Positions 1-64,000 of a stretch of 64,000 nt of DNA are shown here, piece after piece (positions within the stretch are counted from its first letter, which is position 1; the number at the start of each line of letters is the position of its first letter). This stretch comes from Lagopus muta (Eukaryota; Chordata; Aves; Galliformes; Phasianidae), in contig NC_064449.1 of assembly GCF_023343835.1 (NCBI RefSeq), positions 3,261,778-3,325,777 of the forward strand, read 5' to 3'. Made by a program: the position numbers and the translations under genes. Below the pieces are notes generated by a model. That model had not been told where the DNA came from, searched no databases, and worked only from the letters and a program-made list of their open reading frames with translations.

Positions 1-67
1 TCAGAGCATCCCCTGCTACTGATGAGAGGAAAGCTAGCACACGGGTGTTCACAGGGGGAGTAGTCAG
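1..67 (-). CDS. GCN1: GCN1 exon 48 (cut by window edge)
   Basis: Residues 2084-2105, [16 protein letters not shown] to GDAL plus one base. Acceptor TTTTTAG at 68-69; the exon runs off the left end of the window, so the gene is truncated here by the window, not by mutation. Confidence 0.9.
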   Translation of the reverse strand, partial: MTTPPVNTRVLAFLSSVAGDAL

Positions 68-3000
68 CTAAAAAGCAAAACCAAACAAAAACAAAAATGA
101 GACAAGCAGAAAATTTCTTCAGGAGGAATCTCAGGTCATTTATAACATGAAAATTGTTAAGTATGAGTGCACCACAGTGACAGAGTTTTGAGCACAGAAA
201 TATTTTGTCAGACTGTTCCAAAGAAGACTGGCAGCAAACACAGGAAAAAGCACAGCTTAAAAAAAAAAAAAGAAAAAGTTTAGAATGTGTTTCCAGTTGT
301 ACCTTTGGCACCAAATAAGGCAGTACCACACGGCTCTTGACAGCCATAACTTGTTTAAGACCATCCACAGCAAAGTCAGATGTCTCCTCATTATCCTACA
401 GAGAGAACATGAAAACATAGGACATGATTTGTGACATACCCAGCTAATCCCCTCTTTCAGGTGACAGTTCACCTCATGATCATGCAACCAACGCTCACAC
501 AGGTTCTGCTACATAAAATCACTCTCACACTACATAGCTAAACCTAAGCCAAGAAAAAGATGTGACATATCAGGCACGTTGGCCGATTTATGGAGGTGAC
601 ATTTGCAATTCCCTAGCAGAGCAATTCTATGGATGTAGCAATTCTTAAGCCTACGCTTTAACCACAAAACTTTCCCTACTGATGACCAGCAATGATTCCA
701 CAGAGGAGACAAAATAGAGATGGGCATTCTCTACAAGGTTTGCCCTTGCATATTTCCTTCTCTTTTAAGCTAGTTATTCAAAACCTGTCCATAACATTAC
801 TAATTAAGTTGTTGGTTCGTGTTGAGCAATGCTTACCAGCTGCTTCAACAAAAACGGAAGGATATCTTCAAGAGCCTGATGCCCAATTGTTGAGTGCAAC
901 TGTTCAAATGTTTTGGCTGCAGCCTCTCTCACTTCTTCCAGAGGGTCACACAGTGCTTTTCTCACTGTAGGCACCAGGGACTCAGAGAAAACCAGTACCT
1001 AAAAAATAGAGATAAAATTACAGGTTATATAAAGCACAATGGACAGAAGCATCTCAGTAAAATAGCTACAAAACTGAATTTGGACAACAGAAACTAAACT
1101 GCTGTTTGTTTGTAGTATACTGGAAGAAAAGAAGGATTAATTAAAGATTTGCACCGTTCTAAGGCTACTTTGTAGATGCCTCCTATGGCTCATAAACGTC
1201 AGAACTGTGCAATATTTTAAATGTACCGGTAGATGCAGATACATACATTTGCCTCAACAGCAACTCACATTAGATATGAGCCTTTAATTTAGTCCACAGA
1301 GTAAGTCCAACACTGTTACTGTATTTTTGCATCTCAGCTGCAAGATTGTAACTTCAGCATCTAGGAGATGGCAGATTTCACCTTCCTTATTTAACTTACC
1401 GCATCCCTGCTGGTAGACTTCATTATCTCACTCAGCCCAATGCAGACTCCTTGCCTTTCATCATTCTTGTCTGACCTTAGTCCATCCTCCAGAATGGGAA
1501 TGATTTCAGGAAGGATCTTCTCTCCTAACTTTCGGACAAGGTCTCCTAATGTCCGTGCTGCAACCTGTTAATTAAACTTATTTAATTACGTTTTCTAAAC
1601 GAGGAAAATAGTTAAGATGCTGAATTTTGAGCAAATGCTATTTTTTGACTATAAGCTACTTTTCCAAGTATAGACAAAAACGTAGCAATGGAAACACTAC
1701 TCAAATAAGTAGCCATGGAAAAACTGTTTTACTTCCACCACCACTGCCTTTCAGTGAAGAATTCAGATATGCTCTGACCAGTTAAATTCATTACAGCTTT
1801 AGAACAACTCGAAGAATATCCTGTGTTCTTAATCACTTTACAAGGCTGCTTGCAGAAACAGGAAAGCATTACTGGATTTCTCACCGTTCGTTTATCTGCA
1901 CAGGTACTGGCCAAGAATTTCAGCAGAAGCCCAAAGAGTGTTGGCAAAATTTCACGCAGCGTGCGAGGAGTGTTTGAAACAACAATCTTCCAAACGTGTA
2001 AAGAAGCCTGACGCACCACCAGCTGGGTGTCAGAGCGGCCCATGTACAGCCCTGCCAGCACCCTGTTCCTCCTCTCCACGCCAAGAGCATTAATAATAGC
2101 CTGAAAAGAAACGTACAAAATCGTATTAACCACTCCTGAAATTTATAAAAGGAACAAAATGCACGTTTATTCATTAAGTCTTTCCAGCAAGCTTTTCAAG
2201 CTGATTAAAAAACAGACAACAGACAAGAGCAGCTTTACCTTGTTTGACTGGGCTGTTCCGAAGTTGTCATCCTCTGAGGCAGTTTCTGTGGTCATTTTCC
2301 CAGTGACTCCTGAGATATGGAATAAAAGATCTCCAAGGAGCTGAACTGAACTAAACCTGGCAACAAGAAGCATGTCAAGTGTTACATCAGGGTAACCAGA
2401 CAGTATGTGTCCAAATACAGCAACACATCAAATACAGACATGGGCAAAATGCAAGGGAAAGAGCTGTGTCAGCACTGAAATGCTGTATGGGCTGAGAGGT
2501 CGGATCATTCTGCCTACATGACAGTGAAAAAGCATGGTAAAGAGAAGGGAGAAGAATTAATTCCAAACCAAAAGGGGATGAGAGAGTATCACAGTAATGT
2601 ATCAAGGAATAGTGTGGACTCCAAAAAAGAACAAGCTATTCACAGTATCTCTCTCAACTTAAAAGACATTCACCTAGGATAAGGTCACCCATCAGCACTC
2701 AGCTGACAATGCCTTTAGTACAGCTGATTTCTGAGCAACTGCTATTAGCTGTGAGCGCTCCACCACACGTTTCCACACACAGGAGAACAATAACTTACTC
2801 AGCATTTTGAAAAATGAGAAACAATGTGTTAGGACTAAACACTGCCACATCAACTGCCTTGGAAGTGCTTTTCAGAGCCACTGTAAGAATTAATAACCTA
2901 GTAAGAATGCACTGCAGATATCAGAAAACCTGATTCACAGCTAGCAGAGCTTCTCAGACTCGGTGCTATAAAGGCATCATGTCCAATCCACAAGAAGAAA

Positions 3001-6000
3001 GACATTTGCTTTTGTTTCACTGTTCTCTGCATTTTTTTGAGGAACATGCAGAAGTCTGAATCACACCTTTTCTCTAACCATGGGAATGTCTGTGGATCAG
3101 ATGGTGATCCCCTACCTTATCCTCCACAAGTCATCAAACAGGCCATCCTCAAGCTGTGGCAGAAGCAGTGCAATGGCTGTCTCTGCATACATGCTGATGA
3201 TCCTCTGGCCAGCACGCAGGGCAGTGTCCCGCACAAACTCATTCTCATCTGCCAGTGCCTGACCAGAGAAAGAAGTGGCTGTGAAAGCTGTTTCCTTTTA
3301 CTCAGCACAATATACCGACAAGGAAAATAAAATGTTTTTTCTGAGCAACAAAAAGTAAATGAACTGTAGAGCTGCAGATGGACAAAGGTGATTTCAAGAA
3401 ATTACACCTGACCACGGACAATAGACAGCAAGCAAATAATTTGCAAAAACGACTCATTCATAATTTCAATTAATGTGTGTTTGTGGCTATTTTTAGTCCA
3501 GCAATGCTGGAAAAGCATCTGCCTGTCATAGAATTAATGGAAATGTTGCTTAAAATACTCTGGAGCCTTCTTTTTATCCTCTAATAAATAAAACCCCTCA
3601 GGTTTCTGCTACATACCTTAAGGATACAAGGGATGATGGGACCGACATACGGAATGAACTTGTCTCCAAAAGTAATTGGCAGGTAGTTAAACATCATGAT
3701 ATAACCATCTCGTACATGTGGAGCAATATCCACCTTACTGGCAGTAGCTACAATCTCTGGCATAAGTTTCTCCAGCTTCTCCACCCCTAGACCAGCCATC
3801 ACTTCAGCCAGACCTGGAGAAAAAAAGTAACAGAGCCGATAAACTCAAGAAACATCAAGCTGATTTAATGGGGGAAAGTCTGAGCTCAGTGTTCAGACCC
3901 TGTCGTCCTCACCTTGAGCTGCACCAGATCGATCCACTGAGCTTTGCTCGTATGTCAGTGTCTCCATCAGCCAAGGCAACAAATCCTCAAAGCATGATTC
4001 TCCCATGCCCTTCACCATGGCTCCCAGTGCCTTTGCAGACACTGTACGCACCTAAGAGACAAGAGAAACAAGAGATTGGCCAGATACTCTACCAAAGTTA
4101 CTAAGACTGAGATATGCCAGCCTGATTACATTTCTACAGAAGATGAGGTCAAAGCCCAACATCATGGACTGAAAGACTAACTGTATTCATATGAAAAGGC
4201 TTACTTCAGGTACAGGATCCAGCAGGGATGCCTTCAGTCCAGGAGTCACACTGGGTAGGTAAGGAGCCAGATCCTGAAACAAACAGCCCAAAGAATAGGA
4301 ACTAGATTCAAAATCTAGCAAGAAACCTAAATCATCTTTATGTAAAAGGCATCCCTTATTATTAGGGATCATTCTTAACATTCTTAAGAGTTTTAATCAG
4401 TTCCTTTTAAAATCCTGCAAATGATTGCACATTTAATTGCTCTTTAAGTACAAAAAACAACACAAAGTCCACACCATTCAAAACCTTTTTGATGCTTGCT
4501 CACAACCCAGCACTTTGCACCTAAGGAAAATCCAACACTCTTGGCATTTACACAGGGTTTAAATACAGAGATTATCAGCACAAACATTAAACACTGTTCT
4601 GCAGCCTACGGTGAAGTTGTACAAATACTTTTTAAACAAACCCAGGATCCATTTGTAAGCAACTGATCTTTGTTTCACCTGTAGTGGTTTTGCTTGTTTA
4701 TTTGTTATTTTGTTTACAGAAAAAATCAAGACTTTTTTGCAGGGATAAATCTGGTAATACTTAAATGAGCAGAATACAAAGCCAACAGTCTCAAGAACCT
4801 CAGAATTTTCACTGTACTTATAGCCACTTTCCGTTCATTTACATTTATTTATTTAAAGAAGCTGCTTGGATTGTACTCCTGTCTATCTTAAGTGCTTTCC
4901 TGTTATCTTCTACCTGGTAAACAGCACACAGAGAGCTTTTTTGGTACTGTACCTTCTGATCAGTCAAGGAGTACATGTTCCCAATTATCTGGGCAGCCAT
5001 TTTCCTGGTGTCTGTGGAACGATCTTGAAAAGCTCTCTGAACAATTGGCATAATAAGTGCCAAGGATGGAGCATCGATGAAATGGACAAATTTGGTATCC
5101 AGTAGAGTCTGCAGACATTTTTGGGTCTTCCTGGAGGGGTCAGTGAGAGCATCCAACAAAACTGGAGCAATTGCTGAATGTTTTTTAAAGGGAGAGAAAA
5201 TAATTTGGTTGTACGTAAACCGAAAATGCACATGAGAGTGAGATGGTGTTCTCTCACAGGTTGTCTTACATCCTTTAAAGTCATTTAGAAGCACAGGAAC
5301 AGAGAAAACCCTATCAGTGTTAAATGACAAAGCATAAGGGAGTATTTGAAAAGCTTTAAAGCTGACAGCTGTTGTGAAGCTTTCATGCTATACTGTTCTA
5401 GGAGCAGTTTCATTTCTGTAGAGGTTCAGATTTAATCCCAAACGTAACGAAGATAAAACTTGCTATTATAAACTGTGGTCATGTCAGGACTGCTGTTTGC
5501 CATGAGAGATACAGACAGCTCTTACCAAGGATCTCTGGATTCCTGATGACGGACCCAATCTGCCTGAGAGCTTGCTGACCTGCGTTCTGCACCTTCACAT
5601 GGGAATCTGTGAGCACTTCAGTAAGTTTTGGCACAATATTGGGTAAGCAGGAGGAGAGCTGTTTGGGAGCACAGTATGCCATAGCTCCCAGCAGTTCCAC
5701 TGACCCTGTGCAAGAAATATGCAAAAAGAAAGGGGAAAAAAAAAATCACAAAGTAATACAAAGCATTAAGAAGTGATGCAAACAGATGATTACATACATG
5801 TCAAATTTAAATATACAAGTGGTCTGACCAGTCAGAAAACACACACGATGGCTGAAATGCACTAAGACACTCTGTGCCACCTGAAAATAAAAAAATATTA
5901 TCTGCTTTTGTACTAAGGAAGTTGTGGATAGGAAAGAAACATCCACTTTTTGAAACACTTCTGGAGAGATGAGGGATAAAAAGTGCTTCTTGTATCTCCT

Positions 6001-9000
6001 AGGGGAAGAAGAATTTGCTCAAATGTGTCAGGAAACTGGTTTTTACTTCTAAAGCTGTAAGTTTCCAGTCCCCTTATGAGACAATAAACTATCAAAATCA
6101 TCATTAAGGAGGAAAGAACAAGCAAGGAGAATGACAGCAAAAGGAAGCGTAAGCTACTCTCAGTCACGTCTGTCAGATATTGGTCCATACCAGCTTTGGT
6201 TCTCCAAGATTCCTCTTCTAGTGCAGCAAGAAGCGATGGCAAAACCAGCTTCACTCCGTGAGTACTCAAGTTGCTCATCACTGCTTTGGCACAGTCATCT
6301 GCAGCCTTCAAGGAGAAGAGAACACTTATAAGGTTTGTCACATCACATGTTTTCCTTTCTCCCTCAAAGAGCAATGGGAACAAAGCCTTCATGTAACCAG
6401 TGTCTAAGGAAGCTGGCCTTGTTCAGTCTGGGGAAGAGAAGGCTGTGGGGAGACCTCATTAAGACCTTCCACTGGTTACAGGGAGATTATAAACAGGAGG
6501 GAAATCAACTTTTTACAAAGGTAGATAGTGATAGGACAAAGAGGGAATGGTTTTAAAATAAAGGAAGGAAGATTCAGATTAGATGTCAGGGGAAAGTTTT
6601 TCACTGAGGAACTGGAACAGGCTGCCCAGATGGGCTGTTAAAGGCATTAAAGGCCAGGTTGGATGGGCAATGCTGGGCAAGTATCCTGCTCTAGTATCTG
6701 ATCTAGCAGTTAGCAACCCTGCCTGTGGCACAGGGTGATGATTTTTGAGGTCCCTTCCAACCCAAGCCATTCTATGATTCTAATAGCCATTGAAATAAGA
6801 TGTTTTTCATTATTAAGATCAAGTTATATTAGTGGTGTTTCAAGGCAAATGTCACTTTCTCAATTTGTCCATTATAAGCAGTATTCATATCCTCAATTTC
6901 TGCTTTCTCCTAACACTGCATATTCTCAAAATTTGAAGTCTTACCTCTCGCACATACTGGTTCCCATCTCCAAAACAAAGCAACAAGTGAGGTAGCACAT
7001 GAACCACATAGGGCTCAAAGAGCTTTCCAAGCATGCTGCAGAGCATCTCAAAGGCAAACAGAGCCCCTAAATGAAGAGAAAAGATAGTCAGAAGAGAACA
7101 CTTGATTTAAAGGGGATGGGATGGAATATTTACATATTTACATTATATATCTGTCTTTCAAGAGGCAGAAGCCCACCTTGCAACACCTGTCTTTGAAAAC
7201 AGGAGGGAAGGGTGCAAGCATGTTGTCTAGGACCAGTTAACCTCCCACCATAATGTAAACAGACCGATTTTAGGATGCCAGACACAATCAGTGGCATCAT
7301 GACAGACAATCCCCATTTCCTATTTTGCAAACTTTTGTAAACTAAATACAGCAAAAACAAATACATGGGGTCGGGTCAATGCAGTCACAGTGGTAGAAGA
7401 AATAAGAGAAACGCGAAGCACTCAGAATAAGAAGCTCTTGTTCCTTACCCTCCCGCCGCCGGAAGTTCTTCTTGTCTTGGATAGCGTCAGTCAGTGTGGT
7501 CATCATCTCCTGCTGCTTGAGAGAAAGGATGCCGAGGCCTTTCACCAGGCCTGCCAGTCCATAAGCGGCACCTTTGCGCTCGGCGTATTTATCAGATTCT
7601 AAAAGCAGCTGCATTAGCTTCTGTATCATCCCTCCTGCGTCCTCCTTAATTGCAGGTACCAGTGGTGGAAGACAGCTTGCCACCGACTCCTGAACCTGTA
7701 AAATTCAAAATATCAGATCACAAGATGTTCATAACTAACATAACTTCCTCTTGGACTGCATCTACAGTGAGAACTTCCTGTCATTAGAGCCATTTTTCAT
7801 CTCTCTGACATCACAGTGTTAACCTGCCTCTACATGCAATGTGGGAACTCCTCCAAGAAAGCACCCACCTGCTGAGATGGTGTGGACAAAGCTGCAATCA
7901 GTTTGCCAACAATTGGTTTCACTTTAGGGTCACTTTTGTCCAGATGTTTTGCCAGTGAGCCCATCAGAATGACCACACTCTGCCTGACAGCATCATAACT
8001 GGCATCATTAGGAGCATTTTTCAGGAATTCTTCGAACACTGGCAAGAGAGAGTTAACATTGTCCTGAAAAACAAAACCACAGAACTTGCCACTAGAGTCC
8101 ACTCAGAATGAGATTTGCTATGCTCAGTGGACTTGTTTGTTCTTCTCTGAGCCAATAAAACAAACAATCAGACAGTATTTACAGTTCATTTAATATGTCA
8201 CATCACATAAAATCTTGAGCCATTCTGACAGACAACAAATATTTCCTGCTAGAGACAAGTTAGCTCTTAAAAAATCAGATGCCCAAACCCATCAGCACAA
8301 TGTTCTGCCAGAAGTAATGCAAGTTTCCAGGCAAGCTGCTAGCCTAAACATCAGTGCCTGCTCTTTTGTTTGCTCTATTTCCAAAGAAAGATCAGGAAGG
8401 TAAAGCAAACCTCTCACTACTTTTTTAAGAAACAGAGGGGAAGACCAAATATTACGAAAACACTCCACTGGTCTTCACCTGTAAGAAGAAGTCATAAAGG
8501 CAGCTGTAAGACACGAGTGAAAAAAGGGCAAACACTGAGGTACAGGAATGTAGAGCACTGTCCAAAAGAGGTGGCTGGCACATATAAAGAAACCACATGC
8601 CAAACAATTTACATTCCCTAAACCTCCCTCATTTAAACACTTTGCTGGAGAAGAGCTGACAGTCAGGATGGAGATCACTTTCAGTTCCCTGAAAGGCTTC
8701 AGTTGTTTTGCAGTTTCATTAAGCCAACCAACAGCAAGCTTTCAAGTTTTGCTTCCCAGGAGACCTGAAAGGGAAATCTCACCTTCCCAGAATTAAAAGA
8801 TCTGTGATATGATTTCACTTCTTTTACTCTAGTTATATACCATATTAACTCCTGTTAATCCAAGCCTATTTATTTTTATAGCAATGACCAAGAAGAATAA
8901 CAGCCTTAGTCAACACTAGTCGCTACCAGAACGTTGTTGAACACAAAGAAGTCCATGCTATACGAAAGGTTCAGATGTTACAAGTAACAACACACTCCCA

Positions 9001-12000
9001 GAAAAAAAAAAGGTTACGTATAGGCTTCAGTACAGTATTTACATTTTCATTCCAGCTGTTCCCACTGATAGAGAAAGAAGTGTTCAAACTTACTTTGCCA
9101 TGAGTGTTGAGTGTCGAAAGAGCTGCATCTAACATGCATTTCCTGACTTCAGGATTGCGATCATTCAGAGCATCTGGCACAAAAAACTGAAAGAGTGGCT
9201 TCACCTGAGAACTGTCCAGATGCTCTGAGAGCTTGTTAAGGGCCAAAGCAATGCCACACCTGTAAAGATGTTGAGTTGTGTGAGCTTACTGACCTTCCAA
9301 AACCTTTGCTTGAGGTCACAATCACTCTTGCTGTCAGCAATTCATTACAGAAATTAAGAGAGAGATGGTATGAAATCAAAAGGTTTCAGTGTCCAAGCAA
9401 CACGTGTTTTGTTTCATAACTCCATGCTGCAGGTTCCCGAAAGAACAACAACCCTTCAGCCACATAATGGCTGTTATGCTGATTTAGCATTACAAATACT
9501 TGGGCCAACACGTAGACAAATGTTAGGATCACTTCATCTACTGCTAAGTACAGCACTGTACAGCAGCATACATCAGCAGTAAAGAAGAGATTAATTTAAG
9601 AGAGCAAACAAGATGTGCTGCAATTACATCTGTATAGGGCACAGAAGTAGACAAAAAGTAATTACACAAACTGGATATTTGTTCAGTTCATTAAGGCTAT
9701 CACTGATGCTTGCTACTCTTGAAACAATCAATTGCCCATACAGAGGTGAGAATCCAGTAAGGTAAGTCAGATTCAGAGAGACTGATAGGGCAGGTGTGCC
9801 CTTACCAAAAGGACACAGAGAAGCTAGCATCCAATATTTCAACGGAACTTAGAGCACCTCAATTTGGTGTGCACAGCCTGCTTCAGAGGCACAAATATTC
9901 TTTACCAGAAGGAACTATGAAAACAGCAAGTTAATAAACCTGCATTTTGCTCCTTGAACTTTCCTGTATTTATAGATCACCTGACTGTATAAATACAAAT
10001 CTGGAACATTGCATCTGAATGGACAGGAAGTGCTGAGAGAAATCTGAAGATAACTGTACCTTGCTTCCCACTGGTCAGGTGGTGATTCAGATATCACTCG
10101 TCCCAAGGCATCCAAAACTGGAGGTGGCCTCTGCAAGGAGGAAAATTTCATCAGAACGCCTTTTTCAAGGACACATACACAGAGGATGCTGCAAAGCATA
10201 CTTGCTATGCCATTTTAAAAATAACTGCAGAGATATGATACCATGAGAAAAGCAAAGCAGAGAGCTAGCTCTGCATCAAGAGCAGCCCTCGTGGCTCTGT
10301 GCCACAGTCATCTTCTATCACCTAAATCATATCATCCAACTGTGCAATGCTGCCATTGCTTGCTGGTAACTTGAGGATAGATACATTAAAGTTCATCACA
10401 AACTCAAACACAGCAACAGAAAGCTTCACATATCCTCTGGCAGACCAAGGGAAAAATGATTATTAAAACATAAAAAATAGAGCACAAGCTTGGGCCTGTC
10501 AACCCTTTGGGACAAGCAGACTTACATAGAGCTTCTCCTGGTAAATTTCTGTAAGTTTATTCATAACCTCTGCTGCCTGGTTTTGATACTGAGCCACAGC
10601 TTTGGAAAGAGCTTCGGCACCTGCTTGTCGCACTGCCTCTTCATGGTAGATGACATCTTTGATCAGCAGAGAACAGAGGTCAGGCTGCACTTCCAGACCC
10701 ATGGACTCCCACAACCTGCAGCAACACAGAGGCGATGAATCACCTTTCAGCTAGTGAAACCACTGCTACATGCAGTATAAGGCTGACCCAGAGCTGCCCT
10801 CCGCCTTTGGGAGGCAAACTCCTTGCCTGTGAAGCTTCACAAGGAGAGAGATTTAACCAGCCACAAAAAACTCTCACCTCTCCGCCAGTTTCTGAATCTC
10901 ATCTTCCACATCAAACTTCACTACCCAAAGGCGACGCAACAGATTTAAGCCATTCTTTTCATCACTGTCTGGGGTTGGAAGAACCATCTGTAGCTCCATC
11001 AGTCCCTGAATTAATTTACAGGAGAATCAGCGTAAATATCTGATTTTAGAAACAGATGCTTTAAAACACTTAAAGCTTTTGCCAAGTCAAGCTCTTCTTA
11101 CTCAGAAGTGTCAGAATTCATGTCCACATGTGCAGCACACTGCCAGTGCTGATCAAAGACATTCCATTGAGAATAGCTGAGATTATACAACTTAGGAACA
11201 GTGCCCCATTTTCCATGTGCAGAGGCACAAATAGGCACTAGGTTGTGCTCTGGTGACTACAGTCTTTTCTGCTTCTAAGTACAGAGAAACTACTTCAGGA
11301 GAGCTGAGCAGAACTTTGTTTTATGGCAAAGCAAAAAAAGAGTACACTTGGGTTTTATGTTTTTATCTTCTTTGAACTGACTGAGCCTGAAGCTTTCCAA
11401 AAACACCAGGCCCAATACAGAAAAAGCAATTTTTTGACTTTCTCCTTCTACGACTAAGCTCTGTGCAGTTCAAAATAGAGAATGTTAAGCTGTTGTAACA
11501 GTGCTATTAACAAAATAAAGGTGTGAACAGATCCAGAATAAATCTCGTTCAAGGAGCACTACTAAGACAATTACTGCTCCATAGCTACTGCCTCCTCCAG
11601 CAGACACATTGCCCACTGGCCTTCAGCACAGCTGAAACCTCTCCAACAGAGCTGGAGCAGACTCACTTCCCAAAAGTCAATGAATTCAGTGTGACCACGA
11701 ATGCTTTCCACCTACCCTGAGAGCTGCATCTCGAACATTCATGCATGGAGACTGCAGGGCCTGAAGTAACACATCAATCTCCTCTTGTTCTGCATAGGCA
11801 CAGCCTTCCTCTCCACTGCTACTTGTGCACACGGAGGTCAGTGCATTGGAAGCCAAGACCTGCAATGTCATGAGTAGGTATTAGAGATTCCACCACCACC
11901 CTCTTTTCAATTCATCAAAGCATGCACAGGATGGGATGAGAGTTTTATCACAAGAGAAGAAATTCTGAAAGAACACTGACAAGGCTTCAGGATGACAACA

Positions 12001-15000
12001 AGAGCTGAAGAGTTGAATCCAATCCTTGGCCTTTTTGTCACTACTGGTCTTCCCGTCCCTAGAATAAACTTTACTGCTGGTCACTTGGGGGAGTAACTAC
12101 TGATTGTCTTTGACTGAGCAAAGCCTTAGAGGAGAAATACAATAACACCTGTGGAAAACTGAAGAATACATTTGATGCATAAAACCTACAGGAAAAAAAA
12201 AATTACAAATATTTTATTCCAAGAAAAATGCTGTAAACACAGGAGATGAAGAATATATATATCAACCACCATCCTCAGACTTTTTAATCAGGTGGATATA
12301 TTTCCCTTGGTTAGATGCTTATGTAACTGAGGCAGAATTCCTGGGGACTCACCTGTAACCGTGGAGAGCCCGTTGCTATCACTCGGGTCAGCAGGAGCAG
12401 CATTTCCCTTCGGGGCAGCAACTCTGGGCCATTCTGAAAGAGGAGGTGGGAAGAAAAAGCCTTATATCTTGTGACTCCAGAGCACCCACATATGGAACTC
12501 CTTATTTAAGAACCATCATAAAAAAACCAGGTTGATGCACACAGCCAGAAATCAAACAATCTCACTTTGTTAACTGACAGCTCTCACTTACCTCATCCAC
12601 CAGCAAAGCCTGGCCGTTTGTTGATGATCTCAGCTGAGCATGAACTGTAAGGATCTGCAGAATCTTGACCAGGAATTCCTCCTTATCTTCACTGTCATGG
12701 GATGTCTCAGTCATAACAGTCTTTAGGAGAGGAAAGACTAAAGAAAATGCTGGAGCTGATAATGGAGCAGCACCTGCAAAAAGGAGAAACAATCCTGTAA
12801 GCAGAGCTGTTCAATGTTATTTCAAAATACTGACTGATATCAATCTCCATGCCTGGAGATTTCAAGGCCAGATTGGACCGCGTTCTGGCAGCCTGATGTA
12901 GTGGTTGGCAACCCTGTCCATGGCACTGGGGTTGGAACTAAATGACCTTTAAGGCTCCTTCTAACCTAAACCATTCTAAGATCCTATGAAAATGTGCACT
13001 TTAGTAGATTCGAACACATATGGCCATCTTCAACCTCCTGTACTACGTAGATAGACATGCAAAACTTTGGTTTTGTCTGTCTTATGTGTACTTGGAGGAG
13101 GAGGCAACAAAATTAAATCCACCAAGATTGAAACTGAAAATCTAGCATTTAAATTACACTGTTTGAATGTGCACTCTCTGAGAATTCAGATGAATTCAAC
13201 TAAATTAAAAAAAAAAAGTCAATTTTATTCTGAGGAGAATCCACACAGGGATCTGATACCATGTAACTAACTCAGTGCTAAAGTTGCTTTGTCACAAAAT
13301 AACAGCTCATTTGCCAGCCCCATTCCCTTCAAACACTTCCTACAAACCCAGCTAACCTGTTCCTCCAGCCTTCACAGAATCACAGAATTGTAGGGGTTGG
13401 AAGGGACCTCCAGAGATCATCGAGTCCAACCCCCTGCCAAAGCAGGTTCCCTACAGCAGGTCGCACAGGTCGGCATCCAGGCAGGTCTTGAACATCTCCA
13501 GAGAAGGAGACTCCACCACCTCCCTGGGCAGCCTGTTCCAGTGCTCCGTCACCTCACTGTAAAGAAGTTCTTGCGCATGTTTGTGCAGAACTTCCTATGC
13601 TGCAGTTTCCAGCCGTTTCCCCTTGTCCTGTCTCCACTCACCACTGAAAAGAGTCTGGCCTCGCCATTCTGCCCCCCACACCTTAGATATTTATAGACCT
13701 GGATCAGGTCCCCTCTCAGTCTCCTTTTCTCAAGGCTGAACAGACTCAGTTCACTCAGCCTTTCCTCATAGGGGAGATGCTCCAGGCCCTTCACCATCTT
13801 TGTGGCCCTCCGCTGGATTCACTTGGGTTCCTGAGAATGAGGCTTCTCTAATGCTGGTACAAGGCTCAAATTCTCTTCTCCTTGGAAAAAATTAAAACTT
13901 TGGATTCCTGTTATTACAGACTTTGATCCTTCCTTCTCACAGTGAGCTGGCTATTGGGCATAACGAATGCTAATCCCAATAATCCAGTTAGTTCAAAGCA
14001 AAAAAGTCTAAGGAAAATCTAAATACCACATTACAGAAGAACAAATAATTCTTCCTGGTTTCAGATAAGCTCTCAACATCTCCCACCATCTGGATACACG
14101 TACAGTTCATTATCAAATACATTCTTGAACACATACCTCTGTGATTCTGCTGGAGAAATTATTTATATACATATATTGCTAAAACTAAAGCAGTGGATAT
14201 CTAGAGAAAAGGGGTTTTTCAACATCCTATCTGTGCTGTCAGAGCATGTCACATTATGAATTTCTAAGATGCAGATGAAGAGCACTGCAGATACAACACT
14301 GCAGTATTAGTCAGCTTATGTAGGGCATGGATACTGCAAAAGTAGTTCAAGGGAGAAATTTTCAATACCAAACACACTGTGAGCTTTCAACTACTTAACA
14401 TGAATATTTTAGATTAAAAAAAAAAAAAACCCTCAGATGAGGGATTTTTACTTGCTTTTTTTTTTTTCCCCTCCAATTATTGGCCAGATTTTTTGGCTTA
14501 AGCAACAGACCCACTACATGCAGCAGGCAGGAGAAGGCTTTATCTGAGAAGATAAGTGTTCTCTTAACACATAATAGCTGTTTCTGATCAATATGAAATG
14601 GCTTTGAATTGTATCTTGTCGTGTCAGCAATGAATGATATTTCTTTCCATCAACATTACAAAGACAGTTGGTTTCTCTGAGGTCTGTTGGTAACCAAAGA
14701 AACTAACCCCTACTGAACAGCATTGTAAGACTGCACTCAGAAGTGTTTTAAGAACTTTCAGGAATATTATTTGCAAATAGAATTTGAGTTGTCCAACAAA
14801 GTATTAGCAAACCTACTTGCTTTCTCCTCCAGAGGAAGTAAAATGAATAGAAACAAGAAAATCAGACAGTAAACACCAGGAAATACACACAGAAGGAGGA
14901 ACATTGAAAATACTTGTGCTACTTTCTGGAAATAAGCAAGCAAACAGATTCAAATGTTAATGAATCTGCACTTACTATGGAAATAAACATCACAGCAGAG

Positions 15001-18000
15001 ACACTGAATTATCAGCAAAATGCTTAGCACTGAAGTGGTGCTCAGCATGGTCAACTGCCACTACCCAGCAGTGAGGGTTATCTGTGCCACAGTCACACAG
15101 CTGCAGAGCTGACAACAGAACTGTAAGGGGATGACTGAACTCCTGGGGTAAGGAAGCAAATGGAATCCTAAATTTCCTTAAAATGTTACAAACTGCCTAT
15201 CAGAGCAGTTTCTGACTAAGCTTGAAAGCAATCAGCTCCAAAGCATGGATTTATCACCTCTATCATTACACCGTATTTATAAAGACAGGCTAAGCCATCC
15301 CTTCCTCCAAAACAAGACTTACCCACCCTTTTTGCACTATTGCCTATTTCTGTGTAGTGATACAAGTATTTACACATCTCATCAGGAAGCAAATTCTGGA
15401 ATGGATCTGGATTTGAACTAACCACGTGATCAAAAACGAGCAAACAAACAGCTTCTTTTTAACTCACATCACTATACTTGCACTGTAAAAACATTGGTGC
15501 TTGCCCTCATGTTACAAGAGAGGAAGGAACTCTTTCTTCTGCAGCCATGCCAGAATAAAATATTCATGAACTGCAGTAGTACACAGCAAAGAAGCAGAGG
15601 CCACAGGCACTTCACTGCTGAGATCACAGATAACAAGCAATTATTTTCATCTTTCCACTTAGTCTCACTAAATCACTTACACCAAGTGGTGTTGAAACGC
15701 AAGAACTCTTCAGCAAAGATGAGTTTTAATTTCACCGCTATTATTTCTGTGTGAATCATTTACAGAAAAAGTTATTTCACTTCTACACTTGATGTTCTTA
15801 TAACCTCATTTTTACTCCTGACACCAGAAAAAGAGGAAGGCACAGTTTCTCATGTCTACTAATAGACTTAATCCAATTTAAAAGGACAAAATAAAATGGC
15901 ACTCTCCCCTATTAAATATATAACCACCCAAACTTAAACAGTTCACCAAGATATTGTGGAGAGGTAAGATTTACAGTATTTTTTACCTGCCTCTCCTTTG
16001 CCAGTTCGACTAGGAATGGTGTGGGCATGCAGCAAGCTAACTACTCTGCTGAGAGCAGTAGGAAGCTCTTCTTGACACCACGATTCATCCAATTCACATT
16101 CTGGCTTCATCAGGCGCAGGGTCACATGGCTCACTAAAGTACCTGGAATGAAAGAACAAAAAAAATCCATGAGAGGACTAAAACCAAACATTTCTTGAGA
16201 AAAAAAATCCTGAGGAAAACAGACCGAAGAACTCCAACAAATCTCTGGGAAACAGCCCAGGCTGCAGAAGAGGTGCTGAGAAGGAAGCACAGCCCCGAGG
16301 ATAACAGGGGACATCTTCCTTCACAGCAGTTACATTTACTGCTGGATGAACACTGCTGTGTGTTCCCTCTAACCAGAAGCAAATCCTTTTGGCTTTGCAA
16401 CAGCAGTCGAGAAATTTCAGTGCTTCCAAACTTCTCCAAGGATGGGTCAGCCCAAAGTTGTGAAAGTAGCCCTGCATGCACTGACTTACATCTTGCAGAG
16501 AAGGCAGCAACTGTAACAGACATCAGAGCACTGGATTCAGAAGACACCATAAGTAACTGAGCAGCTTATATCCCACTGAAATTTTTAGCCTTTGCCACTT
16601 TGCCAGCACCGTTATCATCACCCATAGCTGTTGATTCCAAGTCAGCATCGCCTGTCCTGTCCTCAGGGCTATCACAGCTATGCTCACAACTTCCAAGCTC
16701 TCCAGAAGAGCCACAATCCCAGTGTGATCAGCTGCACCCTGAGTGGACAACTTGTCTTTCAACCAGAACCTATGTAGCAGTAGGATCACTGGGATGTTAC
16801 AGTCACCTCCCCGTTGTTTTCTTTTCCCCTGGTACTTGGTAATGATCCACACCACGTAAGAGTAAGGATTTTGAGTACCCTGCTATGAAAATAAGGTACC
16901 CCGCCCTTAAACAGCAACTGCAAATACTAACCAAAGGTTTTAAGTCGATCAGGCATGACACAGGAAGCTAAGGAAAGAAAAGGATCCTTAATTCTTGGAG
17001 CAGCCAAAGGCGATCTGAAAAGTGGCAAAAAGGAACCAACGAGACTGGGGATGTACTGAGTTAGACCAGGAGGTTTTCTCTTGATAACAGTGTCCAGCAG
17101 TCCCAAGGCTGTTTCCAGTTCATTATCAAGCTGTAAGGAAAACAATGTGGATGACTACCATAAATTACTCTGGTAGCTGCAGAGCTGGCAAAAAAACTGT
17201 CATCAACACTTACCTCCTTGAGTCGTTTTCTTATCTGAGATTCCTTTTCCAGCTGTGCCTGCATCAGCTCTTTCTGCTTGCTAGTCAGTTGCACCTCATC
17301 CTTTATCCCCTTCTTCTTCTTTATCTCCTGCAAAGAGTGCATCATGGACATCACCAACTGGGAACTCTTAATACTGTACCCTCACTGAGAAAGAGGAACA
17401 AGTTGGACACGTTATTTTTCACAATTTACTTTTAAAATGGTATGAAAAGACTTTTCCAAGCATATCACTCTGAAGACACAAATGGAAATCAGGAGGTCAG
17501 CGATACTTCAGTGTTCTACTGGCAGCATAACATTAGTTCTTCCCAGCTTTCAACTGATCAAAAATTTTCTATCATCAGAGAGCTGTCTACTTCTTCTGAC
17601 AGTGGGTGGACACAACATTCTCCCCAGGACAAAGAAGTCAATCTTTGAAAAAGGAATACTCCAATCAACCCTGTATGCTCCCTTCTTTTCATCAAATCCT
17701 TCCCCCAACACACACACTGCTCTGGCCAGACTGAACACAACTGCTGGCTATCAACAAGACCAAAGCATCTATTTAACAACTCTTACTGAGACAGACATGC
17801 AAAATGCATTGAAGAAGAGATAAAACCAGGTACTACCAACAAGTAAGCACACTCATAAATCACCAGAATGAGCAGAAATTGATACAAATAAGTTACAAGA
17901 GAAAAGAAATTCAAATAATCTTTCCCAACAGTGTACACATGCCACAAGCCATGCAACAAAACAGATGAGATACCTGTTGTCACAATCATCACTAATGGCT

Positions 18001-21000
18001 TCCTGCTTTCCACCAACTCACCTCCTTCAGCTCCAGCTCAATGATTTGTTCCTTGAAGGAGTAAGCTTTATTCTCCCTCTTCATGTTAGCCTTTTTCATA
18101 CTATCCTGTTGAGCACTGAGAAAAGAAGTTCAGAGATGAATCAGGACTGCTCTGAATTAAGATTCAGGCATAGAAATATAGGAACTCCTGTCCAGAAAAA
18201 GAGCAGCTGACAGATCCATTTGCCCTTAAGCTAGATGCCAGAAGGAATCAACCTCCATGTTCACAGAGAAGGGAAATTATAAAAGTCCTACCTCTGTATT
18301 ATAGACTTATCATACAGTTCTCCCTCCGGTGTCTTCATGATGGCAAATTCCTCTCGAGTAACCTGACACAGAGCTGGATTCTGCATTGATGCTGAGATGG
18401 TGCTGATGAGCTGGGGGAGCACTCTACCAGGTGAGAGCAGAGAGAGAGATCCCACTGCATTCATAGATGACTACCAAGAAAACAAAGAGATAAAAACCAT
18501 GTAACAAGTATTCTTTGACATTGTTTTAAGAGTATGTTCAGATGAAGCAGGCAATGTCATATTCCTTGATAGCAACATCCTTCAAGTTTTAATACCTCAC
18601 CCAGTAGGTACCATTGATTTATTTAGAGTTCTACTTAGCACATTCTTCCACCTTAAATCCCAGTAGTTTTTACACTGGAGACCTTCTCTTTGGAACTCCC
18701 TTTTCCCTAACTCACAGGCAGACCTCCTTCCTTACAGGCCAGCTGGTACTTAACTCCACTAAAAGATTACTTTGTTCAAAAACACATCCTCATGTTGACA
18801 GTGGAAAAGCAGAAGTTCACCTGGTTGTCTGGAGCGTAGGCAGTGAGTCTGGGTAATATGTCATTCAGGTGTTTGGTAATAAAGTCTTTGGGATCTATCT
18901 TCATCTTGACAAGGAGGGCTGGCCAAAGACCTGGCTGCACTGCCACTAGCATGAAGAACAAGCAAATATAATAAATACAAAGCAGATTGCAAATACAACT
19001 GAACAAAAAGGCAGGATTAAAAACGAAACAAAACAAGGTATATCACCCACGACAGCGATCTTAACCCTTCACTTACCCAGAGATGGATGATGGCTCACCA
19101 GCAGCATCTCCAGAGCCAGCTTTTCTGTCTCAGTGGAATCCACATCCAGCCCAGCTACACTTGAGATGACACACAGTGCCTCATGAAGGACACGGGGAGG
19201 AATATAAGTCTTTCCTTGCTCCGACAGCTCGCCCGACTCCATCACCAGGACCTCCTGAGGCATAACCTAGCAGACAATTCATCATTAACATCACAGCAAG
19301 CCTTCCTGAGCAAACTTTCCTAGAGTGAAACCATACATAACATCAAAATTTAGCTCATTCTGAAAATGCAATCCTTCAGTTTTCAAAGAAAAGAAAGGAC
19401 AACAGTGGAAGGAAGCAAAGCAAAGTGCTGACAGTGATGGAAGGAATAAGAATGGAGACTATCCTAGATTTGGCATACTGGAGTAAAATAGAACTAAAAC
19501 TAGTACTTTTAGCAAACAGGACTTTGGAAAAGGTTGAATAGTTGGCTAGAATATGTTCAAATTCTGCTGTCTACTTGTACTCAGTATCCTTCAAAAACAC
19601 TTTATTCAAGCAGTATCTGTAACACAAGACTTCATTAAGTCTAGTCACAGAATGGCCAGGGTTGGAAAGGACCTCAAGGATCATGAATCTCCAACCCCCC
19701 TGCCAAAGGCAGGGCCACCAACCTCCCCATTTAATACCAGACCAGACTGTCCAGGGCCCCATCCAATCTGGCCTTGTACATCTCCAGGGATGGGGCATCC
19801 ACAACCTCTCTGGGCAGCTGTTCCAGCACCTCACCACTCTTATAGTAAAGAACTTCCCCCTGACATCCAACCTAAATCTTCCCTCCCTCCCTCAACTTAA
19901 ATTTTTAGTACCTAATTAATGCAACTTAGTCTATTTAGCAAGGTGCAAGGTGTGCTACCTTGTTCAGTGGCATCACACAATGTTTTTCCTTTTCTTTTCC
20001 TTTCCTTTTCTTTTCCTTTCCTTTTCCTTTTCCTTTCCTTTCCTTTCCTTTCCTTTCCTTTCCTTTCCTTTCCTTTCCTTTTCTTTTCTTTTCTTTTCTT
20101 TTCTTTTCTTTTCTTTTCTTTTCTTTTCTTTTCTTTTCTTTTCCTTTTCTTTCCTTTCCTTTTCTTTTCTTTTCTTTTCAACAAAGCTGGAACTGAACCA
20201 TTTTCCTAGCACATTGTATTTCAATGCTAACAGCAAACCTAGGGTAGAGAGCTGACCAGCAGCAGCATACAAACAGCTAAGAAGGAAGGAGGATTCTTGA
20301 CTACTCACCTTATGAGAGCTGAGAACCACTTTTAGCTCCTCTAAGAGCCCGTAGGCCAGTTTGTACCCTCCCAGAGAGGACAAGAGCTTCCTAACTGTCT
20401 GATGGGCCTGCCTTCGAACATGCCAGGTCCGACTCAGCAGCACTGCAACAAGGGCACGGTGATACTGCCTGAAAACAGAGCAACAAACAGGTCTAGCAAC
20501 AGGACACAGAAGCACCAAGCATTCAGCATTCCGTGCAAAGTCCCAGGCCCTCCCTCTCCACCACCTGCATTAACTTCCAGGAATCAGACACAGATCAGTA
20601 GCAGTAAGTGCACTCTACATACTGGATTTTACTCTCGGGGAGCCTCTGCGCGTGGTCCAGGAGGAGGCGTTCAGTCAGCTGCAGCACAGTGCACATGGCT
20701 GGGGAACAAACAAACATTTAAAGCAGTAAGTCATCTCATAAGGAAGCAGATTTATTTTTTTTTTTAGCCTGAGAATGAACAAACAGCAAGCAGGACACAT
20801 TCAGGTAACTGTCCAAAATGAGCTTCTACATAAGCCTTTCTCTGTGAAGCTAGAGATAAGTCCAGCTCAGATCTGACAAGACCAGAAACAGAATTGTGAG
20901 CTAACAGAAATGCAGTTGGCTTCATTCCTGCAGAATTTCACTGACCAGTGAGTGTCTACTTTTGTGTAAATAACAGAGCAAACCAAATAATAACCATCCT

Positions 21001-24000
21001 GTTCACTGCGTCAGTACTGTTAATTCCTGAGCACTACTGCAACACCTTCAGTGACAATAAAATGTGTAATGAACTCATACAAAAGTGCATAATGCTATGT
21101 GAACTGTAGCCTCGGTATTTGATCTCATACCATCAACTGAGCTTCCACTATCATTAGCCCTTTGGTTTGTATATCAATATTCAACCATATCATAAGAGAA
21201 GGAACAGAAAGCCCTGGAATACAGGGTAGGTTATAATGCATACTAAGTAAGGCACAGGTGACTTTCTACATTCAAGGCATCAAGTAGCTCAGGATGTTCA
21301 ACACATTAGCTGGATATTTCTGCTCACTGTTAACCAATAACAAATCATGACAGTGCTTACTCCCACAATAACAGCTTTAATTTTTGGAGCTAACATGGTA
21401 AAGTTTCTAAGGCTTAGAGAAGAGCTAACTACAAAGGTAGCTCTCCTAAGTACCCGCTCATAGAATTAAACAGTAGCTGGATATATAATATCTGACAATT
21501 TACCTTCCTCTGAAGCAGACTGCAGGAACTTCTCAGAGGTAAAAATTTGTTTTTTCTCATCCAGGATCAGCTGCCAGAAGCCACTCAGCTTCGACTCTGG
21601 TAGGAAAGAACAGATGTCTATTAAGGGCTTACCAAACAAGTAAGAGCTTACCAGGGGACACAAAATACAGTTGTTTTTTTCTCCTGACATTACTGAAGCT
21701 ATTTCTAGCTTCACTTGCCTTCAGCTTAAAGCTTCTCATTTCTCATTCAGAAATGTAAACAGTCTAAAAAACATCTGCTGAAAAAAATAGATATTTCTCT
21801 ACAGCATGCCTGTGAAATATAAAATCTGCTGCACCTTAACCTTTCATATGATAAGCCTTTCTAAAAAGGAAAAGGAGGAAGTTGATGTCTATCATTCAAT
21901 ACACAGAACACATCTGGATTTTATATCCTGGCAGATGTATGAATTCAGACAGTTCTTGTAATATGCTCAGATCTGGTCCTGCTGTTTTCCAAAGATAGTT
22001 TGTACAAAATGGCAAGCAAGTAACACTTGCAAAGCTTCATTCGTGTCCCAGCATGTAAGATCTGTGTGAATTTTCTGTCAGAAAGAGAAATGCTGCCCCA
22101 AGTGAATGGATGCTGCAATTTGCAAGGCTGCAGACATTCACCACTGACATCACCAGGAGATCAGAACACAGCCTTCCCTGGTTTAGCAAAGGCAGTGATT
22201 CTCCATGCAGAAGCAATGCACCAATTAAGGAATGGTATTTCATGCACGCAGTCCAAAAAAAAAAGTTATTCCTCAGAAGCTGCTTATATTGGATTCTGCA
22301 AGATGTTCTGTCATCTTACCAGTTTGTCCCTCAATGACAGACATCCTGCAGATCAGCAAAGCTGCAGCAACCCCTTCTGTTACCATGGGAATCTGAGTAC
22401 TTTGCGATGCTGCTTTTTCTACTGTCTGGATCAGCAGGGGCAGCAAGTCCATGGTCTGTAACAACGTGTCACCTGGGGAGACAGAACAAGACAAACTGCA
22501 AAACACGGTCCTTCACGTTACCAAAGACACCAATGGTTCTTCTGTTGCAAGATGCAAGAAGCAAACCACACACTGACAGAGAATCTCCCAGGGTATCTGC
22601 CCATCACTGACTGAATTAGACTGCGACCGTCCAGGTGAGAACGACTTCAGCCCTTTTGTCACAGGTAAAATGGTCTCATCCCAACACAATTTCTATTCAC
22701 AGGGTGAAAATGGCAATTCAGTGACATAAAAGGAAGTAGTTCATACTATGGGATATCTGACTTTGAAGACTACATTTCTCTAAGGGAACAAAAGTAAATT
22801 CCTGGCAAGCTACAACCATCTGTTGCATCTCTAATGGTCACAAGCCAAGGAATCTCACTGATCTGCGACCCTCACTTCCCAGGGAACTGATCTAGTTGTT
22901 CCTGATGTTTCCAGGAGCAACTCTTCACATGATACTAAAAGAAAGAAAAAAGATGCTGCAATTTTGTACATTGGAGTATTTGCAGGTGACATTTCAGCCA
23001 TAAGCTTGTCAAAGTTTACAAAGTCACCTGCTTGAGAAGTCCAAAAGTTGACTGCTTTTCACAGTCAAGAGAATTATTGACAGCTACAGCCTTACCTTTG
23101 AAAGAGGCCAGCATGCACTGCAGGTAGGCGTGCCTCACAGCTGAAGTAGAGGTCTTAAGGCCAAATGCTTTCTTCAGCCATTCCACCATCTTCTTAGGGA
23201 CTTCAGTGGTGAAGCGAACACACCACAGAGCCAGGACAGAGACTGCATGAACCAACGTGCCTTCATGGACTAGGAAGTAACAGTGCCCACATCAGTACAG
23301 TAAAGGCATGAAGCACAGGAACACGGGAAACAGAAAGCAGGTAACAAGGCTGGGGTGAGGAAGGAAATTAATGCACGTGCTTCTAGCAGACACAGCATTG
23401 TCTCCACAGGGCTACTCAATAAAACAGTGCAATGGATTTTACAACACAACAGGCAAGAATCAGGATTCGTCTTAAATAACAGGCCACACAAAATGTCTGC
23501 CTGAGATAAAAGCAGCTTAGCAAACCCCCAAAAAAGGCAAAAGATTTCACCTTCTTGTTGCAGGAAGGGGATGAAAAGCTCAGCCACAGTTCCAGCCAGA
23601 GCTTGGCTAGATGATCCAGAAACCACATGGTGACTAAGGCTGCCAATCCCTGAAGGAAAGACTTGTCTCATTAATGCCCAAACTTCAAGCAGTCTCCACA
23701 AAATCTCAAAACAATCACATTTTGGTCTTTGCACAAACATCTCTCTCTCACTGCTACATCTGGATGCCAAATTCACCACCAACCAGCACTTGTCTCCAAC
23801 CCTGCCTTCATTTTTACACAGCATACAGTCACCTTCCTTGCAGAAAACATTTTAACTTATGAGCTTATGACAGATAGTCAAGAATTTGCCTGCAGTATCC
23901 AGAACTCTCTACAGCATTACCTACAGCTAACTCAGAATAACCACACAAGGCTCAGAACTCCCTCATTCAGCCACCTGGTGGATTTGCTCCACTTGAGAAG

Positions 24001-27000
24001 CAGCTTTCTTTTAGGATCCTCACCTGAAAGGACGCTCATCTTCTGTGCAACAACTGTCAGCTTCCCCTCTGAGCCTGTCAACAAGAAACAAATAGGTGAC
24101 AGCTGACTTACAGACAATGGCCACGTGCTACATCAAGTATCTTCTCTGAAATACAAATGCTAGCTTTGTTACCCCTGATCCTGGATAAACCCTTATCACA
24201 CAACCAAAACCAACAGAAAATAAAACACACAAAACTCCCTGAAGGCAACAAATCTTTGTTCACCTCCATTGCTTGGCCTACAATTTACTCACCCCCTAAG
24301 ATGGCAAAAAGGTGTCTGCCCAGTGATTCCACAGCTGAAGGATCACTGCACTGTCGAGCCAAATTCTTTAAGGCAACAACTGCTTCATCCATGAGCTGCA
24401 CACTGTTGGATTTCAGATGACCTAAAACATGATGCACAAACTAAGAGATCCTTTTTACAAACTGCATAAAACCAATGAGACAAGGATATATCTTTAAGTG
24501 TGGCCCTATATATTAAGTTATATTACCAAGTTATAGTATTGTTCTCCCACTCAAATAAGTCAATCTCGTTACCAGTAATCCAGCTGTTATAGGTGCAGAC
24601 AAAAAGATGAAGAAAGCCTTATTCTGAATTCATCACTCCCTCCAGAATTAAGCACTTACCAGCCAGTCCCTTCACAATGTCCAGAGCATACTGGCTGAGA
24701 TCCAGGTTAACAGACGAGAGCAAACAAGAGATTGCTGAAGACAGAAGAAGTAACGTCACATTATGTTTTGTTAAGTGATTTTATCTTTTTAATGCATCTT
24801 TCCACACAGTACACATCAAGAGCAGACAGGGCCAGTAGGGATGAAAAACACCAGAACTGAAGCCCAACCAACAGATTCATTCAGGATTATTCTTAGCACT
24901 CAGCTGTGAAATTCTATCCTCAGCACAAACAGCAGCTATCACACACCCGGACTCTTGGAATAACACCACAAATGTCACCTCTCCACATCCAGCCCTCGGG
25001 TCCCCTGTCTACGCTCACAGACCCACAGGCATAATCCAGAGGGATGCACAGCCCTCACAGCTCCAGAACTCTGGAGAAACAACTGCTCATGCACTCTGGC
25101 AGAGCAACGTACAGTGATGACACTCACTTTCAATTACATTCTCAGGGCTCCGTAGCAAGGATTTCTGCAGAGTTGGCAGAAGTAACTCCTTGAATTCAGC
25201 GTGAGAGATATAGCGAAGAAGTGGAGAGCAGCTGTCCTGCAAAGGGGACAAAGTGCTGAGCACAGCAGCAGACACTGCACATGGGACAGAAGTATAACCA
25301 GGCCTGTAAGAGTATGTCTCACCAGCACATGCTTCTGAGGCTTTGTCTTGCTCATTAGGATGGTCTTCACGTAGAAATCCAGAAGAGCACTCTGAACAAG
25401 CAAAAACAGCAATGACAGCCACAAGACAACCTACACAGCCCTCTGCACACCACTGGCCAGGCTCAACACTTCACTCCACTTTGCTCTGGAAGACAGCCCC
25501 ATCCACTAAGCAGAAGCTTTGATCTCATCCTCACATAAGAGAGTTGAGCAGAGATCAGTGCTCTCTGCTATACACACCAGCCCAACACTCAAAACCCACT
25601 GAGAGCCAGCTGCAGCTTTTAATTCCTACAGCCAGGGAGAAGGCACTCTGTGTAAAAGCACAGACTCACGTATCTCCTACCTGCTTTATAAACTCATTCC
25701 ACAATTTTAACCAATGCATTCCTACTGAATTGACAGATAATGAAGCTCTGCTTCTCCACGACAAAAAGCAATGCTACTCATCATCCAGCCCCCAATAAAA
25801 AGGTAGAAAAAAAACCCAAAAACAACAGGAATATGGCAAATTTACCTTGTGGCGTTTAATAATATCAGTCTCTTTCTGAGCTGTGCAAAACTGTACCACA
25901 AGGCCCAGCATTGCAGCATAGCTCTGGTTTGGTTCAAGACCAAGGATGACAGATAGGTACTGATCCACCAGATCTTGGTTCTGATGAGGAACAACAACAA
26001 AAAAAGCACATTAATGCAACAGAAACTAGAATTGCTACTGAATAAAGTTAGATGAAGCATACATCACCTCTTTCCAAAGTCTGTTCAGTTTCTTCACTGC
26101 TCCAACCACTGCCTGCTTATGGGAGCCTCCCAAGACTTCCAAAAGAAGTAAACACTGAACCTCCACCTGCCAAGGGAAACAGCCAAGAGCCTCATGGGCC
26201 TGCTTCTCAGAGAGCTCGTGTCAAACCAGAAGCGTCAGATGCCAGTGATCAACTCCACGTGCTCACAAAGAAGACCTTAGGCTGTTTCAAGATGCTACGA
26301 GCGTGATCCCAGCAAGAGATTACCAAAGAAGGCAGAAAGAAAGCAAAAGGCAACTTAATACCATATGATTGAGTATCACAGGCAAGGCAGGGAGGCACAA
26401 GGAGCCGACAGCATGTTTCACACAGCACCCTGCAGGCACCACTAGCACAGCCTAGCCTAGAAACAGCTACACACCACTGTGTGCAGAGCACGGGCAAGGC
26501 TGCCCCATCTCCTGCCTCCTCCAGAAGAACGGGAGAGATCAAAACCCACCAGAAAGCAAAGAAATGCATCCTATAAACCCAGGTTTTAAGGTGATGCTGT
26601 TAGTCATATTCAGAATTATGTGCAGTCTTTCATCAAACTGAAGACACAAGCAATATGGAAGTCCTCATCTCCAAAGGGCATTTCTACAAACCAAAAAGAA
26701 CCTACCAGTTTCTTCCAGGTTTCTCCCTGTCTCTTGTCAGGCGTTGGAAAGACTGTGCGTACCAGCAGGCATGTCCAGGAGAGTGCCAGCAGGGCTGCAG
26801 AGCCACTGCTCTTACTGTTGCAGAGACAGAAGGCAGAGGTAAATCTACAGCTCCTGGTACATGCATTACACCTCCTAATCCAGTACCAATGCATCCACAC
26901 CAAGACAAAACGTCAGCTCATCAGCAAAACATTTTACAGCAGAAAAAAGTACAGCTAAATTCTTAGTTTGTAGAAGAAATAACTGGTGCTCATAAGCTCT

Positions 27001-30000
27001 GATGGGGCTTGCTTGCTTATTTGCTTGCGTGTTTAACACTCAGAACTTCTGATCAGCACAAAAGAGGCCAAATTTCACCTGCTGAGAATGAAAAGATCTT
27101 TCTCTGATCTTTCCAGAAGCGTTACAGAAATGAGATAAATACTTTGCCAACTGAGACTGCCCAAAAAGTAACTCGAGATTTCTCATCTGCTGCTCATCTT
27201 CACAGCCATAGATGCCAAATCTTTTCTCAGCTTGCATTCCTTCCCAGCTCAGCTCTGATCCATGCCAAAATCTCCTCTCCTTCCTCCACTTCAGGTGGCA
27301 GAAGCCAATTCTCAGCTCCCTGAGGATCCCCCCCCATTCTGATCTCTCTTTAAGTGAGATAAGGTAGCAAATATTCTCATGCACAATGCCAACCACCTGA
27401 CACACACATCTGAAGGGTAAATGCTGTAACCCTGCAGACATTTATACCCAGATCAGGTGCTTTTGTAAAAGCTACACTTCTGCTCAGCCCGAAGGCAAGA
27501 GGTGGATGGAGAAGGAGCATCCATAAGAGTTTATCCTCAGCGCTTCAGGCTTTAACAGAAGTAAAACTGTAACTTGGACCAAATCCACCAGCAGTAACAC
27601 CAAGAAAATCCTTCTGCTTTCACAGAAGATGTGAAAGAGGTAAAATAACAACATTTACACCGAGTTAGTCGCTACTACTTAGTCTTCAAATTGCTTTTTA
27701 ACAGCCATTCTGAAAGCACCAGCAATTCAGAAGTGCTTCCACACGAAGCGCCGCGCACCTGGGAGCTCCAGCCTTGCCACTGATCCCTGAAGACTGAAGT
27801 GAGTGCAGGAGGTTTTTTGCTGTTGCATCTGGCTGGGACTCTGCGAGCTGCTGAAGTGCCAGCTGCAGGGCTCTGCGCGACGCCGCATCGCTGGTGGGGA
27901 GGAAGAACAGCTCTGTACAACGATGAACCCTGCAACCCTGCCCACACCACACGCGTTGCAGCCCTCGCAGCACACAAAGGGCTCTGCTTTCTCATTGCAG
28001 CCGACTGTTATTTTATCCCTGCTGTTCCAAAAAGCAGAGAAGGTTCTGGCACAAAGCTCCGTTTCCTTCTCCAGCTGACAGAAGCCATGTGGAGACACTC
28101 CAGCAGGCTCCAAAGGAACGCACAGGCTCTGAGCAGCTTCTCTTCTGCAACCCTGCCTAAGTGTGTCTAAAGGACATCTCCACCTCACTACAACAGGACA
28201 ACGACATGGAGATGGGCATTCTTGCAAACTCAGCCACAGGATGCAAGTTTTAATTTCAAAATCAAAAGTGTTGTAAAACTTCTTAATGTCAAACCTAACT
28301 TGAGAGGATCATTAGGAGACATCAGCTTTCTGGCATTTACGCAGCACTGCCTGGTAACATTTCCAGATGCTCCATGCCTGTTTAACTGATCAGTGCCTTA
28401 ACACTAACAGATTGAATAACACAGCTTTCTGCATCAAGTTACTCACCGGTATCGGTGCAGAGTAAGGCAGAAGAGTTTGCAAAGGCCTTTCACTGCACCC
28501 TCGGGAAGATCTGCAACAGATTGAATTTCAGAACGTTTCCCTATAGATCACCGATGTCTTTAATACATGATATATTTAATACACTTTGCAACTGCAGTCA
28601 GGAAGTGATTTCATCATAGATGAGGGTGTTTGCAAGGATCATACTTAGATTTCTCTCTTTTATACATGTTCTATGTGTATTTTTTAAACAAGGACAATAA
28701 ACACACTATTCCACAGTCGCCTTCAGAATACGGGAGAAATCAAGAGGATTGATCAGAGCGTTGCTTTAATTATGACCATCTAAAATCTCTGCACACGCTC
28801 CCTCCATACACAGAAATATTTACGTGGGTTTATATCAACACTCCATGAATCACTGCAAAACCAAGCAAAGAGTCAGAGAGAAACAAGCAAAGAGTCAGAG
28901 AGAAACAAGCAACCCACACTGCCATGAAAAACTGACGCACATGGTGCTACAGCTCCTCAATGGAGAAAGTCCACGTGAGTAACAGAGCTCTGTGCTACAC
29001 ACAAAACCCATGCCTGGATTTAACTGGGCAGAAAGCACACATTCCAGGTGCTGCCACCCCACGCTCTAAGAACCATCCCACAACTTTCACACGCAATTCA
29101 AACAATGGACTCCAATTTTCTCCTCCACCCCAACCAAATCAGCACCCCAACGCTTTTACCTTTCCCAGAAATGCATTTTCCCAGCTCGCTGAGGATCTCT
29201 CTCCTCTCCTTCACGCTGGCTGTAGTTACTTTCACTGCAAACCTCTTCAGTGTGTCAGAAATCTAAAAGCACACAGGGATGGGGAAAAGACATCAGAGCG
29301 CCTTTGGTGTCCACATACAGAACACAGAACCAGGGCAAGCACAACCAGCAGCTGCACAACCTCTTACTGACCAAATGCAATCAGCCGTGGCCTCATCTAG
29401 CAGGGAAAGGCTCATGCAACTTGCAGCTCCAAGGCCTCCCTGTTAAACTGTAGGATGATGGCTTTCTGCTTGCTAATCTATAATGGCACCCCTTAAGGTT
29501 CATTCACCCTTCTAAAAGCACAGTGACAAATCAATGCCTGAGAGTACAGGGACCTGAAAAGCCAAAACCCAATGCACTTCAAGAACGCTAAGGTACTTTT
29601 TAGGGGTGTGCTACCTCCTAAAGAACCCCTTAAATGCACTTCTAACTATTGGGGGCTCACCACAGAGTTCACCACACTTCCTAGAACATCGACCTGTGGT
29701 TTCTGTCATTGGCTGTGAAATCGCTTGCAAGGAATCAGGACCAGAATGCACAACTTTACTTTATTCTCATCCAGGATCAGCATACACGGCCCAGGAGCTT
29801 TGTACACCGGACTCATCAGATTAGAAGAATTTGTGCCTTGCTATAAAATTCCTCCCTTATGCCATCAATAGCACCCAAGCAAACAAAATAAACAGAACGG
29901 AATGCCTTTGCATGCACGCACTACCGCGGCTGCCGTGTTTCTGTACATGCAGGCTGCCGGGGCCTGAGACAGCTGGCCGAGTGAGGCACAAGCCTGAGGC

Positions 30001-31060
30001 AGCCTTCATGCAGCGCGGATGGTGAGAAAAAACTGGAAGGCAGTTTCGATTCTCAGAGATTTGTTCCTTCAGCTGCTGAAACTGCTCCAAGGAACGTACA
30101 AGCTTTAAAATTACGTGTGAGAAAAGGCTTTGTGCAGCCCGACCAGCACTCAGGATCACAGCCTGCTATGCCCTGCATTCGCTTCAGCTGAAACAACGGG
30201 GCTCCAGGAAAGGCTTGTAAAATTCACCTCTCAAGCTGAACGACTTTCCAAGCAAAGCGTTACCAGCTTTGCCACAAAGGGCGCTTCAGAAGCACAGGAA
30301 ACAGCGACCTGAGGAGCGGGGATCGCCTCCGCACTGCCCATGAGCTGCCACCAGCACAGCCCCCTCGGCGGGGCACAGGGACCGGGCACGGGGGGCGGTT
30401 CGTCCCGGAGGAGGGGACGCCGTTTGGCGCCTGGAGGGCATCCCCGGCCCACCGGGACGGTACCGCAGCCGTAAAGGACCTAAGGTTCTCCTTTAGAAGC
30501 TTTCAGCCCTCATCCTATGCGAACCAACCGAGCCGCGTTTCCTCGTGCTGCTGAATCAGCAGTGCGGAGACACGCAAACATGAAAAACCAGTTAATTGTG
30601 CCGGCAGCTCAGCCGTGCGGCACCACCGAGGGACTCCGCCGGCAGCGCGGACGGGCAGGAGCGGCACCGGCTGCGGCGTCGGGTTCTTCGTGGGACACCG
30701 AGTACGTGTCGGAGCGCCGGGAAGCGCCCAGGGAGCAGCGGCGGGACGCGGGGCCCTCAGGTTCTCCGCTGGGAGCCGAGCGGTGCGCCGCGCCGCGCCC
30801 CGCAGAGGCACAGAGCACGGCCGGGCGGGACGCGGCTCCAGAGCTGCCCCCCCTCCCCAACTCCTGGCGGCTCCGGCGCAGCCCTCCCGCCCCCAGCTGA
30901 CCGCCACGTCCCCGCGGCACCGAGCCAGGCCGCACGGTAGGGCCGAAATAGGGCGGCGGGGAGAGGCACGGTGAGGCCGAGCCGCGCGGATCTCGGCCGC
31001 CACCGCCGGACCGCCACCGACACGGGCCCGTCCCGCACCCACCTGCGTGTCGGCCGCCAT
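1..31060 (-). CDS. GCN1: GCN1 gene, partial at C-terminus (48 coding exons in window)
   Basis: GCN1 is a very large cytosolic HEAT-repeat protein that binds stalled or collided ribosomes and activates the eIF2alpha kinase GCN2 (EIF2AK4) in the integrated stress response. Exons reconstructed on the minus strand join without a frameshift or stop from ATG 31060 (MAADTQ) to position 1, giving about 2,105 residues; vertebrate GCN1 is about 2,670, so roughly 565 residues are missing to the left. Seen directly: continuous alpha-helical HEAT-like repeats, a charged helix around residues 783-850, and around residues 1355-1650 the most conserved block, which corresponds to the eEF3-like region of yeast Gcn1 that contacts Gcn20. 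The RWD-binding region for GCN2 (yeast about 2052-2428) is only begun. Introns are GT-AG; insertions are CR1 and simple repeats, all intronic. Product identity is very secure; exact edges of a few exons depend on choosing between neighbouring AGs. Confidence 0.97.
303..395 (-). CDS. GCN1: GCN1 exon 47
   Basis: Residues 2053-2083, [17 protein letters not shown] to YLVPK. Entry into the GCN2 RWD-binding region by analogy with yeast numbering. Confidence 0.93.
837..998 (-). CDS. GCN1: GCN1 exon 46
   Basis: Residues 1999-2052, [16 protein letters not shown] to PFLLKQL. Phase 0 at both ends. Confidence 0.94.
1400..1564 (-). CDS. GCN1: GCN1 exon 45
   Basis: Residues 1944-1998, [16 protein letters not shown] to STSRDA. 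Phase 0 at both ends. Confidence 0.94.
1885..2100 (-). CDS. GCN1: GCN1 exon 44
   Basis: Residues 1872-1943, [17 protein letters not shown] to TCADKRT. Phase 0 at both ends. Confidence 0.94.
2239..2356 (-). CDS. GCN1: GCN1 exon 43
   Basis: Residues 1832-1871, [17 protein letters not shown] to GTAQSNK. Confidence 0.93.
3116..3258 (-). CDS. GCN1: GCN1 exon 42
   Basis: Residues 1785-1831, [17 protein letters not shown] to DDLWRI, then AG of R1832. Confidence 0.93.
3617..3813 (-). CDS. GCN1: GCN1 exon 41
   Basis: Residues 1719-1784, [17 protein letters not shown] to IIPCILK. Confidence 0.93.
3913..4051 (-). CDS. GCN1: GCN1 exon 40
   Basis: Residues 1673-1718, [17 protein letters not shown] to DRSGAAQ. 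Confidence 0.93.
4205..4273 (-). CDS. GCN1: GCN1 exon 39
   Basis: Residues 1650-1672, [16 protein letters not shown] to DPVPE. Phase 0 at both ends, 69 bp. Confidence 0.92.
4953..5173 (-). CDS. GCN1: GCN1 exon 38
   Basis: Residues 1576-1649, [17 protein letters not shown] to YSLTDQK. End of the eEF3-like block. Confidence 0.93.
5526..5705 (-). CDS. GCN1: GCN1 exon 37
   Basis: Residues 1516-1575, [17 protein letters not shown] to IRNPEIL. eEF3-like region. Confidence 0.93.
6191..6305 (-). CDS. GCN1: GCN1 exon 36
   Basis: Residues 1478-1515, [17 protein letters not shown] to [11 protein letters not shown]1 tail sits in the upstream intron. Confidence 0.93.
6404..6782 (+). repeat. CR1 LINE 3' fragment in GCN1 intron
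   Basis: It carries the CR1 3'-end signatures: a GTTCAGTCTGGGGAAGAGAAG-like start, GCTGCCCAGATGGGC, GTCCCTTCCAACC and a terminal ATTCTATGATTCTA repeat. It reads 5' to 3' on the plus strand, antisense to GCN1, and is 5'-truncated. Confidence 0.88.
6945..7066 (-). CDS. GCN1: GCN1 exon 35
   Basis: Residues 1437-1477, [17 protein letters not shown] to GNQYVRE. Confidence 0.93.
7449..7695 (-). CDS. GCN1: GCN1 exon 34
   Basis: Residues 1355-1436, [17 protein letters not shown] to NFRRRE. eEF3-like region, almost unchanged between vertebrates. Confidence 0.94.
7869..8063 (-). CDS. GCN1: GCN1 exon 33
   Basis: Residues 1290-1354, [16 protein letters not shown] to STPSQQ. Start of the eEF3-like block. 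Phase 0 at both ends. Confidence 0.94.
8064..9093 (-). other. GCN1: GCN1 intron 32, nothing else recognised
   Basis: About 1 kb of unique intronic sequence between exons 33 and 32. No repeat, RNA gene or extra exon recognised. Confidence 0.6.
9094..9259 (-). CDS. GCN1: GCN1 exon 32
   Basis: Residues 1234-1289, [17 protein letters not shown] to LNTHGK. Confidence 0.93.
10060..10130 (-). CDS. GCN1: GCN1 exon 31
   Basis: Residues 1211-1233, [16 protein letters not shown] to DQWEA. Acceptor placed at TTGCAG|AGGCCA, which keeps R1211 and frame; the next AG two bases on would shift the frame. Confidence 0.9.
10526..10715 (-). CDS. GCN1: GCN1 exon 30
   Basis: Residues 1147-1210, [17 protein letters not shown] to YQEKLY. 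Confidence 0.92.
10878..11005 (-). CDS. GCN1: GCN1 exon 29
   Basis: Residues 1105-1146, [17 protein letters not shown] to IQKLAE, then AG of R1147. Confidence 0.92.
11716..11859 (-). CDS. GCN1: GCN1 exon 28
   Basis: Residues 1057-1104, [17 protein letters not shown] to VRDAALR. Phase 0 at both ends. Confidence 0.92.
12353..12433 (-). CDS. GCN1: GCN1 exon 27
   Basis: Residues 1030-1056, [15 protein letters not shown] to GSPRLQ. Phase 0 at both ends. Confidence 0.92.
12592..12773 (-). CDS. GCN1: GCN1 exon 26
   Basis: Residues 969-1029, [17 protein letters not shown] to ALLVDE. Confidence 0.92.
12848..12988 (+). repeat. short degraded CR1 3' tail
   Basis: About 140 bp matching the last part of CR1 (TTCAAGGCCAGATTGGA, CCTTCTAACCTAAACCATTCTAAGATCCTATG). 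More diverged than the other copies, so probably older. Plus orientation, in the large GCN1 intron. Confidence 0.75.
13373..13820 (-). repeat. CR1 LINE 3' fragment, minus orientation
   Basis: It starts on the plus strand with repeated CACAGAAT units (the reverse of the CR1 terminal repeat), followed by GGTTGGAAGGGACCTC and CCTGGGCAGCCTGTTCCAGTG, ending near CTCCGCTGGATTC. About 450 bp, well preserved; same orientation as GCN1 transcription. Confidence 0.9.
15987..16142 (-). CDS. GCN1: GCN1 exon 25
   Basis: Residues 917-968, [17 protein letters not shown] to RTGKGEA. Followed by the longest GCN1 intron in the window (about 3.2 kb). Confidence 0.92.
16932..17130 (-). CDS. GCN1: GCN1 exon 24
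   Basis: Residues 851-916, [17 protein letters not shown] to PDRLKTF. Donor TTTG|GTTAGT. Confidence 0.92.
17214..17327 (-). CDS. GCN1: GCN1 exon 23 (charged helix)
   Basis: Residues 813-850, [17 protein letters not shown] to IRKRLKE. Highly charged, predicted helical or coiled-coil. Phase 0 at both ends. Confidence 0.93.
18022..18115 (-). CDS. GCN1: GCN1 exon 22 (start of charged helix)
   Basis: Residues 781-812, [17 protein letters not shown] to LELKE. Rich in K and E; begins the charged helical segment. Confidence 0.92.
18292..18470 (-). CDS. GCN1: GCN1 exon 21
   Basis: Residues 722-780, [16 protein letters not shown] to YDKSIIQ, then AG of S781. Confidence 0.92.
18821..18945 (-). CDS. 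GCN1: GCN1 exon 20
   Basis: Residues 680-721, [16 protein letters not shown] to AYAPDNQ. Three AGs lie close together; only the one at GCTAG|TGGCAG keeps frame with exon 19 and the conserved VAVQ-GLWPALL. Confidence 0.87.
19077..19266 (-). CDS. GCN1: GCN1 exon 19
   Basis: Residues 617-679, [17 protein letters not shown] to SHHPSL, one base left over. Confidence 0.92.
19645..19900 (-). repeat. CR1 LINE 3' fragment, minus orientation
   Basis: TCACAGAATGGCCAGGGTTGG start, CTCTGGGCAGCTGTTCCAGCAC and CCCTGACATCCAACCTAAAT blocks. In the GCN1 intron between exons 18 and 19, just left of the pyrimidine tract. Confidence 0.88.
19981..20178 (+). repeat. 200-bp polypyrimidine simple repeat (TTTTC / TTTCC)n
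   Basis: The plus strand is pure C/T for about 200 bases: mixed TTTTC/TTTCC, then a TTTCC block, then a TTTTC block, then mixed. In GCN1 pre-mRNA it is a GAAAA/GGAAA purine tract. ORFs of K/R/E/G or F/S/L/P across it are artefacts. Confidence 0.95.
20309..20468 (-). CDS. GCN1: GCN1 exon 18
   Basis: Residues 563-616, [16 protein letters not shown] to LSSHK. Its donor lies 130 bp before a long purine tract (minus sense) in the downstream intron. Confidence 0.92.
20623..20698 (-). CDS. GCN1: GCN1 exon 17
   Basis: Residues 538-562, [16 protein letters not shown] to PESKI, with the next Q codon split CA|G. Confidence 0.9.
21504..21596 (-). CDS. GCN1: GCN1 exon 16
   Basis: Residues 507-537, [16 protein letters not shown] to QSASEE. 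Acceptor CTACCAG. Confidence 0.92.
22320..22472 (-). CDS. GCN1: GCN1 exon 15
   Basis: Residues 456-506, [16 protein letters not shown] to SVIEGQT. Phase 1 to phase 1. Confidence 0.92.
23096..23269 (-). CDS. GCN1: GCN1 exon 14
   Basis: Residues 398-455, [16 protein letters not shown] to CMLASFK. Acceptor CCTAG; donor AAAG|GTAAGG. Confidence 0.92.
23551..23649 (-). CDS. GCN1: GCN1 exon 13
   Basis: Residues 365-397, [16 protein letters not shown] to PFLQQE. Donor GAAG|GTGAAAT. Confidence 0.92.
24024..24074 (-). CDS. GCN1: GCN1 exon 12 (51-bp micro-sized exon)
   Basis: Residues 348-364, [17 protein letters not shown]. At 51 bp this is one of the shortest internal exons; both splice sites are canonical and the peptide is conserved in GCN1. 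Confidence 0.92.
24293..24421 (-). CDS. GCN1: GCN1 exon 11
   Basis: Residues 305-347, [15 protein letters not shown] to HLFAILG. Phase 1 to phase 1. Confidence 0.92.
24660..24734 (-). CDS. GCN1: GCN1 exon 10
   Basis: Residues 280-304, [17 protein letters not shown] to VKGLA. Enters and leaves in phase 1. Confidence 0.92.
25128..25236 (-). CDS. GCN1: GCN1 exon 9
   Basis: Residues 244-279, [15 protein letters not shown] to PENVIE, then one base (A) of T280. Confidence 0.93.
25323..25391 (-). CDS. GCN1: GCN1 exon 8
   Basis: Residues 221-243, [15 protein letters not shown] to KHVL. Phase 0 at both ends, donor CTG|GTGAG. Confidence 0.92.
25846..25980 (-). CDS. GCN1: GCN1 exon 7
   Basis: Residues 176-220, [13 protein letters not shown] to IIKRHK. 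Phase 0 at both ends. Confidence 0.93.
26068..26166 (-). CDS. GCN1: GCN1 exon 6
   Basis: Residues 143-175, [14 protein letters not shown] to RLWKE. Phase 0 at both ends. Confidence 0.93.
26706..26814 (-). CDS. GCN1: GCN1 exon 5
   Basis: Residues 106-142, [11 protein letters not shown] to ETWKKL. Acceptor GCAACAG with a pyrimidine-rich tract; donor CTG|GTAGG. Confidence 0.92.
26815..27758 (-). other. GCN1: GCN1 intron 4, nothing else recognised
   Basis: About 940 bp between exons 5 and 4. Minus-strand ORF at 27040-27441 has no recognisable domain and no flanking splice context; treated as non-coding. Confidence 0.55.
27759..27890 (-). CDS. GCN1: GCN1 exon 4
   Basis: Residues 62-105, [10 protein letters not shown] to KAGAP. 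Acceptor chosen at CCACCAG|CGATG because it completes R62 and gives the conserved HRYRDAASRR; an AG 20 nt upstream would insert residues not seen in relatives. Confidence 0.88.
28447..28510 (-). CDS. GCN1: GCN1 exon 3
   Basis: Residues 41-61, [11 protein letters not shown] to LHRY. The acceptor is TTGCAG, and the codon for R62 is split by the donor CG|GTGAG. Confidence 0.92.
28863..28912 (+). repeat. 22-bp tandem duplication
   Basis: Two perfect back-to-back copies of AAGCAAAGAGTCAGAGAGAAAC plus a third partial copy (AAGCAA), in GCN1 intron 2. No function apparent. Confidence 0.95.
29160..29262 (-). CDS. GCN1: GCN1 exon 2
   Basis: Residues 7-40, from ISDTLKRF to CISGK plus one base of the next codon. 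Acceptor TTTTAG and donor GTAAAAG flank it. Confidence 0.93.
29263..31042 (-). other. GCN1: GCN1 intron 1, with CpG-rich 5' half
   Basis: First intron of 1.8 kb. The part from about 30330 to 31042 is strongly GC- and CpG-rich and belongs to the GCN1 promoter island; the rest is unique sequence. Several long overlapping ORFs in the GC-rich part (for example minus strand 30515-31276) are low-complexity A/G/R/P frames and not credible genes. Confidence 0.7.
31043..31060 (-). CDS. GCN1: GCN1 exon 1 (start codon)
   Basis: Encodes MAADTQ, residues 1-6. The ATG sits in a strong Kozak context (GCCATGG) and is followed after 18 nt by the donor CAG|GTGGGT. It matches the conserved vertebrate GCN1 start and splices in phase 0 to exon 2. 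Confidence 0.93.
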
Positions 31061-31130
31061 GGCGCCGCCTGCGCCCCCGGAAGCGCTCCCTACTTCCGGT
31101 GCGGCGAGCGCCGCAAGGCACGCCGGGACA
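31061..31130 (-). promoter_or_regulatory. GCN1: GCN1 core promoter / 5'UTR with paired ETS sites
   Basis: Just upstream of the ATG the plus strand has CCGGAAG (31077-31083) and ACTTCCGGT (31092-31100), two inverted ETS/GABP-type motifs, plus GCCTGCGCC resembling NRF1. No TATA box. This is typical of a TATA-less housekeeping promoter; the start site itself cannot be placed by eye. Confidence 0.6.
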
Positions 31131-31162
31131 GATACAACACCGCGCCTGGTCACCCCACCCCG

Positions 31163-31234
31163 CCTGCAGGGGGCGCCTTGCAACAGCCCAGCCCACCCCG
31201 CTCCGCCCCGTCCTCCCCGCCTGCAGGGGGCGCC
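31163..31234 (+). promoter_or_regulatory. duplicated CTCF-like motif between GCN1 and RPLP0
   Basis: The 15-mer CCTGCAGGGGGCGCC occurs at 31163-31177 and again at 31220-31234, 57 bp apart in the same orientation, within a roughly 57-bp imperfect tandem duplication. It fits the core consensus of the insulator protein CTCF (CC-NNCAGGGGGCGC). Binding is inferred, not shown. Confidence 0.55.
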
Positions 31235-31311
31235 GCACCACTGCCCGCCCACCCCGCCCGCCGGAGCACCGAGCACAGCGCCGGGACACGGGACAGCGTT
31301 CGGTACAGAGC

Positions 31312-31317
31312 TTTATT
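31312..31317 (-). terminator. RPLP0: RPLP0 poly(A) signal AATAAA
   Basis: AATAAA on the minus strand, 25 nt past the RPLP0 stop codon. Cleavage is expected near 31290-31300, giving a very short 3'UTR as usual for ribosomal protein genes. Confidence 0.88.
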
Positions 31318-31341
31318 TGCGGCCACAGGGCCGGCAGCCCG

Positions 31342-33716
<2,375 letters not shown>

Positions 33717-33914
33717 CGCGGCGGTGCTCCAAGGATCGCCCGGCGGGTTTAAAGACGAGCTGTGAGCTGCGAGAAAGGCGAGGTCAGCCGGCCCCGCGCC
33801 CTGCCCGCTCCCCCACCCTCCCGAGCCCGGACTCCGCGCTCCCCCCGTGACCCCGACACCTCCGGGGCGCTTCGGGCCTGCAGCCGCCCGAGAGGCGCCG
33901 CGCGGCGCACCCAC

Positions 33915-33941
33915 CTCCACGAGGGCTCCGGGAAAGAAGGG
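33915..33941 (-). other. RPLP0: RPLP0 non-coding exon 1 with 5'-TOP start
   Basis: The minus strand reads CCCTTCTTTCCCGGAG then CTCGTGGAG|GTGGGT. The oligopyrimidine start is the TOP motif through which mTORC1/LARP1 control ribosomal-protein mRNA translation; CCTCGTGGA is shared with mammalian RPLP0. Start site estimated at 33939-33941. Confidence 0.75.
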
Positions 33942-33962
33942 CCGGAGGGCGGGGCCGCCGCC

Positions 33963-34044
33963 TTTCATACAGCGGCTCTCGCCCAATCGCAGCGAGCCAC
34001 GGGAGGGCTCTCGCGCAGCCCATTGGCTGCCCGCAACCGCCAAT
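33963..34044 (-). promoter_or_regulatory. RPLP0: RPLP0 promoter: TATA-like box and three CCAAT boxes
   Basis: TATGAAA on the minus strand at 33969-33963, about 25 nt upstream of the TOP start. CCAAT boxes are at 33983-33987 (inverted), 34022-34026 (sense) and 34040-34044 (inverted), all in CpG-rich DNA. Clustered NF-Y sites are common in ribosomal and housekeeping promoters. Confidence 0.7.
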
Positions 34045-34199
34045 CGGGGCGGACGGCGGCTCCGGTTGGGCGACGCGCTCGTCACTCACAGGAGTGGCGC
34101 CGCACTACGGCGGAAGGCGCGGCGCGCTCCCTAGCGGCCGGAGGAGCGCGCTGCAGCGGAGGGGGCGGCGCTGACGGACAGAGCGGCACCGGCACGGAA

Positions 34200-35617
34200 T
34201 AACGGTACAAACTTTATTGGCGTAACTGCAAGAACGTAAATGGAAGCAAAGCGCAGCGAGAGCGTTACATGGCGGGGAGGCGACGCGGCGACGCCCAGCA
34301 GAGCCGGTTATTGCCTTCCGAGGGCTGCAGGGCTCGGCCCGCCCGTAGCGCCGTTGCGAGGAGGCGGCACCGGCACAGCCCGGCACGGCGCTCCGCCCCC
34401 CGCGGCTCTCCGCCCCGCCCCGCCCCGCAGCCCGAGCTGCGCTCCCCGGCCCCGAGCCGCGCTAAGCGGCGCCCCGCGCCCGTTGGGTTGAACGGCACCG
34501 CCACCGCAGCGCTGATAGAAAAGTCGCTCTCTTTAAAATCACTTCAAAACCAATTTCTGTATAAGAGGATTAAAAGCAAATTAGATACGAATTCGAAAAT
34601 CAGTGTAGAAATCTTATCAAAGACAGGATACAGTATTCGTTCCCATAGTAAAACCGGGCGTGTCGCAGAGCCCGCCCGGGGTTTGGCAGAACAGTCAGTA
34701 TAAAAGTTATTGCTGTAGCATCTCTTAGTAGCACACGTGGGACGGGAGCAGAGAGGGGAAGGGCCGAAGGCTGGCAGCTCTCGTTAGCAAAGAGAGGAAG
34801 AAGAAAGAGAAAGTTAGGACTTGGTTTGTTTCCTGGCTTCTTAAACCCCTTCGCTTCTTCCCCCCCTCCCTCGGGAGGAGCTCGGGCCCTGACAGTGGGA
34901 CACAGCCTGCACTCCTGCTGGGGATGGGCAGCAGTGCTGTGCTCTGACTCCCTGCACCAAGGCTTCTGAAGGGGGACAGCACCCACTGCTTCCACGTGCT
35001 GAGAAGAGGCACGGAGTAACAAACCAGGAAGAACCCACAGAGTAACACCTTCATTCCTCTTAAAACAACAACAACAAAAAGTGGTATCAACTCCTTACAG
35101 TGTAATGGAACTGGAGAGACCCTTGCAGGGCCGTGGCAGCCCTGTGCTGAGGCTCTGGTCTGTAAGTCACACATGCCACGTGGCTCTAGGAGCAGAGGCA
35201 GGGTGCTGCTGAGATCACGGGATGCCCTCGCTGTGCCAGGTGTCAAAACTGCTGCCTGCAAGTGTCAGGGTTTGCCCAGAGCTGACACAGGCAGAATCCT
35301 GCATGCAGAGCTGCTCCTGGCAGCAGGGGCTGAGGACAGCCTCCCCGTGGAGCCCTGGGGCTAAGCTCAGCTGTCAGTCATACACAGATACACCGTAATG
35401 AGGGGACCGAGCCTCTCTCTACTGAGACACAGCAAGGGCATTTCCAGTTTAATGGTCCGTCTCATCTCTGGATCTACTGCCTCTCTGCAGCAGCACTGAG
35501 CACTGCCACCCGCCCCCTCCCCTGCCTGGTAAGGTTTCTAAATCACAGTAATGTTCAAAGAGACAGAACTGCCACAAGGGGCGGCAGAAAGATGCTTAGC
35601 TCCCATCTATGATGCCT
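34200..35617 (-). other. PXN: PXN 3'UTR
   Basis: 1.4 kb from the paxillin stop to the poly(A) signal with no splice signals needed. Its last 300 nt (34200-34510) are CpG-rich and unlike the rest. No repeats recognised. Confidence 0.75.
34213..34218 (-). terminator. PXN: PXN poly(A) signal AATAAA
   Basis: Minus-strand CCAATAAAG; cleavage expected near 34190-34200, about 260 bp upstream of the RPLP0 start site. Confidence 0.8.
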
Positions 35618-35884
35618 TTAACAGAAGAGTTTGAGAAAGCAGTTCTGACAGTAGGGCTTGTCGTTCTGTTCTTTGAAGGTTCCTTTGTTGAGCTGCTTGA
35701 GGCAGAAGGCACAGACAAAGTGTTCAGGGTGAAATTTCTTGCCCATGGCAGTGATGCAGCGTCCCGTGATGGGCTTCTGGCAGCCAGAGCACAGCGAGCC
35801 GCGGCGCTCGTGGTAATGCACCTCACAGTAGGGCTGCCCGTCGTGCTCGAAGAAGCTGCCGTTGATGAATGGCGTGAAACATTC
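35618..35884 (-). CDS. PXN: PXN last coding exon (LIM3 end, LIM4)
   Basis: Residues 472-559 and [19 protein letters not shown], then CSGC (503-506) LIM4, ending NCFLKLFC. Confidence 0.98.
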
Positions 35885-38800
35885 CTGCAGGAGGAGAAAG
35901 CAGAAGGGGACAGGTTCAGCAATGAGCTGGGGATGCGGGCAGCTCACAGACCTCAGCTCTGCGGCACAAACCGGCCGCACCGCAGGCAGTGCGAGTTGCT
36001 GCCTTTCATCATCCTGCCGTGCACCGAACCAAACTCCTGTCTGTTGAGAAGAGCCTCTGAGGAAAGGCCGAGAGATGGACAGGTACAGCCACAGGCAAGG
36101 GAAACAGCCATGGCTTCAGCTGGCTTCCCTCACACAAAGGAAATAAAACCAGCTACCAGGCAGGAGGAGGAACGCTCCTTCCCTTGGGACAGGAAACACT
36201 GCAGCACCTTCCTCTCCTTTTATCTCCTAATCTCGGCCCAGCTTCCCCACAGTGGGAACCAGGGAACGGGGACTAACAAAGTTTTCTTACAGCAAAATGT
36301 AATGAATTTGGGGCTGGTTCTAAAAGACAAAAAAGAATGTTTTCAAAAGCAGTCTCTGCAGCACAGCTGGCATTACAGATATGCTTTGCACAGGATCCGG
36401 ATTCCATTCACTGAACACAGCAGCAGAAGGGCGCAGAGGAGAAGCCAGATCTCCAGAATCCAGCCCAGACACCAACCTCTTTCCCACAAAGAAAGCTCAG
36501 CTGGGCCCCAACACAAACAAGAGCCCAGCAAACAACATGCAGAGCCACAAGCAGCTGAACACTCACAACACCATGGTCAAACACCATTTGCCTACAGCAA
36601 GTCCAAAACTTATCTAGTGCAGACAATTAGTCCAATAAACAGCCTCCTCCCTCAGCAGCAGGGAGTCTTCTCTGCTTTGGCAAAATGGGCAAGAGAATCC
36701 TGCTTTGTGTCTTGGAAGACATCAGAGCTAGCCCCACTAAAACAAGCAGTGTGGCAGCAGGGAGAAGGAAAGCAGAACTGCATGAAAGCAGCTCAGTGCT
36801 GGCACAAAAAGCCTGGCCCTGCCTGGCCCCACGCAGCAAGCACTGCCATTTTCTGGCTCCACTCCCCATGCGCCACTGCAGGAGCCAGACAGCAATGGAC
36901 AGGCAGTGCAGTGCCCTGAACAGCAGGAACCAGCAGCTCGTGATTCTGCTGCTTAATCTGGCCTCTGCCTTTTTGTTTCACTCTAGGAAACTCTGGCTTG
37001 TATTTGCTCTTCTCTTGGGGCCTGTAAGAGATAATATTTGCAAGGCTCTCTGAAAGAGTGCCAAGCATTTAATCTGCAGTATTCCTGTTTATTATGCCTG
37101 TTGTATGGAGCCTGCCACTATTCCACTGACGTGCATGCTTGTCTGAACAAGGTCAGTTTCATTAGTTTATGCTGTCAGATGGAGCATGAGAGGAAGATCC
37201 TCAAAATCTGATCGTTGAGGCAAGTGCTTAGAGAGAAGCTTAGCTTATAATTGTTTAAAGGTCACAAAACATGTCTCTGTTTATCTGTGCTCTGCTGCAG
37301 AAGCCCTTTAACTGCAGCTGGGAACAGAAAGAGCAATGCAGCAAGAAGGTTTCATGTAAACAGGCAGAGGAGCAAGAAGGTGTTTGGTTGCTGACATTTT
37401 CATCTCGTGGTGCTGGTGGTCTCTCATGACCCCAGAGATTCCTCCTTCCTGATAAGGGACCAGATGCCTGCAGGACGTGAAGGACAGGGGTCCAGCAGCC
37501 ACAAAGGACCTTGGTTTTCTTACCCGGCAGACAAAGCACTCAGGATGCCACAGGGTGTTTAAGGCAGAAATGTAATTTTCCAGGATAGCCCGGGCACAGC
37601 CTCCACACTTGGGAGCAAACATGTCAAAGTAATCCTTGCGGCAATAGGCTTTGCCATCCTTCTCATGAAATCCTGCCAAAGAAGAACAAAGATCATCAGC
37701 TCCAGACCCTCATCTATGGCAGCCAAGCTCTGTGGGGTAAGCAGCGTGGGTAGGATCACCCTTCCTCTCCCCTAACACACAGCAGGCAGCTGTTTCCTGC
37801 TGCCCTTCCTGTCCTGTGCACACACATGCTCATCCTCTCCAGGGACTAAGAGAGTGAAAAGATTTCTGTGAGATCCTTCCCCCATGAACAGCTACTTCCT
37901 TAGAACTTCCATCTCCAGTATTTCCTGTTAACTCAAGCTGGCCCCTAATAGCAGCTCTGCCTTACACACCTGTCTGCAGTTCAGGAAGGAGAATGTTTTC
38001 CCCTCACATTAACCCATAATACCTTCAGGTCCAAAGAAAACTCCACACTGGGCACAGAAAAAGTGTTCAGGGTGCCACGTCCTGTCCAAAGCCGTCACCA
38101 CTTTCTGTTCAGAAGAAGACACAAAGAAAAGTCACATAAATCATGGCTTCAGCTTGGAGGTGAGCAAGAGGGGAGGGAAGAACACATTTAAGTCAACACT
38201 GCCAACTGCACACATCAAAATAGATTGTTCTTTATAGAGCTGAGTCAATTCTTCCCCATCTCTAGCTCTTTTAGACCTTCCCTATGGCATACTTTTTTTT
38301 TTAAACCCTAAAAAGACCCTGCACACTGCTTCCTCCCTTACACAGGGCCCCTCCAGCTCTCAGGACTAGCACTGGTGCTGTTACTACAGGCTACCAGCAG
38401 AAAAGAGCTGGGGAGTCATAATCAAAACGATGAAACCACATGGAGTTTCAAAGGATTACAGCTTCAGGGAAGGTGAGGGGGACCAAACCACCTCATTAAT
38501 GTAAAAAGTTGTACCAGATGGTGCTGTTTGCCTTTCACAGCAAGGGCAAAGGCAAAACAGAAGCCCCTAAAAACACCTTTCACACAGGACACACAGATAG
38601 AGCTTTTAACAGCAAGGCCTGCAGCACCTCGCCAGCGCTCTGAACCCTAGCCAGGAACTCACATCAAGGATTGGCCCATTGCAGTAGTAGCAGCGAGGAG
38701 AGAAGAGGTTGTGATAGTCCTTCTCGCAGTAGGGCTGCCCATCCCGCTCAAAGAAGTTCCGTGACCCGATCTCCTCCTGGCAGTGGGTGCAGACAAAGTG

Positions 38801-41800
38801 CTCAGGGTGCCAGGTTTTCCCCATGGCTGTAACTACCTGTTGGGAAGACAGATTATGAAGGACAACTCCATCTCGCTCTCCCCAGACCACATGACAAGAC
38901 ACCAGCTGGAGGTCAGCAAGAATGGCAAGTTCTACTACTCAAGTGGGCCCTGGACTGGGGTAGCATGAAAACTGAATTACCTATCATCTCAGGAGAGGGC
39001 AGTCCCTCAAGGGCAGAGTAGAGGTCACTGGAGGAGCTTACAGCGTACCTAGCCAGTGGATAAATAGAGTACTTCAGTTTCTCCAGCATCTCCAGTCTCT
39101 TCAGCCTCACGAAAGAAGCCCTCCCCACTGCTCCCAGCTGCAGGCCAAGGCTCAGCAATCAGACAGCACCTTCAACCCACCTGCCCAGCAATCGGCTTCT
39201 TGCAGGCTCCACACACACCCTTGGCGACTGTTGCTACCCCCAGTTTGTTCAGGTCAGACTGCAGGCTTCCCAGCATGGTGTCCAGCTGACTGCCAGGCTT
39301 GGGGGTGGTGGATGGTGGGGAGCTGCTGCCGCCGGCCTTCCCCTGTGCCATGAACTGCAGGGAAGAGAAAACAAAGATTATACAGCAAACGTTGCTGCAC
39401 TTCCCAGAAATATCTCTGCTCTTGCTGCCAGTGGCACTTCTGTAGAGACAAACCAGAGGCTGCTAGGAGACAGCTACACTCTCTGCAGAAGCCTGGGAGA
39501 GCCAGGATCAAGTACACACATTCTGCCCATGCAGAGACATGCAGAGACCATGGGATGTAAAACAGCAGAGCTGGCAACTAAGGATTTGACTTTCTTTTGC
39601 TGTACACACAGCAGAAGTTACTAGCTGTTCCCAAACACTCAGTACAGTGCTCTGTAAGCCTCTGCCAAAAATCTCCCTTTACCTCATCAGTTCCTGGCCA
39701 GCTGTCAAAGCACAGACGCCATCCAGAGGGCCCCTTCCCTCTGACCTCTTTCTGTTCTTACTGCCACTCTATCCTTCTTAAAGGGATTCCTCCTCCACTC
39801 TCCATCTCCCTTTCAGCTAGATCTCCCTTTCCTCCACCTGCACTCCTTACGGACATTTCCTTTTTTGCCAAATCTCCTTTGCCCCATCAGGTGGCTCTCA
39901 TCCCACGCCAAAGCTAAGCAAGTGGAAGCAGGAAGGAAATTCCCTTCAAGCTGCCTGTTGTTTACCCACACAGAGGGCAGTGGATCCACAGCAGAGCCTG
40001 AGCAGACAGGGCTGCAATGGAAACAGTGCCACGTCTGTTGCTGGACCTTTGGAAATGCACAGGGAAGGGGCTACAATCCTCATCCCAGGGGCAGCTTCTG
40101 GAACTCCACAGTCACAGTACACACGGCTTGGAATGGCTCCCCAGAGGAGAACAGGGAGAGAAGTTTTATTTAGGTTCACAACTTAGGAACAAAGTATGTG
40201 CTCTCTCTGGACACCAAAGCTGCTTTTACAGGAGAACTGCAGTAATGAGATAGAGATATTTTAGCTGACTGCACAGCAGTAGCTACTCTCAGGCCTAGAA
40301 AGACCCACAGAAGTCGTGTCGTCCCCCCCCGAGATGCTGCTCTGAAGCATGTTTTCTCCTGCCACGGAGTCAAGATTAAAAACAGATGTGAAATCCACAC
40401 TTCTGAACAACCCACTAGCTGCCATCATGGGCAGGGGAGCAGGACTTCCTGAGGTGTTCGAGAGCCCTGGCAGATTCTACCCTTCCAGCCACTGGAGGAG
40501 CTCTACTCCCTGTCCTGCAGCCAGTCGTGCTTGTAGCCAACCAGCTGACTCAGTGACCAACCTTGGTTTCCACTTGTCTGTAGAAAAATTCTCATGACAT
40601 ACATAATTTCCCAGCCCAGCAGCACAGAAAAGCCCCAGTGTCTGGAGCCTGGAATAAACTCTCTGCCATACAGCTGTTATTGCTACCAAACAGCTACAGT
40701 GAACATCTCCAAAGCACTCCACTGCAAGGAGACTGCTCACAGGAGAGGGACAGCAGGGCCCCATGTACACAGAGCCAGGGCAGAGTCCCAGGACAAGGTC
40801 AGGCACAGCACGAGGAAAAGGTTGGACAGAACTAAAAGAATCAAATCCTCTCTCGCTGAGCAGGGGCTTGTGGCCACAAAGCACAGGTTACACAGAGACA
40901 AATCATAAATACCATCTGGAAAGAAAGGAGAGGAGAAGAATTCAACATGTAGAAACACAGCACTTGTGGTGCCTTGCTGGTGTGGGCCATGCAGATGACC
41001 TCAGTGCAGGCCCAATGACCTGAGCACACCGCCACCACTACTTGGTTCAGCCTTCTGCCAGCTCACAAGTTTGTTTCCAACCTCCTGCACACACTGCCTG
41101 CTATTTGAAGGGGACACAGCACAGAATCCACACAAATCCGTCATGCAAAGGCCCTTCAAGCTGTCCCTTCACCACAAGACCTACCAGCACTCCGATTCAG
41201 CTGGGTGCTGTAGGAGCACCAAACCATGCACTACCAGACAGCAGCTAGGATCACCACGCTGCAAGCTCCAGGAGCAGCTCCCAGCACACACATCCACCCA
41301 AAAGCACACCATGCTGAGAGGAAACAAAGGAGCTCCTGCCTTCTCAGGGCTGGGAGGGGCTGGGGGCGCGCAGGCAGCCAGCAGGTTGGCACTGCAGGTG
41401 AGGGGAGGAGCAGAGGTCACCTGAAAAGTACAACAGTTCAGGATGCAGAGGCTGGCTATCTGCTGAGACCTGCTTGTACAAATAGCATGGCAAAACACCG
41501 TGCTGCTCACGTGTGTTACACCTTCCCAGCATCCCAGGGCTGCAACCCCTCCCTGACAGGAGGCACAGAGCAGCAGCTCCTCCTCCAAATGCAACAGGGA
41601 CACCTCATCACACGGGTAAGCACAGGAAGGATTGAGATTTTGCTGTCAGTTTTCCATCCCTCTTCCCATCTCATGAGAGGTTGTGGCAGGGAGAGTTGAG
41701 ACCTGACTTTCAGAGCTACCTCCTTCATCTCAGAGGGAAACAAATCACAATCCCTGCTGCACAAAGGGCAGACAGGAAGCACCAACATCTCAGCAGACTG

Positions 41801-44800
41801 GTGCACAACCATGTAGTTTGCAGTGCTAGGCAGGCACAGCTGGCATTGATTTGATACCACTAATGACTCTGCTCTTTCATTAAGTGGTTCAGAGCCAGCC
41901 TTCACCTGAACATCGTGTTTACTGAGCTACCAAGCTGACAGCAGTGCAAAGACTGGACAACACTGTGCTTAAAATTAAATAAAAAAGAAAGCAGAAAAGA
42001 GAATCCTGCCTGCATCCGCGGGAGGAAAGCCTCATCTTCTGTTTGACAGCCAACAGAAACGACTGTCTTGGTGCTAGGGGTCCAGGTCTGGGGAGAAGAG
42101 TGCCTAGGATCTTCAGAAGGAGGGGTGCCCACAACAGAGAGCTCATGATAATCAGCACCAGAAGCTTCCCACTGGAAAAGTGGCTGGGGAGCCAAGCGGG
42201 AGGAATAGGAGGAGGCTGGACATGGAGCTGAGGTAGCTAGTGCATGGGAGGGCTGAGCTGGCAGTGGGAGGACAGGTACGTGAGAGGGAGAAGCATTAGC
42301 AGGGACTGTCTTCACAGCTTCATTGGAAGGCTGGAGCGGGGGAGAGGCTGAAACAGAGACTGTCCTCCTTCGAGGGTGTGGGGATTCTGGAGGCAATACC
42401 ACCTAGAGAGACAGGGAAGAAAAGTGAGTAAATCCAAAGAGGAACCAACAAGCACCTCCTGCAACAGGAAGGCTGGAAGCACAGACCAGTGAGTAACGAT
42501 CTTTGCTGCCTCGTGCTCTCCCTCCTGCTCTTCTGAACCTCCCTGGTTTACATCAGAGCACAACTGGAACATCAACCTCACTGCCACACAGCCCAGCAAA
42601 GCAAGTAAGGACAGAGGCCTCTGGTTACCATCTTTATCTAAGGGGAAAAAAACAGCAAAGAGCCAAGGGACAGGGAAAACAGAGAAGGGAACCAGAAAGC
42701 TTCCTTCTCTGTGTAGCTCTAAGAGCACCATCTTACACCCAGAACTTCCTGCACAGGCACGTACTGGGAAAGACAAGGCATCCCTCTCTGACAAGCCTCC
42801 CAGAAGGGTTTTCAAACAATACCCACATGGGTATTTGATATGCAATAGCAGCAGATTGCCTAAACAGATACCATTACCAGCACCCTTAGATATCCAATTC
42901 TTAAACATGAACTAGGAACTGAGAGCCAGTTTACTTTTCAGGTCAGAAGAGGCTGAGAAGGAGGAGTTAGTTCTTCACTTCATGTTGTTTAAGGTGTCAC
43001 CTAACATACATCTCCACAAAATGCTGCCTAGACAGGAACATGCTCCAATTTCCCAGAAGTGGAAGTTCCCCTCACTTTCTACCTTCTCTATTTGCTGTCC
43101 ACCATTTTGCTCTTCCCCCTGGGGTCGGGCAGTGATAATGACCCCCTCTGTCAGCCAGCCATTCTGGCTTTTCTGCTCCTCTTTTTCCTGTTTAGCAACT
43201 CCCAGTCTGTCCTGCAGCTCTTCAATCAAGCGATCTTGGGACTTGGTCTTGTGAAATATTGCAGGACCTAATTTACGCCTTGGAGAGAGGTCACGACTCA
43301 TTGGATGCACATTGGAGGTTTCTTTTGTCCTCTTGATTAAAGACTTAATCTAGATGAAAAAGGCAATAGTGTCAGCAGAGAAAAGAGTAAGAGCAAGCCT
43401 CAAGATGCAACAGCACAAACTCAAGCCATTAGTGACAAATGTATGCAGGGAGAGTGATGACATTAATTCCACAATGCCAAAATTCTTCTTGGCACAGTCC
43501 AGAACAGTGACTCAGTGCAAGGAAAAACTCTGTAAGGATAACCACTGTAGCCAAAAATAACTATCTAGAAAAGGAAGGGAAAGATTACCCAGCAGAAAGC
43601 CAAGATACGAGGTGCAGCACAACCATTCCACTGAGCATTAAAGAAACTTCAGCATCACAAAGAAACACGGCAGACTTTCAGTGTGTGCCCTTTACAAGCA
43701 CAAGACTCGTGGTCTGGTGCACCAAGCATACATCCAGAGCTGGAAGGAACACTAACAGGTCCAACAACAAGACCTAAAAAGGCAGAGGGACATCCTCCAG
43801 AGGAGTGAATCAGCCCTTTAACTTTTCAGAGGCCTTTATGGACTGAGCATCTGCCTTATTCCATTTAAGGAATAAAAACCCATTTCACTGGGCAGTCCCT
43901 ACACTCTGCCATGTTCTGTGCTGCTGACTGACCTGCAGAACGGACCAGAGGACAAAGCAGAGGACTTAAAGCCTCCATGACATGCAGCTGTCAGTAGCGC
44001 TGCTCAGCACCACATGCTGTTAGTGTGGGTGGGCCCAGGCACACTCACACCACACACAAAACGTTAGTGCAGTCAGGACAGCCCCAGCTAGGACTCATCC
44101 TCCTCCCACATTTGTTCAGTGCCTGCCTGGCCTGATGCAGAAATCCTCTCAATGGGTGGTTTGGAGAGGCATGGCAAATCCCATTCAGCTTTCCAAGTGT
44201 TTTCAGGAGATTCTGGAGCAACTGCAGAGCTTCTGAGCTGCTCATTTTCTCCATCTTCTCCAGCTTTGTTCATGTTAGCAGTACCTGCCTTTCTGGGAGT
44301 TCTCTCCCTGCCCTGCCTCTTCTTGACCAGCTCAGGACAGCCACCTACTTGGATTTCAGGTGATACTTCAGCCTTTTGCTCCTGTCCTCGCTCCACAGCA
44401 AAGCCCAACTGTTTTTCAGTGTCTGGGAAGACAGCCCACTGATCCAGTCCCACAACAGAAGGGTCACACACAGGACTCAAAATGCTGTCACCCTTTCTGT
44501 GTACTTCTGGTACGTGCTCAGACAGCTCCAGGGCCCACAGCTCATCTAAAGCTGCTTTCACACTTCTGCCCTGAGAAGGAAGGGCTGAATTATCCCTGAA
44601 CACTCCCTGCTGATCCAATTCTTTAGCTGCCTGCTCCTTCCCTTGATCACTTATACCAGTGTTTGAAACTGAGACGCTTGAGAGTCTGGGGTCACTTCTC
44701 TGCTCCTTTTTCTCACTCTCTTTTGCCAGCTCCAGGCCCTGTGCCTCCACCTTAGCAGATCTACACAGCAGCTCAGCCCTGGGCACAGCCTGGGAAGTCT

Positions 44801-47800
44801 TCCTGGAAGAGTCAGGCTTTCCAACCAGCCTCACCAAACTTGCAGAGGCCATCTGTTCCCCACGAGTAGCAGAAACAGAAGAGACACGTGGAGGGGGCAC
44901 AGGGACCATTTGTGGCAAAGAGGGTACGCGTGGAAGAGTGGCACACTGCCCCAAAGCAGGCCACACTACAGTGCTAATGCCTTCCTCAGCACAGAGAACT
45001 GCTGAGGGGGAACCTGCTGGCACTGCCACATCCCCGCTGTGCCTGACAGAAGGGCATTTGGAAGGGGATAGCACGGTTAAACTGGGAGGAATGCTGCTGG
45101 AGTCTGCATCTGCTGAATCGGGAACCAGTTCTAGGGAGGGTTCAGGAATCAGAGACATAGTCTGCAAAAAGGAGAGAGAAGAAAGAAGGAGAAAAAAAAG
45201 AAAGATAAGAAATAAGAAACAGAGGGCAGAAAAAAGAAGCATGGTATAAAGTGTTTTAACAATTGTGATCTCCAAATCAGGAGCCATGTTGATCCTGAGC
45301 CTTACATCAGAGAAACAGGAATGAGAACAGGGTAGCAAAGAGGAGAATCGATGTGACATTGTGCTGATCTTTGCATGAGATCACAGGATATGAAGCTGAA
45401 CAGCCATCAAGATCGTTTTTCTCTGCCACCCTCTTACGTAACACCTCATGTGTTCACCTGCAGTGCGATGGGGGCACGCAGCAGCTGCCAGGAAGCCAGC
45501 TATAAGCCCAGGAATGTCTGCACTGCGGGTGAAGGTCACATTAGCAACTCACTCATACTCAGCTATGTACATTCTATATTTCAAAGCTGGAAAAAAAAAA
45601 AAAGCAATCGATGAATAGAACAAACCATGACATTTCTCCATGCACTAAAACTGCTCCAGTTGCCCGAGTTCACAGCAGTGAGAACAAAGCCTCAGGGCAT
45701 GCACAACAAAAGCAGATGACGCGGGCTTTGCTCTACTCACTGAATCAATCTCACCTTGGAGGTGATACACAGTGAATCACAACGGCTTTGCCAGTCATTC
45801 CATGCCCTTCTAAACTTTGCTTAGATTGCCAGATGAACCTCTTCTCCTTAGGTCACAATCTCCACATTTCAATTGTAACAAGATCAGTATTCATTTTAAT
45901 CCAAAATACACCCTAACAAGAGTGACTGAGACAAATTTGTTTGCTCTCCTTGGCTCAGAGGGTTTTTAAAATAAAATAAGAATCATGGATCCTCCTTTTC
46001 CTGTTTTCAGTGGCTCCTGGCTGAGCCTTAGGAGACAAACTGGCATTGCACCTTTTTCTCAAAGAGAGAAAAATCAGAACGTTGCCGTAGCCAAGTTCAC
46101 ACAGTAGGTCAACCTAAGGCCAATGCAGAGCCCTGTCATTTTAAAAAACCTATCCAAAGTTCTCCAAATCCAATAGATATCAAGATATGCTCTGGTTCTT
46201 CACTGTGTTTTTTGAAAAAGCTTTAAGAAGTTAGACCCTCACATCCTAATGTAGCAACAGCTCAGTCTTTACTTACCTGTATGGGGACTTGTCATGAATA
46301 AAAGGAAAAAATTAACCAGAACACAAACATGATCTGCCAATAGCTGGAAGAGACCTGCAGGTGACCTAAGCAGCTCCCAGGCCAAGGGGTCATGAGCCAG
46401 CAAGCACACACACTGGTGAAGTCCCCAAGTAGTGCCATGGAGGGGCATCTTAGAAAGCAATAGGGGGATTGCAATTAATCACAGGTTGCTCCTCATTTCC
46501 AGGAGGAAATCAAGATGAAAAGAACCAGCAAGTACATTAATTAGTTACAATAACAAGGGAATTTCCTCATATTGCCCTCCTCCCTGTATTTTGCCTAACG
46601 TGGATGTACCTGTACAAATGGGTGTTACACTATAGTTCACTTACTCAGTTTCCAGACTTTCTAAAACAGTCAGCTGTTGGCAAGGCAGGGCTGGCATTTT
46701 GCTCAGAAGCAAATATTTCCAGCATACTAAAAGCATACTAACTCCAAATTAAGAGCAAGGGCTAAATACATAACAGTAACATAACAGTTAAACAGGAGCA
46801 GCACAATGTGCAGTCAGCTGGAGTCACATTACACAGAAATGTCAGAGGCAAAAGAACCAAGTGCATTAAGTAACCTCAGTGCTGATGAGCTAGATAACCA
46901 AAATCAAATGGATCCTGTAAGCAAAAAGAACGAGCAACTCATTAAAGTGAGCAAAAGATAAAAGGGTAATGTATCAGTCTGTAACAGCATCTGTTACTCT
47001 GGGCTATGACAGAAGTGAAACACTGGTGCTGCCACCTCTCCCACTGCCATCCACTGGGGCCTGCAGCAGCCACCAACTCCAGCTAATTACATACTGCACT
47101 TCGTTCCTCTGTCCTTTTTCTTGCAACCACACACAAGTCTGGCACGTGAATGACAGCCTTTTCTTTTTCACCATTGGGAAAGACCCCACTTCTCCCCCTT
47201 ACACCCTGTCACTGGTACAGACTAGATCATCTTTACAGAGAAGTCAGCACCACCCATTGGCACAAACAGGGGAGGTAAAAACAAAGAAAAAGGACTGAAA
47301 GGAAAAAGAAAAACAGGATAAAGTAAAGCAGCTGTCCAAAAGCAGCCAATGACAATAATAATAAAAGAGAAACTATTACAGAAATCATGTTGCTGGTTCT
47401 GTGGGGAAAAACATTTAGACAGACAACGATCCTGAGCTCAATGCCTTTCAAAAACCCTAACACTGCATTTATAAATCTTGAGATCTTGTTGCATTTCAGG
47501 TTGCTTTTAGAGTTCAAGCAGAAAAGAAGCCAGGAAGGAGGGCAGTGTTACAGAAAGCATCTAGCCTCATCCATGCAGTTTTATTGGAGTTGCACAAAAC
47601 AAGAAGGCCTGTTCTGGGCAAGGACATCCCCTGCTGCCAAAGCTCACCAGGACCAAAGGCTGGTGGCAGGAACCACACCTTGAGCTTGCTTTCTGAGCCC
47701 TGATAAAGCAGCAGGAGGCCCTGGCACTGACAGCACGCAGAAGCAGCGAGGCAGGGTACGCTGCCAGCAGCACAGGTGGGAACTCTCCAGCTTCACAACA

Positions 47801-50800
47801 GCACAATTTTTCAACTGCAAGGAACAGATACTCGCTGATAGCCTGCTCTCTGCCCTAGGACCTAATATGGAAAAAGAAAAGCACCAGTAAGGCATCACTA
47901 TTTGCAGTGACTAAATACGTACTAAATTAAGTCCAGAGAAAACAGCGAGTTGCTCCTTGAGTCTCACAAAGTCAAGTACGTGAGTCACAGACTGCAGGCT
48001 TGAATTGAAGCCAATAAGTACAGGGCAAGCAAAGTCCCGAGGAGCATGCAGGCTTCTCAGCTGCCTACATCTTCTCAGAAAACATTGCTCAGCTCTGACT
48101 GCCTTGGGACCAAACTCATGGTAGGGGATGGAGGTTAACACAGCCAAGAAACATCACCAAGTACTGGCAGATTCTTCCATGTGAGGAAAATGTAAGAGAG
48201 TTTGGAACTTTTGTAGGATTACAAAGCAGACTTGCACGTGTATGTAAGAAAGGCACACCCAACAATGACAACATATTAGGTATGTGCTTCTCCACCTCTC
48301 TCGGAACAAATTCAAGGGAATAATTCAGCAATGCTATAAGCAAACAAGTAGAGAGAGCAAAATTATTTTGCTATGACTGTGGGTAGATGAACCATGAAAA
48401 TAAACTCCAGTTAACCACCTAGTGTAAAAAGGATAGGATACCTAATTGAATAGAAATGCATGCATTTGTAAGTTCTCTAAGTACACAGAGCAAGTGCTTG
48501 ATGCTCCAGTGGCAAGTTATTCCTCCACTACTTCTATTAGGGGAATTTTTTCGTGTGTCACTTGTGACTGAAGTAGCAGTCCTTTTCCAACACAGTACAT
48601 TGATTTGCAAACAAGATCCTGAATAGTGTTTGCCATCCTTCACCCACACAAGCTCAGTCTCTAATCCTATTTGGAGCTGAATAATTGATACTGTTTTAAA
48701 ATTGAAACCCTTGAAGTTTTCAGCTGCTTGATGCAAAGGTTTCAATGCTCATACCACATGCCTTTAAGCCCCAAATACCCTCCTCAGGAAAGCACAAAGT
48801 ATAAGCACACTGCTGCAGAGGGTCAGCCCATGGAACAGAAGAGCCTGGCCCCTGTCATGGAGCAGAGCGGTGCTGTCTCAAGCTTCCCTACTTCTCATTC
48901 AGTTGCAGCATAGCAAAATAATTCACCCTGCACCGAGCAGCAACTAAGCTTGTTATCTTTGCCAAATGCAGACAAACTGCAGAACAGATGGAAAAACAGA
49001 CCCCAGAATTCCCTTGCCCACACCAGCGACAGGAAACTATTGCAGTCAAGAACCTATAGCAGCACAAACACCACCAAAGGAAGTTCCACAAGACGAGAGG
49101 TAAAGCAGGCATTCAGGAAATCAGTTAAGGTCAGCAGATGTGGCCAACATGCAAGAGCCTGGGCGTGGGAAGGGATGAGATGAGGTGCGAGCTGTCAAGA
49201 TAAAGCACCTTAAAGTCAGAGAGGGACGCCATCAGCTCATCCAGTTCTCGTGTGGCTGAAGAAGCAGAGATACGGGTCTGCTGCTGACTGGCGGTGACAC
49301 GCTGGGGGCTGCTCACCTCCCCTTGGCTCACAGTGATTGCAGGGCTGATGAAAATAAAATATATTTATTTTTAAAGAGTGCACCTAGGCCTGGGGGAGAG
49401 TTCCTAGACTGAAAGCCTCACTGGCTCCTCTAAACAAGCAAGCGTGGCAAGTGTCATCAGCACTGCTCTCCCTAGCCAGCCCTCCCACTGATCCAGCTTC
49501 TGCAACACACACAGGTCCTGTCTCTCTGCCAAGTCTAACATGAGTGTACATGCACATACATCCACCCATTACTGAACGGATCATGACCAAACACTCATCT
49601 GGACAGACAGCTATAAACCTGAGCTTAAAAAAAATGTGCCACAACTCAAGTATTCCTTCATCCAGGAAGAGCTGCAGCAGATAGAAGAGCAGGAGCATCT
49701 TCAAGTGCCTGCTTGACTTCCCACTCTACAGCCAAGGGACGTCTGTCTGTCTCTGTCCCACAACATCTGCCCCTCCACTACACTCCCTATTCCCATAACA
49801 GCCCGCCCAACCCCACTGCATCCACCAAAGCACTACTTACACTGGGCTTGGCACAGAGCTCTCCAACTCATCCAGCAGGCTCTCCACACTGGGACGCACA
49901 TCTTCGATCCCACGCCCACCATTTCGCTTTGGTTTTTCTTTTGTAGGGGGTGCAGCCTTCCCCCCTGCAGAGCTGCTGCTCTCTGGGACAACATAGTGAG
50001 GTCCGGTCACGTTGGGCAGTGATGGGCTTCTGCTGACTTCATCTTTAGAACAGAGGAGCAGAGTTGTTCAGACACATAGGCCCATGTATATATGCAAACA
50101 AGAGAAAAGAGCCCAGAAACCCTGTGGAATCTCCATCTTTGAGAATATTTAGAACTTAGAGCACAAGCAACATGTGCTCTAACTTTGAAATTGTGAAGTT
50201 AGAGTCATTTCCAAAGTTGGCCCAGCACTGCTGAACCTCAAGAGATCCTATCCATACTAAAGGAATCTTTGTTCAGGGCTGGAGTCATCTTCCTCAGCAA
50301 GGCTGTTGGAAGGAAGAAGCAGGCTGCTACTCTGGGAAGTAAGCTATTCACTAACACCAAATGTCTTGCTAGTCCTTACCTGCTGGGAAGCCACTGGAGG
50401 GATTATGTTGAACAGCATTCAGTTCCAGGAGAAGCCTGTCCAGTTCCGAGAGGTTGCTGCCCAGAGAGGTGCTGGTCATGGTGGGAGATGGTTCTGCAGA
50501 CTTCTGCTTGTTTGGGAAGCTAGAGATAAAAGGGAAGTGTAAAACTTCTGCTTTAAGACACAGCAGAATGATGGAGGGAAACTTAGATATTAAGTTCACA
50601 GAGTTCACACAGGTACTGTGTTATTTTCAGGCTGAGGTTTGTAGCTCTGTGGGCAAAGCTGTGTGCGTTGTGAAATGACTATCCCCACAGCTGCTGTTTA
50701 GCCACATCTTCACTTGTCAGTTACAAAGAAACAGCACTGATAGAAAGGGGCTCAGATCTCAGGACTCTGCTGCACTGTCCTACAGCAAAGAGTTAACTGT

Positions 50801-51139
50801 CTACAGATCCAAGATGCACAGAACAGCAGCAGAACCATTAGCTGGCATACAGGAAAAGGGCCTGTTTCTGCTGACAGCACACCAGCAGCAAAAACCTCTC
50901 CTCTGAAGGAAGGGGATGCAGGGCCAGCGCAGAATGGACAAGAAGTACAAAAGTCAAGCTACCAAAGCTACAAAAGCAGCAGATTGTGTGTCCCACAAAA
51001 GGCTGCCATGAGGTCTCTTTTCAAGTCCTCAAATCTTTACTTTGATGAATTTTAATCAATTTATAAGAAAGTAATCTGACAGATTTTCCACGGCGTTCAA
51101 CACAGAAGCCTTTAGAGAGGCTTACCTACACATGAGTAT

Positions 51140-51182
<43 letters not shown>

Positions 51183-53510
51183 TAACACACTGCCTGTAGT
51201 TACAGCTTATGCTATAAGGGAGATCCCATTTAGCCATGCTCAACTGCAAAGTGTTTAAAAGCAGAACAGTACCAGTGCAATGATCTGTACAGTAACTACA
51301 CTAATAACAATCGACCCACTGTCAATAGCAGGGAAATAATTTTCTCCTAGTTCTATTAACGGACAAATAACTTTTAATGCTTCAGAAATTCTTATTCCTA
51401 AATCCAAAATGGGAATTTGTCTTGGGCACACCTCAGCTTTCTGCTCAGAAAGTTAATACATAACAGGTTGAGCTCCGTCATACCTATAGCACTAGGGACA
51501 ATTATGGAACTTCATAAAGGCAGTTATTATCTTTCTCTTCAGATTGAAAACAAAGTCCACAAACACAATCTGAGAAGGACATACCTCATCCTGGCCTAAG
51601 CACACAAGCTCCAATTCACACAAGAACCAGACCATGCCAGACTCTTTTACAGGAGGATTCAGGGCCCTAATTATCTTGATTTTGTACTAATTGCATGCAG
51701 CCCTCTGAAAAATTGCAATTACTGCCTCCATTGAGCCATCCCTAGATACTTCTGGTTCTACCCTGTAGTAGTTCTGGTTGCAAGCAGCCTTCAGCTCAGT
51801 ATGAAGACCTAGGCATAGTTAGAACATTGACAGGAGAGCAATACTCATCCCCACACCTATAAAAAGGTACCCGGGACAGAGTGCATCACACGGGGCCATC
51901 AGAGATGGAGCTATGGCAGCTTCTTCCTCTCTCACCCCCATGTCAGCAGGAAGGTCTGTCTCACCACACAGGCCATCCCTGCAACCTCTCAGTGCAATAA
52001 CAGCTGTCCATTAGTATAATATAATTAGTAACTGGTAACATCAGAAGTACTGACAGAAGTTTTAAAGCCTTCATGAAGAAATTTAAATGTACTTGAAAAT
52101 CCAAATAATGGCACATCCCGCTAGGTGATGGGTACTGCATTCCTTGAGACAACTGACTCAAAGGCCACCCACTTCCTAAAGCATGTGGGGTTGCTTAAGA
52201 GGGGGACGGATTTGTCACTGGTCTCTGGATTGTATCCCTCAACACCACCCAGATCCTGATGGATCCTCAAACTTCTTCCACAGCTGAGCAAAGTGAAGGC
52301 CCAGGTCAACACTTTAAGTGAATGTAAAAGATAATCACAGAATCACAGAATCACTAGGTTGGAAACGACCTGCAAGATCATCCAGTCCAACCCCCCTCCC
52401 ATTCCTATCAGTACCACAAGCACTAAACCATCTCTCATAGCTCCTCATCCAGGCGCCTCTTGAAAACTACCAGGGACGGCGACTCCACCACCTCCCTGGG
52501 CAGCCATTGCAGTGCCTGACCACCCTCTGAGAGAAAAAGTTTCTCCTAATATCCAACCTAAACCTCCTCTGGTATAACTTCTGGCCAAATGAGGTAATAG
52601 AAACCAACACAGGGCAACAGAAAATATACAGGAAGTGCAGCGTTTGTTTCCAGCTTCAGAAGGCAGCCTGAGCCACAGAAGGCTCAACCCACAAGTCAGG
52701 CTTCTCTCTTAGCAAGGAGAAGGTACCTGTAGACGTGTTCCTCCTCACTGGCACGGGGAGAAGGGGAGCTGAGCCCGTCTCTAGGAGCAGAGGCACTGGA
52801 GCTTTTGGCACTAGAGCTGTAGATCGGAGACTGGGACTGAGGCTGTGGAAATAAAATTTGCACTGGAAACAGGGAACACAACAAGAATATACACACTGTA
52901 CTGCAACCCCACATGCTGCAGGAGAAAGTACAGCAGCAAAAACCTGTTACATAGCCCACCCAGCCCCCATCAGATGACCTACACCAGGAACAACTGTTTT
53001 CCACTTGCCTCAGATTTGCCTATGAGTCGCAGACCTGAGCTGGAAAGCCCCAGCTTGCTTCCTACAGGCTACAGGACTGATGACTAACCCTAATCCCATC
53101 ACACTACCACTTTGCTGGAGCACCAACGATGGGTTTTGAGGTCTTTTCTGCTATTTGATCTGACCTCCCCTCATTTCCCCAGTCTTTAGCCAATGTCATC
53201 CTCCCTCCTTGCTGTTTCCTCCCCTCATCTAGCCCCAACAAACCACGCACACACTCTCCCCACCTCCATCAGCACGTGCTTACTTGCTGGTGGGCGTATC
53301 TGGATACGCTGGGCTGCCACTGGTCCAAGGGGTCAATCACAGTGCCATTTAGGGCCTCACTGGAAGGCGGCGGAGGCACCGGTGGTGGCACAGCAATCTC
53401 CTGGTACGTGTGGTTTCCAGTTGGGTAGGAGTAAGGAGTTTCCTCTGTTAGAAACACTGGTCGCTTAGAGATATGCGAGGTGGTGGATTCCAGGTCTGCC
53501 AGTAAGGCGT
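35618..53510 (-). CDS. PXN: PXN, paxillin (exons 2-11; first exon off window)
   Basis: Paxillin is a focal-adhesion scaffold linking integrin signalling (FAK, Src, vinculin, Crk, PTP-PEST) to the cytoskeleton. Ten exons join in frame to residues 5-559; with an unseen MDDL exon the total is 559, the known avian length. Seen: LD1 remainder, YSYP (Tyr31) and HVYSFP (Tyr118) phosphorylation sites for Crk SH2, a [10 protein letters not shown]3 site (about 46-53), LD2 (about 141-156), LD3 (about 218-229), LD4 (263-278), LD5 (300-313), and four LIM zinc domains starting at C326, C385, C444 and C503 with complete Cys/His sets. The stop follows FLKLFC. The K278/F279 junction spans a 9.9-kb intron with candidate cassette exons. 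The exon with ATGGACGAC was searched for up to 64000 and not found. Confidence 0.98.
35885..37523 (-). other. PXN: PXN intron 10
   Basis: 1.6 kb between the last two PXN exons. No repeat recognised. The left 1 kb lacks stop codons in one plus-strand frame (see findings). Confidence 0.7.
37524..37672 (-). CDS. PXN: PXN exon 10 (LIM2 end, LIM3 start)
   Basis: Residues 422-471: [21 protein letters not shown] at 444-447, to ECFVCR. Confidence 0.97.
38023..38104 (-). CDS. PXN: PXN exon 9 (LIM2)
   Basis: Residues 395-421: [15 protein letters not shown] to VFFGPE. Acceptor TGAACAG|AAAGTG chosen to restore ILD-KVVTALD. Confidence 0.96.
38663..38836 (-). CDS. PXN: PXN exon 8 (LIM1, LIM2 start)
   Basis: Residues 337-394: [16 protein letters not shown] to CNGPILD, with CYYC at 385-388. 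Confidence 0.97.
39181..39354 (-). CDS. PXN: PXN exon 7 (LD5, LIM1 start)
   Basis: Residues 279-336: [17 protein letters not shown]5 [14 protein letters not shown], first LIM1 cysteines CGAC, to PIAGQ. Phase 0 at both ends. Confidence 0.97.
42010..42402 (-). CDS. PXN: candidate PXN cassette exon C (131 codons)
   Basis: An open frame from [16 protein letters not shown] to [17 protein letters not shown], after a good acceptor (CTGTCTCTCTAG). Proline/serine-rich. To join exon 7 in frame it must end at ATGCAG|GCAGGA, a GC donor; the nearest strong GT donor (CAG|GTGAAG at about 41905) is out of phase. Length is a multiple of three, so it could be included or skipped freely. I infer it belongs to long paxillin isoforms; identity and boundary are not proven. 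Confidence 0.6.
43083..43349 (-). CDS. PXN: candidate PXN cassette exon B (89 codons)
   Basis: Open in phase 0 at both ends: [27 protein letters not shown], a helical [28 protein letters not shown], ending QQIEK. Acceptor TTTTTCATCTAG and donor GAGAAG|GTAGAAA. The composition looks like real protein (charged helix, motif-like segments), and I believe similar sequence occurs in long predicted vertebrate paxillin isoforms. Confidence 0.72.
44088..45161 (-). CDS. PXN: candidate PXN cassette exon A (large, up to 357 codons)
   Basis: Begins after an outstanding polypyrimidine tract and TTTTTGCAG with [16 protein letters not shown], in phase 0 with exon 6, and stays open for 1,074 nt to a TAG at 44088-44090. 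Ser/Pro/Glu-rich and likely disordered, with an LD-like stretch [15 protein letters not shown]. The 3' boundary is uncertain: to continue into exon B it needs a phase-0 donor, for which GGCCAG|GCAGGC (GC type, near 44123) or ATCCAA|GTAGGT are options. If it is instead a terminal exon, it would give a LIM-less paxillin. Confidence 0.62.
   Translation of the reverse strand, partial: TMSLIPEPSLELVPDSADADSSSIPPSLTVLSPSKCPSVRHSGDVAVPAGSPSAVLCAEEGISTVVWPALGQCATLPRVPSLPQMVPVPPPRVSSVSATRGEQMASASLVRLVGKPDSSRKTSQAVPRAELLCRSAKVEAQGLELAKESEKKEQRSDPRLSSVSVSNTGISDQGKEQAAKELDQQGVFRDNSALPSQGRSVKAALDELWALELSEHVPEVHRKGDSILSPVCDPSVVGLDQWAVFPDTEKQLGFAVERGQEQKAEVSPEIQVGGCPELVKKRQGRERTPRKAGTANMNKAGEDGENEQLRSSAVAPESPENTWKAEWDLPCLSKPPIERISASGQAGTEQMWEEDES
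49209..49344 (-). CDS. PXN: PXN exon 6 (LD4)
   Basis: Residues 234-278: [16 protein letters not shown] to LD4 [16 protein letters not shown], the FAK- and GIT-binding motif. Ends in phase 0. Confidence 0.97.
49841..50042 (-). CDS. PXN: PXN exon 5 (LD3)
   Basis: Residues 166-233: [34 protein letters not shown]3 [12 protein letters not shown] to PSP, V split GT|C. Confidence 0.96.
50380..50519 (-). CDS. PXN: PXN exon 4 (LD2)
   Basis: Residues 119-165: [17 protein letters not shown]2 [16 protein letters not shown], to SSGFPA. Confidence 0.97.
51137..51183 (+). repeat. (GATA)n tetranucleotide microsatellite
   Basis: About ten perfect TAGA units flanked by TATA on both sides, in PXN intron 3. 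Likely length-polymorphic. Confidence 0.97.
52333..52590 (-). repeat. CR1 LINE 3' fragment, minus orientation
   Basis: AATCACAGAATCACAGAATC start (terminal repeat reversed), GGTTGGAAACGACCTGCAAG, CCACCTCCCTGGGCAGCC, then CCTAATATCCAACCTAAACC. In PXN intron 3, same orientation as the gene. Confidence 0.9.
52727..52842 (-). CDS. PXN: PXN exon 3 (Tyr118)
   Basis: Residues 81-118: [15 protein letters not shown] to SEEEHVY, serine-rich. Tyr118 is the last full codon, so the Crk-binding YSFP motif is built across the exon junction. Confidence 0.96.
53284..53510 (-). CDS. PXN: PXN exon 2 (LD1 end, Tyr31, proline-rich)
   Basis: Residues 5-80: [33 protein letters not shown], to RYAHQQ. It starts inside D5, which requires an upstream exon encoding MDDL. 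Confidence 0.97.
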
Positions 53511-56500
53511 CTGCAGGAACGAAAATTAAAACACACCGTATTGTGAAATCCCAGACAACAGATTCTTTTGCCTCCTTCACAATATTCACATCAGAAAGTC
53601 TTCAGGAAGTTTTCATTTAAGGCGATCTACCAAATGTGCTGTGAGTTGCTGCTGCACCTCGGACTTCCAGTACAAAGGAAAGGCTCAGAGATATCAGAGC
53701 AGTCAGAAAAACTGTGTCAGCCTCAGATCTTTGTCTTAAATGGAAAACCATGCAATAACTGCGACCTGCAGTCGCACAGCGTACGCTTTGCAGAAGAGCA
53801 ACCTAGGAGAAACCTGCCTAGAGATGGACTTGCAACAGGATATTGACACAGGCTAATTACAGGCCCCACATCATCATGGAGTCATTTAACGTGGCCGCAG
53901 GCGCTGCTTTTTGCAGGAAACAAGATCTCGGGAGGGGTTTTCTCCAGAGCTGAAGGCACTGCAAGAAGCATGCAGCTTTCAAATGAGTCTATCACCGCGG
54001 CAGAAGGAAGACGTGCTTCAGCTTTCCTAAGAATACTCTGCACATATCACAGTTAATGAGCTTCCAGGGCCTGCCAGGTAAATGCAATTTCTTCTCCTGG
54101 AAATAATTAGCTTGCTGGGTGGAGCCTGCTCACAGATTCCTGAAGAGAAGAAAAAACTTCCACTCACTAGAAACACCAGCACTCGTGCCAGGCAGAGGAG
54201 CCCATGCCATAAGGTTAGCACCTCTCAAATCTTAAAGCAGGAAAAAATACACACCCTCAATAGCAGGAGGAGAAAACCCACCTTTCGCCTTCCTGGATTT
54301 CCTCCTGCAAACTACTCTCCGCCCATTCCAAGCCCTGCACTGCTCTGCTGTGACTCACAGGCAAATCCCAGCTTGCTGGGTTTTCTGTCCTGCGATTCCA
54401 CCCCGCTCAGCCGACTGCAGACCAGGGTGGGGGAAACTCCTGCGAACAACTGCAGGTCTGCACTGCACACACTCCAACAGAAAGCCTCGCTGGCCGCCTG
54501 CCCAGCTCTCCAGTGAGCTCGAGCACACACTCTTTAAGGCCATTAGAGAGGAGCCGGGCTGCTGGGGACGGCAGCGCTCTCCATGACAAGAGCATCACAT
54601 ACCTGGTAGGACCCTGTGGTGATGCGCAGTTCAGCCAGACACCAGCAACACGATTTGGGCAAACCTGGAGGAGAGGCCCTGGGAATGCCCCTGCCCCGTG
54701 CACAGCCCCAGCTGTCACAGCAGTCTCGGTGTGCAGGAGCTGCCCTTCCCCCATGCACAACAGGGAACTCAACTCCCAGACTGTGGGGCTGAGGACTGAG
54801 CCCAGGCGGAGGGACCCACAGCCTCCTGCAGGCAGGGTGGCAGGGAGCTGAAGTGACCAGGAGGCAGCAGAACAGGAGCTAAACCAGCTCACCCTAATGG
54901 CTGCCTACCAGCTCCCAGGGGCTGGCACCCGCCAGCCCAAAGCCACTTCCTCAGTGCAGCCAAGGCACTTAGCAAGCCTCCAAAAAATATATTAAAGGGT
55001 CAAATGGAGGACAGCATCATCACATTACAAGACAGGAAGGTACTGCTTTTATATTCAACTCTTCCACAAAGCAAAGCATCATAAAAGAAAAAAAAAAAAA
55101 AAGAGCAGCTCTGCCCGCAGATAACAAATTCGCTATTAGCAAATTAAATACTGAGTTAATTTAACTCCACACACCTTTCATTTAGCCAGAAAGATGCTCC
55201 AAAATCATTTCAACCAAAGGCGTCTTCCCAGAGGGACCAAAATAGCCCAGGAGCAGATTCTCCTAAGGGATACAGCTTGCTGCAGCTGGGGAAGAATGAG
55301 TTTGATCTTCTTTTTAAGCAAAAGAGCAGCTGGTGGATTCCACAGTGAAAGGCACAGACATACCTCAGGAGAACGCTGAAGAGCTGCAGTTTTTTCAGCC
55401 TGGTCCTGTGGCTGGAGGTTTTGTGCACACAACCTCCAACAGAAGTGCTACCCAAGAAGGTGTGGCTTTTGCTTTTCCCCACCAATGACAAAAGCAAATC
55501 AAACTCTACCAGGAAGTAAAAATCTCATGAGGTTGTATGGCTCGTCCAGCCCCGTATGGGGACCCAAGTCGTATTTCCACCCCCAGCCCTCCCTGCAGGA
55601 CAGAAGATGTAACCATCTCACCACACAGTTTGCCTCCTCAGCTCAGCACCCTCTGCTGAACGGTTCCTTGGGCAGAAACACAGCTCTTTTTTTACTAATA
55701 GCAATGAAGGGAGCTCAGCTAAATGGAGTGGTTTATTCCAGCAAGTCTGCAGGCGAGGGGTCTGGCAGTGCCAGGAGCACTCTGCTCTCAGGCTGTGAAG
55801 GAGTTAAGGAGACATTGCAGTTTAATGATTAACTTCCCCCATTCCCTCCCCCTTCCCAACTTGAGCAAACAAGGCAGAACTGAGGAACAGGAAGCAGAGG
55901 GAGGAGAAAAGGCTGGAGAGGAATCGCGCCGTTGGAGGGTTACTGCAACTGCTCTCAACTTCCCAACTGATGCCACAGCAGCTTCAGGAATGCATGCACA
56001 CCTCGCTTCCCCTGTGGCACAGGATCCCTCACTCTCTTTGCTCCCCCCGTGTTCTGCAAGGCCCCTCTCCCTGTGCCTATCTGACGTGCCCAGAGCCGGG
56101 TTGCTCCTCCCTGAGCTCGCTGCCACGATGGAGGGAAGCTCTTCTCCACCCACAGCCGTCCCCATTTCTCTTTCCAGCCACACGTGTCCTTTCCTGGACC
56201 AGTTCCAATTATCAGAACACAACATGAGGCAAGGGAAGGAGCTAAGAAGGGAGTTCTACTGATGGAAAAAAAAGAGCCATTGCTCCCTACCTTTCTCTCA
56301 CAAAAGGGACCTCAGGAACCAGACAGCCCTAACTTGGATGACTGTAACAAAGGTGCTGTGCCTTGTGCAGCGCTGTCACTGCAGCGATTGCTCCACAAAT
56401 AGAAATATTCAATTCTTAAACAGAAATATTAAAGGCTCTATTGATTTCTCAGCTAATGAAGTGCTCCTTCCCAAGGCGACTCTATGGCACAGGGCTGCAG

Positions 56501-59500
56501 GAGGCGGCCATCAGCCGCTCGGTGCCACACAGCCCATAGGGCACACCAGAATGGAGCAGTGCAGCCGTCAGAGGGCACCACCACAGCTTGTAAGGATGGA
56601 GCAGGAACCCCGGGTGGCAGCGGCTGGGTTGGCACTGATGCACCTCACCCGGTCACCTACAGCCTCCTCCTGCTTTCGGCACACTGAAGCCTTCTGTCAG
56701 CACTTCTGCACTAAGGAGGGGGTGTGGAAGAGCAAGGGACACGATACCAACAGAGCTACTGCTGCATCACTGCAGTCACAAAGCCTCAGCTCACCATGTG
56801 CTGCATCCCTGGAGGTGTTCAAGGCCAGGTTGGATGGGGCCCTGGGCAGCCTGGTCTGGTATTAAATGGGGAGGTTGGTGGCCCTGCCTTTGGCAGGGGG
56901 GTTGGAAATTCATCCCTTTGAGGTCCCTTCCAACCCTGGCCATTCTGTGATTCTGTGTACACAGCACACCTCAGGGCACACCACGTCTTGGCACTGCTCA
57001 GCACAGCACCCTGCAGATGTGGGAGAGGCACAGAAGAAGAGTTTCCTTCCCTCCACCGCAGGACCCAAAGCTTGCACACACAAGGGAAATCACACTCCAC
57101 CAGAGGGTTGCCCAGCCCACATCCTGCCTGCTGTGGGAAGACAGCTGTGTTCACCTTCAAGTGACATTTCGATGCTGTTTCCTGGGGAGGTGGGACAGTT
57201 AAAGAGTGATATCATGATTGATAATTTACTACTAAACAGCACTCTGAGACATCTAGAGGTCTGGGCACGTTTGACTCTCCCTTGTGCAAGAAAAGCCATT
57301 ATTATCTACAGGGTTCTTGGGATCCTGGCCTTCCAATCCCACACTGCAGATGCATTAGGTACAGATGAGTGGATCTTAACACCAACTGCACTGCTGCCAG
57401 CCTCATCAAAGCCCTGCCCATCTCTCAGCCTGGGACTGAAATTGCAGCACAACACGCTCTGCAATGTTAGAGGATGGAGGAAAAGGTAACTGATGTCCAG
57501 TGCACTGAACTCTCCACAAAAAACCCTCACACCAAGACGACCAGCAAGACGTAAGAGCACAGCAGTACCTTAGGGGAAGTTCCACCCATCAGTTCAAGTT
57601 GCACTGAGAAGAGCACTTATCTCCTGCATGTCCCTGTGCACACCTCATGCATTCCCAGCACAGGATCCTGCACCATCCCTGCATGCCAGCACCTGCTGTC
57701 CTCTGAATGCTCTGAACCATGTGCAGCCTCAGGGTACATTCCTCGGTTTCATCTGATAAAGAGCAGTAATGCCCACCTGGGGTCACAGCACAGCCTCAAA
57801 CTGATGGCTAACAGGGGACCCTTTGTACTGATGAACACAGCAACTCCCTTCTCCATAAATCTGAGCTGCACTCAGCCCTGCTTAATAGATGGTAAGGTAG
57901 TTAGAAAAGATATTGACATGCATCTTCCTGTGTGCAAAGCATGCTGTTGGGGCACTCCCCCCCTGTGCCTTCCATGCACATAAGAAATGCTCCCAGACTG
58001 AGGTGTGCCACCTGTTCAGCGGTGCAGAACACATCACAGACCAGTGCATAACAAGGCACTGACAAATTCCCATCTGCCCATCAGCAACAGGTAAATTTGC
58101 TTTTGCTGATTAAAGAGAAGCCTTCCATACTGAGTGTCCAGCATGACTCCAGGCTCAGAGGGCTGGAAACAAACCTCAGCACAAAGATGCCAGCATTAGT
58201 GCCACAAGAGAGAAAACCACCTGGGCTTTCCACATGAAGTTCATGGCTGAAGATGAGCCATTAAGCCGTGCTGGCACTGCACACTGGAGCATCACCAGTG
58301 CAGCAAGCACATAAAAAAGATGGTGGTCACACTTTCTTCTTCTTCCTACCTGCTGGGAAGGAAACAGATACACAGCTGAGGCAAGATGCTTCCACAGCTC
58401 CACATATCAGCAGCTGAAAGCCACTTACACACATCCATCAAACCACACACTGCCTGCAGCTCTGCTTCAAACAAGACATCTGGAAAGCAAGCAATGCTAG
58501 AGATGGGATTCTTCACCCGGCCACCACATGGAGCCCGTGCTGCAGCGTTCAGGCATAGTCCCACCTCCCAGCATCACCCTGCCACGTGTCCCTGACAGCC
58601 CAGGCACGGCACACCAGGACATGAGGGTGAGATGTGCCAGCACGTGCTGCAACGCTTCACCCAGCGCAGTGCAGTGCAGGTGGCTGCAGCTCTGCCATTG
58701 CTCCCCACACTGCCAGAATCACGCCACGTTCCTTGAGGTCAGGCAGCAGTAGATTTGCCACTGACTTGGCAAATGGAAATAGAAAGCAAAACAGCTGCAA
58801 TTACTGGTGTAAATGAGGACATGGACTACGTGTCATAGTTGTGTCCCTCAGCGTAAGACCAACTGCAGATCCCCATATGCAGAATGACAAACCATTCTCT
58901 AGCCACCTTTTCTCAATAGCTTAAGATGCTGAATTCAGGTCCTAGATTTCTGCTGTTGCCTTAAAGAGAATGAGGGGAACTGCACATGCAGAACCAAATC
59001 CTGAGCTCCCACATTCATCTGAGCAGCCTCTTTGCAAAATCCTGGAATCCAAACATGAAAAATCTCCTTAGGTTCAAGTGAGTCTTCCCTTGCTCAGCTC
59101 CAGCAAAGCCAGCTCACATACAGGGAGACAGCTCAGGGCAGTAACCCAACCCCTGGCAAGACAGATTTACATTGTGAGTAACTGCAAAGGAATGGGGAGC
59201 TTGGGTATATTTATCCTGCTTAATGGCCTTTCAGAAGAAACATGTGCAATGCTCAAAGCTGCATCCCAAGGACTTGTTGGAGCCTTGCTGCACAACTTCT
59301 CACTGCCTTCAGGCGTCAGTGGGAGCCCCAGACCTGCAACGCTGTTGTCGGCAATCTCCTTTTCAGTGGTAAATTTGGCTTAGTGAAACAGAGGAGAACT
59401 GTAAGAAATTGGACAACATGAACAGGTGAATACGGGCATTAACTTCCAGGTAAAAATGTAGCGGCAGGTCCTTATGGTGTTATATCCTAACCAATGTTTT

Positions 59501-62500
59501 TAAATGAAAAAAGGATTGGAAGCTAAAAGAGCAATAAAATCCAAGGCTACATTCAGAATGAGACCTGAAAATCTGGATGTGCAGAGAGATGCTCTTCAAA
59601 TCCTGGCATTCACTAACTCACATCAATAGAAAGCATGGAAAATAGGCCAGCTTACTCTCTAAATCATTTTTGGAAGGAGACATTTTAAAGTTTTCCCAAC
59701 TATAATCCTAACACAGAGGGTGGTTAACATCCAGGACACATAGCAGCCCTCAGCTCTCCTGTCAAGCGGGGTCAGATTCTTTTTTTAAGACAAAAATCCA
59801 ATGCACAGGAGGTAAGTCATTTGCCAGCCCTAACAACTGCAGGACTGCCTGCACCAAGCAGCCACCAGTATTTATAATTCCCACTGCTGGGATCCACCCA
59901 GAGGAAATTCAGATGACATGGCTGAAAAAACACTCACTATTTGTCATGTATGCCATGGTGCTTACTGCTCCTCATCAAGGTATCAGAGCAAGCTGTGCCT
60001 GGGGTCACAGACACAGTGCTGAATAAGAGGAACATCTGGACTGGTATCAATACATGGCATGGGCAGCTCCAACAGACAGCAATAAGGGAAAATCCCTGAA
60101 GCTTCACCAGTCCCTGAAGCTAATGCTTCCCCTGAGAAGTAGGGGTGGATGGCAAAGGCACCCAAGGCTCAACAAGAGCTCATACTGTGACAGACAGAAC
60201 TGCTTCCAGCATCACCTGCTGGTGGCCACCACGAATCCCAGCCATGCCCCGACCAGAGCACAGCCAAACCCACCAGCCTTCCCCAGGGCAGCAGCCCATG
60301 CATCCAGCTCTCCTTCAACGTTTGCTGGTAGTGGTCGAACACACCGTGCTGAGATGTGGTCTGTACAGTCAGCTGCAGCTTCCTCTCCCAACCGCTGAGC
60401 CCTGCAGCGGAGAGTCTGACCCAGGGCTTGTGGCCAGCTAACGTGCACTGCCACCACCGCAAGCACAAGGCTGCAGGGGTGTGCAAATGCAGCCCGTCCA
60501 ACTGTTTTGGTAGCTGTCTGTTGGCTCCCTGCACGTTTGGGGTTTGAGGATGAGTTCAAGCCCCGCAGGCTGCAGCTGTAGCTTATGGCAGGGCGTGCAG
60601 GCTCACATTGCCCCTGAGTCCACAGTCAGACACTTCCCCACCAACCCAGCCTCGCAACCCTGCAGAAGTTATTCCTTTTAGATAAACTCACTCCATTCTT
60701 GGAAGCCCAGCCCCAGCCACTCCGTGACTAAAGCAGCTCTTAGAAAACATTTTAAAGAGTGCGACGCCAAAATTCAGCCTTTCTCTAAACTGACAGAATA
60801 AACAGTCTGGTTGAGGCAGGAAATATTGTACCTCCACCTACCAAATTCTGGCCAGAGCACAAATTGAAATCCAGCTCCATCCAGCTGAAAGAAATCCCCC
60901 ATCCTCCTGTCCCATTCCCCTAATTATCCTGTGCCTCCAACGCAGACCACAAAAAACTGCAGCCTGAAAAGAGAACAATGATCAGACAAACTGCAAATTC
61001 AGGAGATGTCCCCCACCACTACCAGCTACTACCACTGACACGGGCTTTGCAGCCTCACAGGGATCCAGCAGGGCTACACAGTGTACAGCCTGACTGGTGC
61101 TGCTCTGCTCACACCAAGCATGTGCCACAGTGCTTAAGCATTAGCTTTTGACACAGACAACCCCCCCAAAAAACTGTGAAGGAAAGTCAACTCAGCATGC
61201 TACAAGAGAAGGCATTAAGTGAGCTTGCACCTGCTACAGGATCCTTCTGAGGGGCGGAGGTGAGAGAGCAACTCGTGCTTGCCCTGGGAAAACACAGAGG
61301 TCAGCACAAGATCCTCCCTGTAACCCACCACAGTACTTCCTTCCAAATTAACAGAAGCATTTCACTGTGCCGTGCAACTGCCCGGTAACCTGGCAATGGG
61401 GCGGTGCCAGCATGCTGATGGAGCCAGCCTGCCAGCATCACGAGGACAGCGTGCTTCTGTGCAGCCAGCCATGAGGCTTCCAAGGGCACAGGCACTGCTG
61501 AGGACTGCCAGCAGCCTGCAGCAGGTATCAGAAGCCCCAGGGATTCAGGGCTCCACACCTGGAGGGAGCAGCCCTGACCACCTCTTGCAGCTCCGATGCC
61601 ACAGGCTGGGAAACCCTTCCAACCCATGGGCTGGCAGGAAGATAATCTCACCTCACCCAGACCAAAGAGCATGGGATCATCACTGCAACGGGCAGGCTGA
61701 CAGACAGCAACCGTCTTGAAGATCTGTGTCAGCACAGTTTCATGGATGAAACAACACAAATCCAGTGCTCCCTGGCCTACAGTCCTGCATGAAGGAACCA
61801 CAACAGATTTTCCTGTAGAAACAGAATTTTTCCATGTAGTTCTTGAACAGTAAATGAGACCCCAGCTCAGACAGAGGGAAGTGAAGCACCACCCACAAGA
61901 GGAACTCGCAGTCATTCTGCCTTCCTTTGACCTCCCTAGAAAAACCTGCACATCCCTTCTGCTATCTCCGAACACTTCTGAGGTGTTTCACATCATCTTC
62001 AATGCTTTGAAGACATTGCTACCCCCACACAGACTGGTACAAATGAGACACAGCCATGAGAGTCCTTAAACTCTTGAAAAATCTTAAGTTAAACAGAATC
62101 AGCCAAGCTGTGCTAACAGCAGCCAGGTCCCAGTGTCTAACAGTCACACTGTCACAGAGATTATTACTCCTCCACATACGTTTGTTCAACATTCTCACAC
62201 TGAAAGAGATCTGTAATTTAAGTATCATCTCCTTTCAGAAGGGAAGCAGTTGGTACACCAGAAAATAAAGAGCAGGAAGATTACCAGACACACATCCAGA
62301 ATGAAACGTGGTTTTGTTTCCTGTGTGTAACTGGAATGGACCCCACTGCAGACAAACAGGACGGCCTTTTCCAGCCCTCCCAGTTACCCTCAGCCCACTC
62401 CGTGGCTGTAGCTATCACTCTTGGAAACTGTCAACAGAAAGACCAGAAGCAATAATCTCTCAATGGCTGTGTAGATTCAAAGACAGCTAGAGCAAAGCGA

Positions 62501-64000
62501 GGCTGTATAGATGCAGCCTAACCTGGCTGCTCAGGTCTGGTGTTCTGCATCCAGGAAGCAGCACCTGAGCTCACCAGCAGCACCTCCACAGCTCTGGTTG
62601 CTCAGCCTGCTTGCGCCCAACGGTGTGACCTCCTACTTATTTCTCATTTCCAGAAAGTCCTGGGGAGGATGTAAGGGAGGAGTCACTTCCTGTCACATAC
62701 CGCATCCACTTTTAAATAGCACGGTTTCCCCCGCACCAGAAGTGAAAAGAGACCTCTTATACTCCATGTTTAAATTTACAGTCCTGAGCAGCAACCTCAG
62801 CTCATCCCAGGAAAAACACCCTAAGTTAAGGCTTAAGTTGCCTTAAGCTGAACTCACACTCCATCTGGGCAGATGACTGGTTCTGGTGTCAGCGCCGCCG
62901 AGCGCTGGCAGCACTTCCAAAGCCCAGCAGCTCAAACCTCGACTCCTCTGTGGCACAGCTGGGGGAAGCTACCAGACAACGTAACGGCTTGCACGGTTCC
63001 TTCCCATCTTGATTCACCGCGCTCTCAAGCTGAATCCTAAACAACAGGAAACAATTACCAAAAATGGACAAGCTTAAGTCAAAAAATTCTTCTGCTGTTC
63101 TATGAACAGTCTTCTGAAGAATCAGGAAAAGTATGGAAAGAGTTGGCGAGTCACAGCCCCAGCACATCCTGTGACACAGCAGCAGAGCTCACCCCACAGC
63201 TCACACGCTGCTGAGGAGCATAAAGCAGTGCTCTGGCTTTCTGAACTGGGAAGCTGAAGATTGCAAAAGAGAAGTTGGGAAATGTTCTACGTATTTCAAA
63301 GACTCGACCAGATTTCACTCAGTGCTTCAGCTCATGGCTATCAGTGATTCAGATGGGACTGAGGAGGTACCACAGCCCCCAGACGACCGTCTGCCCACAC
63401 GTTACAGCACTCACAGCAGAAGTGGGAGCCGTTTTCAGCCACATTTTTCTGTTACAGCAGCTGGCAACTCCACACCTTAAACCCAAACCTCCAAGAATTC
63501 CATGTGACATTGATACAACAGGCTGCAACTCGCAGCAAAGCCTGCAGCCACAGCACCCAAGCTCTGATGGGGACCACAAATCAGAACACTCACAAGTCCC
63601 CGACAGCAAGAAAAATCATCTGCCATGCTGGAGTGGAGCTGACCCGCAGCAGCAAGCAGCCCAATCTAATATGGCAAGTCCATGTTATATCAGAATAGAA
63701 AGTAAGTCTGCCTCTCAGGCTTGTCCTAAAAATACTTAAGTTGGAATTTCTCAGTCTCATTCTGTTGCCTGCTATGAACCCCACCTGCCACCACGTCTCC
63801 GTCAGAAGCCTCTCCTCCAGAGAGCAAATGAACTGATGTTCATACAGGACGTCACAGCTGGGTCCCCTGAATAAGAGAAGCAACAATCTGCACAAATTAG
63901 ATTGTCTCAGTCTCTCAACCACCAAATTGGAAACAGCTTTGGTCTCCAAGGAGGGTGAGCACAGCCTCTGACAGCGCCCTCCCAGCGCGGCTCTTCTTGT
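53511..64000 (-). other. PXN: PXN intron 1 (partial), no gene recognised
   Basis: 10.5 kb upstream of exon 2 to the window edge. Apart from one CR1 tail and short A-runs it is unique sequence of moderate GC. No ORF here has recognisable domains or splice context, and no sequence able to encode MDDLD with a donor was found on the minus strand. Confidence 0.75.
56803..56957 (+). repeat. CR1 3' tail, plus orientation
   Basis: CCTGGAGGTGTTCAAGGCCAGG, GGCAGCCTGGTCTGGTAT, GAGGTCCCTTCCAACC and terminal ATTCTGTGATTCTGTG. About 155 bp, 5'-truncated. Confidence 0.9.

Follow-up and report, generated by a model that had tools for sequence, protein, structure and literature searches.

Paxillin is a standard marker of focal adhesions and has mostly been studied as one short protein. 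A much longer form is described in zebrafish (Jacob, Turner and Amack, 2016, PMC5091871), in which pxnb-ins carries three alternative exons, E7-9, that together add 625 residues between LD4 and LD5; it is supported by RT-PCR, in situ hybridization and, in later embryos, a faint band of ~130 kDa. Stretches partly homologous to the zebrafish insert occur in gar, coelacanth and elephant shark, and the authors, whose species table includes chicken, inferred that it was lost in tetrapods (PMC5091871). In mammals, alternative splicing past LD4 adds 34 residues in paxillin beta and 48 in gamma, the latter arising from an alternative 5′ donor, and GenBank contains predictions of at least 26 more human splice variants (PMC5316197). 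PXN is also listed under accession A0A1B0GTU4 in a table of PMC11283412. Long tetrapod paxillin models may well exist in databases. A0A1B0GTU4 itself we take to be a longer human PXN record. No published long tetrapod paxillin was recognised among the literature matches listed, from a coverage outside which most subscription journals fall; the accessible parts of PMC9929932 and PMC10179295 hold nothing on a long paxillin isoform, and PXN, paxillin isoforms and paxillin exons are absent from PMC10156590.

Here we describe three segments of the PXN gene of Lagopus muta, A, B and C, which are real and, judging from their sequence, very probably coding.

The LD4-LD5 intron of PXN

The window (the whole 64,000-nucleotide stretch of DNA that was analysed) contains PXN on its minus strand, and a 9,854-nt intron between two of its exons is host to A, B and C.

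49209..49344, minus strand: PXN LD4 exon, ending ...SDFK; donor AAG/gtgctt, phase 0
39181..39354, minus strand: PXN LD5 exon (FMAQGK...); acceptor ccctgcag/TTC, donor GGGCAG/gtgggt

The LD4 exon closes with ...SDFK at 49209, and the first base of the LD5 exon, 39354, opens a whole codon (F); any insert between them must therefore be phase 0. The position of A, B and C between these exons was confirmed, all of their borders are phase 0, and the coordinates, strand and phase assigned to them in the initial annotation of this DNA proved correct. In a genome search at E<=1 each segment matched only itself, no second copy being found.

44127..45161, minus strand: 345-codon exon A, the preferred model; acceptor tttttgcag/ACT, proposed GC donor GGCCAG/gcaggc, phase 0
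44349..45161, minus strand: exon A, shorter alternative, 271 codons; GT donor ATCCAA/gtaggt, score 6.89
44835, minus strand: other phase-0 GT donor of A, 109 codons, score 7.65
44751, minus strand: other phase-0 GT donor of A, 137 codons, score 5.01
44289, minus strand: other phase-0 GC donor of A, 291 codons, score 3.39 (AAG/GCAGG, rank 5 of 4,112 GC sites)
44088..44090, minus strand: in-frame TAG closing A after 357 codons
44523..44561, minus strand: LD-like stretch in A, residues 201-213, with a helix at 201-210 in a low-confidence model
43083..43349, minus strand: exon B, 89 codons; acceptor catctag/ATT, GT donor GAGAAG/gtagaa, phase 0 at both ends
43161..43244, minus strand: residues 36-63 of B, predicted as a helix by a single-sequence model with block mean pLDDT <=78
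42010..42402, minus strand: exon C, 131 codons; acceptor ctctctag/GTG, proposed GC donor ATGCAG/gcagga, phase 0 at both ends
42040..42051, minus strand: GCQT in C (context SVGCQTEDE), putative, by motif likeness

Since A runs for 357 codons into an in-frame TAG, it needs an internal donor. The initial annotation had counted 358 codons, which includes the stop, and had given no 3′ splice site for A; at that full length A ends in a stop and could not be included. We propose the GC donor at 44127 as its 3′ border, on the sequence of the site, and codons 1-345 have a three-base periodicity of 8.14. Codons 272-291 by themselves have no codon-position pattern (0.54), so that A may end at 44349 instead. 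A weak tandem-repeat array lies across the acceptor tract of A.

The segments had been described as Ser/Pro-rich, which suits C and A (32.8% and 22.1% S+P, respectively) but not B, at 11.2% and with abundant K, E and Q. Residues 205-212 of A read LDELWALE, with L at +3, W at +4 and E at +7, a position that should be hydrophobic in the canonical LDXLLXXL, and no full match to that pattern occurs in A, B or C. The GCQT of C resembles a dynein light chain (LC8) docking motif and is a putative site. Pfam returned one weak match in A (E 0.046, below cut-off) and none for B or C, and the solved structures no match for A or B and two chance-like ones for C (E 1.5 and 1.6). A search of genome and viral contig collections for relatives of B, the one segment sought there, found none, and Rfam gave no match across the 64-kb window.

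Coding signature

Among the ORFs listed for the window the longest, of 439 codons, is on the plus strand and lies partly antisense to the LIM4 exon, so ORF length by itself is a poor argument at PXN. Phase 0 is open in all three segments, and the other two frames contain 11 and 27 stops in A, 6 and 5 in B, and 2 and 8 in C. No dinucleotide shuffle of A stayed open in 20,000 (mean 14.3 stops); taken alone, B stayed open in 270 and C in 279 of 20,000. Three-base periodicity reaches 8.76 in A and 5.34 in C, values equalled by none of 243 and 329 overlapping intron windows, respectively, and is weaker in B (1.89, with 32 of 355 windows as high). The plus-strand 439-codon frame has a periodicity of 2.76 (0 of 218 intron windows as high).

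A base-by-codon-position model was trained on one segment and scored on the other in thirty-codon blocks. Trained on C alone, it scored all 11 blocks wholly inside A (codons 1-330) as positive, from 4.7 to 19.6, with +2.8 and -2.9 in the two blocks before A and -6.0, +2.1 and -3.6 in the three after its stop. Trained on A alone, it gave 10.5, 17.1, 7.6 and 6.0 for the four blocks wholly inside C, -0.1 and +1.8 for the two before, and -5.0, -12.3 and -4.8 for three beyond. Block 121-150 of C's frame scores +7.6 though 19 of its 30 codons lie beyond 42010, and the border of C is thus not sharp. When A and C were used together for training, the tail of A (codons 272-357) fell at 0.0007 of intron draws, and the sequence upstream of A, past its stop, past B and past C at 0.40, 0.78, 0.95 and 0.67, respectively.

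A full codon model supported B, with frame 0 scoring +11.4 bits vs. -15.5 and -16.6 in the other frames. Frame 0 of A scored -20.3 bits vs. -45.2 and -30.2, and its per-codon score falls a little short of the average for 138 control ORFs. Synonymous codon usage did not separate the segments from intron draws (fractions of 0.65, 0.15 and 0.35 as high for A, B and C) and ranked frame 0 worst of the three for A and C; among the controls of this test the LD4, LD5, LIM1 and LIM4 exons pass, and an exon read as GCN1_b fails like A and C. A position model built from known PXN exons did not recognise codons 1-109 of A, the tail of A (0.108) or C (0.318), and also fails on LIM4.

Splice sites and size of the insert

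The acceptors of A, B and C are good, ranking 3, 104 and 15 among 4,839 minus-strand AG sites, compared with 18 and 241 for the real LD5 and LD4 exons. C has no usable GT donor and offers CAG/GCAGG only. Within the intron, the octamer CAGGCAGG occurs only at 44127 (codon 345 of A) and 42010 (the end of C), both times in phase 0; there are six copies across the whole minus strand, and two in one intron are not in themselves rare. As candidate donors, the CAG/GCAGG sites at 42010 and 44127 rank 28 and 24 among 4,112 GC sites. GC donors are reported to be enriched in alternatively spliced genes (PMC2490688).

A cassette scan of the intron, with thresholds chosen after the segments were known, gave 5 matches vs. 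a mean of 0.03 and a maximum of 1 in 60 shuffles. A GT-only scan, with thresholds close to those of real PXN exons, gave 3 (A to 44349, B, and one at 41552) vs. a mean of 0.09 and a maximum of 3 in 100 shuffles; GT-only scans miss C. The open frames leave room for an insert of several hundred residues, 565 with A ending at 44127 and 491 with A ending at 44349, from three coding segments open in phase 0 before the LD5 exon, the 3′ border of A being uncertain.

Interpretation of the segments

We think it likely that A, B and C are genuine cassette exons of bird PXN, probably often skipped, and that they are the counterpart of the fish pxnb-ins insert; we infer both their splicing and their homology with the fish sequence. 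The initial proposal of cassettes that could roughly double paxillin draws support from the open frames, the periodicity, the splice sites and the zebrafish precedent, except that A would not enter at full length. A could instead be an alternative terminal exon, or a nested single-exon frame, ending at the TAG at 44088, which would produce a LIM-less paxillin (LD1-LD4 plus 357 residues) or nonsense-mediated decay and would leave only B and C as true in-frame cassettes (220 residues). Such an exon would suit the codon-position pattern that runs into the tail of A and is gone past the stop, the ATG at codon 2 of A, and the absence of any phase-0 GT donor with a score >2 between 44349 and the stop. 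However, AATAAA, ATTAAA, AATACA and AGTAAA are absent from the stop to exon B (of the variants sought only CATAAA occurs, at 43840), the acceptor of A ranks third in the window's minus strand, and the published fish insert consists of three exons in series; we regard a terminal exon as unlikely, if worth keeping in mind.

An ancestral vertebrate insert recently disabled in Lagopus muta would account for the stop in A and for C having a GC rather than a GT donor, and would accord with the tetrapod loss inferred in PMC5091871 and with the lack of codon bias in A and C. We consider such decay improbable, because the acceptors are intact, 565 codons remain open in phase and the coding pattern weakens beyond the segments. 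Chance open frames within the intron would be in keeping with the presence in the window of long ORFs without a recognised gene (the 439-codon plus-strand frame), with the survival of B alone in 270 of 20,000 shuffles, and with codon-usage tests that do not favour A or C, but the periodicity of A and C, the failure of any shuffle of A to stay open and the number of cassette matches, well above that in shuffles, make chance hard to credit.

Possible role of the proposed cassettes

Inclusion of all three cassettes would add up to 565 residues (345+89+131), mostly disordered according to low-confidence models, between LD4 and LD5 with the frame unchanged. The result would be a longer flexible arm between the LD half of the protein, on which FAK, vinculin and parvin dock, and the LIM half, which serves adhesion targeting, with possible additional docking sites in the LD-like helix of A, the long helix of B and the Ser/Pro-rich stretch of C. 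With the weak CAG/GCAGG (GC) donor proposed for both A and C, the exons would by default be skipped and their inclusion would be regulated. We lean toward the view that birds have kept an ancestral jawed-vertebrate insert as three rarely used cassettes with weak GC donors, yielding a paxillin roughly double the normal size, with one more LD-like helix and with its signalling and targeting halves on a longer tether. If birds do retain the long form, the published view of tetrapod loss would be wrong, the insert would have been kept for >400 million years, and the distance from FAK/vinculin docking to LIM targeting would be a regulated variable, testable in chick embryos.

Comparison with known paxillin forms

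Like the additions in mammalian paxillin beta and gamma, the bird segments would be inserted after LD4, at the same junction only by the initial annotation's own numbering; they differ in size, with 89 codons in B, 131 in C and up to 357 in A as compared to 34 and 48 residues. The LD-like stretch of A shares the L-D at 0/+1 with LD motifs and, by eye, contains E-L in the inverse register of the inverse class II motifs (PMC7703752), in a helix predicted with low confidence; it departs from the canonical LDXLLXXL (PMC7703752) in having E rather than a hydrophobic residue at +7, and is a candidate binding site.

The closest described system is the zebrafish insert, which the initial annotation did not mention, nor its claimed loss in tetrapods. 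In one frame the zebrafish primer for E7 reads RALSP, which resembles RDLSP in B, a likeness too short to count. The reverse primer published for E10 encodes VAKGV, which is present in the bird LD5 exon, so that E7-9 directly precede the LD5 exon. The bird differs in being a tetrapod with one PXN gene (PMC5091871, table) and in its proposed GC donors, but it resembles zebrafish in having three segments between LD4 and LD5 that would encode hundreds of residues (at most 565-577 in the bird vs. 625).

Candidate cassette exons in the paxillin intron

In the window, the paxillin gene (PXN) runs on the minus strand, where the Pfam Paxillin profile matches four stretches; exons further along that strand are taken to be of LIM type by their motifs, and other reading frames are read as GCN1 and RPLP0. 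A TTTTC repeat array (19985-20179; 195 bases, 38 copies) falls within an open frame of the minus strand in the part read as GCN1. The LD4 exon ends at 49209 and the LD5 exon begins at 39354, leaving 9,854 bases between them, in which the following features lie:

45161 (start), minus strand: segment A, 357 sense codons, then TAG at 44088
45156-45158, minus strand: ATG, codon 2 of A
43349-43083, minus strand: segment B
42402-42010, minus strand: segment C
41235-41552, minus strand: further cassette-like candidate, 106 codons, phase 0, acceptor 9.4, donor 3.3

The initial annotation had proposed that A, B, and C are open in the phase required by the flanking exons, and this was borne out, all three being open in phase 0 and preserving the downstream frame. 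Of 20,000 dinucleotide-shuffled versions of each segment, none stayed open for A, 270 for B and 279 for C. The ATG at its second codon means that A is also readable as a free-standing frame of 356 codons. Overall, A, B, and C are probably a real set of cassette exons and probably functional.

The minus strand was scanned for phase-0 frames of 80 codons or more that follow an acceptor scoring at least 9 and end in a phase-0 GT or GC donor scoring at least 2; these thresholds were fixed after A, B, and C had been scored. Seven matches were returned, five of them in the LD4-LD5 intron (two that share the proposed end of A, one each for B and C, and the weak 41552-41235 candidate) and two at exons previously assigned to RPLP0 and GCN1. 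The plus strand gave two, and 60 shuffles of the intron gave a mean of 0.03 and a maximum of 1. When the thresholds were set close to the values of real PXN exons, the intron returned three matches for GT donors only (A to 44349, B, and 41552-41292), vs. a shuffle mean of 0.09 and maximum of 3 (n = 100), and six with GC donors allowed, vs. a mean of 0.12 and maximum of 2. These settings gave 5 (GT only) and 12 (with GC) matches on the whole minus strand and 3 and 4 on the plus strand, and not every one of these matches falls on a known exon. The 41235-41552 candidate was returned under every setting, has a background-level periodicity of 1.3, and is probably due to chance.

Coding signature

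Three-base periodicity was 8.76 in A and 5.34 in C, values reached by none of the same-length overlapping intron windows (0/243 and 0/329, respectively); that of B was 1.89, which 32 of 355 windows reached. Across the seven exons treated as known, periodicity ranged from 0.94 (LD4) to 7.37 (LIM4). When a base-by-codon-position model trained on one segment was applied to another in thirty-codon blocks, all 11 blocks fully within codons 1-330 of A and all four fully within C were clearly positive, while blocks outside A and C scored -12.3 to +2.8. The block straddling the end of C scored +7.6, though 19 of its 30 codons lie past 42010.

Codon-bias tests did not support coding in A and C. Synonymous codon choice did not distinguish the segments from the intron (0.65, 0.15, and 0.35 of intron draws were as high as A, B, and C), and in A and C frame 0 scored below both other frames. 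The exon read as GCN1_b was likewise lowest in its own frame; LD4, LD5, LIM1, and LIM4 were highest in theirs. A codon model trained on 1,040 window codons gave A a negative sum in all frames, least bad in frame 0 and slightly below 138 control ORFs per codon (-0.057 vs. a mean of -0.033, standard deviation 0.26). The sum was slightly positive for C (+2.2) and clearly positive for B (+11.4). The position model of known PXN exons did not fit codons 1-109 of A or C, nor did it fit LIM4. The case for coding consequently rests on the open frames, the periodicity, the pattern shared by A and C, and the splice sites, with codon bias playing no part in it. The longest ORF listed for the window (35600-36919, plus strand; 439 codons stop to stop), partly antisense to the LIM4 exon, had a periodicity of 2.76 (0/218 intron windows as high) and cautions against reasoning from ORF length.

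The 3' end of segment A

Codons 272-357 of A keep the position pattern (matched by 0.0007 of intron draws, or by 0.108 under the known-PXN-exon model), which peaks in codons 292-345 (0.0013), is not seen in the 20 codons 272-291 (0.54), and is gone in the 86 codons past the stop (0.78). This distribution makes the strong GT donor at 44349 less likely as the main end of A, though the argument is not conclusive. The remaining phase-0 donors near the end of A are of GC type. One of these, CAG|GCAGG at 44127 (codon 345), matches the donor of C over eight bases, an octamer found nowhere else on the minus strand of the intron and six times on that of the whole window. We prefer 44127 as the donor of A, at about even odds; 44289 (GC, with a higher score), 44349 (GT), and 44835 (GT) are possible.

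Splicing and encoded residues

For inclusion of B by itself the observed GT-AG sites would suffice, B with C would depend on the GC donor of C, and A would depend on an internal donor. PMC2490688 reports GC donors to be enriched in alternatively spliced genes, which fits exons that are mostly skipped. Inclusion would likely lengthen the flexible arm between the LD and LIM halves and add docking sites there.

A is rich in Ser, Glu, Pro, and Ala, B in Lys, Glu, and Gln, and C in Pro and Ser. None had a second match at E ≤ 1 in this genome (1.03 Gb, 165 contigs) among the best candidates scored. Low-confidence single-sequence AlphaFold models predicted, for A (mean pLDDT 45.1), helices at 128-149, 172-184, and 201-210, with short strands lying in the stretch between residues 55 and 76, and, for B (mean pLDDT 61.5), helices at 2-8 and 36-63. 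SVGCQTEDE in C resembles the docking motifs of dynein light chain. The ten-residue A helix 201-210 resembles, by eye and in another register, an inverse class II motif; it is also LD-motif-like, but lacks the +7 hydrophobic residue of the consensus in PMC7703752.

Comparison with fish and mammalian paxillin

The mammalian paxillin beta and gamma insertions, 34 and 48 residues long (PMC5316197), equal none of A, B, and C in length. A closer parallel is the zebrafish form pxnb-ins, in which, according to Jacob, Turner and Amack (2016; PMC5091871), alternative splicing of the three exons E7-9 places 625 residues between LD4 and LD5; it was detected by RT-PCR, by in situ hybridization in myosepta and fin bud, and, in later embryos, as a weak band of 130 kDa. 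The same authors report partly homologous stretches in gar, coelacanth, and elephant shark, and conclude that the insert was lost in tetrapods. In the bird, three coding segments occupy this position, and their combined size is similar; we infer that they are probably the retained insert. The bird set would then be a tetrapod case of a known insert type, and would challenge the published conclusion of its loss in tetrapods.
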